The notes beneath the pieces were generated by a model that worked only from the letters and a program-made list of their open reading frames with translations, did not search any database and was not told the DNA's origin. Shown piece by piece: positions 1 through 64,000 of a DNA stretch of 64,000 nt. The stretch spans positions 62,001-126,000 of the forward strand of contig NZ_JAKZEY010000001.1 of the NCBI RefSeq assembly GCF_022808955.1, read 5' to 3'. Position 1 is the first letter of the stretch. Every line of letters begins with the position of its first letter. Origin of the DNA: Anaerococcus sp. AGMB09787. Its GTDB lineage: Bacteria > Bacillota > Clostridia > Tissierellales > Peptoniphilaceae. The translations under genes were made by a program, and so were the position numbers.

Positions 1-48
1 GTAATAAATTTTTAATCATAACTTTCCCTTTTTTTAATTGTAGTATAC

Positions 49-77
49 TACTATATATTCATATTTTATGATATAAT
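49..77 (+). promoter_or_regulatory. possible promoter of the V-ATPase operon
   Basis: A perfect -10 hexamer TATAAT lies at 72-77, 27 bases before the first ATG of the operon. The only -35 at a 17-base spacing is the poor TACTAT at 49-54, so the assignment is weak. A strong ribosome site (AGGGGGTG, about 93-100) follows. Confidence 0.35.
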
Positions 78-104
78 TTAATATATGGCAATAGGGGGTG
101 AAAG

Positions 105-414
105 ATGGCGCAAGATATGCTTGAGAAAGTCCAAGAAGCCGAACGAGAGGCTAAAGAGACTGTTGAAAAGGCAAAAATAAAGGCTCGTGAAATCGTTGAT
201 AAGTCAAGAACTGACAGCGAATCCGAGTACAAAAATATTGTTAGGGATGCAAAAGAAAAATCTCAAAAGATTTTGGATGAAGCCTATGACCTTGCTAAGC
301 AAGAAAAACAGCCAATTATAGATGAGGCAGAGGCTTATGCTAAACAAATCAAAGAAATCGACCCAAGTCGTATCAAAGAGATTGTAAAATCCCTTAAGGA
401 GGAGATTGTAGAAA

Positions 415-428
<14 letters not shown>
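105..428 (+). CDS. ntpF: V-type ATPase peripheral stalk subunit G/H (NtpF-like)
   Basis: This 107-residue protein is almost entirely charged alpha helix, rich in Lys, Glu and Ala with heptad spacing, and has no membrane segment. That is the look of the peripheral-stalk coiled coil which pairs with subunit E and stops the V1 head from rotating. It is the first gene of an operon in the same order as the Enterococcus hirae ntp operon (F-I-K-E-C-G-A-B-D), which fixes its identity better than its low-complexity sequence does. The ATG follows AGGGGGTG. The 3' end overlaps ntpI by 14 bases, so the two are probably translationally coupled. Confidence 0.85.
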
Positions 429-2812
<2,384 letters not shown>

Positions 2813-2827
2813 TGTAAGGAAAAGATT

Positions 2828-3382
2828 ATGGGTAATCTTGATTTAATCTTAGAAAGCATTATTGAAAAGGGAAAAGCTGAAGAAAAAGAAATCTTAGATA
2901 CTGCACATAACAAGGCAGAAAAAATAATAAGCGAAAAAACAAGTCAAGCCAAAAAAGAAGCCGACCAAATCCTTACCAAGGCAAATGAAAGAAAAAAATC
3001 AATCCTTGCAAACGAGAAGGTATCCTCAAAGAGGATAGCAAGGGATATAGGAATAGGAGCTAAGAACCAAGTTATAGATCAAGTCATAGAGAAACTTATA
3101 GAAGAGCTTAAAAATATGGATGATGAATCCTACAAGAAATTCGTCCTAAATTCTCTAAAGGCCTATGACGGTATAAGTGGAGTCTTGATCCTCCAATATG
3201 ACAAGAAAGATGCCCTTGATGAAAAGGACCTACCTAAAGGAATTAAGATAGATGAGGGTAGTGTAGACGAAGGTTTTATTATAAGGGATAAGGACGTTGA
3301 ATACAATAACACCTACACATCTCTTATAAAATATAATATAGACGATATTAAGAAGACAATATCAGATAAGTTATTTAAGTGA
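2828..3382 (+). CDS. ntpE: V-type ATPase peripheral stalk subunit E
   Basis: This 184-residue protein has a long charged N-terminal helix (residues 1 to about 85, repeated Lys-Ala-Glu heptads) and a compact C-terminal domain with alternating strands and helices. That is the arrangement of subunit E, which pairs with subunit G to link the V1 head to subunit a. The order K-E-C matches the ntp operon of enterococci. It starts 15 bases after ntpK, preceded by TAAGGAAAAG. Sequence conservation in this family is low, so operon position carries much of the weight. Confidence 0.88.
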   Translation: MGNLDLILESIIEKGKAEEKEILDTAHNKAEKIISEKTSQAKKEADQILTKANERKKSILANEKVSSKRIARDIGIGAKNQVIDQVIEKLIEELKNMDDESYKKFVLNSLKAYDGISGVLILQYDKKDALDEKDLPKGIKIDEGSVDEGFIIRDKDVEYNNTYTSLIKYNIDDIKKTISDKLFK

Positions 3383-3391
3383 GGTGATTAG

Positions 3392-4441
3392 ATGAAGCAA
3401 GATGACTATATAGGCGCATCTATATCGACTCGTATTAATGAGAAAAACCTTCTAACCAGGTCTGACTTTGAAAGGCTAAATGATCTGGATACTATAGATG
3501 AGGTTTTGAACAACCTATCAGATACAATATATAGGGATTCCATAGATGAGCTTTCAAATGCCCAAGAATATGAAGAAATCCTAAAGAAAGAACTAAAAAG
3601 ATCCTATGCTTTGCTAGAAGAGCTAGCACCTGATAACAAAATCCTAAATTACATGAAGGAAAAATACCACTTCCACAATCTAAAGGTCATGGTAAAGGAA
3701 ATTATCCAAGGTAAGGACTACAAAAATCTTTATATGGACCTAGGTGGTCTAGACCTAGCCTTTATCAAAAAGAACTTGATCAAGGAAGAAAAGAAAGATA
3801 GCTTTGATTTTGTTCTAGGAGATAAGAAAGAAGAAGACCTACCAAGGGAAGAAAAGTATTTATCCTTTGCAAAGGTGGCTTTAGAGAAGTTTGAAGAAAG
3901 TAATAATCCCCAAGATATAGACTTGAGTCTTGATAAGGACTTTTACCAAATGAAATTAAAAGATGCCAAGGAAATGGACTCAGAGAAACTAATAGACTTC
4001 ACCAGGGAAGAGGTAGATCTTACTAACCTTGTTAGCCTACTTAGGGTAAAGAGTCAGGATGAATCACTAGATCTCCTAAAGGAAAGTCTTATAGATGGGG
4101 GATTTATCAGTAGGGATAAGTTTATAGATTATTTTTCTTATGATATAAATAGGATAAGGGAAGCCATGACCAATACTAATATTGGAAAATATGTCAAGGA
4201 CATCCTTAAGGATGATAGAAACATAGATGAGATGATTATGGCTCTAGAAAAAGTAATTGATGATCATTTGACTGATTTTACTATTGATAGCAAGATGGTT
4301 ACCTTTGGACCAGAAGTCTTGATGAACTTCTTGATATCAAAGGAAATTGAAATCAAAAACCTCAGGATCCTCCTAGTAGCTAAGCAAAATAATCTTGACA
4401 AGGATCTTACTTTAGAAAGGCTAAGGAAGTCATATGTATGA
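3392..4441 (+). CDS. ntpC: V-type ATPase central stalk subunit d/C (NtpC)
   Basis: This 349-residue soluble, helical protein opens with DDYIGASISTRINEKNLLTRSDFERL, typical of the subunit d (AC39/C) family. That subunit is the funnel sitting on the c ring and seating the rotor shaft. No membrane segment is visible. Length fits the family (about 330-350). It lies nine bases after ntpE with the ribosome site GAGGTGA, and its stop codon overlaps the ATG of ntpG by eight bases. Confidence 0.9.
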   Translation: MKQDDYIGASISTRINEKNLLTRSDFERLNDLDTIDEVLNNLSDTIYRDSIDELSNAQEYEEILKKELKRSYALLEELAPDNKILNYMKEKYHFHNLKVMVKEIIQGKDYKNLYMDLGGLDLAFIKKNLIKEEKKDSFDFVLGDKKEEDLPREEKYLSFAKVALEKFEESNNPQDIDLSLDKDFYQMKLKDAKEMDSEKLIDFTREEVDLTNLVSLLRVKSQDESLDLLKESLIDGGFISRDKFIDYFSYDINRIREAMTNTNIGKYVKDILKDDRNIDEMIMALEKVIDDHLTDFTIDSKMVTFGPEVLMNFLISKEIEIKNLRILLVAKQNNLDKDLTLERLRKSYV

Positions 4442-4745
4442 TGTAGCAGTAATAGGAGATAAGGACTCAGTACTTGCTTTTAAGGCACTTGGAGTTAAAG
4501 TTTATACAGCAATAGATGGAAATGATGCAAAAAATATAATAGAGGACTTGGCTAAAGAAAAGACTGGAGTTATCTTTATTACTGAAGAATTTGCCAAAGA
4601 TATTCCATCTACCATTGATAAATATAGAGAAGAAATGGTTCCGGCAATCATCTTGATTCCATCAAACAAGGGATCAATGGGTCTTGGTCTAAAAGATATA
4701 ACCAAGTCAGTTGAAAAGGCTGTCGGAGCAAATATTTTAGATTAA
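4434..4745 (+). CDS. ntpG: V-type ATPase central stalk subunit F (NtpG)
   Basis: This 103-residue protein begins [20 protein letters not shown], the signature opening of subunit F, a small Rossmann-like protein bound to the rotor shaft that helps activate ATP hydrolysis. Later conserved features include [10 protein letters not shown] and a basic, glycine-rich stretch near SNKGSMGLG. The start overlaps ntpC. The stop codon is embedded in the AAGGAG that serves ntpA. Confidence 0.93.
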
Positions 4746-4755
4746 GGAGCTTAAT

Positions 4756-6513
4756 TTGAATAAAGGTAAAATTACAAAAGTATCAGGACCCTTGATAGAG
4801 GCTAGCGGACTAAGTGATGCTAATATCTATGATGTGGTCGAGGTATCAAAAGATAAGCTCATCGGCGAAATAATTGAGATGAGAGGCGATGTCGCAAGTA
4901 TCCAAGTCTATGAGGATACAACAGGCATTGGCCCTGGAGATGAGGTAGTATCAACAGGCCATCCCCTATCAGTTGAACTAGGACCTGGTATGCTTGAGAG
5001 GATGTATGACGGCATCCAAAGACCTCTAGAAAGACTAGAAGACTTGGCAGGAGAATTCCTAAAGAGGGGGGTAACCTCACCAGCCCTAGATAGGGAGAAG
5101 GTTTGGGAATTTAAGGCCCTTGCCAAGGTCGGTGATGAGCTTCTAGCAGGAGATATCCTAGGAGAAGTTGAAGAAACTAGCATTATAACCCATAGAATAA
5201 TGCTTCCCTATGGTATCGAGGGCAGGGTCAAAGAAATAAAGTCCGGTGAATTTAAAATCGAAGATACCATTGCAATTATAGAAACCAAGGATGGGAATAA
5301 GGAAGTCTCCATGCTACAAAAATGGCCAGTTAGACAAGCCCGTCCAGTAAAAAAGAAGATTGACCCAGTAGAGATGCTTGTTACAGGTCAAAGGGTTATC
5401 GATACCTTCTTCCCAGTAGCCAAGGGGGGAACAGCAGCTATACCAGGACCATTTGGTTCAGGAAAGACAGTTATCCAACACCAAATAGCAAAATTTGCCG
5501 ATGCTGACATAGTTATCTATGTAGGATGTGGTGAGCGTGGTAATGAGATGACAGACGTACTTAATGAATTCCCTGAGCTAGTTGACCCTAAGACAGGCGA
5601 ATCCATAATGAAGAGGACTGTCCTTATAGCAAACACCTCCAATATGCCAGTAGCAGCCAGAGAGGCTAGTATCTATACAGGAGTAACCCTTGCTGAGTAC
5701 TTTAGGGATATGGGTTACAACGTAGCTATGATGGCAGATTCAACATCTAGGTGGGCAGAGGCCCTTCGTGAGATGAGTGGACGTTTGGAAGAGATGCCTG
5801 GTGATGAAGGATATCCAGCCTACCTTGCAAGTAGGGTAGCAGACTTCTATGAAAGAGCAGGTATAGTTGAGGTTCTAGGAAGTAAGTCAGAGATAGGATC
5901 CCTTTCCCTAATCGGAGCAGTATCTCCTCCAGGTGGAGACTTATCAGAGCCAGTTACCCAAGCTACCTTGCGTATAGTAAAGGTATTCTGGGGACTAGAC
6001 TATGACTTATCCTACCAAAGACACTTCCCAGCTATAAACTGGTTAACATCTTATTCCCTCTACCAAGATAAGATGGATGAATATATAGACAAGGAAGTTA
6101 ATGAAGACTTCTCCAAGAATAGGAAGAGATCTATGAGCCTACTCCAACAAGAACAAGGCTTACAAGAAGTAGTTAGACTTGTAGGACGTGATGCCCTATC
6201 AGATGATGACAAGTTAAAACTTGATGTAACAAGGTCATTAAGAGAGGACTTCCTCCAACAAAACGCCTTCCACGATGTTGACTCATACTGTTCTTTGACC
6301 AAGCAAGAAAAAATGCTAGCGATTATCCTATACAACTATGATAAGTCCCTAGAAGCCCTACAAAATGGGGTAGAACTTGACAAGATCGAGAAACTTCCAG
6401 TTATAGATAAGATTACTAGGTTAAAACTAACTAGTGAAGATGAGCTAGAAAGGATTGACCAAGTCAAAGAAGAAATAGATAAGCAAATTGAAGAGCTAAT
6501 AAGGGAGGCATAA
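4756..6513 (+). CDS. ntpA: V-type ATPase catalytic subunit A
   Basis: This 585-residue catalytic subunit hydrolyses ATP to drive the rotor. A beta-barrel domain is followed by the bulge domain particular to A subunits (about 110-190). The P-loop GPFGSGKT is at 231-238, followed by the GERGNEM segment that contains the catalytic glutamate and the [12 protein letters not shown] segment of the nucleotide-binding core. The start codon is TTG at 4756, with AAGGAG seven bases upstream; no nearer ATG fits. Its last base is shared with the ATG of ntpB, so catalytic and regulatory subunits are coupled for equal synthesis. Confidence 0.97.
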
Positions 6514-7880
6514 TGTTAAAAGAATATAAAACAGTTTCTGAAGTAGTCGGACCCCTTATGCTCGTAGAAGGAGTCGAGGGAGTAAGCTTTGATGAGCTTG
6601 TAGATATCAAGATGCAAACAGGAGAAAGGCGTCGTGGTCGTGTTATAGAAATCGATAAGAACCGTGCCATGGTACAACTTTTCGAAGGATCTACAGGTAT
6701 TAACCTTGAGTCAACCTCAGTAAGATTTTTGGGAAGGCCACTCGAACTTGGAGTATCTGAAGATATGATAGGTAGGGCCTTTAATGGACTTGGTGAGCCA
6801 ATAGATGATGGCCCAAGCATCATCCCTGAAGAAAAAAGGGATGTTAATGGTGTTCCTATAAATCCTGTATCAAGGGACTACCCTTCAGAATTTATCCAAA
6901 CAGGAATATCAACAATAGATGGACTAAACACCCTAGTACGTGGACAAAAACTTCCTATATTTTCTGGAAACGGACTTCCTCACAACCAACTAGCAGCCCA
7001 AATAGCTAGACAAGCTAAGGTATTATCAGATGATGAGGGCTTCGCAGTAGTATTTGCAGCTATAGGAATAACCTTCGAAGAAGCTCAATTCTTCATGAAA
7101 GACTTCCAAAAAACAGGAGCCCTAGACCGTTCAGTATTATTTATAAACCTAGCAGATGACCCAGCCATAGAGCGTCTATCTACACCAAAGATGGCCCTTA
7201 CAGCTGCAGAATACTTGGCCTTTGAAAAGGATATGCAAGTACTTGTAATAATGACAGATATGACCAACTATGCCGAGGCCTTGCGTGAAGTATCAGCTGC
7301 CCGTAAGGAAGTACCTGGTAGACGTGGTTACCCAGGATACCTATATACAGACCTTTCAACTATATATGAAAGAGCAGGAAAGCTCAGAGGAAAACCAGGA
7401 ACTATCACTCAAATTCCTATATTGTCTATGCCAGAAGATGATATCACCCACCCAATACCTGATCTTACAGGCTACATTACAGAGGGACAAATCATCCTCG
7501 ATAGGTCACTATATAACCAAGGTATAGAACCTCCAGTATCAATCCTACCATCCTTATCAAGACTTAAAGATAAGGGTACAGGAAAGGGTAAGACTAGAGA
7601 AGATCATGCAGACACCATGAACCAAATATATGCAGCTTATGCATCAGGTGTAGATGCAAGAGAGCTTCAAAAGATCCTAGGAGATAGTGCACTATCAGAT
7701 GCCGACCTAGCCTTTGCAGAATTTGCAAAAGAATTTGAGGAAAGATATATCAATCAAGGCTACTATACAAATAGGTCTATTGAAGAAACCTTAGATTTGG
7801 GATGGGACCTCCTAAAGATCCTACCTAAAAACGAGCTTAAGAGAATTGACGATAAGCTAATAGAAAAATATTTAGATTAG
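6513..7880 (+). CDS. ntpB: V-type ATPase regulatory subunit B
   Basis: This 455-residue non-catalytic partner alternates with A in the V1 hexamer. The region equivalent to a P-loop reads [16 protein letters not shown] and lacks the GKT lysine, as expected for B subunits. It keeps [41 protein letters not shown], diagnostic for the family, and contributes residues to the shared catalytic sites. Length matches other bacterial B subunits. The start is ATG directly after the last codon of ntpA, with GGGAGG inside ntpA. Confidence 0.97.
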
Positions 7881-7889
7881 GAGTAACTT

Positions 7890-8519
7890 ATGGCAAGATT
7901 AAAAGTAACGCCAACAAGGATGAATCTAAATAATCTTAAGGAAAGACTTGCCACAAGCAAGCGTGGCTATAAGCTCCTAAAAGATAAGCAAGATGAGCTT
8001 ATGAGACAATTTTTGGAATTGATTAGAAAGAACAAGGAACTAAGGCAGGAAGTTGAAGAAGAGCTATCAGCATCCTTCAAAGACTTTCTCCTAGCAAGTG
8101 CCTTTATGAGTCCAGAATTTATGGAAGAGGCAGTAAGTTTTCCAACCCAAAAGGTAGGCGTTGATATAAGTATCAAAAACGTCATGAGCGTTAGAATCCC
8201 TAAAATGGAATTTAAGGTTGAAGAAAATAAAAATGCGAGTATGTTTCCTTATGGATATGCACAAACATCGGCAGGACTTGATAAGGCGATCAAGGGACTA
8301 AACCATGTAATGGATAAACTCCTAGAGCTTGCTGAAATCGAAAAGACCACCCAACTTATGGCTGACGAAATCGAATCAACCAGACGTAGGGTAAATGCCT
8401 TGGAGTATAGGACAATTCCAGACCTTGAAGAGACGATAAAATATATTAGAAGCAAACTAGAAGAAGATGAAAGAGCAACAATATCAAGACTTATGAAGGT
8501 AAAAGATATAATAGCCTAA
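7890..8519 (+). CDS. ntpD: V-type ATPase central rotor subunit D
   Basis: This 209-residue protein forms the antiparallel coiled-coil shaft that turns inside the A3B3 head. It opens with the conserved PTRMNLNNLKERLATSKRGYKLLKDKQDEL. The C-terminal helix carries ANALEYR-like residues (here VNALEYRTIPDLEETIKYI). It is the last V-ATPase gene, nine bases after ntpB and with GGAG before the start. The CNNM-type gene follows after 24 bases with no terminator between. Confidence 0.95.
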   Translation: MARLKVTPTRMNLNNLKERLATSKRGYKLLKDKQDELMRQFLELIRKNKELRQEVEEELSASFKDFLLASAFMSPEFMEEAVSFPTQKVGVDISIKNVMSVRIPKMEFKVEENKNASMFPYGYAQTSAGLDKAIKGLNHVMDKLLELAEIEKTTQLMADEIESTRRRVNALEYRTIPDLEETIKYIRSKLEEDERATISRLMKVKDIIA

Positions 8520-8543
8520 TAAGTCATAAAAGAAGGAGTATAA

Positions 8544-9887
8544 ATGGACCACTGGCCCTATCATAGTTTAATAACTGGCCTTTTGATAATAGGATTGCTT
8601 GTCCTAAATGGAATATTTACAGCAATCCACACTAGTCTAATAACCATAAACACATCAAAATTAAAAGAAGAAAATAACCCCAATAGCAATGTCGATTCGA
8701 TACTAAAAATCCTATCAGATCAAGATAGGCTAAACCAGTCCTTTGACATAGTAAATATAGTCTTATCCTTGTTTACAATAGCCTATTTTGCTAAGAGAAT
8801 CAGAGAAGTAGACTTTATAGACCCCTTTTCAATAAAGACCATAACTTTTATAGGGATAATCCTATATGCTATACTCAAGGTAATCTTTGTAGATAAGATC
8901 CCTCAAAGAATTGGAGTAAGGTTTCCTATGGAAATAACTAATTTGACCCTGGGTCTCACTAGATTTATCTTGGTTATAACCAAACCCATAGTAGTATTTT
9001 CTACCTTTGTTACCAACCTTTTTATGAAGGCTTTTGGCATAGAAGCCAAGAAAATCCAGAGGGCAGTAACAGGAGAGCAAATCAGATCCATAATCCAAAT
9101 AGGAGAAGACCAAGGAATCCTTAGAGAAATGGAATCAAAGATGATCTACTCCATAATGGGCTTTGATGACCTACTTGCTGAAGAAATAATGACTGCTAGA
9201 ACAGATGTCTTTATGATCGACATAAACGATAGGGATAGGGAATACCTAGATGAGTTTATGAAAATTAAACACGCAAGAATACCAGTTTACCAAGACGAAG
9301 TAGACAACATCTTGGGTATAGTCTACACCAAAGACTACCTACTAGAAGCTACAAAAGTCGGAATAAGAAACGTAGACATCAACAAAATTCTAAGACCTGC
9401 CTACTTTGCTCCTGACAAGATCGAAGCAGACAAACTCTTTTCTGATCTTCAAAAAAACCACATCCACATGGCAGTTCTGATAGACGAATATGGAGGATTC
9501 TCTGGAGTAGTAACAGTAGAAGACCTAATCGAAGAAATCGTAGGGGACATAGACGATTCCTATGACAATGATACACCTGAAATCAAAGAAAATGATAAAG
9601 ACGTATTTGTAGTCAAGGGCTCTGTCGCAATAAAAGACCTAAACGAAAAAATAAACATAGATATAGACGAAGACAACGAAAACTTCGACTCCCTAGGAGG
9701 CTTTATCATAGACAAACTAGGCTATGTACCAGAAGAAGGATCCAATGTCAGCTTTGAGCATAAGGGATTTGAAATAAAAATCCTCTATATAGAAGACAAA
9801 AGAATAAAAGCCGTTAGGATTAGAAAAATAAAAAACAAAAGAGAAAAAATAAATAGCGAAGAAAATCAAGAAAAAGCAGTGGACTAG
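8544..9887 (+). CDS. CNNM/CorC-family membrane protein with CBS domains (copy 1)
   Basis: This 447-residue protein has the layout of the CorC/HlyC (CNNM) family. An N-terminal DUF21 membrane domain with about four hydrophobic segments covers residues 1-150. A pair of CBS domains follows (about 200-330, with LLAEEIMTARTDVFMIDIN and LIDEYGGFSGVVTVEDLIEEIVGDIDD). The C-terminal CorC_HlyC domain spans 350-425. Family members are Mg2+ transporters, some coupled to Na+ entry. Position 24 bases behind ntpD, with AAGGAG and a terminator only after it, suggests co-transcription with the Na+ V-ATPase. A paralogue lies at 38429-39775. Confidence 0.9.
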   Translation: MDHWPYHSLITGLLIIGLLVLNGIFTAIHTSLITINTSKLKEENNPNSNVDSILKILSDQDRLNQSFDIVNIVLSLFTIAYFAKRIREVDFIDPFSIKTITFIGIILYAILKVIFVDKIPQRIGVRFPMEITNLTLGLTRFILVITKPIVVFSTFVTNLFMKAFGIEAKKIQRAVTGEQIRSIIQIGEDQGILREMESKMIYSIMGFDDLLAEEIMTARTDVFMIDINDRDREYLDEFMKIKHARIPVYQDEVDNILGIVYTKDYLLEATKVGIRNVDINKILRPAYFAPDKIEADKLFSDLQKNHIHMAVLIDEYGGFSGVVTVEDLIEEIVGDIDDSYDNDTPEIKENDKDVFVVKGSVAIKDLNEKINIDIDEDNENFDSLGGFIIDKLGYVPEEGSNVSFEHKGFEIKILYIEDKRIKAVRIRKIKNKREKINSEENQEKAVD

Positions 9888-9897
9888 GCTGCTTTTT
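9871..9897. terminator. bidirectional terminator shared by the V-ATPase operon and the MFS gene
   Basis: The stem AAAAAGCAG (9871-9879) pairs perfectly with CTGCTTTTT (9889-9897) over a nine-base loop. The stop codons of both convergent genes lie in or next to the loop, and A and T runs allow termination in both directions. Confidence 0.85.
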
Positions 9898-11101
9898 TTC
9901 GTAAAGATACAAGTCTTGAGGTCAAAAATAATTCTGCAATAATTACTATAAGACTTATAACAATCAAGGTCATCCTCAAAGATAAAAACTTTAAAATAAA
10001 AGAGAAGATCAACAAACTCATAGAAGCGACTAGTCTTTGAAGAGTTGAATTAAATGAAACAATGGAGCTTATCCTTTCTTTAGAAACATACTTATTTAAT
10101 AAATAGTTAGATAAGTATGAAATGAGCATAAAAAAGAATAAGACAACTAAGTAAAAAATTATATACAATAAATTATTATAACTTATTAGTTGTAGGGCTA
10201 TAGATAATAGGGATATAAAAAATACTATATATAACTTACTCTTTTGAAAATCTTCCAGATCAATCCTATATACAAAAATATTTACTAACTGAAATATAAG
10301 ATAGGAAAGATAAAAGTAATCTTCTTTAATTCCTATATCCAAAAAAATAGCCTGCCAGTAATGGAAATGAAATTGTAAATATACCTGTAAAATTATTAAA
10401 GAAAGTATAGCATATTTAGTAATTCTATTGGTTCGAACCTCTTTCAAGGAAGAAAATAAGTGCTCTTTAAAATCTGACACTCTTGATACCTTTATTTTCT
10501 CATTATCAAGACTCTTATAAAATAATGAAGCTATTATAAAGGCAAAGCATATAAGAATTAAAGAAATAATATAAATGTTTATATCTATCATCCTATACAA
10601 GAAAAATCCTATTCCGCTACCTAATATGGATCCTATAAGTCCTATATAATTACTTCTCCTAAAGAAAGTCTTGTAATAATCCTTTTTATATTCTTTAATA
10701 TTATTTATAATATCGCTATCTAAGGTTCCTGTACTCAAAGCCTGTGAAAGCCCATAAGAGAACCAGCCTATACACAAAATATAAAAAGAATCAAACTTCA
10801 ATATAAGGAAAAATCCCATAAACAAAAAGACTGTTGAAATCATAAAAGTTCTCTTTCGTGATACCTTATCAGAAATCACACCACTAGGAAGTTCAAAAAT
10901 AAGCATAGCTAAATTATAAAAAAATTGAATAATAGCAATTTGATTAATTAAGATACCCTTATTTAACAAAATAATAGTGAGGATGGCATGGGGAAAAGTT
11001 ATAGCTATAACCATTAAAATCTGAATGATGTAGTAAACTTTTATATTTTTATTTATTATGTTAATAGAATTTTGAGAAGCTTTATCCATCACAAATTTCA
11101 C
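9884..11101 (-). CDS. MFS transporter, substrate unknown
   Basis: This 405-residue, very hydrophobic protein has about twelve membrane segments. The classic major facilitator loop 2-3 motif is visible as ELPSGVISDKVSRKRTF. A longer hydrophilic loop after segment six (around SLDNEKIKVSRVSDFKEH) separates the two halves. Drug or small-molecule export is typical of the closest-looking families, but no substrate can be read from the sequence. The reading frame opens at GTG 11101. An in-frame GTG and an ATG within the next 13 bases sit better behind AGGTG, so the true start may be four or five codons in. It is convergent with the V-ATPase operon. Confidence 0.8.
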   Translation of the reverse strand: MKFVMDKASQNSINIINKNIKVYYIIQILMVIAITFPHAILTIILLNKGILINQIAIIQFFYNLAMLIFELPSGVISDKVSRKRTFMISTVFLFMGFFLILKFDSFYILCIGWFSYGLSQALSTGTLDSDIINNIKEYKKDYYKTFFRRSNYIGLIGSILGSGIGFFLYRMIDINIYIISLILICFAFIIASLFYKSLDNEKIKVSRVSDFKEHLFSSLKEVRTNRITKYAILSLIILQVYLQFHFHYWQAIFLDIGIKEDYFYLSYLIFQLVNIFVYRIDLEDFQKSKLYIVFFISLLSIALQLISYNNLLYIIFYLVVLFFFMLISYLSNYLLNKYVSKERISSIVSFNSTLQRLVASMSLLIFSFILKFLSLRMTLIVISLIVIIAELFLTSRLVSLRKKAA

Positions 11102-11364
11102 ACCTGCCTTTTTTAATATATGCTAATGGAGATAAGTTATATATAATAAATATTACTTTAAAATAGAGCTGATGCAAAAGCTTTTATTGTTTATCCTTGA
11201 TGAAACAACAAATAAATTCACATCAGATAGTGTAACGTAAGCTAATTAATTTGCACAAATGCCTAGCATATCATCCTTACCTTCTTTTTATCTAAACTAT
11301 ACTATAAATTAAAAAAAAACAAATAAATATAATAAATTAATTGGACTACATGCTAAATCATATG
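11102..11364. other. gene-poor stretch, nothing recognised
   Basis: This AT-rich sequence lies between the MFS start and the ABC remnant. It has only short reading frames; one of about 25 codons near 11163-11240 resembles nothing I know. It probably holds the MFS promoter and decayed DNA. Confidence 0.5.
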
Positions 11365-11520
11365 AACTTTCATTTTCCGAAAGTCCATAATGCTTGGAGA
11401 TATTTTCGCATTTTAATTTCATATTGACCTCCCTATCTTATATTATTAGAGACCTAAGCATAGCTATTAAAGAGATTAGTAAAAGCAGACTTGGAATTAT
11501 GATTATTTTAATTACATTTG
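11365..11520 (-). pseudogene. remnant of an ABC transporter (permease end plus deleted ATPase start)
   Basis: This stretch matches the intact ABC locus at 25.2-25.6 kb base for base over long runs. Reading leftwards it holds the end of the small permease (ISMLRSL-like), the intergenic ribosome site and the first codons of the ATPase (MKLKCENISKHYGL). The ATPase then jumps in frame to its own middle (ENES...). The junction is the octamer AGTCCATA at 11382-11389. That octamer occurs twice in the intact gene, at 25214-25221 and 25439-25446, so about 75 codons were lost between direct repeats. It is a dead fragment of a duplicated locus. Confidence 0.8.
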
Positions 11521-11725
11521 AAGAAGAAAATGATTAAGAGTAAGTTAACCCCATAAAGTTAGACCTAATACCAGAGTTAGCATTAACCTCGGTCTGTAAA
11601 TAATTTTGTGTATAAAGCTAAATCCTGATATTAGGGTAAGGGTTATGTATTTTTTATGTATCAATTCTTATCCTTTTCTATAGGAATGAGCTTGTTTTAA
11701 TTTTACACAAGTTTAAATTATAATA
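11521..11725. other. intergenic stretch, nothing recognised
   Basis: No gene, RNA structure or repeat family was recognised here. It lies between the two decayed fragments and is probably degraded coding DNA. Confidence 0.4.
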
Positions 11726-11727
11726 TT

Positions 11728-12087
11728 TTAGTCTATACTTATAAAAGCAAACCATAATACCATATAATCTTTAATGTTTCTAGGATCATAACCAGTAAAT
11801 TCTTTTATTTTATTTAGCCTATATTGTATGGTATTCTTATGCATATATAAATTTTCTGATATTTTATTTATTGATCCATTGTATTTACCATATAAATTTA
11901 TTAAGCTTTTATAAAATCTTAAATCTTTATTTGGTATATTCTTTAATATCATAAATGAGTATACATATATTTCTTTTGACTCTATTGAGGTTATTATTTT
12001 GCCAATATCTAGATCTTCATAAAAAGTTATCTTATTATTTGTGTATCCTCCATAGTATAAAATATTTTGTGTAAAATAGAAAAACAT
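11728..12087 (-). pseudogene. 3' fragment of a CdaR-type regulator
   Basis: The 119-residue frame is the C-terminal third of a CdaR/PucR-family regulator. It contains the helix-turn-helix NGSINKISENLYMHKNTIQYRLNKIKEFTGYDPRNIKDYMVLWFAF. It aligns residue for residue with the end of the intact regulator at 20828-21907 (both share TFYEDLDIG, ILKNIP and YMHKN.IQYRL), and the DNA matches too. The N-terminal diacid-sensing domain and middle region are missing. It has no convincing ribosome site before its first ATG. It is most likely a truncated paralogue, though a DNA-binding-only product cannot be excluded. Confidence 0.8.
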
Positions 12088-12148
12088 AATACAGGTAGCT
12101 TATTTAAAATGTTATTTGCTATTTCAGCCAATATTTAAATAAAAATAT

Positions 12149-12177
12149 TTGACAAACGTATTCACCTAAGATATACT
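12149..12177 (+). promoter_or_regulatory. strong sigma-A promoter of the fucose-type cluster
   Basis: A perfect -35 TTGACA (12149-12154) is followed after exactly 17 bases by TATACT (12172-12177). It points into the catabolic cluster. The first thing downstream is a ruined dehydrogenase gene, so transcripts now start with about 650 bases of pseudogene before the SDR gene. Confidence 0.8.
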
Positions 12178-12204
12178 GTAAATGAAGACGGATATAAAGA
12201 TATA

Positions 12205-12218
12205 TTCGTAAATACGAA
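12205..12218. promoter_or_regulatory. palindromic operator candidate
   Basis: TTCGTA (12205-12210) and TACGAA (12213-12218) form a perfect palindrome around AA. It lies about 20 bases downstream of the predicted transcription start of the cluster, a good place for a repressor. The IclR protein of the same cluster is the obvious candidate ligand, by inference. Confidence 0.5.
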
Positions 12219-12235
12219 CTAATTAGGGAGGTTAA

Positions 12236-12807
12236 ATGTAAGGTAGATTTATTTTGAATATGGCAAGTTTATATTGATATGGTGCATTAGATAAATTGAG
12301 AAGTGCTGAGATATAGAAATTTTAAAAGGACCGATTTTCTTTTAGCCAAGCTTTTGAAATATTACAATATATCTGATAAAGTAACTGGTAATTTGTACAA
12401 TTTGGAAAACGTTGGCTGCGGGTATTTTACAGCTAGCAAAGTAAATACGTAAAGTAAAAATATTGTGGACGGTTTAAAAGCTATAAGGGATTTTGATGCT
12501 GATGGAATTATGGCTAGAGCTGGTGGACCAATTATAGATACTGCCAAACTATTTCTATAATCAATGGGAACAACGAGTATGAAAAATGTTGAGGTATTTG
12601 TTGGAGAAGTGATAAGAAAAATTATGGTATTTCGATAATCGCTATTTCTACAACTGCCGGAACAGCTGAAGAAGTTGAATACCTCTAGATTTGAAGGAGA
12701 TAGATAAATAGTCGACTATAAATTTTCTGGGAAAATCTCTTATGGATGTAAACCGGTACAGTCAAGGGAATCGATAATTGATGCAATCAAAGAACTTTAT
12801 AGAAATT
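12236..12807 (+). pseudogene. ruined iron-containing alcohol dehydrogenase (lactaldehyde reductase type?)
   Basis: A good ribosome site (AGGGAGG) is followed by ATG TAA at 12236. Family pieces then appear in shifting frames: RFILNMASLY.YGALDKL (N-terminal strand and glycine turn), GIMARAGGPIIDTAKLFL around 12505-12560 (NAD-binding GGG..DTAK motif), ISTTAGTAEEVEYL around 12645-12690 (the PTTAGTGSEV motif), and a plausible C-terminal end CKPVQSRESIIDAIKELYRN. It spans about 570 bases where the family needs about 1150, with several stops and frameshifts, so it is dead. Position at the head of the cluster suggests it once reduced lactaldehyde like FucO; that is inference. Confidence 0.75.
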
Positions 12808-12840
12808 AATTTAGTATAAGTATAAATTAGGGAGGAAATT

Positions 12841-13632
12841 ATGGATTTAAATTTAAAGGATAAGGTATTTATTATAACTGGTGGTTTCAAAGGCATAGGT
12901 AGAGCTATTTCTTTACAACTTGCAAAAGAAGGTGCAATACCAGTCGTGTTAAATAGGAAAAATGATGTAGCTGAAGAATATGAGAATACTTTAAAAGAAA
13001 TAACTGATAATTATTCAATATATTATATAGATTTAAATAATACAGCACAAATCGCTCCTATTGTACAAGAGGTAGTAGATAAATATGGTAAAATCAATGG
13101 TATTGTTAATAATGCGGGAAGGAATGATAATCTAAGTTTGGAAGAAACAAGTTGGGAAGATTTTGAAAAATCAATTCATTCAAACTTAACCCATTATTAT
13201 GAATTAGTCCATCAATCAGTTAAGTATTTAAAAGAGAGTAAGGGTGCGGTAGTTAATATTTCTTCTAAAACCGCTCTTACCGGACAAGGCAAAACATCAG
13301 CTTATGCAGCAGCTAAGGGTGCTATATTAGGACTTACAAGAGAATGGGCAGCTGCACTAGCAAAAGATGATGTAAGAGTAAATGCTATAGTTGTTTCTGA
13401 ATCATGGACTCCACTTTATCAAGATTGGATAAAGACATTTGGTGATAAAGAAGAACAAGAAGCCAGATTAAAAGTAATAACAGATAAAATTCCTCTAGGA
13501 AAAAGAATGACGGATCCTAAAGAGATTGCGAATACCGCGGCATTCTTACTTTCTGATAGGGCATCACATACAACAGGCCAATGGGTATTTGTTGACGGAG
13601 GATATGTACACTTAGATAGAGCACTAAATTAA
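12841..13632 (+). CDS. SDR oxidoreductase, probable L-fucose dehydrogenase
   Basis: This 263-residue classical short-chain dehydrogenase has the cofactor glycine motif TGGFKGIG (13-20), NNAG at 90-93, catalytic Ser142, Tyr155 and Lys159 (YAAAK), and a C-terminal end GGYVHLDRAL. In the known non-phosphorylative fucose route such an enzyme oxidises L-fucose to the lactone (FucX/Cj0485 type). A relative oxidises 2-keto-3-deoxy-fuconate, so either step is possible. It is the first intact gene behind the promoter, with AGGGAGG before the ATG, 18 bases ahead of the fucP-like gene. Assignment to fucose rests on the neighbours. Confidence 0.8.
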   Translation: MDLNLKDKVFIITGGFKGIGRAISLQLAKEGAIPVVLNRKNDVAEEYENTLKEITDNYSIYYIDLNNTAQIAPIVQEVVDKYGKINGIVNNAGRNDNLSLEETSWEDFEKSIHSNLTHYYELVHQSVKYLKESKGAVVNISSKTALTGQGKTSAYAAAKGAILGLTREWAAALAKDDVRVNAIVVSESWTPLYQDWIKTFGDKEEQEARLKVITDKIPLGKRMTDPKEIANTAAFLLSDRASHTTGQWVFVDGGYVHLDRALN

Positions 13633-13650
13633 TGGAGCGGATCGAATATA

Positions 13651-14889
13651 ATGACTAATACAAAATATGATAAAAAAGCTAAAATAGCTATATATTTAGT
13701 AACCTTCTTATTCTTTGCTTGGGGGTTAACAATGAATCTGGTAAATGCATTGAATACTCCTATGGCAAATTATATGGAAATATCTCAAACTAAAGCGAGT
13801 TTGTTACAATTAGCCTACTATGGAGCTTACTTCTTTCTAGCTATACCGGCATCAATAGTTGCTAGAAAATTTGGCTATAAAGTTGGTATGATGATGGGTC
13901 TTTTGCTGTTTATAATAGGTGCTGTATTAACAATGCCCGCCACATACACAATGTCTTATGGTTTATTCTTGTTTGCTATGTTTGTAACGGCATCAGGAGC
14001 TGCTACATTGGAAACAAATTGTAATCCGTATATAACAAAACTAGGAGATCCTAAAAAAGAATCATTTAGACTAAATCTTGCTCAATCTTTTAACGGAGTA
14101 GGAAATATAGTCGGACCATTTATACTGGGATCTTTAATAGGAGAAACAATAGCTCCCGGACAAAGTGGATTTGAAGTGGCAAAAAGTGAATTTTTAACCG
14201 GAACCAGAACTATATACATCGGCATAGCAATAGCTATAGCAATAGTATTTTTGTTCTTCTTCTTTATAAAATTACCAAGCCCTGATAATGATGATGAACA
14301 AGTATCTAACGAATCAACACCTGTAGTTTTAAAAAGATTGTTCAATGTTAAGCACTTTAGATTAGGTGTTATTGCAGCTTTTATATTCATAGGACTTCAA
14401 GTCGTAGGAATGAGCTTATTTTCATCATATGCGATGGAATTTTGGAAAGGAATGAGTGCAGGAACGGCTACTAAATATCTATCAATAGTATCTTTACTAT
14501 TTACAGTAGGAAGATTTATAACAACCCCTCTTATGAACAAGGTCTCACCTAATAAGATATTGGGAATATATATGACAATAAGTGCCATCTTAATGGGAGT
14601 CGTAAGTCTAGGATTCGGCAAATTTTCAGTAATAGCATTCATGGTTGCATATCTATTTATATCAATAGGTTTCCCAACAATCTATTCTCTATCCTTGGTT
14701 GGAATAAAGGGTAATGATGCGAAAACAGGAGCATCACTTCTTACAATGAGTATAGTTGGAGCAGCTTTAATACCAGTATTGATATCAGCAATCGGAGATA
14801 AATTAAGTTTACAAGTTGCAATGGCAATTACCGCCGTAGGATTTATATATTGTGCTTGGTATGGTTTTGTTGGATCTAAAAGGAGATAA
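13651..14889 (+). CDS. fucP: FucP-type L-fucose permease (MFS)
   Basis: This 412-residue, twelve-segment MFS protein carries FucP-family blocks: FFAWGLTMNL near 21-30, LETNCNPYITKLG at 120-132 and RLNLAQSFNGVGNIVGP after it. Glu121 corresponds to E. coli FucP Glu135 in the sugar/proton pocket. By eye the position of E. coli Asp46, the other proton-linked acid, is Asn32 here, which could alter coupling. It should bring L-fucose or a similar deoxysugar across the membrane. The stop codon overlaps the ribosome site of the amidohydrolase gene. Confidence 0.85.
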   Translation: MTNTKYDKKAKIAIYLVTFLFFAWGLTMNLVNALNTPMANYMEISQTKASLLQLAYYGAYFFLAIPASIVARKFGYKVGMMMGLLLFIIGAVLTMPATYTMSYGLFLFAMFVTASGAATLETNCNPYITKLGDPKKESFRLNLAQSFNGVGNIVGPFILGSLIGETIAPGQSGFEVAKSEFLTGTRTIYIGIAIAIAIVFLFFFFIKLPSPDNDDEQVSNESTPVVLKRLFNVKHFRLGVIAAFIFIGLQVVGMSLFSSYAMEFWKGMSAGTATKYLSIVSLLFTVGRFITTPLMNKVSPNKILGIYMTISAILMGVVSLGFGKFSVIAFMVAYLFISIGFPTIYSLSLVGIKGNDAKTGASLLTMSIVGAALIPVLISAIGDKLSLQVAMAITAVGFIYCAWYGFVGSKRR

Positions 14890-14890
14890 T

Positions 14891-15682
14891 ATGGCAGAAA
14901 AATTGAAAATGATAGATACCCATTTTCATATATGGGATTTAAATAGGCAAAATTTACCTTGGTTGGATGACGTTAAAGAATTGCAAGCTAGCTTTTCTAT
15001 TGACGATTATTTAAAAGCTTATGAAGACATAGATGATATAGATTTTAAGGGAGGAGTTTATGTTGAAGTTGATTCAGATAATCCTTACCTAGAAGATGAA
15101 ATAATCTATGATATAAAGAAAAATAATGATAAATTATTAGGAGTTGTAGCCAGATCTGAAGTTTCGCCTTCAATGAGACTTCCTATATTTTCTATTGGAG
15201 TAAGAGAACCCCTACACGTAGATAGTTCAAAAAGAGGAAGATGCTTGGAAGATAGCTTTATTGAGGGAATAAAAGAATTAAGTGCCAATAAATTTACTTT
15301 CGATTCATGCAACAGGGTAGATGAATTGGGAGATTTAGTTAAATTAATGGAAAAAGTTCCTGATGCTAAGGTTGTCTTGAATCACCTGGGAAATGTAGAA
15401 AGTCTAAGCAGTGATTATAAGGATAATATGAAAGCATTAGCAAAATTTCCGAATCTGTATTTGAAAGTTTCAGGTTATCCAACAGGAGATAAGAAATTTG
15501 TAAAAGAACTATTACAATTTATAAAGGAGACTTTCTCAGCCGATAAATTGATGTATGCTTCAAATTGGCCTGTAATAAAGACTTATTCAAATTTAAAAGA
15601 GCACTTGAGTATATTGAGAGAAGAGTTTTACGATAATGAAGATTTCTTCTATAATAATGCTAAAAGATGCTACGGGTTATAG
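14891..15682 (+). CDS. amidohydrolase-2 family lactonase, probable L-fuconolactonase
   Basis: This 263-residue metal-dependent TIM-barrel hydrolase opens with the metal-binding motif IDTHFHIWDL (His11 and His13). It continues with VVLNHLGN and YASNWPV, which carry further active-site His and acidic positions. The FHIWDL..LPW start is typical of sugar lactonases that open fuconolactone, galactarolactone or rhamnonolactone. In this cluster it would hydrolyse L-fuconolactone to L-fuconate. The frame is open further upstream, but the ATG at 14891 is chosen because AAAGGAGATAAT precedes it directly. Confidence 0.8.
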   Translation: MAEKLKMIDTHFHIWDLNRQNLPWLDDVKELQASFSIDDYLKAYEDIDDIDFKGGVYVEVDSDNPYLEDEIIYDIKKNNDKLLGVVARSEVSPSMRLPIFSIGVREPLHVDSSKRGRCLEDSFIEGIKELSANKFTFDSCNRVDELGDLVKLMEKVPDAKVVLNHLGNVESLSSDYKDNMKALAKFPNLYLKVSGYPTGDKKFVKELLQFIKETFSADKLMYASNWPVIKTYSNLKEHLSILREEFYDNEDFFYNNAKRCYGL

Positions 15683-15689
15683 TGAGAAA

Positions 15690-15719
15690 ATCTTATTTAC
15701 AATAAAAATATAATAAGAT
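15690..15719 (+). other. small inverted repeat between lactonase and permease genes
   Basis: ATCTTATT (15690-15697) pairs with AATAAGAT (15712-15719) over 14 bases, ending just before the ribosome site of the next gene. It has no T run, so an mRNA stability or processing hairpin is more likely than a terminator. Confidence 0.35.
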
Positions 15720-15729
15720 AGGAGAATTT

Positions 15730-16716
15730 ATGATTTTAAAATTTTTGAAAAAAATTCCTGCCGGAATGATGATTGTTCCAATGTTCATTTCATCACTTAT
15801 AAACTCGTTTTTTCCCGATCTATTACAGATAGGTTCATTTACAACCGCTGTTTTTACAAGCGCTGGAACTTCTGCTATTCTTGGTGTGCAACTAGTTTGT
15901 ATGGGGGCTCAGTTAAGAGTAAAGGAATTAGCAGAAGTTGTTAAAAGAGGCGGGGTTCTCCTTCTATCAAAATATATAATAGGAGCGATAATTGGAATTT
16001 TAATAGGTAAATTTTTTGGAAAAGAAGGTGTATTTGGTCTTACAACCTTGGCTATAATAAGTGCTATTACCAATTCCAACGGATCCATGTATTTGGCATT
16101 GAATGTTGAATATGGTGATGAAGTTGATCAGACAGCGATGAGTCTTTTGTCAATTAACGATGGACCGTTTCTAACATTGATTACTTTAGGAGCTAGTGGT
16201 TTGGCACAAATACCTATACAATCATTAATAGCTGTTATTGTTCCTATAGTCTTTGGTATGGTGATAGGTAATATAGATAAAAAAATGAGTGAATTTTTGG
16301 AACCGGGCATTGGATTACTTCTACCTTTTGTAGGAATAACTCTGGGAGCTGGTATCGATGTTAAAGGAATAGTTTCCGGTGGAGCTCCCGGTATACTTTT
16401 AGGAATAATTACAATTTGTGTAAGTGGACCTTTTGTAGTTTTGTGTGATAGGATATTTAATAAAAGGCCTGGATATGCCGGATGGGCAGTTTCATCAACA
16501 GCCGGAAACGCAATTGCAGTACCTGCAGTTGTTGCATCAATTGATCCTACCCGGGCACCTTACGTAGCAGCTGCAACTACTCAAGTAGCAGCATCTACAG
16601 TTATGACTGCTATATTTATTCCTATAATAACAGCTTGGCGGGCTAAGAAATTTGGCTCTCCAAAATATCCTTTACCGGGTCAAGATTTTAGTAAAAAAGA
16701 TTGGAAGAAACAATAG
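15730..16716 (+). CDS. KdgT-type 2-keto-3-deoxy sugar acid permease
   Basis: This 328-residue membrane protein has about ten hydrophobic segments. KdgT family landmarks include KKIPAGMMIVPMF at the N-terminus, GSFT, LSTLAL-like TTLAIISAITNSNGSMYLAL, SINDGPFLTLITLG and STAGNAIAVPAVVA. Characterised members import 2-keto-3-deoxygluconate by H+ symport. Here the likely cargo is a fuconate-type or keto-deoxy acid, giving the cell a second entry point into the pathway below the sugar dehydrogenase. This gene replaces the second MFS transporter of the Campylobacter locus. It has AGGAG before the ATG. Confidence 0.8.
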   Translation: MILKFLKKIPAGMMIVPMFISSLINSFFPDLLQIGSFTTAVFTSAGTSAILGVQLVCMGAQLRVKELAEVVKRGGVLLLSKYIIGAIIGILIGKFFGKEGVFGLTTLAIISAITNSNGSMYLALNVEYGDEVDQTAMSLLSINDGPFLTLITLGASGLAQIPIQSLIAVIVPIVFGMVIGNIDKKMSEFLEPGIGLLLPFVGITLGAGIDVKGIVSGGAPGILLGIITICVSGPFVVLCDRIFNKRPGYAGWAVSSTAGNAIAVPAVVASIDPTRAPYVAAATTQVAASTVMTAIFIPIITAWRAKKFGSPKYPLPGQDFSKKDWKKQ

Positions 16717-16726
16717 GGGAGGATTT

Positions 16727-17020
16727 ATGATAAATGCTTTAATTATAAATGAAAAAGATAATGTAATAGTAGCAATCGAACCTATAGAAAAAGGGGATGA
16801 GGTAGAGTATAAAGATCTAGATGGACAAATTAAAAAAGTTAAAGCTCTGGATAATATTAAGATATACCATAAAATTGCTATTCGTGATATAGCAAAGGAT
16901 AGTACCGTTATAAAATACGGTGAACATATAGGATTTGCTCTAAGAGATATAAAAATTGGAGAACATGTCCACGACCATAATACTGAAGGTCGTCGTGAAG
17001 ATCTGGAAGCTATTGAATAA
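16727..17020 (+). CDS. UxaA-type dehydratase, N-terminal (SAF) subunit
   Basis: This 97-residue protein is a stand-alone SAF domain as found at the N-terminus of altronate/galactarate dehydratases. It contains NVIVAIEPIEKGD, IKIYHKIAIRDI, VIKYGEHIGFA and GEHVHDHN. The larger catalytic part is the next gene, so the enzyme is split into two polypeptides as in the Campylobacter fuc locus (Cj0482/Cj0483). I start at ATG 16727 behind GGGGAGG, although the frame runs further upstream. The complex would dehydrate L-fuconate to 2-keto-3-deoxy-L-fuconate. Confidence 0.85.
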   Translation: MINALIINEKDNVIVAIEPIEKGDEVEYKDLDGQIKKVKALDNIKIYHKIAIRDIAKDSTVIKYGEHIGFALRDIKIGEHVHDHNTEGRREDLEAIE

Positions 17021-17037
17021 GAAAGGAGACTTAGTTT

Positions 17038-18210
17038 ATGACTAAAACTTTTTTAGGATATAAAAGAAGTGATGGAAAAGTCGGAATAAGAAATCATGTG
17101 CTTGTATTACCATGCTCTGTTTGTGCTTCAGACACAACCAGGATAATAGCCGGAAAATATGAAAACGCAGTTACATTTAATATGCAACTAGGATGTTCTC
17201 AAATTGGTAAAGATTTCGAATACACGGTAGATACAATATCAGGTTTCGCAGCAAATCCTAACATATATGCTACAGTTTTGGTATCTCTAGGATGCGAAAC
17301 AGCACAAATTAAACTGGTAAAAGAAAGAATAGAAGAGAGAACTAATAAGCCTTTAAAATCTGTCGTTATACAAGAAGAAGGCGGAACTATAAAGGCTATT
17401 GAAAAAGCAAGTTCATATGTTGAAGAGTTCCTGGAAGAAGCGGATAAATTGGAAAGAGAAGAATTTCCGATATCAGAGTTAATCATGGGAACAGAATGTG
17501 GGGGTTCAGATCCTACAAGTGGACTAGCATCCAATGTACTAATCGGTAATTTGTCAGATAAAATGGTTGAAAATGGTGGTACTACAGTATTAAGTGAAAC
17601 TACCGAATTCATAGGGGCTGAACATATACTGGCAAGACGAGCTAAAAATGACGAAGTTAAAAAAAGAATTTATGATATAGTTCATAGATATGAGGATCAT
17701 ATAAGAATCAATACTGGTGAGGAAGTAAGAGAAGGAAATCCGTCACCGGGAAATAAAGAAGGCGGTCTTACAACTCTTGAAGAGAAATCCCTTGGTTGTA
17801 TACACAAGGGTGGAACGACAAGCGTAAATCAAGTTTATGATTATGCAAAAGATTTAAAGACAAAAGAAGGCTTAGTAATAATGGATACACCCGGCAATGA
17901 CCCTTCATCAGTTGCGGGTATGATTGCAGGAGGATGCCAAATAGTAGTATTCTCAACGGGAAGAGGAACACCGACAGGTAATCCTATAGCACCTGTTATA
18001 AAAATTACAGGCAATAGAGAAACAGCAAAAAATATGGCTGATAACTTGGACCGGGATGCATCTCCAACTATATACGGAGAAAAATCTATGGATGAATTGG
18101 CAGACCAATATTTTGACGAATTAATTGAATTTTGTAATGGAAAATTAACAAAAGCTGAAGCATTGGGATATACTGAGCTTGCTATACAAAGGGGAGCGAA
18201 TTTCGTATAA
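17038..18210 (+). CDS. UxaA-type dehydratase, large subunit (probable L-fuconate dehydratase)
   Basis: This 390-residue protein is the C-terminal domain family of altronate/galactarate dehydratases. Landmarks are FLGYKRSDGKVGIRNHVLVLP at the start, GTECGGSDPTSGLASN, NPSPGNKEGGLTTLEEKSLG and STGRGTPTGNPIAPV. Conserved cysteines fit the iron-dependent active site of this family. It pairs with the SAF subunit 17 bases upstream, preceded by AAAGGAG. Substrate (fuconate rather than altronate) is inferred from the FucP-like and lactonase neighbours. Confidence 0.88.
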   Translation: MTKTFLGYKRSDGKVGIRNHVLVLPCSVCASDTTRIIAGKYENAVTFNMQLGCSQIGKDFEYTVDTISGFAANPNIYATVLVSLGCETAQIKLVKERIEERTNKPLKSVVIQEEGGTIKAIEKASSYVEEFLEEADKLEREEFPISELIMGTECGGSDPTSGLASNVLIGNLSDKMVENGGTTVLSETTEFIGAEHILARRAKNDEVKKRIYDIVHRYEDHIRINTGEEVREGNPSPGNKEGGLTTLEEKSLGCIHKGGTTSVNQVYDYAKDLKTKEGLVIMDTPGNDPSSVAGMIAGGCQIVVFSTGRGTPTGNPIAPVIKITGNRETAKNMADNLDRDASPTIYGEKSMDELADQYFDELIEFCNGKLTKAEALGYTELAIQRGANFV

Positions 18211-18232
18211 AATAAAGAATTTAGGAGGAAAT

Positions 18233-19132
18233 ATGTGTGAAATAATAGTACCGGTTGTTACGGTATTTGATGAAAATGAAAAGCCTGATTTTGAACAAAA
18301 TAAAAAAGTTATAGATTTTCTGGTAGAAGGCGGAGTTGATGGAATTCTTGTTCTCGGTTCTACTGGAGAATTTACGGTCTTGGATTATGAAGACAAATTA
18401 CAATTTGCAAAAGACTATTATGACTATACAAATGGTAGAGTAGATCTTTACTTTGGCAGTAATTGTCCATCATTTGAAGATACTTTGAATTTAAGTAATG
18501 AAGCTATTAAAATAGGCTACAAGGGAGTTATGGTAGTAGGTCCATATTATTATGGAACGGATGATGAAAAAATGACAATCTACTATGATAAATTGGCCAA
18601 AAATGTTGATGGTAATATTTATATATATAACTTCCCTGATAGGAGCGGTTATTCTATATCACCTGAGGCTTATAGAAAATTAGTGTTAGACAACAAAAAT
18701 ATAGTTGGTCTAAAAGATTCCGTTATGGAACCCCTCCATACTAATAGACTTTGCAGGGCTACTGAAAATTTAGGAACTAAAATTTATTCAGGTTACGATG
18801 ACCAATTTTTGTATAATTTATCTACAGGTGGATCAGGTTGTATAGGAGCCTTATCAAACTTAGTTCCTGATATTTGGTCCGATTTGGTAAAATCAACCAG
18901 AGAAAAGGACTTCGATAGAATGTTCAAACTATCAGGATTAATCCATAAACTAATGCCTCTATATGACTTGGATAGTAACTTTGCTCATCTATTTAAAAGA
19001 CTTATGGCTGTCAGAGGCGTTGATATTTCTTCCAAGTCAACATTCCCTTATGACCAATTGGATGAAAAAGTATTTGAAAAAGGTAAAAAATTATTGGAGA
19101 AAGTAATTGAAGAATACCAAGAATTAAAGTAG
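18233..19132 (+). CDS. DapA-family aldolase, probable 2-keto-3-deoxy-fuconate aldolase
   Basis: This 299-residue member of the dihydrodipicolinate synthase/N-acetylneuraminate lyase family has GSTGE at 42-46, Tyr132 in IYNFPDRSG and the Schiff-base Lys161 in NIVGLKDS. It is a class I pyruvate aldolase. Here it would split 2-keto-3-deoxy-L-fuconate into pyruvate and L-lactaldehyde, the role proposed for Cj0481. A housekeeping DapA is less likely given the catabolic operon. The start is ATG 18233 behind AGGAGG; the frame extends further upstream into the dehydratase gene. Confidence 0.82.
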   Translation: MCEIIVPVVTVFDENEKPDFEQNKKVIDFLVEGGVDGILVLGSTGEFTVLDYEDKLQFAKDYYDYTNGRVDLYFGSNCPSFEDTLNLSNEAIKIGYKGVMVVGPYYYGTDDEKMTIYYDKLAKNVDGNIYIYNFPDRSGYSISPEAYRKLVLDNKNIVGLKDSVMEPLHTNRLCRATENLGTKIYSGYDDQFLYNLSTGGSGCIGALSNLVPDIWSDLVKSTREKDFDRMFKLSGLIHKLMPLYDLDSNFAHLFKRLMAVRGVDISSKSTFPYDQLDEKVFEKGKKLLEKVIEEYQELK

Positions 19133-19165
19133 TGTGATATAATATACCATGAGACAGGAGGAATC

Positions 19166-19957
19166 ATGGAAGAAAAATTGCACAACCCCACACTAAGGGT
19201 AGTTAAAATTCTTGAACTCGTTAATAACTATGAAGATGGGATTTCCTTTGCAAATATATCTAAGAAACTCTCTATTCCCAAAAGCACACTTAGTCCAATC
19301 CTAAAAACTTTAGAAAAAACAAACTTTCTCGAAAAAACAGACAAAGGATGCTATATAGCATCCTTTAAACTTTTTCAATTAGGTTTATCCTATTCCGGAC
19401 GTCTTGATATTTTATCTATGATAAGAAAACAGATGGAAGTGGTAGTTAAAGAAATTGGAGAAATTGTTCAATTCGGTATTTTGGTAGATGATATGGTCTT
19501 ATATTTGGAGAAGGTAAATGCCCATGATAACATCGAAATAGTAAGCTCCGTTGGCAAAAAGTTACCGGCAATAAATACCGCATTAGGTAAGGCTTTGTTA
19601 TCAGAATATAATGACGATGAGATAAGAGAACAATATAAAAATTATGAATTTGTCAGCTACACAGAAAAATCAATAAAAAATGTCGATCAACTTCTTGAGC
19701 ATATTTATAGGGTTAGACAACTTGGTTTTGCTACAGAAAATCAAGAATTTACTACAAATACATCTTGTATTGCAGTTCCTATTAGAGAAAATGGTGTTAT
19801 AAAGGGAGCAATGTCTGCAACCTATCCTGTATTTAGAAAAACTGCAAATAAAGAAAAAGAAATTGCGAAAGTTTTGCTAGAACAAAAAGAAATAATAGAA
19901 GATATAATAAAAATACAAAATTTAAAATTGGATTTTGTAGATAGGAGAAAGCAATGA
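19166..19957 (+). CDS. IclR-family transcription regulator of the cluster
   Basis: This 263-residue protein has an N-terminal winged helix (ISFANISKKLSIPKSTLSPILKTLEKTNFLEK, about 22-55) and a C-terminal IclR effector domain (GKKLPAINTALGKALLSEY, then FATENQEFTTNTSCIAVPIREN). Regulators of this family often repress sugar-acid operons and respond to a pathway intermediate. The equivalent gene in Campylobacter (Cj0480c) sits in its fuc locus. AGGAGG precedes the ATG, and its stop overlaps the ATG of the FAH gene by four bases. Its likely target is the palindrome at 12205-12218. Confidence 0.85.
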   Translation: MEEKLHNPTLRVVKILELVNNYEDGISFANISKKLSIPKSTLSPILKTLEKTNFLEKTDKGCYIASFKLFQLGLSYSGRLDILSMIRKQMEVVVKEIGEIVQFGILVDDMVLYLEKVNAHDNIEIVSSVGKKLPAINTALGKALLSEYNDDEIREQYKNYEFVSYTEKSIKNVDQLLEHIYRVRQLGFATENQEFTTNTSCIAVPIRENGVIKGAMSATYPVFRKTANKEKEIAKVLLEQKEIIEDIIKIQNLKLDFVDRRKQ

Positions 19958-20808
19958 GGATATTCAATTTAAAGGTTGACTCCGGAGAGAAACTTGCAAT
20001 AGAAAAAAATGACAAGCTATATTTACTTGAAGACTTGGGATACAGACTTAAGGATATGAATGAGCTTATAGATAGGGAGATCGACCTATCAAATATTGAT
20101 TTTTCAAAGTCTAAGGCTTTAGACAAAACTTATAAAATCCAAAGCCCTATAGTTTTTCCCAAGCAAGATATAATTTGTTTGGGCATGAACTACTTGGATC
20201 ACAAAGATGAAGTTGAGAAAGTATCAAAAGAAGATTTTTCTAAAGATGTAGATACCATATATTTTTCCAAAAGAGCAAATAGAATTTTGGGATTTGGGGA
20301 CACAATTCCTTTGAATGAAAATATAACAAATCAATTTGACTATGAGGTTGAGCTTTGCCTAATAATTGGAAAAGATGCCAAAAATGTAAGTAAGAAAGAG
20401 GCATCCTCTTATATATTCGGGTTTTCCATATTCAATGACCTATCAGCCAGAGATTTACAAAGAAAATACAAGCAACGGTACTATGGAAAAAGTTTTGATT
20501 ATTCTTCCGTAATGGGTCCTGCTATACTTATAAATGACGGATCATTTAATTATAATAATCTCGAATTGACTACCAGAATAAATGGTGAATTAAGGCAAAA
20601 AAACACTACAAAAAATATGATCTTGTCAGTCGAGGGCATCATAGAAGATTTATCAAAGGCAATGACCCTCAAAAAAGGCACAATAATAGCCACAGGAACA
20701 CCGGCTGGTGTTGCTATGTCATCAGATTCTTTTGGATATCTATCTAAAGGTGATGAAATCCAAATGGAAATAGAAAATATAGGTGAACTTTATAATAAAA
20801 TAGGCTGA
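19954..20808 (+). CDS. fumarylacetoacetate-hydrolase family protein
   Basis: This 284-residue protein has an FAH fold with a small N-terminal domain. Family motifs are ICLGMNYLDHKDEV, the metal-site acids in FDYEVELCLIIGKDA, FSIFNDLSARDLQ and ATGTPAGVAM. In the Xanthomonas fucose route an FAH-family enzyme cleaves 2,4-diketo-3-deoxy-L-fuconate to pyruvate and L-lactate, so this could be an alternative end to the pathway. Other diketo acids are possible. It is translationally coupled to the IclR gene and convergent with the CdaR-type regulator 19 bases away. Confidence 0.78.
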   Translation: MRIFNLKVDSGEKLAIEKNDKLYLLEDLGYRLKDMNELIDREIDLSNIDFSKSKALDKTYKIQSPIVFPKQDIICLGMNYLDHKDEVEKVSKEDFSKDVDTIYFSKRANRILGFGDTIPLNENITNQFDYEVELCLIIGKDAKNVSKKEASSYIFGFSIFNDLSARDLQRKYKQRYYGKSFDYSSVMGPAILINDGSFNYNNLELTTRINGELRQKNTTKNMILSVEGIIEDLSKAMTLKKGTIIATGTPAGVAMSSDSFGYLSKGDEIQMEIENIGELYNKIG

Positions 20809-20827
20809 TTCATCATATAAGGTGAAT

Positions 20828-21907
20828 TTAGCTTATACTTATAAAGGCAAAGTATAGAACCATATAATCATTTATTTTTCGTGGATCATAACCGGTATAA
20901 TCTTTTATTTTATGAAGTCTATATTGGATTGAATTTTTGTGCATATACAAACTATCAGCTATTTTTGTTATCGAGCCATTATGAAAACCGTATAATTTTA
21001 TTAGTTTTTTGTAAAATTCCAAGTCCTTATCAGGAATATTTTTTAAAATTCTATATGAAAATTCATATAAATCTTTAGAATCTATGGAAGTAATTAATCT
21101 ACCTATATCAAGGTCTTCATAGAAAGTTAAATCCTTATCTGTATAAATTCCCCACATATAGGCCTTTTTTGCTTCCTCATAAAAATTGTTCGCATGCTTA
21201 CAATAATAAAAACTTTTGCTTACTCCTATGTGAATTTTAAATCCTACTTTTTCTTTGATTAATTTTTCAATGTCACTTAACATTACTTTGCTTGAATCCT
21301 TATCGTGACCGATAAGAAGTATAATTAATTCATCCTGGATTAAACTAGCGTAGATTCCTAGAAACTTCATATTTATTTGTATATATTTTATTAATTTTTC
21401 CCTTTTCTCAAATTTATAATTATATGGGAATTTACTAAAAGCTAGAGTTTTAGTTGACTCATCAAATTTATCAGGTTTATAATTTAAATTTTCACTTTTA
21501 TTATGGATCAAAGCCTCTATAAAATTTCTGGTATTTTCCTTTTCGAAACTTTGATTTTCTTTGATCCGTTCTTCTTTTAAAAGTATTTCGGTCATCTTTT
21601 TAATTATAGTTCCATATTTTTCTACTTCCTTTCCGCCTGAGATGCCTATGACTCCAATAACTTCATTATCGAATTCTATAGGTAGATTAATTCCGGGTCT
21701 TGATCCCTTATATTGATATCTATTTTCTATATAAATTGTCCTATTTTCCGCTACACATTTTTTGCTTGCCTCATGATAAGTGTTTATCCTGTCAGGATCT
21801 GTTGATGCTATTATGTATCCTTTATTATTCATCAGATTTATATTTTGATTTATAACGCCCTTTAGATTATAGACTATCTCTTGGGCTAAATTTTTTGATA
21901 TTTTCAT
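20828..21907 (-). CDS. CdaR-type sugar diacid/glycerate regulator
   Basis: This 359-residue regulator has an N-terminal diacid-recognition domain (LAQEIVYNLKGVINQNINLMNNKGYIIASTDPDRIN, then GINLPIEFDNEVIGVIGISG) and a C-terminal PucR-type helix-turn-helix (NGSITKIADSLYMHKNSIQYRLHKIK). In E. coli CdaR activates glycerate and glucarate genes. Here it is divergent from a glycerate kinase and a GntP permease, which are the natural targets. The start follows AGAGGGG. A truncated paralogue lies on the far side of the fucose-type cluster (11728-12087). Confidence 0.88.
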   Translation of the reverse strand: MKISKNLAQEIVYNLKGVINQNINLMNNKGYIIASTDPDRINTYHEASKKCVAENRTIYIENRYQYKGSRPGINLPIEFDNEVIGVIGISGGKEVEKYGTIIKKMTEILLKEERIKENQSFEKENTRNFIEALIHNKSENLNYKPDKFDESTKTLAFSKFPYNYKFEKREKLIKYIQINMKFLGIYASLIQDELIILLIGHDKDSSKVMLSDIEKLIKEKVGFKIHIGVSKSFYYCKHANNFYEEAKKAYMWGIYTDKDLTFYEDLDIGRLITSIDSKDLYEFSYRILKNIPDKDLEFYKKLIKLYGFHNGSITKIADSLYMHKNSIQYRLHKIKDYTGYDPRKINDYMVLYFAFISIS

Positions 21908-21930
21908 ATAATCCCCTCTTAATTGTTACA

Positions 21931-21995
21931 CATAACAAGAAAATTTTCAATATATTCGGTATTTTTCATAATCTATAATATTATATCTTGTTATG
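21931..21995. promoter_or_regulatory. operator candidate in the CdaR/glycerate kinase divergent region
   Basis: CATAACAAGA (21931-21940) and TCTTGTTATG (21986-21995) are perfect 10-base inverted copies, 45 bases apart. A TATAAT at 21974-21979, pointing to the kinase, lies between them. Two-site binding by the adjacent regulator is the simplest reading. Confidence 0.55.
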
Positions 21996-22028
21996 CAAGA
22001 TGATATTATTATGGAGAAAGGAGGATAT

Positions 22029-23249
22029 ATGAAAGAATTTATTAGAAATTTAGTTACCGAGTCCATAAGATTTTGTTTACCGGATGAAGCTGTAAAAAAA
22101 GAAATTAAGAATATTCCACAAAACAAAGGTAAAAAAATTCTTATTTCGGTAGGTAAAGCGGCTTATCAAATGGCTAAAACTGCATTAGATTCAGATGTAA
22201 AGTTTGATGATGGTCTTATTATCACAAAATATGGACATTTGGGAGGTGAAATAAAGGGAATTAAATCTTTTGAAGCAGGTCACCCTATTTCCGATGAGAA
22301 TACTATAAGGGCTAGTCAATATGCTTATGATTTGGTAAAGGACTTATCTAAGGATGACCTGGTAGTCATGTTAATTTCTGGTGGTGGATCAGCTTTATTT
22401 GAAATACCCTTAGTTGATTTTGAAGAAATTCAAGATATCAATAGTCAATTGTTAGAAAAGGGAGCAAATATAGTAGAGATCAACACTATCAGAAAACGAT
22501 TGTCAAAAATCAAGGGTGGAAAGTTTGCTAAACTATGTGAGCCTGCCGAAGTATACAATATTATTTTATCAGATGTAGTAGGCAATAGAGGCGATATGAT
22601 TGCATCAGGGCCGACATATGTAGATTATTCGACATCAAAAGAAGCTATTGCCTTGGTAGAAAAATACAATCTGAAATTATCTGATAAGGCTTACAAATGT
22701 TTGGAAAGTGAAACTGAAAAAGAACTTGACAATGTTATAACTAAAATATCCGGTTCTGTAGATGATCTGTGTTTTAAGGCTAAAGATATACTTGAAAATG
22801 AAGGTTACAAAGCTGAGATAATGACGACATCTATGGCTAATGAAGCAAGAGAAATAGGATTTTTATTAGGATCCATTGGCAGATTCAAAAGCAAAGAAAA
22901 GAGCAAACAGGCCTATATATTCGGTGGCGAAACCATAGTTCACATAAAAGGCTCGGGCAAAGGAGGTAGAAACCAAGAATTAGCTTTTGCTTCAGCTCGA
23001 GAAATTGAAGGTTTGGATAATATTACTATATTATCATATTCATCAGATGGAACCGATGGACCTACCGATGCTGCCGGAGGCTTTGTAGATGGTAATACTA
23101 TGGAAAAATTAAGAAAAAAACAAGTTGATTACGACAAAATATTAGAAAATAATGATAGCTACAATGGTCTTTTAAAAATTGATCAGCTAATAAAAACCGG
23201 TCCTACCGGAACCAATGTAAATGATGTTTCTATAATACTAATAAATTAG
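22029..23249 (+). CDS. glycerate kinase, MOFRL (type 2) family
   Basis: This 406-residue type 2 glycerate kinase phosphorylates D-glycerate, normally to 2-phosphoglycerate. It shows KKILISVGKAAYQMA and GHPISDENT near the N-terminus, LISGGGSALFE in the middle, the family motif LSDVVGNRGDMIASGPT, and the C-terminal GRNQELAFASARE...SSDGTDGPTDAAGG. I choose ATG 22029 because AAAGGAGG sits six bases before it; a frame from 21993 would start inside the operator. It lies nine bases before the GntP permease gene. Confidence 0.9.
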   Translation: MKEFIRNLVTESIRFCLPDEAVKKEIKNIPQNKGKKILISVGKAAYQMAKTALDSDVKFDDGLIITKYGHLGGEIKGIKSFEAGHPISDENTIRASQYAYDLVKDLSKDDLVVMLISGGGSALFEIPLVDFEEIQDINSQLLEKGANIVEINTIRKRLSKIKGGKFAKLCEPAEVYNIILSDVVGNRGDMIASGPTYVDYSTSKEAIALVEKYNLKLSDKAYKCLESETEKELDNVITKISGSVDDLCFKAKDILENEGYKAEIMTTSMANEAREIGFLLGSIGRFKSKEKSKQAYIFGGETIVHIKGSGKGGRNQELAFASAREIEGLDNITILSYSSDGTDGPTDAAGGFVDGNTMEKLRKKQVDYDKILENNDSYNGLLKIDQLIKTGPTGTNVNDVSIILIN

Positions 23250-23258
23250 GAGGATGTA

Positions 23259-24527
23259 ATGGAGATTACGGTAACAAGTTTAGGTGCAATTTTAGGTCTC
23301 GTGCTTACTATAATTTTGATATTTTTAAAAATACCAGCAGTATATTCTTTAATGATCGGAGCACTATTAGGAGGGCTTATTGGAGGTGCTAGTCTTTCAG
23401 ATACAATAAGTCTTATGACAGCTGGAGCAGGTTCAATGATGACCACAGTTCTAAGGATACTAGCTGCAGGAGTTTTGGCTGGAGTTTTGATAAAGTCAAA
23501 AGCAGCAGATTCGATAGCTCAAAAAATCATAGACCTATTAGGTGAGAAAAAAGCTCTTTTGTCATTATCAATAGCTACAATGATTCTTACAACTGTGGGG
23601 GTGTTTATAGATATATCTGTAATTACTGTTGCACCTATAGCACTAGCCATAGCAAATAGATTAAATATATCAAAAGCTGCTATTTTACTGGCTATGATAG
23701 GAGGAGGAAAAGCTGGAAATATAATGAGTCCGAATCCAAATGCAATAGCAGTCTCATCAGCTTTTAAAACGCCTCTTACATCTGTAATGGCATCAGGAAT
23801 AATACCTGCCATATTTGGAATTATAATGACATTTTTGTTAGCTAGTTATTTGCACGATAAAGGAAGTATGGTAAACGAAGAAGAGTTGGAAATTTCAAAT
23901 GATAAAGATGAATTACCTTCATTTTCAAAATCTATAGTAGGTCCTTTAGTAGCTATACTATTATTGGCTTTAAGACCGTTATTTAATATAAATATAGATC
24001 CTATGATTGCTTTACCTTTGGGAGGATTGTTTGGAGCAATTGCTATGGGAAAAGTGAAAAATCTTTTGGACTATTCTAACTATGGATTAAGCTCCATGGT
24101 CAATGTGGCTATAATTCTTATAGGAACTGGAACAATTGCAGGAATAATACAAAATTCAAGTCTAGGAAATGATATTATAGGACTTATAGAGAAACTAGGT
24201 CTTCCATTATTTATACTAGCTCCTGTTTCAGGAATACTAATGAGTGCAGCAACAGCATCTACTACTTCTGGAGCAACAGTTGCATCCGAAGTATTTGGTC
24301 CAAGTTTATTAAAATCAGACGTATCAGCTCTTGCATCAGCATCTATGCTTCATTCTGGAGCTACTGTACTGGATCACTTACCACATGGTTCATTTTTCCA
24401 CGCAACAGGTGGAAGTGTAAAGATGGCCTTTAAGGAAAGGATAAAATTAATAGGATTTGAATCTCTAGTTGGATTAACAATGACAATAGTAGCAACTATC
24501 CTTTATGGTATAATTGGAATCATTTAA
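23259..24527 (+). CDS. GntP-family permease, probable glycerate importer
   Basis: This 422-residue membrane protein has about twelve hydrophobic segments and GntP/gluconate transporter features: GVFIDISVITVAPIALAIANR, GGGKAGNIMSPNPNAIAVS, and near the C-terminus STTSGATVASEVFGP and ASMLHSGATVLDHLPHGSFFHATGG. Coupling with glycerate kinase and a CdaR-type regulator points to glycerate uptake rather than gluconate, as inference. AGGAGG precedes the ATG. Confidence 0.87.
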   Translation: MEITVTSLGAILGLVLTIILIFLKIPAVYSLMIGALLGGLIGGASLSDTISLMTAGAGSMMTTVLRILAAGVLAGVLIKSKAADSIAQKIIDLLGEKKALLSLSIATMILTTVGVFIDISVITVAPIALAIANRLNISKAAILLAMIGGGKAGNIMSPNPNAIAVSSAFKTPLTSVMASGIIPAIFGIIMTFLLASYLHDKGSMVNEEELEISNDKDELPSFSKSIVGPLVAILLLALRPLFNINIDPMIALPLGGLFGAIAMGKVKNLLDYSNYGLSSMVNVAIILIGTGTIAGIIQNSSLGNDIIGLIEKLGLPLFILAPVSGILMSAATASTTSGATVASEVFGPSLLKSDVSALASASMLHSGATVLDHLPHGSFFHATGGSVKMAFKERIKLIGFESLVGLTMTIVATILYGIIGII

Positions 24528-24733
24528 TAAAAATTGACTATTTAATTCTATGATTCTAAAGTTTAGTTAGTTGTTAGGATAAGATCTATTGAGAGTTTAG
24601 AAAGTCTATTGAAATTTTATAATAGAGCAAAACTCAAGGTTGGCAGTGGACATATCCAGAGAAGAAAGAGAAAGATTGGAAGAAGAGTATAGAAAACTTC
24701 TTAAAAATCAAGATAAAGGTTCGAAATAAAAAT
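24528..24733. other. intergenic stretch with a short charged reading frame
   Basis: There is no recognised gene. A frame beginning at TTG or GTG near 24640-24650 and ending at 24729 would encode about 27-30 charged residues (ISREERERLEEEYRKLLKNQ). It has no good ribosome site and is probably a leftover of a coding sequence. Confidence 0.35.
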
Positions 24734-24803
24734 ACACCTTAATCTAACCTACCTATATAAAGTTTAATGGATATAGCTTTTTACTTAGTTAAGATTAAGG
24801 TGT
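24734..24803. terminator. long inverted repeat, probable bidirectional terminator
   Basis: ACACCTTAATCT (24734-24745) and AGATTAAGGTGT (24792-24803) are perfect 12-base inverted copies with A and T tracts outside. The 46-base gap is long for a terminator. It lies between convergent genes (GntP and ABC ATPase), which fits termination; a small inverted-repeat element is the alternative. Confidence 0.55.
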
Positions 24804-24823
24804 TTTCGGTTTTTACAAAATTA

Positions 24824-25479
24824 TCAACAATTAGTTTTTCTCAAAGTTCCATCGCTTAGTTCATACTTATCATAAGGAAAAGTTATTGAAGTCGGGATTT
24901 GATGGAAAGACATTATTATATTTTTTTCATTAAATTTATTTGTAATATATTCAAGGATTTTCTCTATTAGTTTATCATCTAGGGATGAAAAGGGGTCATC
25001 AGCTATTAGGATTCGCTATCTCTTATTATGGCACGGGCAAGGGCTACTCTTTGCCTTTGACCTCCTGACAAAAGATTGACTCTTCTTTTATGGAAACCGT
25101 CAAGTTCGAGGAGTTTAAGGATCTTCTCGCAGCGAGAATTAATTTCAGCTTTGCTAAGATTATCGTATAAGATACCTAGTTTGATATTTTCATAGACACT
25201 TTCATTTTCCAAAAGTCCATATTCTTGATAGACATAGGATATCTTTTTTCTTAAAGGTGAAGGGTCTATTTTGTTTACATTCTTGTCATCAATATAATAT
25301 TTTCCCTTGAAGGATAGGTCTATAAGGGCGAGTATTTTGAGGAGAGTGTTTTTGCCTGAGCCAGATGTCCCTGTAAGGATCATTTTCTTACCCTCATCTA
25401 GAGAAAGGTTAATATTTGCTAAGACAGGCTTTTTAAATAGTCCATAATGCTTGGAGATATTTTCGCATTTTAAAATCAT
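24824..25479 (-). pseudogene. ABC transporter ATPase interrupted by a one-base frameshift
   Basis: The first 157 codons encode a LolD/MacB-like ATPase: Walker A GTSGSGKNT (with Asn where Thr/Ser is usual after the Lys), Q-loop YVYQEYGL, and signature LLSGGQRQRVALARAII. The frame stops at 25006. From 25012 the next frame continues without a gap: ILIADDPFSSLDDKLIEKILEYITNKF...FHQIPTSITFPYDKYELSDGTLRK, which is Walker B, D-loop and H-loop, and ends at 24824. One A is missing at GAATCC (25009-25014) where GAAATCC would restore about 219 residues. It is a real mutation or a sequencing error. It is the last gene of a three-gene operon. Confidence 0.88.
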
Positions 25480-25489
25480 ATTTATCTCT

Positions 25490-25951
25490 CTATCTAATAT
25501 TTTTTAGAGACCTAAGCATAGATATAAAAGAAATTAGTAAGAGCAGGCTAGGAATAATGATATAAAATATATCCAAAGCTCCTAGTAAAAATCCAAATAT
25601 TATGGTAATTAGAAAGATTAATCCATAAAATCCGATAAGGACTTTGCTGATGGCCTTACTTTCTTTGCCATTATACTCAATTAGTTTTAGGTACTTGCCC
25701 ATATAGGCTAACTGATTTTTTATAGCATAATTATAAGATATCCCAAAAACCACCAAGATTGAAATAAATAGTGGATATAGGTAGGTTAGGATAAAATTAT
25801 CACTAGCTAAGAATCCTTTAGTCCTTGATAGCTCATACATAGCAGATGTAGAACGTTCAAATATAAAGGATAGGGGGATTATAATTACAAGGGATACAAG
25901 GAAAAACCATATGTTTTTCTTCAAGAAATCTATAAAACTCACCTTGGTCAT
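25490..25951 (-). CDS. ABC transporter membrane subunit (small)
   Basis: This 153-residue membrane protein has about four hydrophobic segments (around 14-30, 52-73, 103-124 and 127-144). It matches no named family that I can identify, but it overlaps the FtsX-like permease by four bases and precedes the ATPase by ten, so it is probably a second permease subunit of the same exporter. The 3' end has a decayed duplicate at 11.4-11.5 kb. Confidence 0.7.
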   Translation of the reverse strand: MTKVSFIDFLKKNIWFFLVSLVIIIPLSFIFERSTSAMYELSRTKGFLASDNFILTYLYPLFISILVVFGISYNYAIKNQLAYMGKYLKLIEYNGKESKAISKVLIGFYGLIFLITIIFGFLLGALDIFYIIIPSLLLLISFISMLRSLKNIR

Positions 25952-26943
25952 GCCACTATTCCTCCTTCTTCATCAGTCTTCTTGTAGGAATGATTAAAAC
26001 TAATAATCTCAGCTAAGAAAAATAATCCTATATGGAAGATAAACAAAAATATAATTAGCTTATAGAGGTAGGTAAAGTCAATAATATTATCTTGCCCTTT
26101 AATGATAAAGCTTGATAGTATAAGTCCACACAGACCGCCTATTAGGCTTGCTCCCATGAAAGGAACTAAGATCTTCTTGTGGATATCCATCTTACTTGCT
26201 CCAAGGGATTGGCTAAGACTTATAAATCCTACCCTGTCATTTACATAATAGTAGATAGACATAATAACCATCAAGTAAGATGATAGAGCTAATAGACCTA
26301 TAAAAAAGTATTTGGATTTTATAATATCAGGATTCTTTATAATAAGAGCTATTGGATTAACATTTAAAGTATCCTCCCTATATCCAGAACTCTTTAATTT
26401 CTCTCCTATTTTTTCCTGGATGTCTTTATTAGCTCCATCGACATAAATTTTGCTAACTAACTTGTCTTGAACCATAAAGTTTTTGTATTGATCAACTCCT
26501 TCTATATAGAGCTTGGATTGGGGATCGACCTCATAGAATTCATTGTCCTTATCTAGGTCTACTAGATTACTTCTTCTTGATGTCAATGTAATATCGTTTT
26601 CTTCGATATAATCATTTTGAGTGAAATATCTACCTGATACATTGGTATTTTCTAAGGATGGTAGGCAGTAGTTTTGAGGATCAAAAACAAATACAGTTTT
26701 TCTACCATCATCAAGACCTAAAACTCTTATATCTTTCCAAGTCGGATCTATTAAATCCAGTGGGCTAAGTTCACTAGCATCATCTCTTTGATAAAATCTA
26801 TAGTTAAAAGATAGGCCAAAAGGAGTCTCTACATTATTTAACATAAAGACATATAAGTAATTAAAGCCCAGGATTGACACTATAACCATAGCGAGGGAAA
26901 GAAAGAATATAGATATAGAATTTCTTACTTTCATTAGCTTCAT
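25948..26943 (-). CDS. FtsX/MacB-like ABC transporter permease
   Basis: This 331-residue protein has one N-terminal membrane segment (about 8-32), a large extracytoplasmic domain (about 35-215, with NTNVSGRYFTQNDYIEENDITLTSR), then three membrane segments (about 215-325). The loop ISLSQSLGASKMDIHKKILVPF resembles the conserved GASK..I segment of FtsX-type permeases. That is the MacB/FtsX topology, used for lipoprotein, peptide or signal export rather than nutrient uptake. It is the first gene of the operon. Substrate unknown. Confidence 0.75.
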   Translation of the reverse strand: MKLMKVRNSISIFFLSLAMVIVSILGFNYLYVFMLNNVETPFGLSFNYRFYQRDDASELSPLDLIDPTWKDIRVLGLDDGRKTVFVFDPQNYCLPSLENTNVSGRYFTQNDYIEENDITLTSRRSNLVDLDKDNEFYEVDPQSKLYIEGVDQYKNFMVQDKLVSKIYVDGANKDIQEKIGEKLKSSGYREDTLNVNPIALIIKNPDIIKSKYFFIGLLALSSYLMVIMSIYYYVNDRVGFISLSQSLGASKMDIHKKILVPFMGASLIGGLCGLILSSFIIKGQDNIIDFTYLYKLIIFLFIFHIGLFFLAEIISFNHSYKKTDEEGGIVA

Positions 26944-27199
26944 AATATACCTCTTATTCTTATTATATTATTATACTTAGCAAAATAAATAATGCGGTAT
27001 TTAATTAAAAGAATAATTAATTAATATGGTTGCTTTTTGAAGAAGCACTATAAATTATGAAAATCTATACTAACATAAATTGATCTTAAAAGATTAAGAA
27101 ATTTATAGATTTTAAGTCAATTGCAACTAATCATATCACTAATTATTTGCTATATGGGGATTTTGGGGTAATGTATTTATATAAATCAATAGATCAACT
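26944..27199. other. divergent intergenic region upstream of the thrS leader
   Basis: This AT-rich region must hold the promoters for the ABC operon (leftwards) and thrS (rightwards). No -35/-10 pair is convincing; TTGCTA (27147) with TAATGT (27169) is the best for thrS. Confidence 0.4.
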
Positions 27200-27410
27200 A
27201 AGATGGGGACGGATGATTTTAAATATCTTACAGAGAGAAACGGAAGCTGAGAAGTTTCGATAGGAGAATTAGACCTACCACCCCAGAGTTTTTCATATAA
27301 TGTGAAACGTCAAGGCGCGATAAGCCTACTAATGAGTAAAAAATTAGGTGGAACCACGAACTTAAGATGTATCGTCCTAAAGCTAAGAGCTTTGGCATAC
27401 ATCTTTTTTA
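27200..27410 (+). ncRNA. T-box leader of thrS
   Basis: A classic T-box is visible. Stem I closes by TGGGG (27204-27208) with CCCCA (27281-27285) and carries ACAGAGAGAAACGGAAGCTG-type distal elements. ACC triplets at 27273-27282 can serve as a threonine specifier. The T-box sequence TAGGTGGAACCACG is at 27345-27358. A terminator hairpin follows (AGATGTAT 27365-27372 with ATACATCT 27397-27404, inner AAAGCT/AGCTTT) and then a T run. Uncharged threonine tRNA should stabilise the antiterminator and switch on thrS and the genes behind it. Confidence 0.92.
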
Positions 27411-27430
27411 TTTTATTAAAAGGAGAAGAT

Positions 27431-29353
27431 ATGATAAAAATTACACTACCAGATGAGTCAGTAAAAGAATATGAACAAGGTGTTTTAGTAGGAGATGTTA
27501 CTAAGGATATATCTATGGGACTCTATAGGTCTGCCCTAGGGGCTGTAGTAAATGGCAAGGTTATGGGCTATCAAGAAAAGATCACAGAAGATAGTGATTT
27601 TAGAGTTGTAAAATTTGAAGATAAAGAAGGAAAAGAGATTTTCTGGCATACAACATCCCACCTAATGGCAGCAGCTATTAAAGATCTATTTCCAGATGTA
27701 AAATTTGCCATAGGCCCTGCCATAGCAGATGGATTTTACTATGATATGGACTTAGAACATAGATTTGTTCCTGAAGATTTGGAAAAGATCGAAAAAAAGA
27801 TGATTGAGATTGCAAAAAAAGACCTTCCTATGGAAAGAGTCGAAGTCTCTAGAGCTGAGGCATTAGATTTATTTAATAATGATGGTCAAGATTACAAGGT
27901 TGAGCTTATAAATGACCTTCCAGAAGATAGCACTATTACCCTATATAAGATGGGGGATGTCTTTACAGATCTTTGTAGGGGACCTCACCTTACATCAACT
28001 AAGCTAATTAAGGCTGTTAAGTTAAAATCAATTGCCGGTGCTTATTGGAGGGGAGATTCTGATAGACAAATGCTCCAAAGAATTTATGGAATTTCCTTTG
28101 AAAAGGCTAAGCAATTAGAAGAATATGAAGAGCTCCAAAAGGAAATTGAGAAGAGAGACCATAGAAAGATCGGTAAGGAAATGGACCTCTTTACCTTCCA
28201 TGAAGAAGGACCAGGCTTCCCATTCTTCCATCCAAATGGAATGATTTTGATGAACGAGCTTCTTGCTTGGTGGAGGGGTGTCCTAGAAGAAAATGGCTAT
28301 GGAGAAATCAAGACTCCACTTATCCTAAATGAAGACCTATGGCATAGGTCAGGCCACTGGGATCACTACAAGGAAAATATGTACTTCACTAAGATAGATG
28401 AAGATGACTACGCAATAAAACCAATGAACTGCCCAGGATCTGTCCTAACTTTTGCATCCAACCAACACTCTTATAGGGACCTCCCTATTAGACTAGCAGA
28501 GTTTGGTCAAGTTCACAGGCACGAACTATCAGGTACTTTACATGGATTATTTAGAGTAAGGACTTTCACTCAAGATGATGCCCATGTTTATTGCCTGCCA
28601 AGCCAAATCAAGGACGAAGTTTATAAGATTATAGACCTAGCCGATCTTCTTTACTCAACCTTTGGCTTCAAATATAGTATAGAGCTATCTACAAGACCTG
28701 ATGACTTTATGGGAGAGATAGAAGACTGGGACTTTGCAGAAGAGCAACTAAAGGCTGCCCTAGAAGAGCGTGGCATAGAATATGAGCTAAACCCTGGTGA
28801 TGGAGCCTTCTATGGTCCAAAGATAGACTTCCACCTAGAAGATGCTGCCAAAAGAACTTGGCAATGTGGAACAATCCAATTAGACTTCCAGCTTCCACAA
28901 AACTTTGACTTAACTTATGTAGATGAAAATGGAGATAAGAAACGTCCAGTTATGCTCCACAGGGCCCTCCTTGGATCAATTGAGAGATTTATAGGAGTAT
29001 TGACTGAACACTTCGCAGGAAGATTCCCACTATGGTTAAATCCAAAACAAGTAGAGATAATCCCTGTATCAGATAAGTTCTTAGACTTTGCCTACGACCT
29101 ACAAGCAAAAATCAAGGAAGCAGGCTTTAGGGTAGAGGTTGATAGCCGTAATGAAGGAGTAGGCTACAAGATAAGGTCTGCTCAAATGATGAGGACCAAC
29201 TACATGCTAGTAGTCGGAGAAAGAGAAGAAGAATCTGGCAAGCTAACCATAAGAAATAGGGACGGAGAAGAAACTAAGGATATTGCTATAGATGAATTCA
29301 TTCAAAGAATATCTGACGAGAGAGATAATATGGACAAAGAGTCAACATTTTAG
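27431..29353 (+). CDS. thrS: threonyl-tRNA synthetase
   Basis: This 640-residue class II synthetase, of family length, charges tRNA-Thr. An N-terminal TGS domain (residues 1-62) is followed by the editing domain with HTTSHLMAAAIKDLFP and DLCRGPHL, then the catalytic core with MNCPGSVL (zinc cysteine), RLAEFGQVHRHE (motif 2) and RPVMLHRALLGSIERF (motif 3). The C-terminal anticodon-binding domain follows. The ATG at 27431, behind AAAAGGAGAAG and just after the T-box terminator, is the start; a longer frame would run back through the leader. Confidence 0.97.
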   Translation: MIKITLPDESVKEYEQGVLVGDVTKDISMGLYRSALGAVVNGKVMGYQEKITEDSDFRVVKFEDKEGKEIFWHTTSHLMAAAIKDLFPDVKFAIGPAIADGFYYDMDLEHRFVPEDLEKIEKKMIEIAKKDLPMERVEVSRAEALDLFNNDGQDYKVELINDLPEDSTITLYKMGDVFTDLCRGPHLTSTKLIKAVKLKSIAGAYWRGDSDRQMLQRIYGISFEKAKQLEEYEELQKEIEKRDHRKIGKEMDLFTFHEEGPGFPFFHPNGMILMNELLAWWRGVLEENGYGEIKTPLILNEDLWHRSGHWDHYKENMYFTKIDEDDYAIKPMNCPGSVLTFASNQHSYRDLPIRLAEFGQVHRHELSGTLHGLFRVRTFTQDDAHVYCLPSQIKDEVYKIIDLADLLYSTFGFKYSIELSTRPDDFMGEIEDWDFAEEQLKAALEERGIEYELNPGDGAFYGPKIDFHLEDAAKRTWQCGTIQLDFQLPQNFDLTYVDENGDKKRPVMLHRALLGSIERFIGVLTEHFAGRFPLWLNPKQVEIIPVSDKFLDFAYDLQAKIKEAGFRVEVDSRNEGVGYKIRSAQMMRTNYMLVVGEREEESGKLTIRNRDGEETKDIAIDEFIQRISDERDNMDKESTF

Positions 29354-29361
29354 GTAGAAGG

Positions 29362-30543
29362 ATGAAAGAAGTTAAAGCTTTAATCCTAGGAACAGATGAC
29401 AACTCCTACTCAGTAGCTAGGAGCTACTTTGAAGCTTTTGGCGAAAAGGCTATAACAGTAGGAGCTGGCATCCTTGCTCCTTATAGGAATACAAAAATAT
29501 CAACCCTTACCTACAAGAAGGGCTTCTCAAGTCATGACGACCTTTTTGTTCAAATGCTAAATGAAGAAGCAACCAAGTACCCTGACACAAAGTTCGTAAT
29601 CTTTGCTCCAAATGAGATTTACTTAAATATTCTAAGGGATAACCTAGATAAGCTAGATTTTGACTTTGAACCAGCCTACAATTTTGGTGAGATTTACAAA
29701 AACTTATTTTACAAGTCAAAATTTTATGACTACCTAGAAGAAATTGGCGTAAGGTATCCAAGGACTCAGATAATCGATAGGACCAATATTGATTCCCTAA
29801 GACTAGATGGGGATATCTTTATGAAACCTGATGACTTTCCCTTACTTTATAGTCTAGAATTTGACCTAAAGCAAAAGGGCTATACCCTATCATCAAGAGC
29901 TGAGGCAATCGAAGTTCTTAACAAGATCTATGAAGCAGGCTACACTGGAGAAATGATAGTCCAAGAATTTGTCCATGGTAAAGATGGCAGTGAATATTCC
30001 CTAAATGGATATAGGTCAAGCAAGAGAGATACTTCTATGGTTCTTGCCCGTAACCTTATGAGCGATCACAGGGTTCTTACAGTAGGTAACCATATAGTTC
30101 AAGTGGATGAATCCAATGAAAAAATGTATGAAATAGCCAAGTATATAGTAGATAGCCTAGGCTATGTGGGACTATTTAATTTTGACTTTAAGGTTGATAG
30201 CCAAAGTGGGGAGATTTTTGTTTTGGAAATGAACCAAAGGCAAGGCAGAACTTTCTACTACTCAACCCTCGCTGGAGTTAACCTTATAGAGCTTGCCATA
30301 AGAGATAAGGGCTATGGGGAAAGCAGGATTATTAAACCTAGCAAGAAATTTAGACTCCTCAAGCTATCTGATAAGGTCATAGAAAAGCATATGGACAAGG
30401 ACCTCTTAGATGAGTATAGGGACCCCAAAAGAGTGGCAAATTCAGCTAATCCAAATATTATGAAATATGATAAGTCCCTTGAAAGAGATATAGTAATAAA
30501 TAGATATATAAAAAAGGAAGAGAAAGAAATTTTTGCCAATTAG
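29362..30543 (+). CDS. ATP-grasp ligase, candidate D-amino acid ligase for the peptidoglycan bridge
   Basis: This 393-residue ATP-grasp protein has an N-terminal domain that opens LILGTDDNSYSVARSYFEAFG, much like the D-aspartate ligase of Enterococcus faecium (Aslfm family). The central ATP-grasp region shows MIVQEFVHGKDGSEYSLNGY and the metal-site segment GLFNFDFKVDSQSGEIFVLEMNQRQGR. Such enzymes join a free amino acid to a carboxylate, in Aslfm a D-Asp to the lysine side chain of the precursor. It lies eight bases behind thrS and 57 before a FemABX gene, supporting a cell-wall role. Many Anaerococcus species are reported to have a D-Glu bridge, so D-Glu is a possible substrate. Confidence 0.7.
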   Translation: MKEVKALILGTDDNSYSVARSYFEAFGEKAITVGAGILAPYRNTKISTLTYKKGFSSHDDLFVQMLNEEATKYPDTKFVIFAPNEIYLNILRDNLDKLDFDFEPAYNFGEIYKNLFYKSKFYDYLEEIGVRYPRTQIIDRTNIDSLRLDGDIFMKPDDFPLLYSLEFDLKQKGYTLSSRAEAIEVLNKIYEAGYTGEMIVQEFVHGKDGSEYSLNGYRSSKRDTSMVLARNLMSDHRVLTVGNHIVQVDESNEKMYEIAKYIVDSLGYVGLFNFDFKVDSQSGEIFVLEMNQRQGRTFYYSTLAGVNLIELAIRDKGYGESRIIKPSKKFRLLKLSDKVIEKHMDKDLLDEYRDPKRVANSANPNIMKYDKSLERDIVINRYIKKEEKEIFAN

Positions 30544-30600
30544 GTCATTGCGATTTTTCTTGATAAAAGAATTTACTAGGCAAAAATAAGAAAGGCAGCT

Positions 30601-31791
30601 ATGATTATTGAAGAAATTTCAAGAAATGAATATGACAATTATTTAAAAGACTTAGATGATTATTCCTTTTTACAAACAAGTGATATGAAGATGGCCCTTG
30701 AGAGTAATAATCGTGAGACTAGGCTCCTAGCCCTCAAGGATAAGGGGGAGATTAGGGCTGTCGGTCTTGGCTTTATAAGGAAATTCTTGACAGGAAAGAG
30801 GATTGACTTCATGGTAGGGGCAAGCTCTACTGATAAGGACTACGAATACCTCTTCTATGACAAGATGAAGGACTACGCCAAGGAGAATGACTTCCTCAAA
30901 CTTGTCATAAAACTAGATGAAGACTATGCGACCTATGACCAAAATGGGGGAGAGCTTTCAGATAAGGACAGGTCATTTTTTGAAAAAATGAAGGAAGTTG
31001 GCTATATAGAAAATGACGGGTCTGTCCCAGAATATGATGGGTCTCCGGACTTCCAATTTGTAAAGGACTTGTCTGACTTTATGCCAGATGACTATGATAA
31101 GCTCCTTAAGTCCTTTAACAAAAATGCCCAAAGGCAAATAAAAAAGGGCATCGAGCTTGATATCAAGGTCCGCCCTATAGCTATAGATGAGATGGAAGAC
31201 TTTAAGGCCTTGACCCTAGAAACAGCCAAGAGGCAAGGCTTTGGGGATAAGTCCCTTAATTATTATAGGACTTTCTATAAGGAATTTGGCTCAGCTACTG
31301 AGTTTTTGCAAGCTGAGATCGACCTAGATAATTCTATAGGAAAGATTAAAGAAATCCTAGTGCCTATGAAGGATAATGCCAAGAATAAGCAAAGGATAGC
31401 CTCCCTTAAGAAGGATATAGTCATGCTTGAAGACTTCAAGGAGACATCTGATAGGAATATTATTCCCCTTGCCAATATGATTCTTGTCTATGAGAAAAAC
31501 CAAGCTGTGTATTTCTTGGGAGGTTCTTTGACCAAGTACCAAAAACTTCCTGGTCCCTTCATCCTCCAATATGAAGCTATGAAGCGAATTATGGAGAGGG
31601 GATTTGCGACCTACAATTTCTTTGGCATAGATGGGGTCTATGATGGTAGCGATGGGGTTTTGAGATTTAAGCAAAACTTCAATGGCTATATTGTAAGAAA
31701 AACCGGGGCCTTCATTTATTATCCAGATGAAAGGAAGGTAAAGAGGCTACAATTTTTAAAAAATGCGAAAAATAAGCTGGCATTTAAATAA
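30601..31791 (+). CDS. FemABX-type lipid II aminoacyltransferase
   Basis: This 396-residue protein has the FemA/MurM architecture. Two GNAT-like domains show SFNKNAQRQIKKG (about 170-182) and ANMILVYEKNQAVYFLGGSLTKYQKLPGPFILQYEAMKRIMERGFATYNFFGIDG (about 290-345). A charged helical arm (IKEILVPMKDNAKNKQRIASLKKDIVMLE) lies between, as in FemA. These enzymes add amino acids from aminoacyl-tRNA to the lipid II stem lysine. The donor amino acid cannot be read from sequence. It is downstream of T-box-thrS and the ATP-grasp gene and ends at a clear terminator. Confidence 0.85.
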   Translation: MIIEEISRNEYDNYLKDLDDYSFLQTSDMKMALESNNRETRLLALKDKGEIRAVGLGFIRKFLTGKRIDFMVGASSTDKDYEYLFYDKMKDYAKENDFLKLVIKLDEDYATYDQNGGELSDKDRSFFEKMKEVGYIENDGSVPEYDGSPDFQFVKDLSDFMPDDYDKLLKSFNKNAQRQIKKGIELDIKVRPIAIDEMEDFKALTLETAKRQGFGDKSLNYYRTFYKEFGSATEFLQAEIDLDNSIGKIKEILVPMKDNAKNKQRIASLKKDIVMLEDFKETSDRNIIPLANMILVYEKNQAVYFLGGSLTKYQKLPGPFILQYEAMKRIMERGFATYNFFGIDGVYDGSDGVLRFKQNFNGYIVRKTGAFIYYPDERKVKRLQFLKNAKNKLAFK

Positions 31792-31827
31792 ATAATAGTA
31801 TAATAGTTCTGTATATAATTTGAGATC

Positions 31828-31855
31828 AAAAATAGCGGCGGATGCCGTTATTTTT
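31828..31855 (+). terminator. terminator of the thrS-ligase-FemABX unit
   Basis: AAAAATAGCGGC (31828-31839) pairs with GCCGTTATTTTT (31844-31855), one G-U pair, over the tetraloop GGAT. The U-rich arm serves as the T tract. Confidence 0.85.
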
Positions 31856-31876
31856 CTGTGTAATAAAGGAGCTTTA

Positions 31877-33229
31877 ATGGAAGAAAATAAATCGCAAAAG
31901 ATGGGGACTATGCCAGTTGGTAAGCTCTTATTCCAAATGAGTTTTCCGATTGGAATCTCCATGCTTGTTCAATCAATTTATAATATTGTAGATTCAATGT
32001 TTGTATCAAGGGTTTCTGAAGAGGCCTTGACAGCTGTATCCCTTGCCTTTCCAGTCCAAAATGTAATGCTCGCCTTTGCTATTGGTATAGGAGTTGGAGC
32101 AGGAGCACTTTTGGGAAGGTTCCTGGGGATGGGAGATAGTAGGAGGGTAGGTTCTGTTGCTATGCATGGTTATGCATTGGCAGGTATTATTTATGTTATA
32201 TTTGCTATCCTAGGAATATTATTTTCAGATGCCTTTGCAAGAAATCAATCCCAAAGTCAAATAATCTATGAATACACCAGGGACTACCTATCTATAGTAA
32301 CAGTCTTTTCTGTAGGGATGTTTTTACAATTGTTAGCAGAGAAGCTCCTCCAAGCGACTTCTCTCACCTACTACACTATGATAGTACAATCTGTGGGGGC
32401 CTTGGTTAATATGGTCTTGGACCCTATCTTAATCTTCGGTCTTTTTGGCTTTCCAAGACTTGAGGTAAAAGGAGCAGCCATAGCGACTGTCATAGGTCAA
32501 ATATCTGGTGCAACCATAGGTATTATTATAAATAAGGTAAAGAATAAGGAAATTCAAATAAGGTTTCATAAGTTTAAGTTCCATGCTGATATCCTAAGGC
32601 AAATTTTCTGGATAGGACTTCCTTCCATTGTTATGACCTCGATATCATCGGTTGTAGTATTTGCACTAAATACCATCCTCCAAAGCTTCGGCCAATCAGC
32701 CATAGCAGCTTACGGGGTAATGTTTAAACTCCAGACCTTTGCTTTCTTGCCTGTCCAAGGCCTTTCAAACGGCCTAGTTTCCATAGTTTCTTACAATTAT
32801 GGGGCAAGGCTTAAGGAGAGGATCAAGGATGGAATAAAAAAGGCCATAGGGGCAGGATTTATCATAGTTTTAATCGTGGTAATAATCCTCTGGCTCTTCC
32901 CAAACCAATTACTAGACCTCTTCCATGCAACAGATGCTATGAGGAGGATTGGAGTGCCTATGATAAGGATAGTATCCCTATCCTATCTAGTAGCCTCTGT
33001 TTCTATAGTTGCAGTAGGTGTCCTGCAGTCCCTAGGCAATTGGCAAAGTGCAATCTTGCAATCTGTCCTAAGACAACTACTAATCCTAGTGCCTATCTTC
33101 TACCTCCTATCTCTAACAGGAAACTTGGATATAGTATGGTGGTCATTCTTGATAGCTGAGGGCTTGGATGCCATATATTGTATATATATTTTGAAGAGAG
33201 ATATTAGAAAAAAAGTAGATACCCTATAA
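31877..33229 (+). CDS. MATE-family multidrug/cation exporter
   Basis: This 450-residue membrane protein has twelve hydrophobic segments in two MatE halves. Landmarks include PIGISMLVQSIYNIVDSMFVSRVSEEALTAVSLAFP at the N-terminus and VNMVLDPILIF in segment five; the second half repeats the fold from about residue 230. Members extrude drugs or metabolites in exchange for Na+ or H+. With a Na+ V-ATPase in the cell, Na+ coupling is plausible but not shown. I use the ATG at 31877 behind AAAGGAG, since the longer frame runs back through the terminator upstream. Confidence 0.9.
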   Translation: MEENKSQKMGTMPVGKLLFQMSFPIGISMLVQSIYNIVDSMFVSRVSEEALTAVSLAFPVQNVMLAFAIGIGVGAGALLGRFLGMGDSRRVGSVAMHGYALAGIIYVIFAILGILFSDAFARNQSQSQIIYEYTRDYLSIVTVFSVGMFLQLLAEKLLQATSLTYYTMIVQSVGALVNMVLDPILIFGLFGFPRLEVKGAAIATVIGQISGATIGIIINKVKNKEIQIRFHKFKFHADILRQIFWIGLPSIVMTSISSVVVFALNTILQSFGQSAIAAYGVMFKLQTFAFLPVQGLSNGLVSIVSYNYGARLKERIKDGIKKAIGAGFIIVLIVVIILWLFPNQLLDLFHATDAMRRIGVPMIRIVSLSYLVASVSIVAVGVLQSLGNWQSAILQSVLRQLLILVPIFYLLSLTGNLDIVWWSFLIAEGLDAIYCIYILKRDIRKKVDTL

Positions 33230-33232
33230 GAA

Positions 33233-33296
33233 GGGGGGGGGGGCAGACTCCCCAGAGCGTCGACAAACCCACTAATAAATTGGGACTGTCGTCGCT
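33233..33296. terminator. G11 tract and strong terminator hairpin after the MATE gene
   Basis: Eleven G residues (33233-33243) follow the stop codon. A broken stem follows, AGCG-T-CGACA-AA-CCCA (33256-33271) pairing with TGGG-AC-TGTCG-T-CGCT (33281-33296), then a T run. The hairpin probably belongs to the end of the neighbouring insertion sequence and now serves as a terminator. Confidence 0.7.
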
Positions 33297-33306
33297 TTTT
33301 CTATCT

Positions 33307-33885
33307 TTATTCTAAAATATATTGATTTTTCAAATAATATAGTAAATATTTAGTAAATGTAGGAAAATCATCCCCATCTACGTCTAATTTATCTAATAAT
33401 TTTGCTAGTTGTTTCATATTTAGACATGCTAAAGTCAGTGCTAGTTTCATACTAATTTTTGCTTGTATTCAGATTTTCCTGTTTTAGCTCAGTCTGTACC
33501 ATACACAATGGTCTATGTATTCTTGCCAGATATGTCTAATTATTACCTTTACCTTGCTTTTACTTTTTGGTTTTTATATCTGTTGGCGTGGGATTTTATC
33601 ATAGAAGTCAACTCCTAAGAACCAACGATAGGCTATGTTTACTTCTGCTTCTCTTATTGTTTGTCTTATGCTGTTTATGTTGAAGAAGTATTGTAGGATT
33701 ACAAGCTTTATTAGGACTACCGGGTCAATACTAGGTCTACCTGTTGTTTGTGAATATTAATCTTCTACTAGGTCGTATATGAAGTTAAAGTCTATTTTTC
33801 TTAATATGTAATCTTTTGGGAATAGTTGTTCTACCGATACCATTTGAACTTGTTCAGTATTATTCTTTTTGTTTTTATGTATCAT
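33307..33885 (-). pseudogene. degenerate IS1182-family transposase
   Basis: A ribosome site GGAGG and ATG at 33885 lead into VEQLFPKDYILRKIDFNFIYDLVED, a stop, then GRPSIDPVVLIKLVILQYFFNINSIRQTIREAEVNIAYRWFLGVDF. This is the DUF772 N-terminal domain of IS1182/IS5-type transposases. After further stops come VIIRHIWQEYID and LALTLACLNMKQLAKLLDKL, the C-terminal end. The catalytic middle is deleted (about 580 of an expected 1400-1700 bases). The element is immobile. Confidence 0.85.
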
Positions 33886-34133
33886 AACTTCCTCCATCTT
33901 TAGTATATTTACACGCATAGATAGCTTGGTTTAAATGTTTATCGCATAGAAAAAGTAGATGAATTTGTGCTTCTCATCTACTTTGTCTACAGTATGACCT
34001 AATATATAAGGGTTTTCTATGTATTATAAGCTCATATTTTGGCTTATAAGCGATTTTAAATTCTTAGGCATATAATTATTAAGCTAGTAAATTAATTACC
34101 CTTTAAATTCACTAGCTTTTATTACTACTATTA
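33886..34133. repeat. insertion sequence flank with a 10-base hairpin
   Basis: AAAGTAGATG (33952-33961) and CATCTACTTT (33975-33984) form a perfect stem with a 13-base loop, probably the left-over upstream end of the IS1182-type element. The rest holds no gene that I can see. Confidence 0.45.
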
Positions 34134-35141
34134 TTATATAAATGTTAATTGACCTAATTCTTCTTTTTCTTCGACTTCTAAATTCTCTTTAATGCTATTC
34201 ATAATATTTTTAGCTATTCTATAAACCACATCAACAACTACTGAATTACCTGCTTGTTTATATAAATGTCCGTTCGATATTTCTGGCAATTTATAACTTC
34301 TAGGGAATCCTTGTAGGTTGAATGTTTCACGAGGAGTAAGTTTTCTGATTTTTTTACTATCATCAACAATTAATGGCACATTATGCCCACCTGTCCCCAT
34401 ATTAGCCGTCAGTGTAGGGCAAACTCCACTTTGGTTTTTTCTAACATATTTCCTACGCCACTGATATATGGCTTCAGAATCTGTCATTTCTTCTTTTAAA
34501 ATATCATATTGCTTAAAAGATTCTTTTGTATAATAATATTTCTCATCTTGCTTTTTACTAAAATCTATAAAATCTCTTATATTTTTCGTTAAGGCAATAG
34601 GCTTTGGAAATTCAAAATTATTTAAATGTTCTTTATTTTTAAAAGCTACAACATATATCCTTTCTCTATTTTGAGCCACATTACCAAATTCCTTGGCGTT
34701 TAAAACTTTATAATCGACATAATATCCATTATTTTCAAGTGCATCTAATATTATCCTAAAAGTCTTACCTTTATCATGACTGACTAAATTTTTAACATTT
34801 TCTAAAAAAATTATATCAGCATTTATAGCTTTTGCTATTCTAAGAGTTTCAAAGAATAGATCTCCGTTTGTTTCATCTTCGAGACCTTTTCTATATCCAG
34901 CAATACTGAATGATTGACAAGGAAATCCACTTAATACAATGCTTGCTTCTTTTGGTAATTCATCTTTATTTACTTCTCTTATATCCCTGCCGTCGATATT
35001 TACCTTTGGAAAATTTAATTTATATGTTTCTCTAGCGTTTTTATCAAATTCATTTGCATATATTGTTTCAAATCCAGCTTTTTCAAAAGCTAAATCAATT
35101 CCACCAACTCCAGCAAACAAGCTTATTGCCTTGTTATTCAT
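34134..35141 (-). CDS. DNA cytosine-5 methyltransferase of a type II R-M system
   Basis: This 335-residue C5 methyltransferase has motif I SLFAGVGGIDLAFEKAGF, catalytic Cys75 in GFPCQSFSIAG (motif IV), LENVKNL at 113-119 (motif VI), QNRERIYVVAF (motif VIII) and the C-terminal KQAGNSVVVDVV (motif X). Motif order is normal and the protein looks intact. The target recognition region lies at about 200-290. Its partner is the endonuclease immediately upstream, so the target should be GCNGC if that assignment holds. It has a strong ribosome site AAGGAG, unlike the endonuclease gene. Confidence 0.95.
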   Translation of the reverse strand: MNNKAISLFAGVGGIDLAFEKAGFETIYANEFDKNARETYKLNFPKVNIDGRDIREVNKDELPKEASIVLSGFPCQSFSIAGYRKGLEDETNGDLFFETLRIAKAINADIIFLENVKNLVSHDKGKTFRIILDALENNGYYVDYKVLNAKEFGNVAQNRERIYVVAFKNKEHLNNFEFPKPIALTKNIRDFIDFSKKQDEKYYYTKESFKQYDILKEEMTDSEAIYQWRRKYVRKNQSGVCPTLTANMGTGGHNVPLIVDDSKKIRKLTPRETFNLQGFPRSYKLPEISNGHLYKQAGNSVVVDVVYRIAKNIMNSIKENLEVEEKEELGQLTFI

Positions 35142-35159
35142 GTTTTATCTCCTTTTTGC

Positions 35160-35214
35160 AACACGCCGCAAATATAGGAGGTGCATTATTAACACGCCAC
35201 ATACACCTCCTATA
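35160..35214. promoter_or_regulatory. dyad and repeated AACACGCC boxes between the R and M genes
   Basis: TATAGGAGGTG (35173-35183) and CACCTCCTATA (35204-35214) are perfect 11-base inverted copies, with AGGAGGTG inside the stem. The box AACACGCCGCA (35160-35170) and its variant AACACGCCACA (35191-35201) lie next to and inside it; the first contains GCCGC, a GCNGC site. There is no T run on the coding strand, so a regulatory hairpin is more likely than a terminator. Confidence 0.55.
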
Positions 35215-35219
35215 GTGTT

Positions 35220-35732
35220 TTATAGATCTATAGATCCTGTATCTATAGAAAATATCTTGTCTGGCTTTAAGTTTTCTTTTTCAATAATCTGATCTATTAT
35301 TGAAAAACGAGGTCTTCTACCTTGACTTCTATGATCTTTGTAGGTTTCTGTTGTGCTTACAGGTATATCATCTATTGCATCTCTACTACGTTTTAAATCG
35401 TAAATATCAAATGTCATATTATCTTGATTATACCTTACAAAAATCAAATCATCATAAAATTCAGAGGGACTAAAACTAGTTAAATCCCTATTGTAATTTG
35501 CGCTAGCTTTAACTTCTATTATACGATCGTTAGTAGGATCATATAAGTCCCCTGCTCCTTTTTCAATTATTTCGTAATCATATACATACCCTACAACTGC
35601 TTCAGATATTCCACTAGGAAAGTTTGCTTTCCTAGACTTAATCTTATTAAGAGCATCATTCAGCTTCACCCAAGCAAGATATGCTTTTTTGGTTGTTTCC
35701 CAATAATCTTCATCAATTCTTCTTGTTTTCAT
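35220..35732 (-). CDS. type II restriction endonuclease, Bsp6I-like (predicted GCNGC)
   Basis: This 170-residue protein resembles the Bsp6I endonuclease family as I remember it: GISEAVVGYVYDYEII, GAGDLYDPTNDRIIEVKASANYNRDLTSFSPSEFYDDLIFVRY, and QGRRPRFSIID near the end. Asp62 (or Asp65), Glu73 and Lys75 form a PD-(D/E)xK-type site. Bsp6I cuts GC^NGC. The ATG at 35732 has no Shine-Dalgarno sequence and follows a leader of only about 24 bases, which should keep endonuclease synthesis low relative to the methyltransferase. The specificity needs a database check. Confidence 0.75.
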   Translation of the reverse strand: MKTRRIDEDYWETTKKAYLAWVKLNDALNKIKSRKANFPSGISEAVVGYVYDYEIIEKGAGDLYDPTNDRIIEVKASANYNRDLTSFSPSEFYDDLIFVRYNQDNMTFDIYDLKRSRDAIDDIPVSTTETYKDHRSQGRRPRFSIIDQIIEKENLKPDKIFSIDTGSIDL

Positions 35733-35739
35733 GTTGATT

Positions 35740-35791
35740 AACGCAGCGTGTTAATTACTTGCATATTACTATTAATTATTAATTAATGCAA
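35740..35791 (-). promoter_or_regulatory. promoter of the R-M operon with an overlapping GCNGC box
   Basis: Read leftwards, TTGCAT (35786-35791) and TAATAT (35763-35768) are spaced by exactly 17 bases. About ten bases further on, at the expected transcription start, is AACACGCTGCGTT (35740-35752). It repeats the AACACGC box found before the methyltransferase gene and contains GCTGC, a GCNGC site that the methyltransferase could modify to control its own operon. Confidence 0.6.
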
Positions 35792-35919
35792 TGTCCATTA
35801 TGATTTAAAAGTAAAATACTCCTTGGATTTATATACAAAGGGTAGTTCACTTTTTTATAATCATTTAATACTTTTAGTCTTTCCTCTTCAAAATCTTTCT
35901 TAACTCAGGTCCCCTTTTT

Positions 35920-36783
35920 TTAGTTAAAGCCGATTAATAAATAATTTAAGTACTTGGACCTTAACCTATATAGCTCTTGACCTAGGATATAGGTCAGGAG
36001 GAGGGCTATAATTAGAATGGGGATTTCATTTCCCACAATAAGGGCCTTAGTAATAATAAGCAGACTTGGGAAAAGATAGATAAAACTAGCTATGAGGACG
36101 TTGGTTAAGGAGTAAAACTTCCTTAGGTCGATGGACTTTATCAAAAGATAGGTCAAAGGGAAAAAGGCTAACAAAAATCCATAGGATATCCTAAAGTAAT
36201 AGGTCAAACAAAGCTCTGCCACGAGGAGAATTATTGCTAGGACATATAGGTAGGGCTTGATACTGACTCCCCTCGCAATCCTTGCTGCCATTACAAATAC
36301 TCCAAAATATAAGAAAATATCTCTATAACTTGAAAAGCTTTTTATAAAACTGATATAATCAAATAAAAAGAAGATAAGTATAGACAAAAAAGCAAAAATA
36401 TTAGTAAGCTTTGAGCCGAAAATTCTCGTTAAGACAAACTCTACTAGGAAGAATATTCCTATAAAACTAATAAGGTCATAGAGTTGACCTATAACTAAGG
36501 ATATATTAGCTAATAAATTTTTATTAAAACCTACTTGCCCATAAGATATAGTAAAAACTATGATAAGACTATGAAAGATGAGGGGCAAAAAGAAGATGCC
36601 CACTTTCTTAGTCTCCATAAAGGACAAATGGTAGGAAATAAAGGCTATCAAAAAGGAATTTATTAGCCTAAAAACAAAATCGTTATTAACTTTTATTAGA
36701 GGGGGCCAAAGTGGGGTAAGTAAACTTATAAGTAAAAGTATAAGGCTACACAGACTTGCCCAATTTACATTTAATTTCTTCAT
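35920..36783 (-). CDS. polytopic membrane protein of unknown function
   Basis: This 287-residue protein has about nine or ten hydrophobic segments separated by very short loops and no soluble domain. I recognise no motif. The organisation loosely resembles acyltransferase-3 or TraX-like multi-pass proteins, but the diagnostic histidine motif is not evident. The frame extends to a TTG at 36801; the ATG at 36783 is the more likely start, though no clear ribosome site precedes either. It is divergent from the next gene. It follows the R-M system but reads like core-genome sequence. Confidence 0.6.
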   Translation of the reverse strand: MKKLNVNWASLCSLILLLISLLTPLWPPLIKVNNDFVFRLINSFLIAFISYHLSFMETKKVGIFFLPLIFHSLIIVFTISYGQVGFNKNLLANISLVIGQLYDLISFIGIFFLVEFVLTRIFGSKLTNIFAFLSILIFFLFDYISFIKSFSSYRDIFLYFGVFVMAARIARGVSIKPYLYVLAIILLVAELCLTYYFRISYGFLLAFFPLTYLLIKSIDLRKFYSLTNVLIASFIYLFPSLLIITKALIVGNEIPILIIALLLTYILGQELYRLRSKYLNYLLIGFN

Positions 36784-36833
36784 ACAATTATCATAGCACA
36801 AATATTTAAAAAATCTAAGGACCGAGGGACATA

Positions 36834-37463
36834 ATGGCTAGAAAAAGATCGACACAAGAAAATTTTGATCAAAGCTTTGAACAAAGAGCGAAGGCTCGTG
36901 CCGCAAGGCGAGCTGAAAGGAGAAGGAGGGAGAGAAGAAGAAAATTCCTGGCTCTAGGAATAATAATATTACTTCTGATAGTCCTTGCCTTTACCTTCTT
37001 CAAAAACTCAACTAAAAGACAAATATCAAAGATGACTGCTGCCATCAAGACTAATGATACAGCCTACCTAGAAAAGAAAATGGACAAGATGGATGAAATC
37101 ATAAAAGCTCTCGGAGAGTCTTATTCGGAAGATGAGAAGGAAGTCAAAGAATTTTTGGCAAGTAATTTCAAAAACTTGACCATAGAATATGTAGGTGAAG
37201 AAAAAACTGATGGGGGCAAGGAAGTAAGTCTAGATATTAGCAATGTAAATTATATAGATATCTACGATAGCCTGGGAGCTAATCCAAGCCATAAGGTCTA
37301 TATGGATAAGCTTGCAAATGAAAATAGTCCAAAGAACAAAACAAGTGTAAAGATTTTAATCAAAAAATCATTATTTAGAAATCAAATTTATGAGTCAAGG
37401 CCTTTTGTAAATGCTATTCTAGGTAAGGCCCTGGACTATACAGATAGGAAGGAGGGGCTATGA
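36834..37463 (+). CDS. bitopic membrane protein with arginine-rich N-terminus, function unknown
   Basis: This 209-residue protein starts with a very basic cytoplasmic stretch (residues 15-37, more than half Arg/Lys). One membrane segment follows (about 38-56, FLALGIIILLLIVLAFTFF), then a 150-residue outer domain with a predicted helix-strand pattern (ISKMTAAIKTNDTAYLEKKMDKM...VSLDISNVNYIDIYDSLG). The outer domain resembles small DUF4878/NTF2-like lipoprotein domains in style, but I cannot name it. Its stop codon overlaps the ATG of the CPBP protease gene by four bases. Confidence 0.65.
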   Translation: MARKRSTQENFDQSFEQRAKARAARRAERRRRERRRKFLALGIIILLLIVLAFTFFKNSTKRQISKMTAAIKTNDTAYLEKKMDKMDEIIKALGESYSEDEKEVKEFLASNFKNLTIEYVGEEKTDGGKEVSLDISNVNYIDIYDSLGANPSHKVYMDKLANENSPKNKTSVKILIKKSLFRNQIYESRPFVNAILGKALDYTDRKEGL

Positions 37464-38323
37464 TAGATAAAAAACAAGAAAATAAGAAGGGGTTTGTGGA
37501 TATGAATCCCTTTATGTTTATTATCCAGACTATAGCCATTGCCTTTTTTCCACAACTTATACTGGGCTTTATCTTGGGCATTATACCAAGCACCAAGGTT
37601 CAAAATTTCTTCCTCTATGGAACTCCGGCAATGATTATTAGCCTCTATATGACAGGGGTATCCATTCTCTTTATGTATATCTTTGCCAAGAAAAAAGGCT
37701 TTAGCAAAAAAGAACTAGGTCTTAAAGGAGACAAGATCCTCTATCTCAAGGGAGCAATTATTGGCGGGGGTATGTTAAGTATTGCCGTTATCCTAGTCTT
37801 TGTCTTGGGTGGCCTTAAGATATGGGTCAATATTTCGAATATTAGTCTGGGGATTTTTATCTTATTTATAGGAGGTTGGCTCTTACAGGGCTTCCAAGAG
37901 GAGTTCCTAACCAGGTCTATCCTAATGACTTATTTTAGGGAAAAATATGATGTGAGGAAGGCGATTTTGATAAATTCCATAATCTTCTCCCTCCTTCACC
38001 TAGGAAATACTAGCTTTGGCATCATCCCTCTTATAAATATTTTCCTTATAGGGGTGGTCTTCTCCCTCTTAGTCCTAGTAAGTGATTCCATTCTAGTGCC
38101 AGGAGCGGCTCATAGCTTTTGGAATATGTTCCAAGCCAATATATTTGGTATAGCAGTATCAGGTAACGAAAAAAATCTGAACACTATCTTTATGTCAGAG
38201 CCTGTGGGAAATAAGCTAATTAGTGGTGGAGGCTTTGGTATAGAAGGATCAATAATAGTTACTATATTGGAAATTATAGCTATAGTAGTCCTCTACAAAA
38301 AATTAAAAAACTCAAAAAATTAG
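37460..38323 (+). CDS. CPBP-family intramembrane metalloprotease
   Basis: This 287-residue membrane protein has eight or so hydrophobic segments. The CPBP (CAAX protease and bacteriocin-processing) motifs are present: GFQEEFLTRSILM (motif 1, Glu-Glu...Arg), FSLLHLGN (motif 2, His) and AAHSFWNMFQ (motif 3, His/Asn). The family includes bacteriocin self-immunity proteins and processing proteases. No bacteriocin gene is nearby, so a general membrane-protein processing role is as likely. It is coupled to the arginine-rich membrane protein gene upstream. Confidence 0.88.
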   Translation: MIDKKQENKKGFVDMNPFMFIIQTIAIAFFPQLILGFILGIIPSTKVQNFFLYGTPAMIISLYMTGVSILFMYIFAKKKGFSKKELGLKGDKILYLKGAIIGGGMLSIAVILVFVLGGLKIWVNISNISLGIFILFIGGWLLQGFQEEFLTRSILMTYFREKYDVRKAILINSIIFSLLHLGNTSFGIIPLINIFLIGVVFSLLVLVSDSILVPGAAHSFWNMFQANIFGIAVSGNEKNLNTIFMSEPVGNKLISGGGFGIEGSIIVTILEIIAIVVLYKKLKNSKN

Positions 38324-38363
38324 CATAAAAAACCAGAGCTAGTATCTAACTCTGGTGAACTTT

Positions 38364-38427
38364 AGGGTCAGCTTAGCTGGTCCTTTTTAATAGCTCGATA
38401 CTCTACAGATATCATGAGCTATTTTTC
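38364..38427. terminator. two tandem terminators between convergent genes
   Basis: AGGGTCAGC (38364-38372) pairs with GCTGGTCCT (38376-38384) and is followed by T5. AATAGCTC (38389-38396) pairs with GAGCTATT (38416-38423), with T runs on both strands. The first serves the protease gene and the second can serve either side. Confidence 0.75.
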
Positions 38428-38428
38428 A

Positions 38429-39775
38429 TTATCTTGCCTTGTAGGCCCTCTTGGCTTCGTCTTGTTTATTTTTATCTATCTCGATTTTGGCCTTTACAAT
38501 CTTTTTATCTGATATGCTTAGGATTGTAAGTTTGCAGCCGGCGACTTCTATGCTTATATCTTCTTCTAGCTTATCTGAAGGTATAAAGTCTAATTTTTCT
38601 ATGATAAGGCCTGAGATGGTTTCGTGCTTATCTGAATATAGGAAGGTACCTAGGTGTTCATTCACATAGTCTATATCAAGGTCCCCATCAAGCACGAATT
38701 CATTATCCTTTATTTTTTTAATCTTAGGAATACTTCTATCGTATTCGTCATCAATTTCCCCTACAATCTCCTCAATTATATCCTCTATAGTAACTAGTCC
38801 AGAAAATCCTCCATATTCATCTATCAATAAGGCTAGGTGGTTCTTGCTTCTTTGTAATTCCTTTAAGAGCATATCAATTTTTTTAGTTTCTGGCACATAA
38901 TAAGGTTCTTTGATGCACTTGTCGATATCTATACTTTGATAATTATTCTTGGCATATTCTACAAAGAGGTCCTTTATATAGACAGTTCCCACAATATTAT
39001 CTGTAGTATCCTTGTAGATAGGAATTCTTGAATAGCCTTCTTTTAGGATTTCGTCGACCCTATCCTTATTAAATTCATCATAGTCTAGCATATAGATAGA
39101 GGTTCGTGGGGTCATTATTTGGTTGGCTACTGTATCGTCAAAGTCCATGATATTGACAATCATCTCTTCGCCAGCTGAGTTTATTACCCCTTGTTGGCTA
39201 GATAGCTTGACATACCTCTTTAACTCTTCCTCGCTTATCCTATCTTCAACATCCTCTGAGTATTTACCCAATAATTTGAGAACTATTGCTGTAGAGAAGG
39301 ACAAAAACCTAACGAAAGGATAGAAAATCTTTGATGCTACTGCAACTATCTTACTTGACCTTAGGGCAACTTTTTCTGAGTCCTGGAGGGCAATCCTCTT
39401 AGGAACTAATTCTCCAAATACAAGGGTAAAGTAAGAAAGAACCAGGGTTATTATTACAAAGGCGAGGCTTTGCCCATAGGGAATGCCCATATTTTGTAAA
39501 AATTCTCCAAAGACCTTGGAAAGGCTTGTTGCTGCCGATCCTGAAGAGAAAAATCCTGCTAGGGTAATAGCGACTTGGATAGTAGATAAAAATCTATTTT
39601 GATCCTGAGTAACATACAAGAGGTTTTTGGCTCTTATATCTCCATTATCAGAAAGCTCCTTGATCTTGGCAGTGTTTACCGATACCATGGCCATTTCAGC
39701 AGATGCAAAAAAGGCATTTATGCCTGTTAGTACTACAATTAAAATAAGTTTCGGCCGTAAGGCTCCATCATCCAT
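38429..39775 (-). CDS. CNNM/CorC-family membrane protein with CBS domains (copy 2)
   Basis: This 448-residue protein is a paralogue of the protein behind the V-ATPase. A DUF21 membrane domain lies at 1-180 (four hydrophobic segments, FFASAEMAMVSVNTAKI), then the CBS pair with NQIMTPRTSIYMLDYDEF and LLIDEYGGFSGLVTIEDIIEEIVGEIDDEYD, and a C-terminal CorC_HlyC domain. Mg2+ export or Na+-coupled Mg2+ transport is the usual role. AAAGGAG precedes the ATG. It is a single-gene unit ending at the tandem terminators. Confidence 0.9.
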   Translation of the reverse strand: MDDGALRPKLILIVVLTGINAFFASAEMAMVSVNTAKIKELSDNGDIRAKNLLYVTQDQNRFLSTIQVAITLAGFFSSGSAATSLSKVFGEFLQNMGIPYGQSLAFVIITLVLSYFTLVFGELVPKRIALQDSEKVALRSSKIVAVASKIFYPFVRFLSFSTAIVLKLLGKYSEDVEDRISEEELKRYVKLSSQQGVINSAGEEMIVNIMDFDDTVANQIMTPRTSIYMLDYDEFNKDRVDEILKEGYSRIPIYKDTTDNIVGTVYIKDLFVEYAKNNYQSIDIDKCIKEPYYVPETKKIDMLLKELQRSKNHLALLIDEYGGFSGLVTIEDIIEEIVGEIDDEYDRSIPKIKKIKDNEFVLDGDLDIDYVNEHLGTFLYSDKHETISGLIIEKLDFIPSDKLEEDISIEVAGCKLTILSISDKKIVKAKIEIDKNKQDEAKRAYKAR

Positions 39776-39888
39776 AATTTATCTCCTTTATTGTTAATAA
39801 GTCTTATTATACCTTAGTTTTTCTTTCCTATACAAGTCAATAAATACCAATACATCAAGATGTGATTTATAATATTATAGATAAAAAA

Positions 39889-39931
39889 GGCAGGGCCTAG
39901 ACCTCTTATTGAAGGACATCAGCTCCCTGCC
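39889..39931 (-). terminator. terminator of pgi
   Basis: On the minus strand GGCAGGG (39931-39925) pairs with CCCTGCC (39895-39889) across a 29-base loop and is followed by six T residues (39888-39883). Confidence 0.7.
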
Positions 39932-39948
39932 TACTTACTTATTTAATT

Positions 39949-41220
39949 TTAATAACCTGGCTTGCCTAAAAGCTTAAACATTTGCTTCTTGTACTCCTCA
40001 ACTCCTGGTTGGTTAAATGGATTTACCCCTAGCATATAGCCTGACACTCCTACAGCTATTTCAAAGAAGTAAAAGATCTCGCCCAGGCTCTCTGCTGTGA
40101 TCTTATCAAGTTCGATTCTAATATTTGGCACGCCACCCTTGACATGGGCTATGGTTGTGCCTTCCATGGCTTGCTTGTTGACAAAGCTTAAGCTCTTATC
40201 TTCTAAATAATTGAGACCATCTAAGTTGTCAGCATCTGCCTTTATACTTAGGTCGATTTCATTATCCTTAACTTCGATTACTGTTTCAAATAAGTTTCTC
40301 TTGCCCTCTTGAATCATTTGACCTAGGGAGTGGAGGTCAGTTGTATTGTTGACTGATACAGGGAAGATGCCCTTGCCATCTTTTCCTTCTGACTCTCCAT
40401 AGAGTTGCTTCCACCATTCAGCTACATATTGGAGTTTTGGTTCATAATTTACCAAGACTTCTATATCCTTACCATTATTATTTAGCATATTTCTAACAGC
40501 TGCATACTTGATAGCAGGATTATCAAAAGACTTCTCTGTATAGAGGTCTTGACCCTTCTTAAAGCCTTTCATAAAGGCATCGATGTCAACTCCTGCTGCT
40601 GCTAGTGGCAAGAGTCCTACTGCTGATATTACCGAGAACCTTCCCCCTATATCATCTGGTACAACAAAGGTCTCATAGCCTTCAGCATCAGCGAGTTCCT
40701 TCAATGCGCCCTTCTTACTATCAGTAGTAGCAAAGATTCTTGCTTTAGCTTCTTCCTTGCCATACTTTTCTTCGATAGCTTCCTTTAAGAACCTAAAGGC
40801 TATGGCAGGCTCGGTTGTAGTACCGGACTTAGAAATAACATTCAAACTATAATCTACATCCTTCAAATAATCCAATAACTCAACCAAATATTCACCTGAC
40901 AATTGATTGCCGGCATAGATTAACTTAACCTTCCTATCAGAAGAAAAATACTTATCAAGAGCAACATCTACTGCCTTGATTCCAAGATATGATCCACCTA
41001 TACCAATAGAAACAAGGACATCAGAATTTGTCCTAATCCTCTCTGCTGCCTTCTTGATCCTATCAAACTCTTCCTTGTCATAGTCTGTTGGTCTCTCAAT
41101 CCAACCCAAAAAATCATTGCCCTCTCCACTCTTAGCAATAAGAGTATCAAAAGCCTCCAAGGCCTTAGCCTCATAATCTTTAAGGCCACTCAAATCTACA
41201 TTAGTAAAATCAATATTCAT
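39949..41220 (-). CDS. pgi: glucose-6-phosphate isomerase
   Basis: This 423-residue enzyme interconverts glucose 6-phosphate and fructose 6-phosphate. It has the SIS fold: [15 protein letters not shown] near 70-85, [16 protein letters not shown] near 130-145, [21 protein letters not shown] near 190-210 and a catalytic lysine in [16 protein letters not shown] near the C-terminus. It belongs to the short firmicute form. AGGAGG precedes the ATG. It is transcribed divergently from rubrerythrin. Confidence 0.96.
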
Positions 41221-41289
41221 AACTACCTCCTATGTAATCTATTTATATTATACCCAATAAGGGCAAAAGCTAGGCTTAAAAATCACAAA

Positions 41290-41304
41290 TGATAATGATT
41301 ATAT
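41290..41304. promoter_or_regulatory. Fur/PerR-like box upstream of rubrerythrin
   Basis: TGATAAT-G-ATTATAT has the 7-1-7 layout of Fur/PerR boxes (consensus TGATAATnATTATCA) with a perfect ATAATGATTAT core at 41292-41302. The 11-mer TGATAATGATT recurs upstream of feoA. Confidence 0.5.
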
Positions 41305-41315
41305 ATATCAAAATT

Positions 41316-41371
41316 AGAATGATAAAAATATTAGAATCATTCTTGACAAAACAAAAAAGTCGTATTATAAT
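41316..41371 (+). promoter_or_regulatory. rubrerythrin promoter with an inverted repeat over the -35
   Basis: TTGACA (41343-41348) and TATAAT (41366-41371) are both perfect and spaced by 17 bases. AGAATGAT (41316-41323) and ATCATTCT (41336-41343) are perfect inverted copies that touch the -35, a likely repressor site. Confidence 0.8.
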
Positions 41372-41429
41372 ATAGACAGATGGTAAGAAATAACAACACA
41401 TATCGAAAATAGAAAAGGAGATAATACAT

Positions 41430-42023
41430 ATGACATCACTAAAAGGAACAAAAACAGCACAAAACCTTATAACATCATTCGCTGGTGAAAGCCAAGCAAC
41501 AATGAGATATAGATATGCAGCAAAAGTTGCTTCAAAAGAAGGATACAAACAAATTTCTAACATCTTCGAAGAAACAGCTGCAAACGAAGTAGAACACGCT
41601 GCAAGATTCTACAAATTCTTAAAAGAAGAATTCAAACTTGAAGCAATCGAACTAAACCCAGAATATACAGCATTCCCAGTTGTATACCATGATACACTAA
41701 CAAACCTAGAAGGAGCTATCGAAGGCGAAAACGAAGAAGCTGAATCAATGTACCCATCATTTGCTGAAACAGCAAAAGAAGAAGGATTTGATGAAGTAGC
41801 TAGAGTATTCACAAACATCGCTAAAGTAGAAGCAGCTCATAGAGATAGATACCAAAAACTACACGATAACGTAGAAAACGGAACAGTATTTGAAAAAGAA
41901 GAAGCTGTAATCTGGAAATGCGGAAACTGTGGATTCCTATACGAAGGAAAAACAGCACCAAAACTTTGTCCAGCTTGTAAACATGGTCAAGAATACTTCG
42001 AAATCGCAAGCTTCAATTATTAA
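41430..42023 (+). CDS. rbr: rubrerythrin
   Basis: This 197-residue peroxide-scavenging protein of anaerobes has an N-terminal ferritin-like di-iron domain, with glutamates in FAGESQATMRYRYAAKVASKEGY and EETAANEVEHAARFYKF and a second pair in IAKVEAAHRDRYQKL. A C-terminal rubredoxin domain has two Cys pairs (WKCGNCGFLYEG and LCPACKHG). It reduces H2O2 with electrons from rubredoxin or NADH-dependent partners. Codons are biased to A/C-ending forms unlike the neighbours, and the promoter is consensus, both suggesting very high expression. Confidence 0.97.
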   Translation: MTSLKGTKTAQNLITSFAGESQATMRYRYAAKVASKEGYKQISNIFEETAANEVEHAARFYKFLKEEFKLEAIELNPEYTAFPVVYHDTLTNLEGAIEGENEEAESMYPSFAETAKEEGFDEVARVFTNIAKVEAAHRDRYQKLHDNVENGTVFEKEEAVIWKCGNCGFLYEGKTAPKLCPACKHGQEYFEIASFNY

Positions 42024-42038
42024 TCAATAAACTAAAGA

Positions 42039-42077
42039 GCCAAGATCCCTGGGGACTAATCCTGGGGATTTTTTTGT
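42039..42077 (+). terminator. terminator after rubrerythrin (copy 1 of a repeated element)
   Basis: The sequence GCCAAGATCCCTGGGGACTA continues into a second GGGGAT arm and T7. A nearly identical 39-base element ends the pilus operon (44868-44906). Confidence 0.8.
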
Positions 42078-42343
42078 CCCTAAATTGAAGCCCTCATTTA
42101 TAAAACTTAACTCAAAGTTAGCTATTAATTCTAGATAAATATGATTTCTTTCTTCTCTTTTCTTGATAATATATAAATAATATTTACACAGTATAAATTA
42201 TTATTTGAATGCCCTTTTAAACATTATAAATATAATAAATCTATAACTCATATTGATATCGACGTGTTTTCAGACTCAATATGGGTTTTATTTTGCGTGG
42301 AATGTATATTTAAATAATTATTATATGTGAATGGAGGTTTTTT
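42078..42343. other. intergenic region before the recombinase, with a 12-base hairpin
   Basis: It is AT-rich and has no gene. AACTCATATTGA (42245-42256) pairs with TCAATATGGGTT (42276-42287), one wobble, and is followed by TTATTTT. It is either a terminator in the leader of the recombinase gene or part of its crossover site. Confidence 0.5.
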
Positions 42344-42820
42344 ATGGAATACGGATATATTAGAGTGTCAAGTAAAGAGCAAAATATAGATAGACAATTA
42401 ACAGCTATAAGGAAAGAAAATATAAATGAAGAAAATATTTATATAGATAAGTCCTCAGGAAAAAATTTTGATAGACGATCATATAAGAAATTATTGGAAA
42501 TAATTAAACCTGGAGATATTATCTATATAAAATCAATCGACAGATTAGGAAGAAATTACGACGAAATTTTAAAACAGTGGAATTATTTAACGAAAATCAA
42601 AGAGATAGACATAGTGGTTTTAGACTTGCCTTTATTAGATACTAGAACAAATGAGACCAACCTAACAGGAAAATTCCTGGCAGATACTGTCTTACAAATA
42701 TTATCTTATGTAGCTCAAATAGAAAGAGAACATATATTAAATAGACAAAAGGCAAAATTGCATTTAATAATGAAGATACACAAGGAACTAAAACTCTTGA
42801 ACTTGAATTTGGAGACCTAG
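42344..42820 (+). CDS. serine recombinase (resolvase/invertase), C-terminus lost
   Basis: The N-terminal 140 residues are a resolvase catalytic domain: YIRVSSKEQNIDRQ with the nucleophile at Ser9/Ser10, PGDIIYIKSIDRLGRNYDEIL with the catalytic arginines, and YVAQIEREHILNRQKAK at the E helix. The normal continuation, a hinge and a DNA-binding helix-turn-helix, is absent. The frame instead runs about 18 codons (LHLIMKIHKELK) out of phase through pilin DNA and stops at 42820. TGGAGG precedes the ATG. It is probably unable to bind its site on its own, so it counts as truncated. Confidence 0.85.
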   Translation: MEYGYIRVSSKEQNIDRQLTAIRKENINEENIYIDKSSGKNFDRRSYKKLLEIIKPGDIIYIKSIDRLGRNYDEILKQWNYLTKIKEIDIVVLDLPLLDTRTNETNLTGKFLADTVLQILSYVAQIEREHILNRQKAKLHLIMKIHKELKLLNLNLET

Positions 42821-43470
42821 ATGATGTTGTACCTGGAAAGTATAAATATACAATCAAAGAAACTGAGGGAAATATTGACGGAATAAGCTATGATAAGAGC
42901 GAAAAGATCTTTGAAGTAACTGTATCTATTGATGAGAACGGAGTGAAATCAGTTATAGCAGTAGAAGTAAATGGTGAAGGTAATCAAGTTGGCGAAGATG
43001 ATACTAAGACAAACCTTGATTTTACAAACACTTACACTACAAATCCATTAAAAGTAACTAAAAAATTAGCAGGTAATGCTAGAAATCTTAATGATAAATT
43101 TACCTTTACTATAACTATAAACGGTGCTGAAGGAGAAACTTACAAAACTAATATACCTGGGAATGAAACAATAACATCAGGTCAAGCAGTTAACTTTGAT
43201 CTTGGTCATGAAGACTCAGTTGATGTATATGGTCTATCACCAGCAGATACCTATACTGTAACAGAAGATGAAAAAGACTATACATCAGAAGGTGAGGTAG
43301 AAGATCCTACTGCTATTGGAGATACTGAAAAGAATATAATAGTAACAAATACCAAAACTCAAACAGTACCAACAGGTCTTTATGATAATATAGCTCCATT
43401 TGCCCTAGTTATAGTAGTAGCAGGTGCCTTCGCAGTTATTTACTTCAAGAGAAATAGACAAGAAGCATAA
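42745..43470 (+). pseudogene. 5'-truncated FctA-like major pilin
   Basis: Beginning inside the recombinase gene, an open frame of 241 codons without a start reads GKIAFNNEDTQGTKTLELEFGDLDDVVPGKYKYTIKETEGNIDGISYDKSEKIFEVTVSIDENG, a Spy0128/FctA-type pilin domain. A second Ig-like domain follows (NPLKVTKKLAGNARNLNDKFTFTITING), then the sorting signal TVPTG, a membrane segment and the tail KRNRQEA. The signal peptide and first domain(s) are missing. A GTG at 42943 opens a 175-residue frame but has no ribosome site and no signal peptide. Expression as a surface pilin is therefore unlikely in this arrangement. Confidence 0.82.
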
Positions 43471-43475
43471 GATAG

Positions 43476-44234
43476 ATGGGAGCACTTGGAAAGTTTTCTA
43501 AGTATTGTCAGAGATTAGTTGATATGGTAGTTGCCCTGGCCTTAGTTCTGATAATGGCCTTCTCTGTTTATTCCTTATTTAGTACCTACAAGCTCTACAA
43601 AGGAGCCTTTGTATCAGAGAAGCTACTAGCTATGAAGCCTGATCCAATCAAGCCTGAGCTTGGCTTTGCTGAGCTTAAAGCTATTAATGAAGATGTGATT
43701 GCTTGGATTAGCGTAGATGGTACAAATATCGATTATCCAGTCCTCCAAGGGGAGGATAATATGGAGTATGTCAATAAGGATGTATATGGAGATTTTGCCT
43801 TTTCAGGAGCCATATTTATGGATTATAGGAACTCAAATGATTTTACGGATGAGTATTCTCTATTGTATGGTCATCATATGGACAAGGGAGCTATGTTTGG
43901 AGATCTAAAGAAGTTTTATGACAAGGGATTTTTTGATAGTCACAAGACAGCAAGCCTTATTACAGATAAGGGAGAGTACAAGATTGACTTATTTTTGTTA
44001 GTGGAGGCTGATGCCTACGACGATATTATCTTCAATCCTGACACAACTTCTACTGATATGGCAAGGGATGATTTCGTGGCTTATCTTAGAGAAGAAAGTA
44101 TAAATTCGAGAGATATAGACTTTGGAGAAAATGATAAGATCATAGGATTATCGACTTGCAAGACAACCAATACTAATGGTCGCACTATCCTCTATGGAGT
44201 AATTAGAGAGGAGGGAGTAAGTGAAGGCAAGTAG
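43476..44234 (+). CDS. class B-type sortase, probable pilin polymerase
   Basis: This 252-residue sortase has one N-terminal membrane anchor (about 16-38). Class B landmarks are AWISVDGTNIDYPVLQGEDNMEYVNKD near 72-98, catalytic His in LLYGHHMDKGAMFGDL, Cys in GLSTCKTTNTNGRTILYGV and the Arg in the same segment. In streptococcal FCT pili a class B-type sortase (SrtC/Spy0129) links FctA-type pilins by VPTG motifs; the gene order pilin-sortase here is the same. It lies five bases after the pilin stop and overlaps the next gene by 14 bases. Confidence 0.9.
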   Translation: MGALGKFSKYCQRLVDMVVALALVLIMAFSVYSLFSTYKLYKGAFVSEKLLAMKPDPIKPELGFAELKAINEDVIAWISVDGTNIDYPVLQGEDNMEYVNKDVYGDFAFSGAIFMDYRNSNDFTDEYSLLYGHHMDKGAMFGDLKKFYDKGFFDSHKTASLITDKGEYKIDLFLLVEADAYDDIIFNPDTTSTDMARDDFVAYLREESINSRDIDFGENDKIIGLSTCKTTNTNGRTILYGVIREEGVSEGK

Positions 44235-44868
44235 GAGAATTTTATTTATTGTATTCTTCTTGATAGGATTTATTATACCTGGTTCGGCCTTGGCTGATGA
44301 TAAAGCTATAGAAGCTAATATACCTGTCGAAGTAGAATATGATGGATATGATAAAGAGGAATTTGAATTCGTTATAGAAAAATTAGATGGCTCAACAAGT
44401 TATATGCCTGAGAATACAAGTATAAGTATTGAAGATAAGGGTTCATTTGGTCCTATAGATTTTGATATACCAGGCAAATACCAATATCTTATAAAGCAAG
44501 TACCAACTGATAAGCCAATTATTACCTATGATGAAAGAGTGTATCATCTGGATATCTACCTTCAATATCTGGAAAATGGAAATAAATCTATAAGTATGGT
44601 TATATATGGTGAAAATGGGGAGAAGGTTCCAAAGATAAAGTTTGTGAACAAGAGGAAATGGTCACCAAATCCAGTAGTCCCAGACAAACCGGACAAGCCG
44701 GATCCAGAAGAACCAATTCCGGATCAACCTAAAAACAAAGAAGTAAACAAAAAGACCAATAATAGCAATCCTAAGATGGGTGTAGAGAGTGTAGGTCTTT
44801 CAATAGTTATTTTGTTAGCTTCAATACTAGCACTCTTTCTACTAACTAGAAAGAGAAGAGAGATATAG
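44221..44868 (+). CDS. FctB-like accessory (anchor) pilin
   Basis: This 215-residue secreted protein has a signal peptide (residues 1-25, SRRILFIVFFLIGFIIPGSALA). One Ig-like domain follows (about 28-140, ANIPVEVEYDGYDKEEFEFVIEKLDG...GKYQYLIKQVP), then a Pro-rich wall-spanning stretch (PDKPDKPDPEEPIPDQP) and a sorting signal NPKMG, membrane segment and RKRREI tail. The size and Pro-rich stalk fit the small FctB minor pilin that anchors pili to the wall. The Met in place of Thr in the NPxTG-like motif is unusual. The start is GTG 44221 behind GGAGGGAG. Confidence 0.82.
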   Translation: MKASRRILFIVFFLIGFIIPGSALADDKAIEANIPVEVEYDGYDKEEFEFVIEKLDGSTSYMPENTSISIEDKGSFGPIDFDIPGKYQYLIKQVPTDKPIITYDERVYHLDIYLQYLENGNKSISMVIYGENGEKVPKIKFVNKRKWSPNPVVPDKPDKPDPEEPIPDQPKNKEVNKKTNNSNPKMGVESVGLSIVILLASILALFLLTRKRREI

Positions 44869-44906
44869 CCAAGATCCCTGGGGACTATCCCTGGGGATTT
44901 TTTTGT
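44868..44906 (+). terminator. terminator after the pilus operon (copy 2 of a repeated element)
   Basis: This is nearly identical to the element after rubrerythrin, differing around TATCCCT versus TAATCCT. ATCCC/GGGAT arms are followed by T7. Confidence 0.8.
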
Positions 44907-44930
44907 CTTTGGAGTATTAACCTGTATAAT
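44903..44930 (+). promoter_or_regulatory. promoter of nagB
   Basis: TTGTCT (44903-44908) and a perfect TATAAT (44925-44930) are 16 bases apart, 27 bases upstream of the nagB ATG. The -35 overlaps the end of the preceding terminator. Confidence 0.5.
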
Positions 44931-44957
44931 TTTAGTAGAAGAATTAAAGGAGATATT

Positions 44958-45680
44958 ATGAATATTATAGTATGTAAAGATTATGATGATATGAGCAAGA
45001 AGGCTGCTGATCTTGTTATCAGCAATATGGTAGAGAAGCCTCAAATAAAGCTTGGTCTAGCTACTGGGTCTACTCCAATAGGCCTTTATCAAAACCTTAT
45101 CAAGGCTAGCGATGAGGGAGAGATTTCTTTTAGGTATGCTAGGAGCGTAAACCTAGATGAGTATGTTGGCATTGATCCTACTAATGACCAATCTTACCAA
45201 TATTTTATGAATGAAAATCTCTTTAATCATGTTAAGTTTGATGAAGGAGCTACCAAGCTTCCTCATGCTCCAGAAGCTGATGAGAAGTATTGTAAGGAAT
45301 ATGATGCCTACCTTGATGAGTTTGGTCAAAGGGATATCCAAATCCTTGGTATAGGACCAAATGGTCACCTAGCCTTCAATGAGCCAAGTGATAAGCTAAA
45401 TAGGAGAACTTCTATAGTTAAGCTTAGTGAAGAAACTATCGAAGCTAATTCAAGGTTTTTTGAAAGTAGGGAAGATGTTCCAAAGTATGCTATCTCTATG
45501 GGAATGGCAGATGTCTTCAATGCAAAGACCTTGATATTACTGGCCAGTGGCAAGAATAAGCACGAAGCAGTAAAGAGACTTATAGAAGAAGATACAATCT
45601 ATCCAGGACTTCCTGCAAGCTTCTTAACCCTCCACCCAAATGCCTATGTATTTGTTGATGAGGACGCTTATAGGGGATAA
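44958..45680 (+). CDS. nagB: glucosamine-6-phosphate deaminase
   Basis: This 240-residue enzyme converts glucosamine 6-phosphate to fructose 6-phosphate and ammonia, letting amino sugars from mucin or wall turnover enter glycolysis. Motifs are LATGSTPIGLYQNLI, SVNLDEYVGIDP, ILGIGPNGHLAFNEPSD and MGMADVFNAKTLILLASGKNKHEAV. It is the short firmicute form without the C-terminal allosteric tail of E. coli NagB. AAAGGAG precedes the ATG. No nagA is next to it. Confidence 0.96.
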   Translation: MNIIVCKDYDDMSKKAADLVISNMVEKPQIKLGLATGSTPIGLYQNLIKASDEGEISFRYARSVNLDEYVGIDPTNDQSYQYFMNENLFNHVKFDEGATKLPHAPEADEKYCKEYDAYLDEFGQRDIQILGIGPNGHLAFNEPSDKLNRRTSIVKLSEETIEANSRFFESREDVPKYAISMGMADVFNAKTLILLASGKNKHEAVKRLIEEDTIYPGLPASFLTLHPNAYVFVDEDAYRG

Positions 45681-45685
45681 TTTGG

Positions 45686-45709
45686 CCGGAGCAGCTGCTC
45701 CGGTTTTTT
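45686..45709 (+). terminator. terminator of nagB
   Basis: CCGGAGCAGCTGCTCCGG is a perfect 18-base palindrome followed by T6. Confidence 0.9.
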
Positions 45710-45711
45710 GG

Positions 45712-45740
45712 TAAAAAATTACCTCGGCATGAACCGAGGT
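45712..45740 (-). terminator. terminator of the AbgT gene
   Basis: On the minus strand ACCTCGG (45740-45734) pairs with CCGAGGT (45727-45721) over six bases, followed by AATTTTTT. Confidence 0.75.
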
Positions 45741-45746
45741 TTTACT

Positions 45747-47288
45747 CTATACAGCAAGTAGGGCGCCTGGTCCTACTGGAAGGCCTATTAGCATCCAACC
45801 TATTAGCATCAAGGTCCAGATTCCTAGGAAGGATAGGGAGTAAGGTAGCATGGTTGAGATAAGGGTACCAAGGCCTTTTTCTTTATCGTATCTTTGCATG
45901 AAGATAACAATCATTGCAAAGTAGTTCATAAGTGGACTTATGATGTTGGTTGATGAGTCAGCTATCCTGTAGGCAACTTGGGTTAGCTCTGGTGATAGAC
46001 CAAGTTCAAAGAACATAGGCACAAAGATAGGAGCCATGATAGCCCATTTTGCTGAGGCTGATCCTATGAAGAGGTTGATAAAGGCAGATATTAGGATAAA
46101 TAGAACTATTAGAGGTATACCTGAAAGTCCTATTGATTCTAGGAATTCTGCTCCCTTTACGGATAGGATTGTACCCAGGTTGGTATAGGCAAAGAGGGAT
46201 ACAAATTGAGCTGCAAAGAAGGATAGGACTAGAAAACCTGCCATTGATGACATGGAGTGGGTCATAGCTTCTACTAGGTCTTTGGAATTATTAATCTTCC
46301 CTACAGTTTTACCAAAAACAAAACCTGGTATTATAAACAATAGAAAGATGGCAAAGATTAGTCCATGGGCTAGGAAGTTCTCGAGGGTCATCTCTCCATT
46401 GGCGTTGGCCTCTCTAAGGATAGCATTTTGTGGGATGGTTAAGAATCCTAAAAATACTAGGTAAATTCCTATACTAATAAGGGCGTTTCTAAGTCCCTTT
46501 TTCTCAAGGTCAGTAAGTGGTTTATCTTCTCCGACATAAGATCCCTTGTATTCTCCTAGGTTAGGTATTACGACCTTTTCTGTAACCACAGTTCCTACTA
46601 GGGTTAGAAGGAAGGTAGATACTACTAGGAAGTACCAGTTACCTGTTACATCTACTGAGTAATTGATATTGGAAGCTCTGAGGGCCTCGTTGGTTATACC
46701 AGATAGCAAGGCATCTGTTGGTCCAAATATGAGGTTGGCAGAAAATCCTCCAGATACTCCGGCAAAGGCTGCTGCAAGACCTGCTATAGGGTGCTTGCCT
46801 GCTGATGCAAAGATTAAGGCCCCTAGGGGAATTACCACTACATAACCAGCATCAGATGCTATATTTGATACAATACCTGCAAAAACTACTGCTGCTGTAA
46901 GGATTACAGATGGTACGTTTGATAGGAGCTTCTTTAGACCTGCATCAAAAAATCCAGAATATTCAGAAACACCTACTCCGAGCATGGCCACGAGGACTAC
47001 TCCAAGTGGGGCAAAGGAGGTAAAGTTTCCTACCACTGATGTGAAAATGTGACGGATACCTTCTGCATTTAAGAGAGAAACTGCTGCGATTTGTGTTTCT
47101 TGTTCAGCCTTGGCATCATAATATTCTACTGATAGGCCTGCTGATGCAGAAATATGGGCAATGATAGCTAAAATAGCTATCATTATTAAAAAAATTATAG
47201 CTGGATGTGGGAGGGCGTTGCCTACTCTCTCTATCTTAGATAAAATTCCAGATGATTTTTCTTTTGGTGAATTTTTTACTTTCGACAT
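45747..47288 (-). CDS. AbgT-family transporter
   Basis: This 513-residue membrane protein matches the p-aminobenzoyl-glutamate transporter family by layout. It has an N-terminal VGNALPHPAIIFLIMIAILAI, LGVVLVAMLGVGVSEYSGFFDAGL, GGFSANLIFGPTDALLSGIT and, late, GSASAKWAIMAPIFVPMFFELGLSPELTQVAYRIADSSTNIISPLMNYFAMI. Characterised members are ion-driven and carry p-aminobenzoyl-glutamate in or sulfonamides out. The neighbouring aminopeptidase gene makes peptide or folate-breakdown uptake an attractive idea. Substrate is not established. Confidence 0.9.
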   Translation of the reverse strand: MSKVKNSPKEKSSGILSKIERVGNALPHPAIIFLIMIAILAIIAHISASAGLSVEYYDAKAEQETQIAAVSLLNAEGIRHIFTSVVGNFTSFAPLGVVLVAMLGVGVSEYSGFFDAGLKKLLSNVPSVILTAAVVFAGIVSNIASDAGYVVVIPLGALIFASAGKHPIAGLAAAFAGVSGGFSANLIFGPTDALLSGITNEALRASNINYSVDVTGNWYFLVVSTFLLTLVGTVVTEKVVIPNLGEYKGSYVGEDKPLTDLEKKGLRNALISIGIYLVFLGFLTIPQNAILREANANGEMTLENFLAHGLIFAIFLLFIIPGFVFGKTVGKINNSKDLVEAMTHSMSSMAGFLVLSFFAAQFVSLFAYTNLGTILSVKGAEFLESIGLSGIPLIVLFILISAFINLFIGSASAKWAIMAPIFVPMFFELGLSPELTQVAYRIADSSTNIISPLMNYFAMIVIFMQRYDKEKGLGTLISTMLPYSLSFLGIWTLMLIGWMLIGLPVGPGALLAV

Positions 47289-47409
47289 ATAAATTCCTTT
47301 CCTATAATTATATTATTGCTATTATGTATATAACAACGTTTTTATTATACCATATATGTGCATATATTCACATTTTCTGCATTAATTAAAATATGTCGGA
47401 TATAAAAAA

Positions 47410-47425
47410 ACCGGCCGAAGCCGGT
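47410..47425 (-). terminator. terminator of the M29 aminopeptidase gene
   Basis: On the minus strand ACCGGC and GCCGGT flank a TTCG tetraloop and are followed by T6. The UUCG loop makes it very stable. Confidence 0.9.
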
Positions 47426-47434
47426 AGGGTTGTG

Positions 47435-48670
47435 TTAGAAGGCCCAATTTCCATTTTCGAAGATTTTGAATTCTTCATCTCCCTTGTAGCCGATTATTTC
47501 TAGGTCGCTTGTTCCGACCATGAAGTCTTCGTGGATTAGGGAGTCGTTTATGCCTAGTTCTTCTCTTACTTTATCATCCTCTACGCTTGCCCCATCCTTT
47601 ATGGTTGTAGGGTAGGCCTTACCTAGGGCAAAGTGGCAGGAGGCGTTTTCGTCAAAGAGTGTGTTGTAGAAGAGGATGTTGGAGTTTGATATAGGGGAGT
47701 CATATGGCACTAGGGCGATTTCTCCCAAGTTTTTTGATCCATCATCACTTTCTAGCATTTTGGCGAGTGTTTCCTTACCAACCAAGGCATCAAAGTCTAC
47801 GACCTTACCATTTTCGAAGATAAAGTAAAAGTCATCGATTACTACTCCGTTGTAGACAAGGGGTTTGCTTGCTACAAGTTTACCATTTACATCATCGTAT
47901 TGGGGAGAGGTGAAGACTTCTTCTGTTGGCATATTTGGTATGAACCTATCTCCCTTTGCATTACTAGATCCTGCAGACATCCAGATATGGTTTTTAGGTA
48001 GGCCTACTTCAAGGTCAGTTCCGTTGGATGACTTGTAGTGGACTTTGTCAAATTGGTGGGAGTTTAGGAAGGATGCTTTTTCATCAAGGGTATCGATATG
48101 GTTTTGCCAATTTGCTTTGGTTTCTTCCCATGATTCGCTTACCCTAGATACATCTAGGATTACTTCCCATAGTTTATTGTAGGCTTCTTCTTCTCCTAGG
48201 TCAGGGAAGACTTTTTTTGCCCATTTTTTGTTTGGTACTGATATTACTAGCCAAGATACTATGTCATTCATGGTGTATTTGACAAATTCCTTGGTTTTTT
48301 CGCTCCTTGCTTTGATGGATTCTGCGATTTTTACTTGGTCAAGGCCCTTTAGTAGGTCAGGGTCTTCTGATACTATGGAGATCCTGTTTGATTTTTTTTC
48401 TGCTATTTGGTATCTAGATTTTTCTACTTGCCAGTCAGGAACTTCATTTAGGGTTTCACCAGCTTGGTACTCATAGTTAAGTCTTGTTATCCTGTCATCT
48501 TTCCAGTCGATAGCTACTTTACGAGCTTCTTTCTTATAGGATTCTTCTGCTATAAGTCTTGCAAGTTCAGGGTTTTCTACTGGAGTTGATATTAAGACGT
48601 CTTCGTCTTTTTGTACATTAACGCCAAACTCTACTGCGAGTTTAGCAAAGTTTTCTATTCTTTTATCCAT
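47435..48670 (-). CDS. M29-family aminopeptidase (AmpS/PepS type)
   Basis: This 411-residue metallo-aminopeptidase of the thermophilic/M29 family removes N-terminal residues from peptides in the cytoplasm. Family features include RIENFAKLAVEFGVNVQKDEDVLISTPVEN at the start, SSNGTDLEVGLPKNHIWM, FIPNMPTEEVFTSP (metal Glu) and the metal-site run NILFYNTLFDENASCHFALGKAYP with DSLIHEDFMVGT near the end. AAGGAGG precedes the ATG. It is divergent from pepF, so two peptidases share a control region. Confidence 0.93.
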   Translation of the reverse strand: MDKRIENFAKLAVEFGVNVQKDEDVLISTPVENPELARLIAEESYKKEARKVAIDWKDDRITRLNYEYQAGETLNEVPDWQVEKSRYQIAEKKSNRISIVSEDPDLLKGLDQVKIAESIKARSEKTKEFVKYTMNDIVSWLVISVPNKKWAKKVFPDLGEEEAYNKLWEVILDVSRVSESWEETKANWQNHIDTLDEKASFLNSHQFDKVHYKSSNGTDLEVGLPKNHIWMSAGSSNAKGDRFIPNMPTEEVFTSPQYDDVNGKLVASKPLVYNGVVIDDFYFIFENGKVVDFDALVGKETLAKMLESDDGSKNLGEIALVPYDSPISNSNILFYNTLFDENASCHFALGKAYPTTIKDGASVEDDKVREELGINDSLIHEDFMVGTSDLEIIGYKGDEEFKIFENGNWAF

Positions 48671-48793
48671 TTTTTCCTCCTTGTTATGGTATTATACTTG
48701 CTTTTTGGGTAAAAAAACACGTTTAAGTAGGATATAATAATTATAGGAGTAAAATAATACTAATATTTAAATAATTATTTAAAGGAGGATCAT

Positions 48794-50593
48794 TTGAAAA
48801 AGAGAAGTGAAGTTGATGTCAAAGAGACATGGAAAATAGAAGATATGTATGAAAATGATGAGGCTTGCTACAAAGAAGCTGATGATTTAGCTGAAAAAGC
48901 CAAGGCCTTTGCTGAGAAATATAAAGAATTAAAGAGTGAAGATGATGTTTTTGACTCATTGGAAGAGTATTCAGATATAGCTGCCATAGCATCTACCCTA
49001 TCTACCTTTGCAGGTATTTCTATGGAAGTAGATAATACTGACCAAGACCTTATCAAGAGGGATGCTGCTATTTCTGATAGGCTAGCGAGTATTTTTGCTG
49101 GACTTTCATTTTATGATGGAGCCTTGGCTAAGCTAGACCAAGAAATCTTGGAAAAGGTAGCAGATAAGCATAAGGAATATGCCTACTATATCGAAAGAAT
49201 TCTAAAGAAAAAAGAGCATATTCTTGCAGATGAAACTGAAAGTGCCCTAGCTTCCCTTGCACCGACCTTCGATGCCCCATACAAAAACTATAACGATATG
49301 CGTTATGGCGATATGGAATTTGAAAATTTCACCTATGAGGGAGAAGATGTAGTGCTAAACCACAATACCTTTGAGGAGTTTTTGGAAGCAGATCCTAGGA
49401 CAGATCTTAGAAGGGAAGCCTTCAAGAGATACCATGATGTCTTGAGGAAGTATCAAAATGCTAACGCTTCAATTTATAACACCCAAGTTACAAATGAGAA
49501 GAAGTTAGCAGATATTAGGGGCTATGAATCAGTCTTCCACTACCTTCTAGCTAAGCAAGACGTGGACTTTGATGTTTATGAAAAGCAACTAGATACTATA
49601 ATGGAAAAGCTAGCTCCTCACATGAGAAAGTATGCTGGCATTATCAAAAAATACTATGGCCTTGATGAGATGACCTATGCTGACCTAAAGCTTGGTATAG
49701 GAACAGACGATGAGAAAGACCTAAGCATTGATAAGGCTCGTGAATACATCCTAGATGGCCTATCACCATTGGGAGAAGAATATACAAGTTACTTGGATAA
49801 GGCATTTAAAGATAGGTGGATAGACTATTCACAAAATATTGGTAAGAGAACAGGTGCCTTTTGTGCATCCCCATATAATTCTCACCCATATATAATGACC
49901 ACCTACAACAATAAGATGAGCCAAGTTATGACCCTATCCCACGAACTAGGTCATGCCCTCCAAGGTATCTATTCAAATGCCAACCAAAAGTCCTTGCTAG
50001 CAGATATGTCTATGTACTTTGTAGAGTCCCCCTCAACTGCTAATGAGATTACCATGGAAAGGTACCTCTTAAATAAGGCTAGTGATAAGAAGGAAAAATT
50101 ATGGGTCCTATCAACTATGATAAGCAAGACCTACTACCACAACTTCGTAACCCACTTTATGGAAGCTGTCTTCCAAAGAGATGTTTATAGGGCAATCGAG
50201 AGGGGTGAGAGCCTATCTGCCTATGACCTAAACAAGATGTTTATGGATAATCTTGAGAAATTCTGGGGAGATTCTGTAAAACTTGTTGATGGGGCAGAGC
50301 TAACCTGGATGAGACAACCTCACTACTATATGGGTCTTTACCCATACACCTATTCAGCAGGCCTTACTATAGGAACTGTTATATCAGATAGGATAGTAAA
50401 TGGTAATGATGAAGACAGGAAGAGATGGCTTGATGTCCTAAAACTAGGTGGATCTATGGGACCAATTGACCTTGCCAAGGCTAGTGGAGTTGATATGACC
50501 AATACCAAGGCTCTAGAAGAAGCTATAGGCTTTATAGGCTCAATCATAGATCAAATAGACGAATTAGTTGAAGAACTTGGTTTATATAAATAA
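48794..50593 (+). CDS. pepF: oligoendopeptidase F
   Basis: This 599-residue M3B zinc peptidase hydrolyses oligopeptides in the cytoplasm. The zinc motif is LSHELGHALQG (HExxH) near residue 384, with the downstream glutamate in SPSTANEITMERYLL. An N-terminal helical domain covers the active-site channel. Length matches the family (about 600). The start is TTG 48794, six bases after AAAGGAGG. A TATAAT at 48733-48738 is a likely -10, though no good -35 is visible. Confidence 0.96.
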   Translation: MKKRSEVDVKETWKIEDMYENDEACYKEADDLAEKAKAFAEKYKELKSEDDVFDSLEEYSDIAAIASTLSTFAGISMEVDNTDQDLIKRDAAISDRLASIFAGLSFYDGALAKLDQEILEKVADKHKEYAYYIERILKKKEHILADETESALASLAPTFDAPYKNYNDMRYGDMEFENFTYEGEDVVLNHNTFEEFLEADPRTDLRREAFKRYHDVLRKYQNANASIYNTQVTNEKKLADIRGYESVFHYLLAKQDVDFDVYEKQLDTIMEKLAPHMRKYAGIIKKYYGLDEMTYADLKLGIGTDDEKDLSIDKAREYILDGLSPLGEEYTSYLDKAFKDRWIDYSQNIGKRTGAFCASPYNSHPYIMTTYNNKMSQVMTLSHELGHALQGIYSNANQKSLLADMSMYFVESPSTANEITMERYLLNKASDKKEKLWVLSTMISKTYYHNFVTHFMEAVFQRDVYRAIERGESLSAYDLNKMFMDNLEKFWGDSVKLVDGAELTWMRQPHYYMGLYPYTYSAGLTIGTVISDRIVNGNDEDRKRWLDVLKLGGSMGPIDLAKASGVDMTNTKALEEAIGFIGSIIDQIDELVEELGLYK

Positions 50594-50596
50594 AAG

Positions 50597-50628
50597 TAAG
50601 GGACGGGGAGGAATCCTCGTTCTTTTTT
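50597..50628 (+). terminator. probable terminator of pepF
   Basis: GAGG and CCTC flank AAT with weaker outer pairing, followed by T6. The stem is short and imperfect, hence the modest confidence. Confidence 0.5.
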
Positions 50629-50772
50629 AAGTGGGAAATTTATGCGGAATAATATTATTTTCTAGATAATGGGTATGAAGGAAATATAATCTTTAATTTA
50701 GAGCTAATAAGTTACTAGGGTTTAGCCTTATATCAGATCAAGATAAGCCTAGGAAAACTTAAGGAGGTAAAA

Positions 50773-52089
50773 ATGAAAAAATATGATATTGTAGTTATCG
50801 GTTTTGGAAAGGCAGGCAAGACTTTTGCCAAGTTTTCGGCAGGTCTTGGTAAAAAAGTAGCCTTGGTAGAAAAATCCAAAAAGATGTATGGGGGAACTTG
50901 CATCAACCTAGCCTGCATACCTACCAAGGTCTTGGTTAAGGCTGAGAGGGAAGGCCTTAGCTATGAGGAGGCCCTTGCTAGAAAATTTGAAGTAGTCAAG
51001 GCCCTTAACAATAAAAATTACCACAACTTAGCAGATGAAGAAAATATTGATGTCATAGATGGAAGCGCCAAGTTTATTTCTAATAAGGAAATAGAAGTAA
51101 CTAATGATGAGGGTCAAAGCCAGATAATAGGGGGAGATATCATCCTCATAAATACAGGCTCTTCTCCTAATAGACCTAACATTGCTGGCATAGCTAGCCC
51201 TAGGGTCTATGACTCAGCTTCCTTTATGGAACTTAGAGAAAGACCTGGCTCCCTAGTTATAATAGGTGGGGGTTATATATCTCTAGAATTTGCTTCACTT
51301 ATGGCAGGCTTTGGCTCAAAGGTTACCCTACTTGCAAGATCAGAGATTTTGGATAAGGAAGATGAAGAGATAGCCAAGGAAATAATAAAGGATATGGAAG
51401 CTAAGGGTATAGAAATCATAACAGGAGCAGAAACTCAAGAGATAGTTGACCAAGATAAGTCTGCCATAGTAAGAACAAACAAGGGGGACTATGAGGCAGA
51501 GGCAGTCTTAGTCGCTGTGGGCAGACACCCTAATACCGAGGGCCTGGGCCTAGAAAATACTGACATAGAAGTCGGCTCTCATGGGGAAATCCTAGTAGAT
51601 AAGAACCTAGAGACTAGTGTAGAAAATATCTATGCGGCAGGAGATGTAATAGGAGGCCTACAATTTACCTACAAGTCCCTAGATGACTTTAGGATTATAA
51701 AGAGTCAAGTTTATGGGGATAAGTCTTACAATGAAGAAAAAAGGGGAGCCATCCCTTATGCCGTATATATAAGTCCAGTCTTGGCAAGGCTAGGCCTTAC
51801 TTACGAGGAGGCCAAGGATAAGGGCTACGACCCAGTAGAAAATAAGGTCCCAGTAAATCAAATCCCTCGCCACAAGATAAATAATGATCCTAGGGGCTTG
51901 TTTAAAGTGGTAGTCGACAAGGAAAGCAAATTAATCCTCGGGGCCAGCCTCTATGGAGAAAATGCAGAGGAGCTAATTAACTATATCAAGATGGCCATGG
52001 ATAATGATATACCTTATACCTATATAGAAAATGCTATCTTTACCCACCCAACAATGATAGAATCTTTTAATGACCTAATGAAATTCTAG
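50773..52089 (+). CDS. RclA-like FAD-dependent disulfide oxidoreductase
   Basis: This 438-residue flavoprotein has an FAD motif at IVVIGFGKAGKTFAKF (GxGxAG variant), a redox-active pair in GGTCINLACIPTK (Cys-x4-Cys), an NAD(P)H motif VIIGGGYISLEFASLMAGFG near 163-182, a second FAD segment ENIYAAGDVIGG near 285, and a C-terminal dimer domain ending AIFTHPTMIESFNDL. Overall it resembles RclA and mercuric reductase-type proteins. RclA protects against hypohalous acids by reducing copper(II). The partner N-terminal metal domain of MerA is absent. AAGGAGG precedes the ATG. Confidence 0.85.
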   Translation: MKKYDIVVIGFGKAGKTFAKFSAGLGKKVALVEKSKKMYGGTCINLACIPTKVLVKAEREGLSYEEALARKFEVVKALNNKNYHNLADEENIDVIDGSAKFISNKEIEVTNDEGQSQIIGGDIILINTGSSPNRPNIAGIASPRVYDSASFMELRERPGSLVIIGGGYISLEFASLMAGFGSKVTLLARSEILDKEDEEIAKEIIKDMEAKGIEIITGAETQEIVDQDKSAIVRTNKGDYEAEAVLVAVGRHPNTEGLGLENTDIEVGSHGEILVDKNLETSVENIYAAGDVIGGLQFTYKSLDDFRIIKSQVYGDKSYNEEKRGAIPYAVYISPVLARLGLTYEEAKDKGYDPVENKVPVNQIPRHKINNDPRGLFKVVVDKESKLILGASLYGENAEELINYIKMAMDNDIPYTYIENAIFTHPTMIESFNDLMKF

Positions 52090-52099
52090 GCAAAAATAT

Positions 52100-52139
52100 A
52101 ACCGGTAGCCAGGAGAAATTTTCCTTGGAGCTACCGGTT
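52100..52139. terminator. bidirectional terminator between the oxidoreductase and carotenoid genes
   Basis: AACCGGTAGC (52100-52109) and GCTACCGGTT (52130-52139) pair perfectly; inner CCAGGA/TCCTTGG extends the stem. A/T-rich flanks on both sides fit its convergent position. Confidence 0.8.
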
Positions 52140-52150
52140 TAATAAATTTC

Positions 52151-53062
52151 TTATAAATTTTTTACATAGGCCTTGGCCTTTTTGATTAGGAGGACTTTCT
52201 TGGTATTTGATACAAATTGCCTCTTAGAAAAGCAGTCGTAGGAGGCTTGTCTAATCTCATCCATTATGGCCCTATATATAAGAGATGCCGTATAGACTGG
52301 AAGTCTTGAGTCCTCATCTATATACTTGAGGTAGTCATTGAAACTATCGTAGTAGGACTCACTTAGCCTAGCAAGGTCTTCCCAAAAATTAATAAAGGCC
52401 TTATAGTCTTCTCCATCTCTCTTGCCCTCATTAAAGGCTATTAAATTTTCCTTATCTAGGCCATATTTTGCTAGAAGGTTTTTGGGGAGGTATACCCTAT
52501 CCCTCTCTCTTAGGTCTTCGCCCACATCTCTTAAGATATTGGTGATTTGCATGGCGATACCGAGGTTTTCACAGGCAGTGAGGAGGTCAGGTCTCCCTAA
52601 GTCTTCTTTGTTTTTTATAATTATAGGGAGCATGGCCCTTCCAACAGAGCCTGCTACCAGGGAAGAGTAGGTTATGAGGTCATCTATACTTTCTGGCTCC
52701 CTAAAATCAAGGTCCATCTTTTGACCCTCTATCTGCATCAAAAAGGCCTGGCTATCAATTTGGTAGGCCTTTATAGTAGCCTCGTAGGCATCCCACCAAG
52801 GATAGGTATTTCTTGGATCTTTTCCCTCTGAGATTTTCAAGAGGTCATCTCTTAGGAGGTTGATTTTCTTTAGGGAGTCTTCCCTATTGAGCTCTGTGCT
52901 TTCATCTGTTATATCGTCTATGGTCCTAAAAAATCCATACAAGGCTGCCACAGCCAGGAACTTCTCTTCATCTAGCATCTTGAAGGCCTTGTAGAAACTT
53001 TTTGAATTTTCCCTTAGGATATCGACTGATATTTTGAATGATTTATCTAAATTATTTGTCAT
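52151..53062 (-). CDS. phytoene/dehydrosqualene synthase (CrtB/CrtM family)
   Basis: This 303-residue head-to-head prenyl synthase has two aspartate-rich motifs: FFRTIDDITDES near 55-66 and NILRDVGEDLRERDRVYLP near 190-208. YCVAG-like SLVAGSVGRAMLP lies between. It joins two prenyl diphosphates to the first colourless carotene. Whether C30 (farnesyl) or C40 is made is not readable; Gram-positive cocci usually make C30. ATG 53062 is the start; the longer frame overlaps the desaturase. It is coupled to the desaturase stop by TGATG. Confidence 0.9.
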   Translation of the reverse strand: MTNNLDKSFKISVDILRENSKSFYKAFKMLDEEKFLAVAALYGFFRTIDDITDESTELNREDSLKKINLLRDDLLKISEGKDPRNTYPWWDAYEATIKAYQIDSQAFLMQIEGQKMDLDFREPESIDDLITYSSLVAGSVGRAMLPIIIKNKEDLGRPDLLTACENLGIAMQITNILRDVGEDLRERDRVYLPKNLLAKYGLDKENLIAFNEGKRDGEDYKAFINFWEDLARLSESYYDSFNDYLKYIDEDSRLPVYTASLIYRAIMDEIRQASYDCFSKRQFVSNTKKVLLIKKAKAYVKNL

Positions 53063-54567
53063 CAGTAGTAATCCTTTATGACTTCCTTGGCACAAATCCT
53101 ACCACCCTCTAGGGCTATAGGAACTCCTGCCCCAGGATGGGTAGATGATCCAGTAAAGTAGAGGCCCTCGCAAGCAAGGGACTTACTTTGAGGTCGCCAG
53201 TGGTTACTTTGTCTGAGGGTTGGTTGGAGGCCAAAGGTCGCTCCCCTATAGGCAGAGAATTTCTTCTCAAAGTCATAAGGGGTGTAGACCTTCTCCTCTA
53301 TGATTTTATTTCGAAGGTCAGCTAGCCCCGGTAGGTTAACTAGTTTTTCTAGGGCCTTTTCCCTAAAATAATCAACAGTTTTTTGGTCATAGTCAAATTT
53401 CTTTACTCCAAGCTCTGGGACAGGAATTAGGAGGTAGAAGGATGACTTATTATCCTTGCCTGTATTTGGGTCTAGTTTTGAAGGGATAGATAGGTAGATA
53501 GAAGGATCTTCCAAGAGGTCTCCTGCAAATATTTGTTCTAGGTTCTTATCAAGGTCCTTACTAACTACAAAGGTATGACCCGCTAGCTCATCATAGACTC
53601 CATCGACAGCCCAGTAGAAGATAAGGCAGGAACAAGAATAATCCATAGAGTCGATCTTCTTCTCGGTGTACTTGCCCTTGATGGAATCATCATCAATTAG
53701 CTCGTTCATAGTATAAGGGAAGTCGGCATTAGAAATAACTATATCAGACTCAACTATATTATCTCCTATCTTAATCCCCTTGACTTTCTTATCACTTGCC
53801 AAGATCTTTTCCACCTTGGAATTATAATGAATCTTGCCACCTAGTTCAAGAAATAGCCTTGCCATAGCCTCTGCCATGGAGTGCATCCCACCTTCTAGGG
53901 TCCACACCCCATACAAGAGTTCTATCATAGGGATGATATTGTAAAGGGATGGGCCATTAGAAGGAGATACTCCTATATAGAGGGTCTGAAAACTTAGCAT
54001 CTCTTGAAGGTCTTTAGATGGAATATATTTGGCCATCATATTTTTGGCAGAATCGAAGGTCTTAAGCCTAAGGGCCTGAATAAGCATATTTGGATTGTAG
54101 ATATCTCTTTTGTGCCTAAAGGGCCTTCTTATAAAATACTTGAGGGCGATCTTGTATCTTTTGTAGATATCGGCGAGGTAAGACAAAAATCCCTCATCAC
54201 TTCCATCACCAAAGCCCTCTGCTATCTTCATTAGGTCAATGAGGTCAGAATTTAGCCTATAAGACCTATAGTCTTCTGCAAAATAAACATCATACATGGG
54301 ATTTACTTCCCTAAATTTAATATAGTCCTTGGGATCTCTGCCTACCTTGGTAAAGACCTCTTCATAGACTTCTGGCATCATAACAAGGGTAGGGCCAACA
54401 TCAAGGGGCATCCCACCTACATAAATCCTCTCCATCTTGCCACCAGGCTCACTATTTTGCTCATAAATTTCTACATCGTAGCCCCTATCGACTAGCTCGA
54501 TTGCAGCCGAGAGGCCTCCCATGCCAGCTCCTATTACACTAACTTTTTTCCTATCCAAATCTACCAC
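53062..54567 (-). CDS. phytoene desaturase family protein (CrtN-like)
   Basis: This 501-residue FAD enzyme has an N-terminal dinucleotide fold KVSVIGAGMGGLSAAIELVDRGYDVEIYEQNSEPGGKMERI, followed by PLDVGPTLVMMPEVYEEVF. The C-terminal bacterial-type desaturase signature reads GLYFTGSSTHPGAGVPIALEGGRICA. It introduces conjugated double bonds into the carotene made by the next gene. The CrtN (4,4'-diapophytoene) branch is the likely one by size and company. The ATG lies seven bases inside the MarR gene. Confidence 0.92.
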   Translation of the reverse strand: MVDLDRKKVSVIGAGMGGLSAAIELVDRGYDVEIYEQNSEPGGKMERIYVGGMPLDVGPTLVMMPEVYEEVFTKVGRDPKDYIKFREVNPMYDVYFAEDYRSYRLNSDLIDLMKIAEGFGDGSDEGFLSYLADIYKRYKIALKYFIRRPFRHKRDIYNPNMLIQALRLKTFDSAKNMMAKYIPSKDLQEMLSFQTLYIGVSPSNGPSLYNIIPMIELLYGVWTLEGGMHSMAEAMARLFLELGGKIHYNSKVEKILASDKKVKGIKIGDNIVESDIVISNADFPYTMNELIDDDSIKGKYTEKKIDSMDYSCSCLIFYWAVDGVYDELAGHTFVVSKDLDKNLEQIFAGDLLEDPSIYLSIPSKLDPNTGKDNKSSFYLLIPVPELGVKKFDYDQKTVDYFREKALEKLVNLPGLADLRNKIIEEKVYTPYDFEKKFSAYRGATFGLQPTLRQSNHWRPQSKSLACEGLYFTGSSTHPGAGVPIALEGGRICAKEVIKDYY

Positions 54568-54989
54568 CTCTTAGTTAATTTATTGAAAATATTATCTGAA
54601 ATCTTGCAAGACATAGCCCTATAAGATTCAATCTCATCCTTATCAAAACCATCCATTATAATGCTAAGCCATTCATCAATAGCCTCCTTAAGGGAAGGCA
54701 TCATATCCAAACTTCTATCTGTTATATAGCATTCCTTTTGCCCGAGGGAAGAGTCGCTATCAATCCTATAAATCAAATCTCTCTCTTCAAGCCTTTTCAT
54801 AAGCTTTGAAAGATTAGACTTATCAATCCCCGTAAAATCAATCAGCTTATATTGAAAAATCCCGGGAGCTTCATCACAAACCAGAAGAACAATCAGCTCT
54901 TGCATAGAAATATCATTCTCTTCCAAGATATCCTCCAGAATCTTCTTTCCATACCTATAAAAAATATTAATAAAACAAATAAATTCCAT
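54561..54989 (-). CDS. MarR-family regulator of the carotenoid operon
   Basis: This 142-residue winged-helix protein reads ISMQELIVLLVCDEAPGIFQYKLIDFTGIDKSNLSKLMKRLEERDLIYRIDSD, the MarR DNA-binding core, flanked by dimerisation helices. As the first gene of the operon with overlap to the desaturase, it probably represses itself and the pigment genes. The dyad at the promoter (55030-55046) fits a MarR site. No conserved redox cysteine of the OhrR type is obvious at the N-terminus, although Cys5 is present. AAGGAG precedes the ATG. Confidence 0.88.
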   Translation of the reverse strand: MEFICFINIFYRYGKKILEDILEENDISMQELIVLLVCDEAPGIFQYKLIDFTGIDKSNLSKLMKRLEERDLIYRIDSDSSLGQKECYITDRSLDMMPSLKEAIDEWLSIIMDGFDKDEIESYRAMSCKISDNIFNKLTKRW

Positions 54990-55007
54990 AAGGTCTCCTT
55001 ACATATT

Positions 55008-55046
55008 TATATATATACTTTATCATTAGAGTTGTAAAAGACAACT
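55008..55046 (-). promoter_or_regulatory. carotenoid operon promoter and MarR operator
   Basis: On the minus strand TTTACA and TATATA are spaced by 17 bases. The dyad AGTTGT-AAAAG-ACAACT (55030-55046) overlaps the -35, a typical MarR repressor position and size. Confidence 0.65.
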
Positions 55047-55291
55047 ACATTAACTATATATTTAACAAGTAGGCTAAAATAAATAAGCAAGCGATATGAA
55101 TAAATCTCTTAGATAATAAAAGGATAATCATGAGCTAGGATAGTCTATCCTGGAAAATCTTTTTATTTGCTAGAAGATATGGTAAAATTAATATAACCAT
55201 TGATAATGATTTTTATTTGAAAAGAATGTTAAGGAATTAGCAAGTAATATATCTACTGATAGGTATATATTTAAGATAAGGAGTGATAAGT
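55047..55291. promoter_or_regulatory. feo upstream region with a Fur-like box
   Basis: No gene is present. TGATAATGATT followed by TTTA at 55200-55214 has the 7-1-7 Fur layout with a good left half and imperfect right half, and shares its 11-mer with the rubrerythrin upstream region. A second partial match (GATAATCA) lies near 55122-55129. Confidence 0.45.
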
Positions 55292-55516
55292 ATGACTTTA
55301 AAAGATATTCCAGTTGGAAAATCTGCAAAAATAAAAAAAGTCGGGGGCCATGGAGCTACCAAGAGAAGGATTATGGAAATGGGGGTTACTAGGGGAACTA
55401 CCGTTCTAGTTAGGAAGAAGGCACCTCTTGGGGACCCTATCCAATTATCGCTTAGGGGCTTTGAGCTAACTATAAGAAAAGCCGATGCCGAAAATATTTT
55501 GGTAGATAGCCTATGA
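55292..55516 (+). CDS. feoA: ferrous iron transport protein A
   Basis: This 74-residue SH3-like protein contains LKDIPVGKSAKIKKVGGHGATKRRIMEMGVTRGTTVLVRKKAPLGDPIQLSLRGFELTIRKADAENILV, the full FeoA pattern. It is a cytoplasmic partner of FeoB. ATG 55292 sits eight bases after AAGGAG; the GTG at 55283 would place the start on the ribosome site. It overlaps feoB by four bases (ATGA). Confidence 0.95.
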   Translation: MTLKDIPVGKSAKIKKVGGHGATKRRIMEMGVTRGTTVLVRKKAPLGDPIQLSLRGFELTIRKADAENILVDSL

Positions 55517-57627
55517 CCTTCCAAATAGCGCTGGCAGGTAACCCCAATTCAGGCAAAACTACGCTTTTTAATTCCCTAACAGGATCCAACCAAAAGGTGG
55601 GTAACTGGCCAGGGGTTACTGTCGATAAGAAAGAAGGAAAATTAAAGGGTCATAAGGATATAGTTATTGAGGACCTACCAGGGATTTATTCCCTCTCTCC
55701 ATACACAATGGAGGAGATTGTAAGTAGGAGGTACTTGATTAAAAACAAGCCTGACTTGATTGTTAACTTGGTCGATGCCTCTAACCTTATCAGAAATTTA
55801 TACCTTACAAGCCAACTCTTGGAGCTTGGGATTCCGACTATTATTGCCCTAAATATGATGGATATCCTAGAAGCCAATGGCGATTATGTCGATACTAAGA
55901 GGCTGTCAGAGCTTTTGGGAGTTAGGGTAGTAGAGATAGTTGCCAATAGGGAAGGTGGTCTTGATGAGCTAAAAAAAGCCATCATTGCTGCAAGGAATGA
56001 GAAGATATATCCCCATCCTCTAACTTTTTCACATGATATGGAGAGGGGGCTTGCAGAAATTAGAAATCTCTTTGCAGAAGATCTGAATGAGGACTTTGCG
56101 AGATTTTATTCTATAAAGTGCTTTGAAAAAGACGAAGATATGATGGCAGATCTTTCTTTAAGTCCTGATAAGCTCACAAAGATAGAAGAGATAAGACAAA
56201 GATTTAGGGAGAGCTATGACGATGATGTTGAATCAATCATAATCACAGAAAGGTATGATACCCTATCTGGTATAGAGGATAATATTCTAAGACGAAAGCC
56301 AATAAAGTGGACTAAGACCGACAAGATAGATAGGATAGTAACAAGTAAGTACTTGGGCCTTCCGATTTTTGCCCTGGTTATGTTTGTTATCTACTACCTA
56401 TCCATAGCGACACTTGGAACGAACGCAACCGATGCAGTCAATGGATTCTTTGAAAACATCCTAGCACCAGGAGCTGCAAATATCCTTGATGCGATTGATG
56501 TCCACCCAGCCATAGTGGGCCTTGTTAGTGATGGAATTATTGCTGGTGTGGGGGCAGTCCTTGGATTTTTGCCTCAGATGGTAGTCCTCTTTACACTCCT
56601 AAGTCTCCTTGAAGATATAGGCTATATGTCAAGGGTTGCCTTTGTCATGGATAGGATCTTTAGGAGCTTTGGACTATCTGGTAAGAGCTTTATCCCGATA
56701 ATGATATCTACAGGATGTGGAGTCCCAGGGATTCAAGCATCTAGGACCATAGAAAATGACAGGGACAGAAGGATTACTATAATGACTTCTACCTTTATGC
56801 CATGCTCTGCAAAGCTTCCTGTAATAGCTATGGTAGCAGGGATATTTTTTGGAGAAAACCAGGCCTGGGTTACCTTTTCCTTCTATATGATAGGGATATT
56901 GGCAGTAATTCTTTCTGGCCTTATCCTAAAGAAGTTTAAGAGCTTTGCCTCAAGGCCAGCTCCCTTTGTAATGGAGCTACCAGAATACCACATACCAAGG
57001 CTAAAATCTGTTGTAAGGGAAGTCTACAACGAGGCGTCAGCCTATGTAAAGAGGGCAGGAACTATAATCTTATTGTCAACAATTATAATATGGTTCTTGT
57101 CAAACTTTAGCTTTAGCCTAGACTTGGTAGGAGATAGGACAGAAGATAGTATGCTTGCCCACCTAGGGTCCTTGCTTTCTTATATCTTTGCCCCACTAGG
57201 TTTTAGCTCCTGGCAGGCAGCAGTTGCTACGATTTCGGGCTTTGTTGCTAAGGAAAATGTAGTATCAACTGTAGGGGTCTTGCTAAATACAAGTGTAGAT
57301 ACTACAGGAACTATGAGCCTTCTAGAAGGTTTCAATATAATAATAGGAGATAGTGTAGCTGGCTATTCCTTCTTGCTCTTTAATATGCTCTGCATGCCTT
57401 GCTTTGCAGCAGTAGGAGCTATAAAGACTGAGATGAATGATATGAAGTGGACCCTTGCAACTATAGGCTACCAAATGGGCTTTGCCTATGTAATAAGCTT
57501 TATATTCTACAATATAGCGAGGTTTGTCCAAACAGGAAACTTTGGGCTTTCTACAGGCCTTGTCCTAGTCGCTATAATACTAATGGGATATTTGATATTT
57601 AGGAAGGGAAATTACCGAGAAGAATAA
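55513..57627 (+). CDS. feoB: ferrous iron transport protein B
   Basis: This 704-residue Fe2+ transporter has an N-terminal G domain: G1 GNPNSGKTTLFN, G3 DLPGIYSLSPYT and G4 LNMMD. A helical GDI region and then about eight membrane segments follow, with the Gate motifs (ISTGCGVPGIQASRTIENDRDRR and CMPCFAAVGAIKTEM). The paired cysteines in the membrane region are present. It is expected to import Fe2+ under anaerobic conditions and to be repressed by Fur. It is coupled to feoA and followed ten bases later by the small Feo-associated gene. Confidence 0.97.
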   Translation: MTFQIALAGNPNSGKTTLFNSLTGSNQKVGNWPGVTVDKKEGKLKGHKDIVIEDLPGIYSLSPYTMEEIVSRRYLIKNKPDLIVNLVDASNLIRNLYLTSQLLELGIPTIIALNMMDILEANGDYVDTKRLSELLGVRVVEIVANREGGLDELKKAIIAARNEKIYPHPLTFSHDMERGLAEIRNLFAEDLNEDFARFYSIKCFEKDEDMMADLSLSPDKLTKIEEIRQRFRESYDDDVESIIITERYDTLSGIEDNILRRKPIKWTKTDKIDRIVTSKYLGLPIFALVMFVIYYLSIATLGTNATDAVNGFFENILAPGAANILDAIDVHPAIVGLVSDGIIAGVGAVLGFLPQMVVLFTLLSLLEDIGYMSRVAFVMDRIFRSFGLSGKSFIPIMISTGCGVPGIQASRTIENDRDRRITIMTSTFMPCSAKLPVIAMVAGIFFGENQAWVTFSFYMIGILAVILSGLILKKFKSFASRPAPFVMELPEYHIPRLKSVVREVYNEASAYVKRAGTIILLSTIIIWFLSNFSFSLDLVGDRTEDSMLAHLGSLLSYIFAPLGFSSWQAAVATISGFVAKENVVSTVGVLLNTSVDTTGTMSLLEGFNIIIGDSVAGYSFLLFNMLCMPCFAAVGAIKTEMNDMKWTLATIGYQMGFAYVISFIFYNIARFVQTGNFGLSTGLVLVAIILMGYLIFRKGNYREE

Positions 57628-57637
57628 AGGAGATAAG

Positions 57638-57790
57638 ATGAATATACAATCATGGATTATACTAATAGGAATACTTGCCCTTTGCTCATATATAGTTTAC
57701 AATAACTTTATTAAGGATGGGGGAGATGCAGGCGCTTGCAAAAACTGCTCCCAATCAAAGAATTTAGGCAAAAAAGTAAAGAGAAAATAA
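57638..57790 (+). CDS. FeoB-associated Cys-rich small membrane protein
   Basis: This 50-residue protein has one membrane segment near the N-terminus (SWIILIGILALCSYIVYNNF), a Gly-rich turn (KDGGDAGACKNCSQ) with a Cys-x2-Cys pair, and a basic tail (KKVKRK). Small proteins of this type often follow feoB in Firmicutes and are thought to assist iron handling. AAAGGAG lies eight bases before the ATG. Confidence 0.8.
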   Translation: MNIQSWIILIGILALCSYIVYNNFIKDGGDAGACKNCSQSKNLGKKVKRK

Positions 57791-57810
57791 TTTTAGTAAG
57801 TAATCAAAGG

Positions 57811-57837
57811 AAAGTCGTCCCAGGTGGTCGACTTTTT
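57811..57837 (+). terminator. terminator of the feo operon
   Basis: AAAGTCG (57811-57817) pairs with CGACTTT (57829-57835) over an 11-base loop; T6 overlaps and follows the right arm. Confidence 0.8.
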
Positions 57838-58093
57838 TGTTCGAGTAAATAAAAAAAGAAGTTAAGACTTTCTAAATAAAAAAAATTAACTTTTAAAAGG
57901 ATTTATGTAAAGTATAATTAAATTTTGGAATTTTGGGTATAATAAAAAGAAGGCGAATTTTATTTTATGGTCTGGGAGAAGGATTATAATCTAATATTAA
58001 GCCTTTTTTACATTTACTACTTAAAAAATTCTTTAAAATAATATATAATAGAAACATAGTATATAAGAGATTTTAAGATATAAGGAGAAGATA
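57838..58093. other. AT-rich upstream region of gltX
   Basis: No gene is present. Two TATAAT hexamers (57938-57943 and 58044-58049) may be -10 elements; neither has a convincing -35. No T-box motif (GGTGGNACC type) is visible before gltX. Confidence 0.45.
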
Positions 58094-59575
58094 ATGAGTA
58101 ACGTTAGAGTTAGATTTGCACCATCACCAACTGGTTATCTTCATATAGGAGGACTAAGGACAGCCTTGTTCAACTACCTATATGCAAGACACACTGGTGG
58201 GGATATGATTTTGAGAATTGAAGATACAGATAGGACCCGTTATGTAGAAGGAGCTATAGAGAACCTCCTTGAGGCATTAAAATGGTCTGGAGTTGAGATA
58301 GATGAGGGAGTAGTCCTAGACGAAAATGGAAAAGTTAGCCAAAAGGGTGAATTTGGTCCTTACATCCAATCAGAAAGGGTTGATAAGGGAATCTATGATA
58401 AGTATATCAAGCAACTTATAGATGAGGACAAGGCTTACTATTGCTTCTGCAGCCAAGAAAGAATAGACAAGGTAAGAGAGCAACAAAAGGCTGACGGCCT
58501 TACTCCAAAGTATGATGGCCTATGCCGTTCTATCCCTAAGGAAGAGGCTCAAAGAAGGGTAGATAATGGCGAGGCCCACACAGTTAGACTAAAACTACCA
58601 GCTGATACAGACATTACCTTCAATGATAGGATAAAGGGCAAGATTACCTTCAATACTGATGACCAAGATGACCAAGTCCTTATCAAGAGAGACGGCTATC
58701 CAACCTACCACTTCGCAGTAGTAGTGGATGATCACTTGATGGGTATTACCCACGTAGTACGTGGAGATGAGTGGATATCATCAACACCAAAGCACGTTTA
58801 CCTCTACCAAGCCTTTGGCTGGGAAGCACCAGAATATATCCACCTACCAACCGTTCTAAACAAGGACCACAAGAAGTATTCAAAGAGAAATGGAGATGGA
58901 ATGGTAGAGGACTTCATAGAAGAAGGTTATATGCCAGAAGGTCTAATCAATTTCCTATCCCTCTTGGGTTGGTCACCTGATAGCGAAGAAGAGATTTTCA
59001 CTATAGAAGAGCTAGCTAAGCAATTTGACTTTGATAGGGTTAATAAGACTGGGGCTGTATTTGACAAGAAAAAGCTTGACTGGATCAACGGCCACTATGT
59101 AAGGGAGCTTCCAGTTGAAGAGCTTGCCCAAGAGATTAAACCATATATGATAAAGTCTGGACTTATAGATGAGTCTTACCCAGATGAGAAGCTAAACCTC
59201 CTTGCTGCAACCTGGCAATCAGCCATAGACAAGTTCTCAGATGCTCCAGAGCTTGCTAAAAATTACTACCTAGCTGATAGCGATATTGACTATGATGAAG
59301 AAGCACTTGATGCTATAAAGACTGACGATGCCAAGAAACTCTTTGATGCCTTCATAGGAGAGCTTGAAGCAATAGATGAAGTAGACGAAGAATTTGCTAC
59401 TTCCGTAATGAAGAAGATTCAAAAGCAAACAGGTATCAAGGGCAAGAACCTATGGTTCCCAGTAAGGGCAGCCCTCACAGGATCTGTCCATGGTCCTGAA
59501 CTATCTAATGCCTTCCAAATCATGGGCAAGGCTAAGATGAAAGAAAGACTAGAATACGTAAAGGAAAACTTTTAA
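58094..59575 (+). CDS. gltX: glutamyl-tRNA synthetase
   Basis: This 493-residue class I synthetase has the HIGH-type motif APSPTGYLHIGGLRTALFNYLYAR at the N-terminus and the KMSKS equivalent KKYSKRNGD near 260. A zinc-site-like region (YYCFCSQERID) is present. Length fits the bacterial discriminating and non-discriminating forms; which one cannot be decided. AAGGAG precedes the ATG. It leads a gene string gltX-cysS-rlmB-rae1, each joined to the next by overlap. Confidence 0.96.
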   Translation: MSNVRVRFAPSPTGYLHIGGLRTALFNYLYARHTGGDMILRIEDTDRTRYVEGAIENLLEALKWSGVEIDEGVVLDENGKVSQKGEFGPYIQSERVDKGIYDKYIKQLIDEDKAYYCFCSQERIDKVREQQKADGLTPKYDGLCRSIPKEEAQRRVDNGEAHTVRLKLPADTDITFNDRIKGKITFNTDDQDDQVLIKRDGYPTYHFAVVVDDHLMGITHVVRGDEWISSTPKHVYLYQAFGWEAPEYIHLPTVLNKDHKKYSKRNGDGMVEDFIEEGYMPEGLINFLSLLGWSPDSEEEIFTIEELAKQFDFDRVNKTGAVFDKKKLDWINGHYVRELPVEELAQEIKPYMIKSGLIDESYPDEKLNLLAATWQSAIDKFSDAPELAKNYYLADSDIDYDEEALDAIKTDDAKKLFDAFIGELEAIDEVDEEFATSVMKKIQKQTGIKGKNLWFPVRAALTGSVHGPELSNAFQIMGKAKMKERLEYVKENF

Positions 59576-60996
59576 TGAAAATTCATAACACGCTTACAAG
59601 ACGAAAAGAAGAATTTACCCCTATAGAAGATGGGAAAATCAGGATGTATGTCTGTGGGCCTACTGTTTATGATTATATGCACATAGGTAATGCTAGACCC
59701 CTAGTTGTATTTGACACCTTTAGGAGATATATGACCTATAGGGGCTATGATGTAAAATATGTGGTCAACTTTACTGATGTAGACGATAAGATAATAAATA
59801 AGGCAATAGAAGAAAATATTACAACCAAGGAAGTAAGTGATAAGTATATCAAAGCCTATATGGAAGATGCTAGGGACTTAAATATCGATGAAGACAATAC
59901 TATCCACCCTAGGGCAACAGAGGTTATGGATGATATAATTGCCTTTGTTAAGGGCCTAGTAGATAAGGGGGTAGCCTATGAGTCTGATGGAGATGTCTAC
60001 TTTGATGTATCCAAGGCCTATGACTATGGCAAGCTTTCAGGAAAAAATATAGAGGATCTCATAAGCGGAGCTAGCAATAGACTTGATGATAAGGATAGAG
60101 CCAAGAAAAAGTCCCCAGTAGACTTCGCCCTATGGAAGAAGACCAAGCTTGATGGAGAAGTAAGCTGGCAGTCTCCTTGGGGAGAGGGTAGGCCAGGTTG
60201 GCATATAGAATGCTCAACCATGTCTAAGAAAATCCTAGGAGAAACTATAGACATCCACGCAGGTGGAGAGGACCTAGAATTTCCCCACCACGAAAATGAA
60301 ATTGCCCAATCAGAAGGACTTAATGAAAAGACCTTTGCCAATTACTGGATGCACAATGGCATGATCCAAGTAGATGGAACCAAGATGAGTAAGTCCTTGG
60401 GTAACTTCTTTACCCTTCGTGATATCAAAGAAGAATACGACCTAGGAATAATTAGGTTCTACCTTTTGACAACAAACTACAGGCAACCTATAAACTTTAC
60501 AAGGGAGATAATAGAGCAAGCCAAGGCCTCCCTCCAAAGACTAACCAATGCCTACTTCAAGCTAGAAGAGCTTATAGAAAATGCAGAAGATAAGGCAGAA
60601 AGCGATGAAGAAAAGGCTATGGAAAAAGACCTAGAAGCCTTTAAAGAAAGATTTATAGAAGTAATGGATGATGACCTAAACACAGCTGATGGTATAACAG
60701 TCTTATTTGATATGGCAAAATTCATCAATACCAAGCCCGATCAGGAATCAAGTAGGGAATTTCTTGAAAAAGTCTTTGCCCTCTACAAGGATCTCTTTTC
60801 TGTCCTAGGTCTTGTGGCAAAGAAGAAAGAAAACTCTGATATAGATGTAGAAACGATAGAGAGACTAATCGAAGAGAGAAATCTTGCCAAGAAGGCTAAA
60901 AATTATGACCTTGCTGATAAGATTAGAGATGACCTATCCGCTATGGGAGTTAGGATCCAAGATAGCCGTGATGGGGTCAAGTGGGAGCTTATGTAA
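59575..60996 (+). CDS. cysS: cysteinyl-tRNA synthetase
   Basis: This 473-residue class I synthetase has MYVCGPTVYDYMHIGNARPLVVFD (HIGH motif with the zinc Cys), WHIECSTMS and HAGGEDLEFPHHENEIAQSE (zinc ligands), KMSKSLGNFFTLRD and a C-terminal helical tRNA-binding domain. Its ATG shares a base with the gltX stop (TAATG), and its own stop overlaps the rlmB ATG in the same way. Confidence 0.97.
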   Translation: MKIHNTLTRRKEEFTPIEDGKIRMYVCGPTVYDYMHIGNARPLVVFDTFRRYMTYRGYDVKYVVNFTDVDDKIINKAIEENITTKEVSDKYIKAYMEDARDLNIDEDNTIHPRATEVMDDIIAFVKGLVDKGVAYESDGDVYFDVSKAYDYGKLSGKNIEDLISGASNRLDDKDRAKKKSPVDFALWKKTKLDGEVSWQSPWGEGRPGWHIECSTMSKKILGETIDIHAGGEDLEFPHHENEIAQSEGLNEKTFANYWMHNGMIQVDGTKMSKSLGNFFTLRDIKEEYDLGIIRFYLLTTNYRQPINFTREIIEQAKASLQRLTNAYFKLEELIENAEDKAESDEEKAMEKDLEAFKERFIEVMDDDLNTADGITVLFDMAKFINTKPDQESSREFLEKVFALYKDLFSVLGLVAKKKENSDIDVETIERLIEERNLAKKAKNYDLADKIRDDLSAMGVRIQDSRDGVKWELM

Positions 60997-61700
60997 TGGA
61001 TAAGATTTATGGAAGAAAGCCAATCCTAGATGCCCTAGATAGTGATATCGTCTTTGAGAAAATATATATCCTAAAACAAAATTCAAAAATCCTAGATCAA
61101 ATAATAGCAAGGGCTCAAGCTAAAAATATAAAAATAGATTTTGTAGATAAGAGATTTTTTGATAATATAGATATAAACCACCAAGGTTTAATGGCAGAAG
61201 TAAAATCCTTCGAATACACAGACATAAAAGACCTAGCTAAGGCGACTAGATTGATTATCCTCGATAAGATAGAGGATCCTCATAACCTAGGGGCCATAAT
61301 AAGAAGTGCAGAGAGCTTTGGCTTTGAAGGAGTGATTATTCCTGATAGGAGGTCAGCTAGTGTAAATCCTACAGTATATAAGACAAGTGCAGGGGCTATT
61401 TCCAATATGAAGGTAGCCAGGGTAAAAAACCTCACTAGGACTATAAAAGACCTCAAGGAAGAAGGATTTTGGGTTTATGGACTGGCAGGAGAAGCAGAAG
61501 AAAGCCTCCCTAATGTAGACCTAAAGGGCAAGGTTTGTCTAGTAGTAGGCAATGAAGGTAAGGGCATATCTAGACTTGTAAGGGACAATTGTGATATGCT
61601 TATTAATATACCGATACTAGGCAAGGTGAATAGTCTAAATGCATCAGTTGCTGCAGGGATAGCAATCTATGAGGTCTTGAGGCAAAATGGCTTTCACTAA
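60996..61700 (+). CDS. rlmB: 23S rRNA 2'-O-methyltransferase RlmB (TrmH/SpoU family)
   Basis: This 234-residue SPOUT methyltransferase has an N-terminal substrate-binding domain (YGRKPILDAL...IYILKQNSKILDQI) and the SpoU knot motifs LDKIEDPHNLGAIIRSAESFG, VVGNEGKGISRLVRD and IPILGKVNSLNASVAAGIAIYE. It most likely modifies G2251 of 23S rRNA. In most Firmicutes mini-RNase III sits between cysS and this gene; here it does not. The ATG at 60996, overlapping the cysS stop, is preferred over an upstream in-frame start. Confidence 0.92.
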   Translation: MDKIYGRKPILDALDSDIVFEKIYILKQNSKILDQIIARAQAKNIKIDFVDKRFFDNIDINHQGLMAEVKSFEYTDIKDLAKATRLIILDKIEDPHNLGAIIRSAESFGFEGVIIPDRRSASVNPTVYKTSAGAISNMKVARVKNLTRTIKDLKEEGFWVYGLAGEAEESLPNVDLKGKVCLVVGNEGKGISRLVRDNCDMLINIPILGKVNSLNASVAAGIAIYEVLRQNGFH

Positions 61701-62220
61701 AAGAAATATTACCTTTATAGATGGCTACAATGTCATCAACAAACGGCAAGAGCTTAGAGACATATCCAAAGAAAACCTCTCCCATGCCAGGGATAGCCTT
61801 ATAGAAGAAATGGCAGAATACAAATCCTTGTCTGGAGAAGAAGTAACCATAGTCTTCGATGCCTATAACCTTGATAGGATAAAAGAAACTTATGAAGAAA
61901 AATATGGGATGAAGATCGTCTATACCAAGAGATTTCAAACGGCAGATAGCTATATTGAAAGGGAAGTAGCAAAGATTGACAGGCATCACAATATAAAAGT
62001 TGTAACAGATGATGCTGCAATCCAGACCCAGGCTTATGGAAGGGGAGCTTTGAGAGTTAGCTCTAATGAATTAAAACTAGAACTAGATAGACTCAGAAAC
62101 AAGATAAAAAAGGTAAAGAGGGTTAACTTTAGCCAAAACCTCACCACCTTCCCAATATCAAGCGACCTGTCTCAAAAGATAGATGAGCTAAAAAGATCTT
62201 TGGAAGAAGAGGATAGGTAA
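61687..62220 (+). CDS. NYN-domain ribosome-associated endoribonuclease (YacP/Rae1)
   Basis: This 177-residue NYN/PIN-like ribonuclease reads ITFIDGYNVINKRQELR at the N-terminus, EEVTIVFDAYN in the middle and IKVVTDDAAIQTQAYGRGALRVSSNEL, where the conserved acids bind metal. In Bacillus the homologue Rae1 cuts mRNA on stalled or translating ribosomes. It overlaps rlmB by 14 bases, the same order as in Bacillus (rlmB-yacP). Confidence 0.9.
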   Translation: MAFTKRNITFIDGYNVINKRQELRDISKENLSHARDSLIEEMAEYKSLSGEEVTIVFDAYNLDRIKETYEEKYGMKIVYTKRFQTADSYIEREVAKIDRHHNIKVVTDDAAIQTQAYGRGALRVSSNELKLELDRLRNKIKKVKRVNFSQNLTTFPISSDLSQKIDELKRSLEEEDR

Positions 62221-62243
62221 ATAAATTCAAAATGGGTGATAGA

Positions 62244-63266
62244 ATGGATAAAATAAATTTAAAAGATGAACAAACTCTAGAAAAATTAAGGGAATACCTC
62301 AATGCTGATGAGCTAAGCGAAGAGGAAATATCAACTACAATTGAGGGTTTGTCCGAAGAAGAACAAGACGAATTAATAGATTATATATCAGAAGACTACG
62401 AAGAAGAATTTGACGAGGAAGATGACTTTGAGGGTGGGCTTGCTAAGAGAAATCCTGCCTCAATAAAGCCTATCAAACGCCAAGACATGATGAAGCTATC
62501 TGACCTAAGTAATGAAGAGATAGTTAGTCAATTCCAAATGGGTAACCAAAACGCCTTGGCTGCCCTAGTAGAAAAAAACCAAGGTCTTGTAAGGAGTAGG
62601 GCGTCCTACTTCTTTAGGTCCCATGGCAATGACCTAGACTTAGAAGACCTAGTCCAATCAGGCATGCTTGGTATGATAAGGGCAGCAGAGAAATTTGACC
62701 TCTCCCTTGGCTACAAGTTTACAACCTATGCCTACAAGTGGATAGATAAGGCCATAAGAAAGGCTATCAACAAAGAAGGACATACCATAAGGATTCCTGC
62801 AGGCAAGTACTTAAAGCTTAACAAGCTAAAACAAATTTTGAAGGCTAACCCTGAAGCAAGCGATGAAGAGCTTTACAAGATACTAGAAAATGAGGGCATA
62901 GACAAAAAGCAAGCAGACGACCTCTTCCTTATCAATAGAAACCAAGTCAACTCAACTTCCCTAAACATAAACCTCGATAGTGAAGACTCTACAGGAGATG
63001 AGCTAATGGATATGGTTGGTGACGAGTCAACCCCAGTAGATATGATTATCCTAGAGAAGGATATGGAAGAATTCCTTATAAAGGCCTTGGACCAACTAAC
63101 AGAAAGAGAAAAGCAAATTATAATCTATAGGTATGGTCTAGATAACGAAAAACCAAAGACCCTAGAGGAGATAGGTAAGATCTACAACCTATCTAGAGAG
63201 AGGATAAGGCAAATAGAAAACCAGGCCCTAGGAAAATTAAAAGATTTTTCCGAAATGGAAGGCTAA
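62244..63266 (+). CDS. RpoD-like sigma-70 family factor
   Basis: This 340-residue sigma factor has a highly acidic N-terminal region (residues 25-60, many Glu/Asp). Region 2 follows (LVEKNQGLVRSRASYFFRSHGNDLDLEDLVQSGMLGMIRAAEKFDLSLGYKFTTYAYKWIDKAIRKAI), then region 3, and region 4 (LTEREKQIIIYRYGLDNEKPKTLEEIGKIYNLSRERIRQIENQALGKLK). It looks like a group 1/2 factor rather than SigH, which holds this place in Bacillus. I start at ATG 62244, which follows GGGTGA; the ATG at 62232 has no ribosome site. Confidence 0.85.
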   Translation: MDKINLKDEQTLEKLREYLNADELSEEEISTTIEGLSEEEQDELIDYISEDYEEEFDEEDDFEGGLAKRNPASIKPIKRQDMMKLSDLSNEEIVSQFQMGNQNALAALVEKNQGLVRSRASYFFRSHGNDLDLEDLVQSGMLGMIRAAEKFDLSLGYKFTTYAYKWIDKAIRKAINKEGHTIRIPAGKYLKLNKLKQILKANPEASDEELYKILENEGIDKKQADDLFLINRNQVNSTSLNINLDSEDSTGDELMDMVGDESTPVDMIILEKDMEEFLIKALDQLTEREKQIIIYRYGLDNEKPKTLEEIGKIYNLSRERIRQIENQALGKLKDFSEMEG

Positions 63267-63272
63267 AATACT

Positions 63273-63311
63273 TAAGGCTTTATACAAGTTTGTATAGGGT
63301 CTTATTTTTTT
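63273..63311 (+). terminator. terminator of the gltX-sigma unit
   Basis: TAAGGCTTTATACAA pairs with TTGTATAGGGTCTTA (63290-63304), using G-U pairs, and is followed by T7. Confidence 0.85.
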
Positions 63312-63357
63312 GAAAATTTAGCCAAGAAGCGAAAACTTAGGAAGGAAGGTCAAAATA

Positions 63358-64000
63358 ATGAAAAATCTTAACTTGATGATAAAACCAGCATCAGCTACTT
63401 GTAACCTCGCTTGCAAGTACTGCTTTTACCTAGACCAGGCAAGGCATAGGGAGAAATTTACCTATGGGCTTATGAAAGATGATACCCTAGAGAGATTGGT
63501 CAAAGACGTCTTTACCGATGACTATGACTCCATAAACTTTCTCTTCCAAGGAGGGGAGCCAAGCCTTGCGGGATTTGATTTTTTTAATAACTTCCATAAC
63601 TTGGTTGAAGGCTATAACAAAAACCACACTAGACTTAGCTTTGCCATCCAAACCAATGGGACTCTTCTAGATGAAAATTGGCTTAGCCTCTTTAAAAAAT
63701 ACAACTACCTAGTCGGCCTATCTATAGATGGCCTTGAAGAAATCCACGATAACCTAAGACTTGATAGGGAAAATAAACCTACCTTTGATAAGGCTCTTGA
63801 GGCAGTCGACCTCTTAAAGAAAAATTCAATTGACTTTAATATCCTAACTGTTGTAACAAAGTCTATGGTCCATAGGGCTAGCGAGGTATATGATTTTTAT
63901 AAGAAACTTGGCATATCCTACATGCAATTTATCCCTGTAATTGACCCAATTGATGGCAAATATGAGGGGATTAGCCTAGAAGGTTATGACTATGGGGTCT
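63358..64000 (+). CDS. radical SAM/SPASM protein, anaerobic sulfatase-maturase type (partial)
   Basis: 214 codons lie inside the window and the gene runs off the right end. The radical SAM cluster motif is KPASATCNLACKYCFYLDQA (Cys-x3-Cys-x2-Cys). FLFQGGEPSLAGFDFF (GGEP motif), AIQTNGTLLDENW and LVGLSIDGLEEIHD follow. This is the anSME/AslB family, which oxidises a sulfatase active-site Cys or Ser to formylglycine; the SPASM cluster domain would lie beyond the window. Other SPASM maturases for peptides are possible. AGGAAGGAAGG precedes the ATG. No sulfatase gene is in view. Confidence 0.85.
   Translation, partial: MKNLNLMIKPASATCNLACKYCFYLDQARHREKFTYGLMKDDTLERLVKDVFTDDYDSINFLFQGGEPSLAGFDFFNNFHNLVEGYNKNHTRLSFAIQTNGTLLDENWLSLFKKYNYLVGLSIDGLEEIHDNLRLDRENKPTFDKALEAVDLLKKNSIDFNILTVVTKSMVHRASEVYDFYKKLGISYMQFIPVIDPIDGKYEGISLEGYDYGV

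What the first reader, a model, noticed from the sequence alone, without database searches (positions are those of the whole stretch)
12149..20808. Campylobacter-type non-phosphorylative L-fucose cluster in a Gram-positive anaerobe
The intact genes are SDR dehydrogenase, FucP-type porter, lactonase-type amidohydrolase, KdgT-like permease, split UxaA-type dehydratase (97 + 390 residues), DapA-family aldolase, IclR regulator and FAH hydrolase. Except for KdgT and FAH, this is the gene content of the C. jejuni fuc locus (Cj0480c-Cj0487), including the split dehydratase. It predicts L-fucose to fuconolactone, fuconate, 2-keto-3-deoxy-fuconate, then pyruvate plus lactaldehyde, with no FucI/FucK. 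Family calls are seen in the sequence; substrate is inferred from the combination. A locus with an extra keto-acid permease and FAH enzyme may be a new variant.
Basis: partly seen in the sequence, partly recalled or inferred. Interest (0 to 1): 0.8.

Follow-up and report, generated by a model that had tools for sequence, protein, structure and literature searches.

The report
Anaerobe L-fucose operon with acid permease
A Gram-positive anaerobe of the Peptoniphilus family carries an operon that most likely breaks down the mucus sugar L-fucose without phosphorylating it, and it includes a permease that may also let the cell take up the half-oxidised sugar (fuconate) made by others.

Summary
The SDR scores 409 bits against NCBI's L-fucose dehydrogenase model (cut-off 300). 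No L-fucose isomerase or GH29 fucosidase was found in the genome. So L-fucose to fuconate to pyruvate plus lactaldehyde is well supported, though not proved.

"Campylobacter-type" holds for function, not descent: SDR and UxaA trees place the locus with other Peptoniphilaceae, and the aldolase shares only 23-24% identity with Campylobacter-type ones. The same operon, with a lactaldehyde reductase (fucO) in front, exists in Peptoniphilus faecalis. In the window fucO is a decayed relic; an intact fucO lies elsewhere in the genome.

KdgT is not a stray extra. In 130 family genomes, KdgT at 72% identity or more occurs in exactly the 11 with UxaA at 71% or more, in one cluster each. Seven of these lack the sugar dehydrogenase. 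A permease beside a dehydratase, without the sugar steps, most simply imports an aldonate, probably L-fuconate, not a keto-acid. The operon then has two entries, sugar and acid. New variant of a known pathway; no substrate has been tested.

The parts
12149..12177 (+). sigma-70-type promoter match TTGACA-17-TATACT
   Evidence: 11 of 12 consensus positions, best of 15 sites in 11600-13000; shuffles give a mean of 10.3 sites. A similar promoter precedes fucO in L045/L047 and kdgT in L024/L025
12205..12218 (+). inverted repeat TTCGTA-AA-TACGAA just after the promoter, candidate operator
   Evidence: read in sequence. A like site, ACGNAAATRCGAAC, occurs once per genome at the same operon in G003, G334, G407, G416; the window copy differs from that pattern at its first base, so G000 itself scored 0; backward control hit 5 of 13 genomes
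12236..12676 (+). decayed fucO (lactaldehyde reductase) relic with in-frame stops and frame changes; beyond residue 148 of 383 only a weak scrap remains
   Evidence: tblastn of intact FucO from L045, combined E 2e-20 over three pieces; C-terminal scrap E 0.002; three-frame translation
12841..13632 (+). L-fucose dehydrogenase (SDR)
   Evidence: NF052481 409 bits, cut-off 300; 6drr and 4gkb
13651..14889 (+). FucP-like MFS sugar porter
   Evidence: TIGR00885 269 bits, just under cut-off 280; E. coli FucP 3o7q 201 bits
14891..15682 (+). amidohydrolase-2 family lactonase, probable L-fuconolactonase
   Evidence: PF04909; 6uvz 227 bits; NF052480 only 53 of 400 bits
15730..16716 (+). KdgT-family acid permease, probable aldonate (L-fuconate) importer
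   Evidence: PF03812 388 bits; TIGR00793 kdgT 217 of 454 bits; co-occurrence with UxaA
16727..17020 (+). UxaA-type dehydratase, N part (SAF domain)
   Evidence: PF08666
17038..18210 (+). UxaA-type dehydratase, C part, probable L-fuconate dehydratase
   Evidence: PF04295 and PF20629; tree of 43 rows
18233..19132 (+). DapA/DHDPS-family aldolase, probable 2-keto-3-deoxy-L-fuconate aldolase
   Evidence: PF00701; closest solved chain YagE
19166..19957 (+). IclR-family regulator
   Evidence: PF01614, PF09339
19954..20808 (+). FAH-family enzyme, accessory, role open
   Evidence: PF01557; 8sky 181 bits, 6iym 159 bits

Best explanation
This is an oxidative, non-phosphorylative L-fucose operon (it may also take D-arabinose) of a Peptoniphilaceae lineage. 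L-fucose enters through the FucP-like porter, is oxidised by the SDR to fuconolactone, opened by the amidohydrolase to L-fuconate, dehydrated by the two-part UxaA enzyme to 2-keto-3-deoxy-L-fuconate, and split by the DapA-family aldolase to pyruvate and L-lactaldehyde. Lactaldehyde is reduced to 1,2-propanediol by FucO, here encoded elsewhere because the operon's own fucO has decayed. The KdgT-family permease gives the operon a second entry: it most likely imports L-fuconate or a like aldonate straight to the dehydratase. IclR probably represses the operon through the repeat after the promoter. Shown here: gene families, the over-cut-off dehydrogenase, gene order, the fucO relic, and the KdgT-UxaA co-occurrence. 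Inferred: every substrate, the KdgT substrate and direction, and regulation. My estimates: L-fucose as main sugar 0.85; aldolase route to lactaldehyde 0.8; KdgT as aldonate importer 0.55, with L-fuconate its main substrate 0.45. The confidence below is for the fucose pathway together with KdgT as an aldonate importer.
For: SDR over the L-fucose dehydrogenase cut-off, 409 against 300 bits, full-length match to C. jejuni FucX 6drr, whose activity on L-fucose and D-arabinose is published (PMC6946681, abstract and passages). No L-fucose isomerase found in the genome; FucI in 0 of the 5 FucDH-bearing family genomes. Identical gene order with an intact fucO at the front in L047 (P. faecalis) and L045; the L045 FucO passes the lactaldehyde reductase cut-off, 547 against 523 bits. 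The relic at that position in the window and an intact FucO at G000:C1:141791-142927, 598 bits, both fit a lactaldehyde product. KdgT at 72% or more in 11 of 130 genomes, the same 11 that hold UxaA-C at 71% or more; 4 of the 11 have FucDH. The 7 without it keep KdgT, UxaA and DapA together (the DapA of G334 is in two frames); G414 also keeps FucO beside them, linking an acid-only module to lactaldehyde. A KdgT-family permease was shown to import the aldonate D-threonate (PMC10079672, passages).
Against: No substrate was measured. The lactonase and porter are below their equivalog cut-offs, and UxaA's best named model is galactarate dehydratase, far below cut-off. KdgT could export, or import another aldonate. 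FucO was not found in the loci of six of the seven genomes without FucDH (L024, L025, L049-L052), so a lactaldehyde product is not shown for those. A secreted fuconate supply in this organism's habitat is not demonstrated: published L-fuconic acid was found in C. jejuni cell extracts. The trees do not settle whether the sugar half was gained or lost in G003/G334.
Confidence: 0.55

Rival explanations
1. Plain L-fucose operon in which KdgT does not feed the pathway but exports surplus L-fuconate or 2-keto-3-deoxyfuconate, or is a hitch-hiker.
For: [quoted passage not shown] jejuni given fucose (PMC6946681, passages), so an outlet could be useful; KdgT is missing from most other fucose loci examined: among the 51 scan loci L060-L110 it was found only in L060 and L061.
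Against: Seven genomes keep KdgT with the dehydratase and aldolase but have no dehydrogenase over the cut-off to make fuconate, so there is no evident source to export from; KdgT is among the best conserved genes of the operon (88-90% to the other full operons).
Confidence: 0.25
2. The main sugar is not L-fucose but D-arabinose, L-galactose or another L-galacto-configured sugar.
For: FucX and the B. multivorans enzyme act on D-arabinose, and L-galactose to a degree (PMC6946681, passages); UxaA-family dehydratases are described as promiscuous in the title of a paper cited in PMC13406643 (that paper not read).
Against: FucO at the head of the intact operon fits lactaldehyde, the product of a 6-deoxy sugar; SDR passes the L-fucose equivalog.
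Confidence: 0.12
3. The locus is decaying and no longer works: loss of fucO is the first step.
For: fucO relic with stops and most of its 3' part gone; fucO also truncated in L048; aldolase in two frames in G334.
Against: Nine intact ORFs, promoter match and inverted repeat in place; another intact lactaldehyde reductase in the genome.
Confidence: 0.1
4. 2-keto-3-deoxyfuconate is oxidised and cleaved by the FAH enzyme to pyruvate and lactate (Xanthomonas/Burkholderia route).
For: An FAH-family gene is in the operon; a double role of such SDRs was proposed for Bifidobacterium and Corynebacterium clusters (PMC5583593, passages).
Against: FAH is far below the 2,4-didehydro-3-deoxyrhamnonate hydrolase cut-off, 118 of 500 bits, and closest to 8sky, 6iym and HpcE 1gtt; G003/G334 have FAH without the SDR; only one other match to the FucDH model in the genome.
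Confidence: 0.06

Closest known systems
C. jejuni fuc locus Cj0480c-Cj0490
   Same: SDR FucX, FucP, amidohydrolase, split UxaA, DapA-family enzyme, IclR regulator; same proposed route (PMC6946681, PMC12566272, passages)
   Different: No mutarotase or aldehyde dehydrogenase in this operon; IclR inside the operon; extra KdgT, FAH and fucO relic
Peptoniphilus faecalis / Peptoniphilus sp. SUG200 ten-gene locus (L047/L061, L045/L060)
   Same: Same genes and order, 65-89% identity gene by gene
   Different: fucO intact there; FAH in L045/L060 is cut by the contig end
P. senegalensis locus (L026/L062)
   Same: SDR-FucP-lactonase-DapA-UxaA-IclR with FucO tail to tail
   Different: No KdgT, no FAH; DapA 41%, IclR 38% identical
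Bifidobacterium fucose clusters
   Same: Homologous SDR and lactonase, FucP in many; 1,2-propanediol as product (PMC7732495, abstract and passages)
   Different: No UxaA-type gene found in the Bifidobacterium loci examined
Halomonas L-fuconate-only locus and TRAP transporter
   Same: Predicted use of fuconate without the first two fucose steps; a Chromohalobacter TRAP transporter for L-fuconate and L-galactonate is cited (PMC5507952, passages)
   Different: TRAP, not KdgT; Gammaproteobacteria; other downstream route

Membership tests
L-fucose dehydrogenase (NCBIfam NF052481) | score over curated cut-off 300 | tested here: met
   409 bits
L-fucose dehydrogenase (NCBIfam NF052481) | SDR catalytic Asn-Ser-Tyr-Lys (roles recalled): N115, S142, Y155, K159 | tested here: met
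   invariant in a 3-row alignment
L-fucose dehydrogenase (NCBIfam NF052481) | activity on L-fucose | not testable with these tools
   needs assay
C. jejuni-type fuc locus | SDR, FucP, amidohydrolase, two-part UxaA, DapA-family enzyme and IclR in one locus | tested here: met
C. jejuni-type fuc locus | orthologous aldolase | tested here: not met
   23-24% identity; Campylobacter-type pair on its own 100/100 branch
C. jejuni-type fuc locus | mutarotase and aldehyde dehydrogenase genes, divergent IclR | tested here: not met
   present in L155, not in the window operon
Phosphorylative fucose pathway | L-fucose isomerase in genome | tested here: not met
   PF02952 no match in G000, 98% complete
2-keto-3-deoxygluconate permease KdgT (TIGR00793) | score over cut-off 453.8 | tested here: not met
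   216.8 bits; family PF03812 met
L-fucose:H+ symporter FucP (TIGR00885) | score over cut-off 280.4 | tested here: not met
   269.1 bits
L-fucose:H+ symporter FucP (TIGR00885) | acidic residues at E. coli D46 and E135 (roles recalled) | tested here: not met
   D46 is Asn32, E135 is kept as Glu121
L-fuconolactonase (NF052480) | score over cut-off 400 | tested here: not met
   53.1 bits
Galactarate dehydratase (TIGR03248) | score over cut-off 730.85 | tested here: not met
   UxaA-C 206.2 bits, UxaA-N 33.2 bits
2,4-didehydro-3-deoxy-L-rhamnonate hydrolase (NF053535) | score over cut-off 500 | tested here: not met
   118.4 bits
Lactaldehyde reductase FucO (TIGR02638) | intact gene in the operon | tested here: not met
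   relic only
Lactaldehyde reductase FucO (TIGR02638) | intact gene in the genome over cut-off 523 | tested here: met
   G000:C1:141791-142927, 597.9 bits

The most novel reading that the evidence does not exclude
In Peptoniphilaceae a core of UxaA dehydratase, DapA-family aldolase and IclR regulator for L-fuconate is combined with exchangeable entry cassettes: sugar (FucP-SDR-lactonase), acid (KdgT) and perhaps lactone (a PTS EIIC-like permease with an amidohydrolase, L046/L054/L055). The window operon carries both the sugar and the acid cassettes, so it can use free fucose and also scavenge L-fuconate left by other microbes or the host. KdgT would be an L-fuconate importer of a family I did not see reported for that acid (paper searches), and fuconate a cross-fed currency of mucosal communities.
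Probability: 0.35. Interest if true: 0.6.

Novelty: new variant of a known kind. Interest (0 to 1): 0.42.

Why it matters
L-fucose caps host mucus and milk glycans, and Peptoniphilaceae are frequent human anaerobes (both recalled). A gut-microbiome survey found the dehydrogenase (fucolactone) route in only 8 genomes, all Actinobacteria (PMC5583593, passages). Here its first enzyme is found over cut-off in 5 of 130 Peptoniphilaceae genomes, in loci with an aldolase ending. The acid-only relatives give a concrete prediction that fuconate is a nutrient exchanged between organisms, and a way to test it with one permease.

Tried and rejected
Rejected: (1) kinship with the Campylobacter locus. (2) KdgT as the KDG permease or as a chance extra. 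(3) FAH as the 2,4-diketo hydrolase. (4) The idea that the window operon is a fresh fusion of a fucose half with a genus-native acid module: the intact ten-gene operon in P. faecalis, and in SUG200 up to a cut FAH, shows the arrangement is older.

Led nowhere or inconclusive: a nucleotide search for the lost sugar genes between promoter and kdgT in L024 and L025. Three of four leader comparisons stayed under the maximum of 100 simple shuffles and one was just above it, 85 against 80. A 32-residue FucO C-terminal match in L025 had E 1.3e-4, with no such match in L024; it suggests, but does not prove, that these loci lost the sugar half. The operator pattern was found in 4 of 13 genomes and not in the window genome, whose site differs at one base; the backward control also hit in 5 of 13, so only its position speaks for it. 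The joint KdgT-UxaA tree has 6 of 11 inner branches open. The tree program warned that long branches meet in the UxaA and SDR trees, so the deep joins there are unsure. The genus of the window could not be named. GH95 fucosidases were not searched. No structure prediction or fold search was run.

Dropped rows: L071 from the UxaA tree (too short); L060, L061, L062 and L103 left out as second copies of L045, L047, L026 and L027; L024 DapA left out because it is in two frames; scan loci with no UxaA hit are not in that tree; scan loci L111-L139 were not examined for gene order, three of them (L111, L113, L122) used only in the SDR tree. Of 294 relatives found by the scan only the best 80 were kept by the tool.
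Full report
Observation. Gene gaps run from -4 to 47 nt, each start preceded by a purine-rich stretch. Base composition is 32-36% G+C over 12-20 kb, against 37% or more in 14 of the 18 two-kb steps from 28 to 64 kb; the neighbouring 20-28 kb is also low, 29-34%.

Names. That makes the window's family Peptoniphilaceae. Its genus stayed unnamed.

From 12236 an ATG opens a frame that matches intact FucO from L045 in three pieces and two frames (combined E 2e-20), with several stops; beyond residue 148 of 383 only a weak scrap (E 0.002) is left before the SDR. In L047 (P. faecalis) and L045 (SUG200) an intact fucO stands in just that place, followed by SDR, FucP, lactonase, KdgT, UxaA-N, UxaA-C, DapA, IclR and FAH (FAH of L045 cut by the contig end). 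The L045 FucO scores 547 bits against the lactaldehyde reductase cut-off of 523. L048 (G369) has the same order but a truncated fucO, and its contig ends just past IclR. The window genome keeps another intact lactaldehyde reductase, G000:C1:141791-142927, 598 bits, outside the window.

Sugar. The SDR scores 409 bits against the L-fucose dehydrogenase model, cut-off 300. At E 1e-40 only two solved sequences match: 6drr, the C. jejuni FucX (named so in PMC6946681), and 4gkb. FucDH over the cut-off occurs in 5 of 130 Peptoniphilaceae genomes, the window's being the only one of its genus among them, in 3 of 291 genomes drawn from the class, and in 4 of 248 of the order of a Helicobacter that bears it. 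L-fucose isomerase (PF02952) was not found in the window genome and is over its cut-off in 4 of 31 genus genomes. None of the 5 FucDH genomes has it. GH29 fucosidase was not found in the window genome and is present in 7 of 31, so free fucose would probably come from others; GH95 was not searched.

Lineage. In the SDR tree (40 rows) the window joins L045, L047 and L048 (99/96) and then P. senegalensis L026 (95/67), apart from a 17-row clade of Negativicutes, Helicobacter, Campylobacter-type rows and L027 (99/98). In the UxaA-C tree (43 rows) it lies in a 21-row clade of Peptoniphilaceae and Coriobacteriaceae (100/99). The Campylobacter-type DapA pair stands alone (100/100). The program warned of long branches meeting in the first two trees, so the deepest joins are unsure. 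FucP agrees: the position of E. coli Asp46 is Asn in the window, L026, L045, L047, L048 and Collinsella L088, and Asn in five, Ser in one and Ala in one of seven actinobacterial rows looked at. It is Asp in the 17 other rows of the 23-row alignment: Negativicutes, Helicobacter- and Campylobacter-type rows and L027.

KdgT. The permease belongs to PF03812 but scores less than half the KDG-permease cut-off. In 130 family genomes KdgT at 72% or more identity occurs in 11: G000, G003, G334, G369, G377, G388, G389, G405, G407, G414 and G416. The same 11 hold UxaA-C at 71% or more, and in each the two genes sit in one cluster. The next KdgT is at 47%. Only 4 of the 11 have FucDH. The other 7 are acid-only at the locus: KdgT, UxaA-N, UxaA-C and DapA, with IclR in five and FAH in G003 and G334 (the contig of G389 ends after DapA, and the DapA of G334 is in two frames). 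Because these loci keep the dehydratase, the imported acid should lie upstream of it, that is an aldonate. G414 has KdgT-DapA-UxaA-IclR with FucO tail to tail, its FucO 92% and IclR 72% identical to those of the P. senegalensis fucose locus, which ties an acid-only locus to lactaldehyde and so to a 6-deoxy acid. A KdgT-family permease imports D-threonate in E. coli, and the same paper takes L-fuconate and D-arabinonate dehydratases as acting on acids of the same (2S,3R) configuration (PMC10079672, passages). Against: no transport was measured, and in six of the seven acid-only loci no FucO was found. FucI is present in G003, G334 and G389 (G389 has 9% contamination) and was not found in G377, G388, G405 and G414.

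History. By DapA the window pairs with G003 (94/90), then L045/L047 (together 100/98), then L048 (100/99), with frontless loci outside. One gain of the sugar half with loss in G003/G334 is the simplest reading. A FucO C-terminal scrap directly upstream of kdgT in L025 (E 1.3e-4) agrees but is weak, and L024 shows none. L047 and L048 are 96-100% identical in DNA from the start of the SDR through KdgT and then 62-86% from within UxaA-N on: either recombination that moves the sugar half between genera or a chimeric metagenome contig; I cannot tell which. The promoter-operator block is shared by fucO-headed and kdgT-headed operons (four comparisons, scores 139, 136, 123 and 116 against maxima of 102, 117, 97 and 93 in 60 simple shuffles each), and the pattern ACGNAAATRCGAAC occurs once in each of G003, G334, G407 and G416, always at this operon. 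The window's own site differs from it at one base, and the backward control hit in 5 of 13 genomes, so frequency alone shows nothing.

FAH. Its best solved relatives are 8sky and 6iym, then HpcE 1gtt, well ahead of the L-2,4-diketo-3-deoxyrhamnonate hydrolase 8gsr. I recall 8sky as B. subtilis YisK, for which oxaloacetate tautomerase activity is published (PMC10825186, passages). I take FAH as an accessory enzyme of keto-acid handling, function open.

Print. Searches listed no paper whose title or abstract start describes a KdgT gene in a fucose locus or this pathway in Peptoniphilaceae; the lists were capped. Of 45 papers holding 'Peptoniphilus' and 'fucose', 15 were listed and none of these read. 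Most subscription journals are not in the library. PMC5583593 (passages) found the fucolactone pathway only in Actinobacteria among its gut genomes and already predicted a DHDPS-family aldolase there. PMC5507952 (passages) already proposed fuconate-only use in a Halomonas. So the pathway and the idea of fuconate uptake are known kinds; the KdgT-bearing, two-entry operon is the new variant.

Noticed in passing
window 11728-12087 (-) and 20828-21907 (-): The fucose operon lies between a 119-aa C-terminal fragment of a CdaR/sugar-diacid regulator and a full 359-aa CdaR (65% identical over the fragment), the latter next to a glycerate 2-kinase-like gene and a GntP-family permease. GntP-like fragments (by eye, not scanned) also lie beside the operon in L048. 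Perhaps a favoured insertion site.
   Followed up: partly
window 13651-14889: The FucP-like porter has Asn where E. coli FucP has Asp46 (recalled as the proton-coupling residue); same in the other Peptoniphilaceae rows, one Collinsella and 4 of 5 Bifidobacterium rows, Asp in the 17 other rows of the 23-row alignment. Coupling may differ.
   Followed up: partly
L046 2725-7283, L054, L055: A third locus type: PTS EIIC-like protein (no EIIB/EIIA domain found) with an Amidohydro_2 gene, DapA, two-part UxaA and IclR (the first two genes scanned in L046 only). P. faecalis carries it beside the KdgT type. Possible lactone uptake.
   Followed up: partly
L148 (G003), L149 (G334): Two congeners have L-fucose isomerase, with FucU, an FGGY kinase and FucO beside it in G003 and a GH29 fucosidase between kinase and FucO in G334, plus the acid-only KdgT module.
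   Followed up: partly
L024 7396-8291: The DapA aldolase of G334 is split over two frames: a frameshift or a sequencing error.
   Followed up: no
L047 8200-8300 against L048: Sharp identity drop within UxaA-N between two genera, 98% to 84% to 78% in 200-nt steps.
   Followed up: partly
L028, L056, L057: More distant KdgT homologues (44-46%) sit with UxaA, a four-carbon-acid-kinase-like protein (SBD_N/NBD_C) and a PdxA-like gene (families scanned in L028 only), another acid-catabolic context of this permease family.
   Followed up: no
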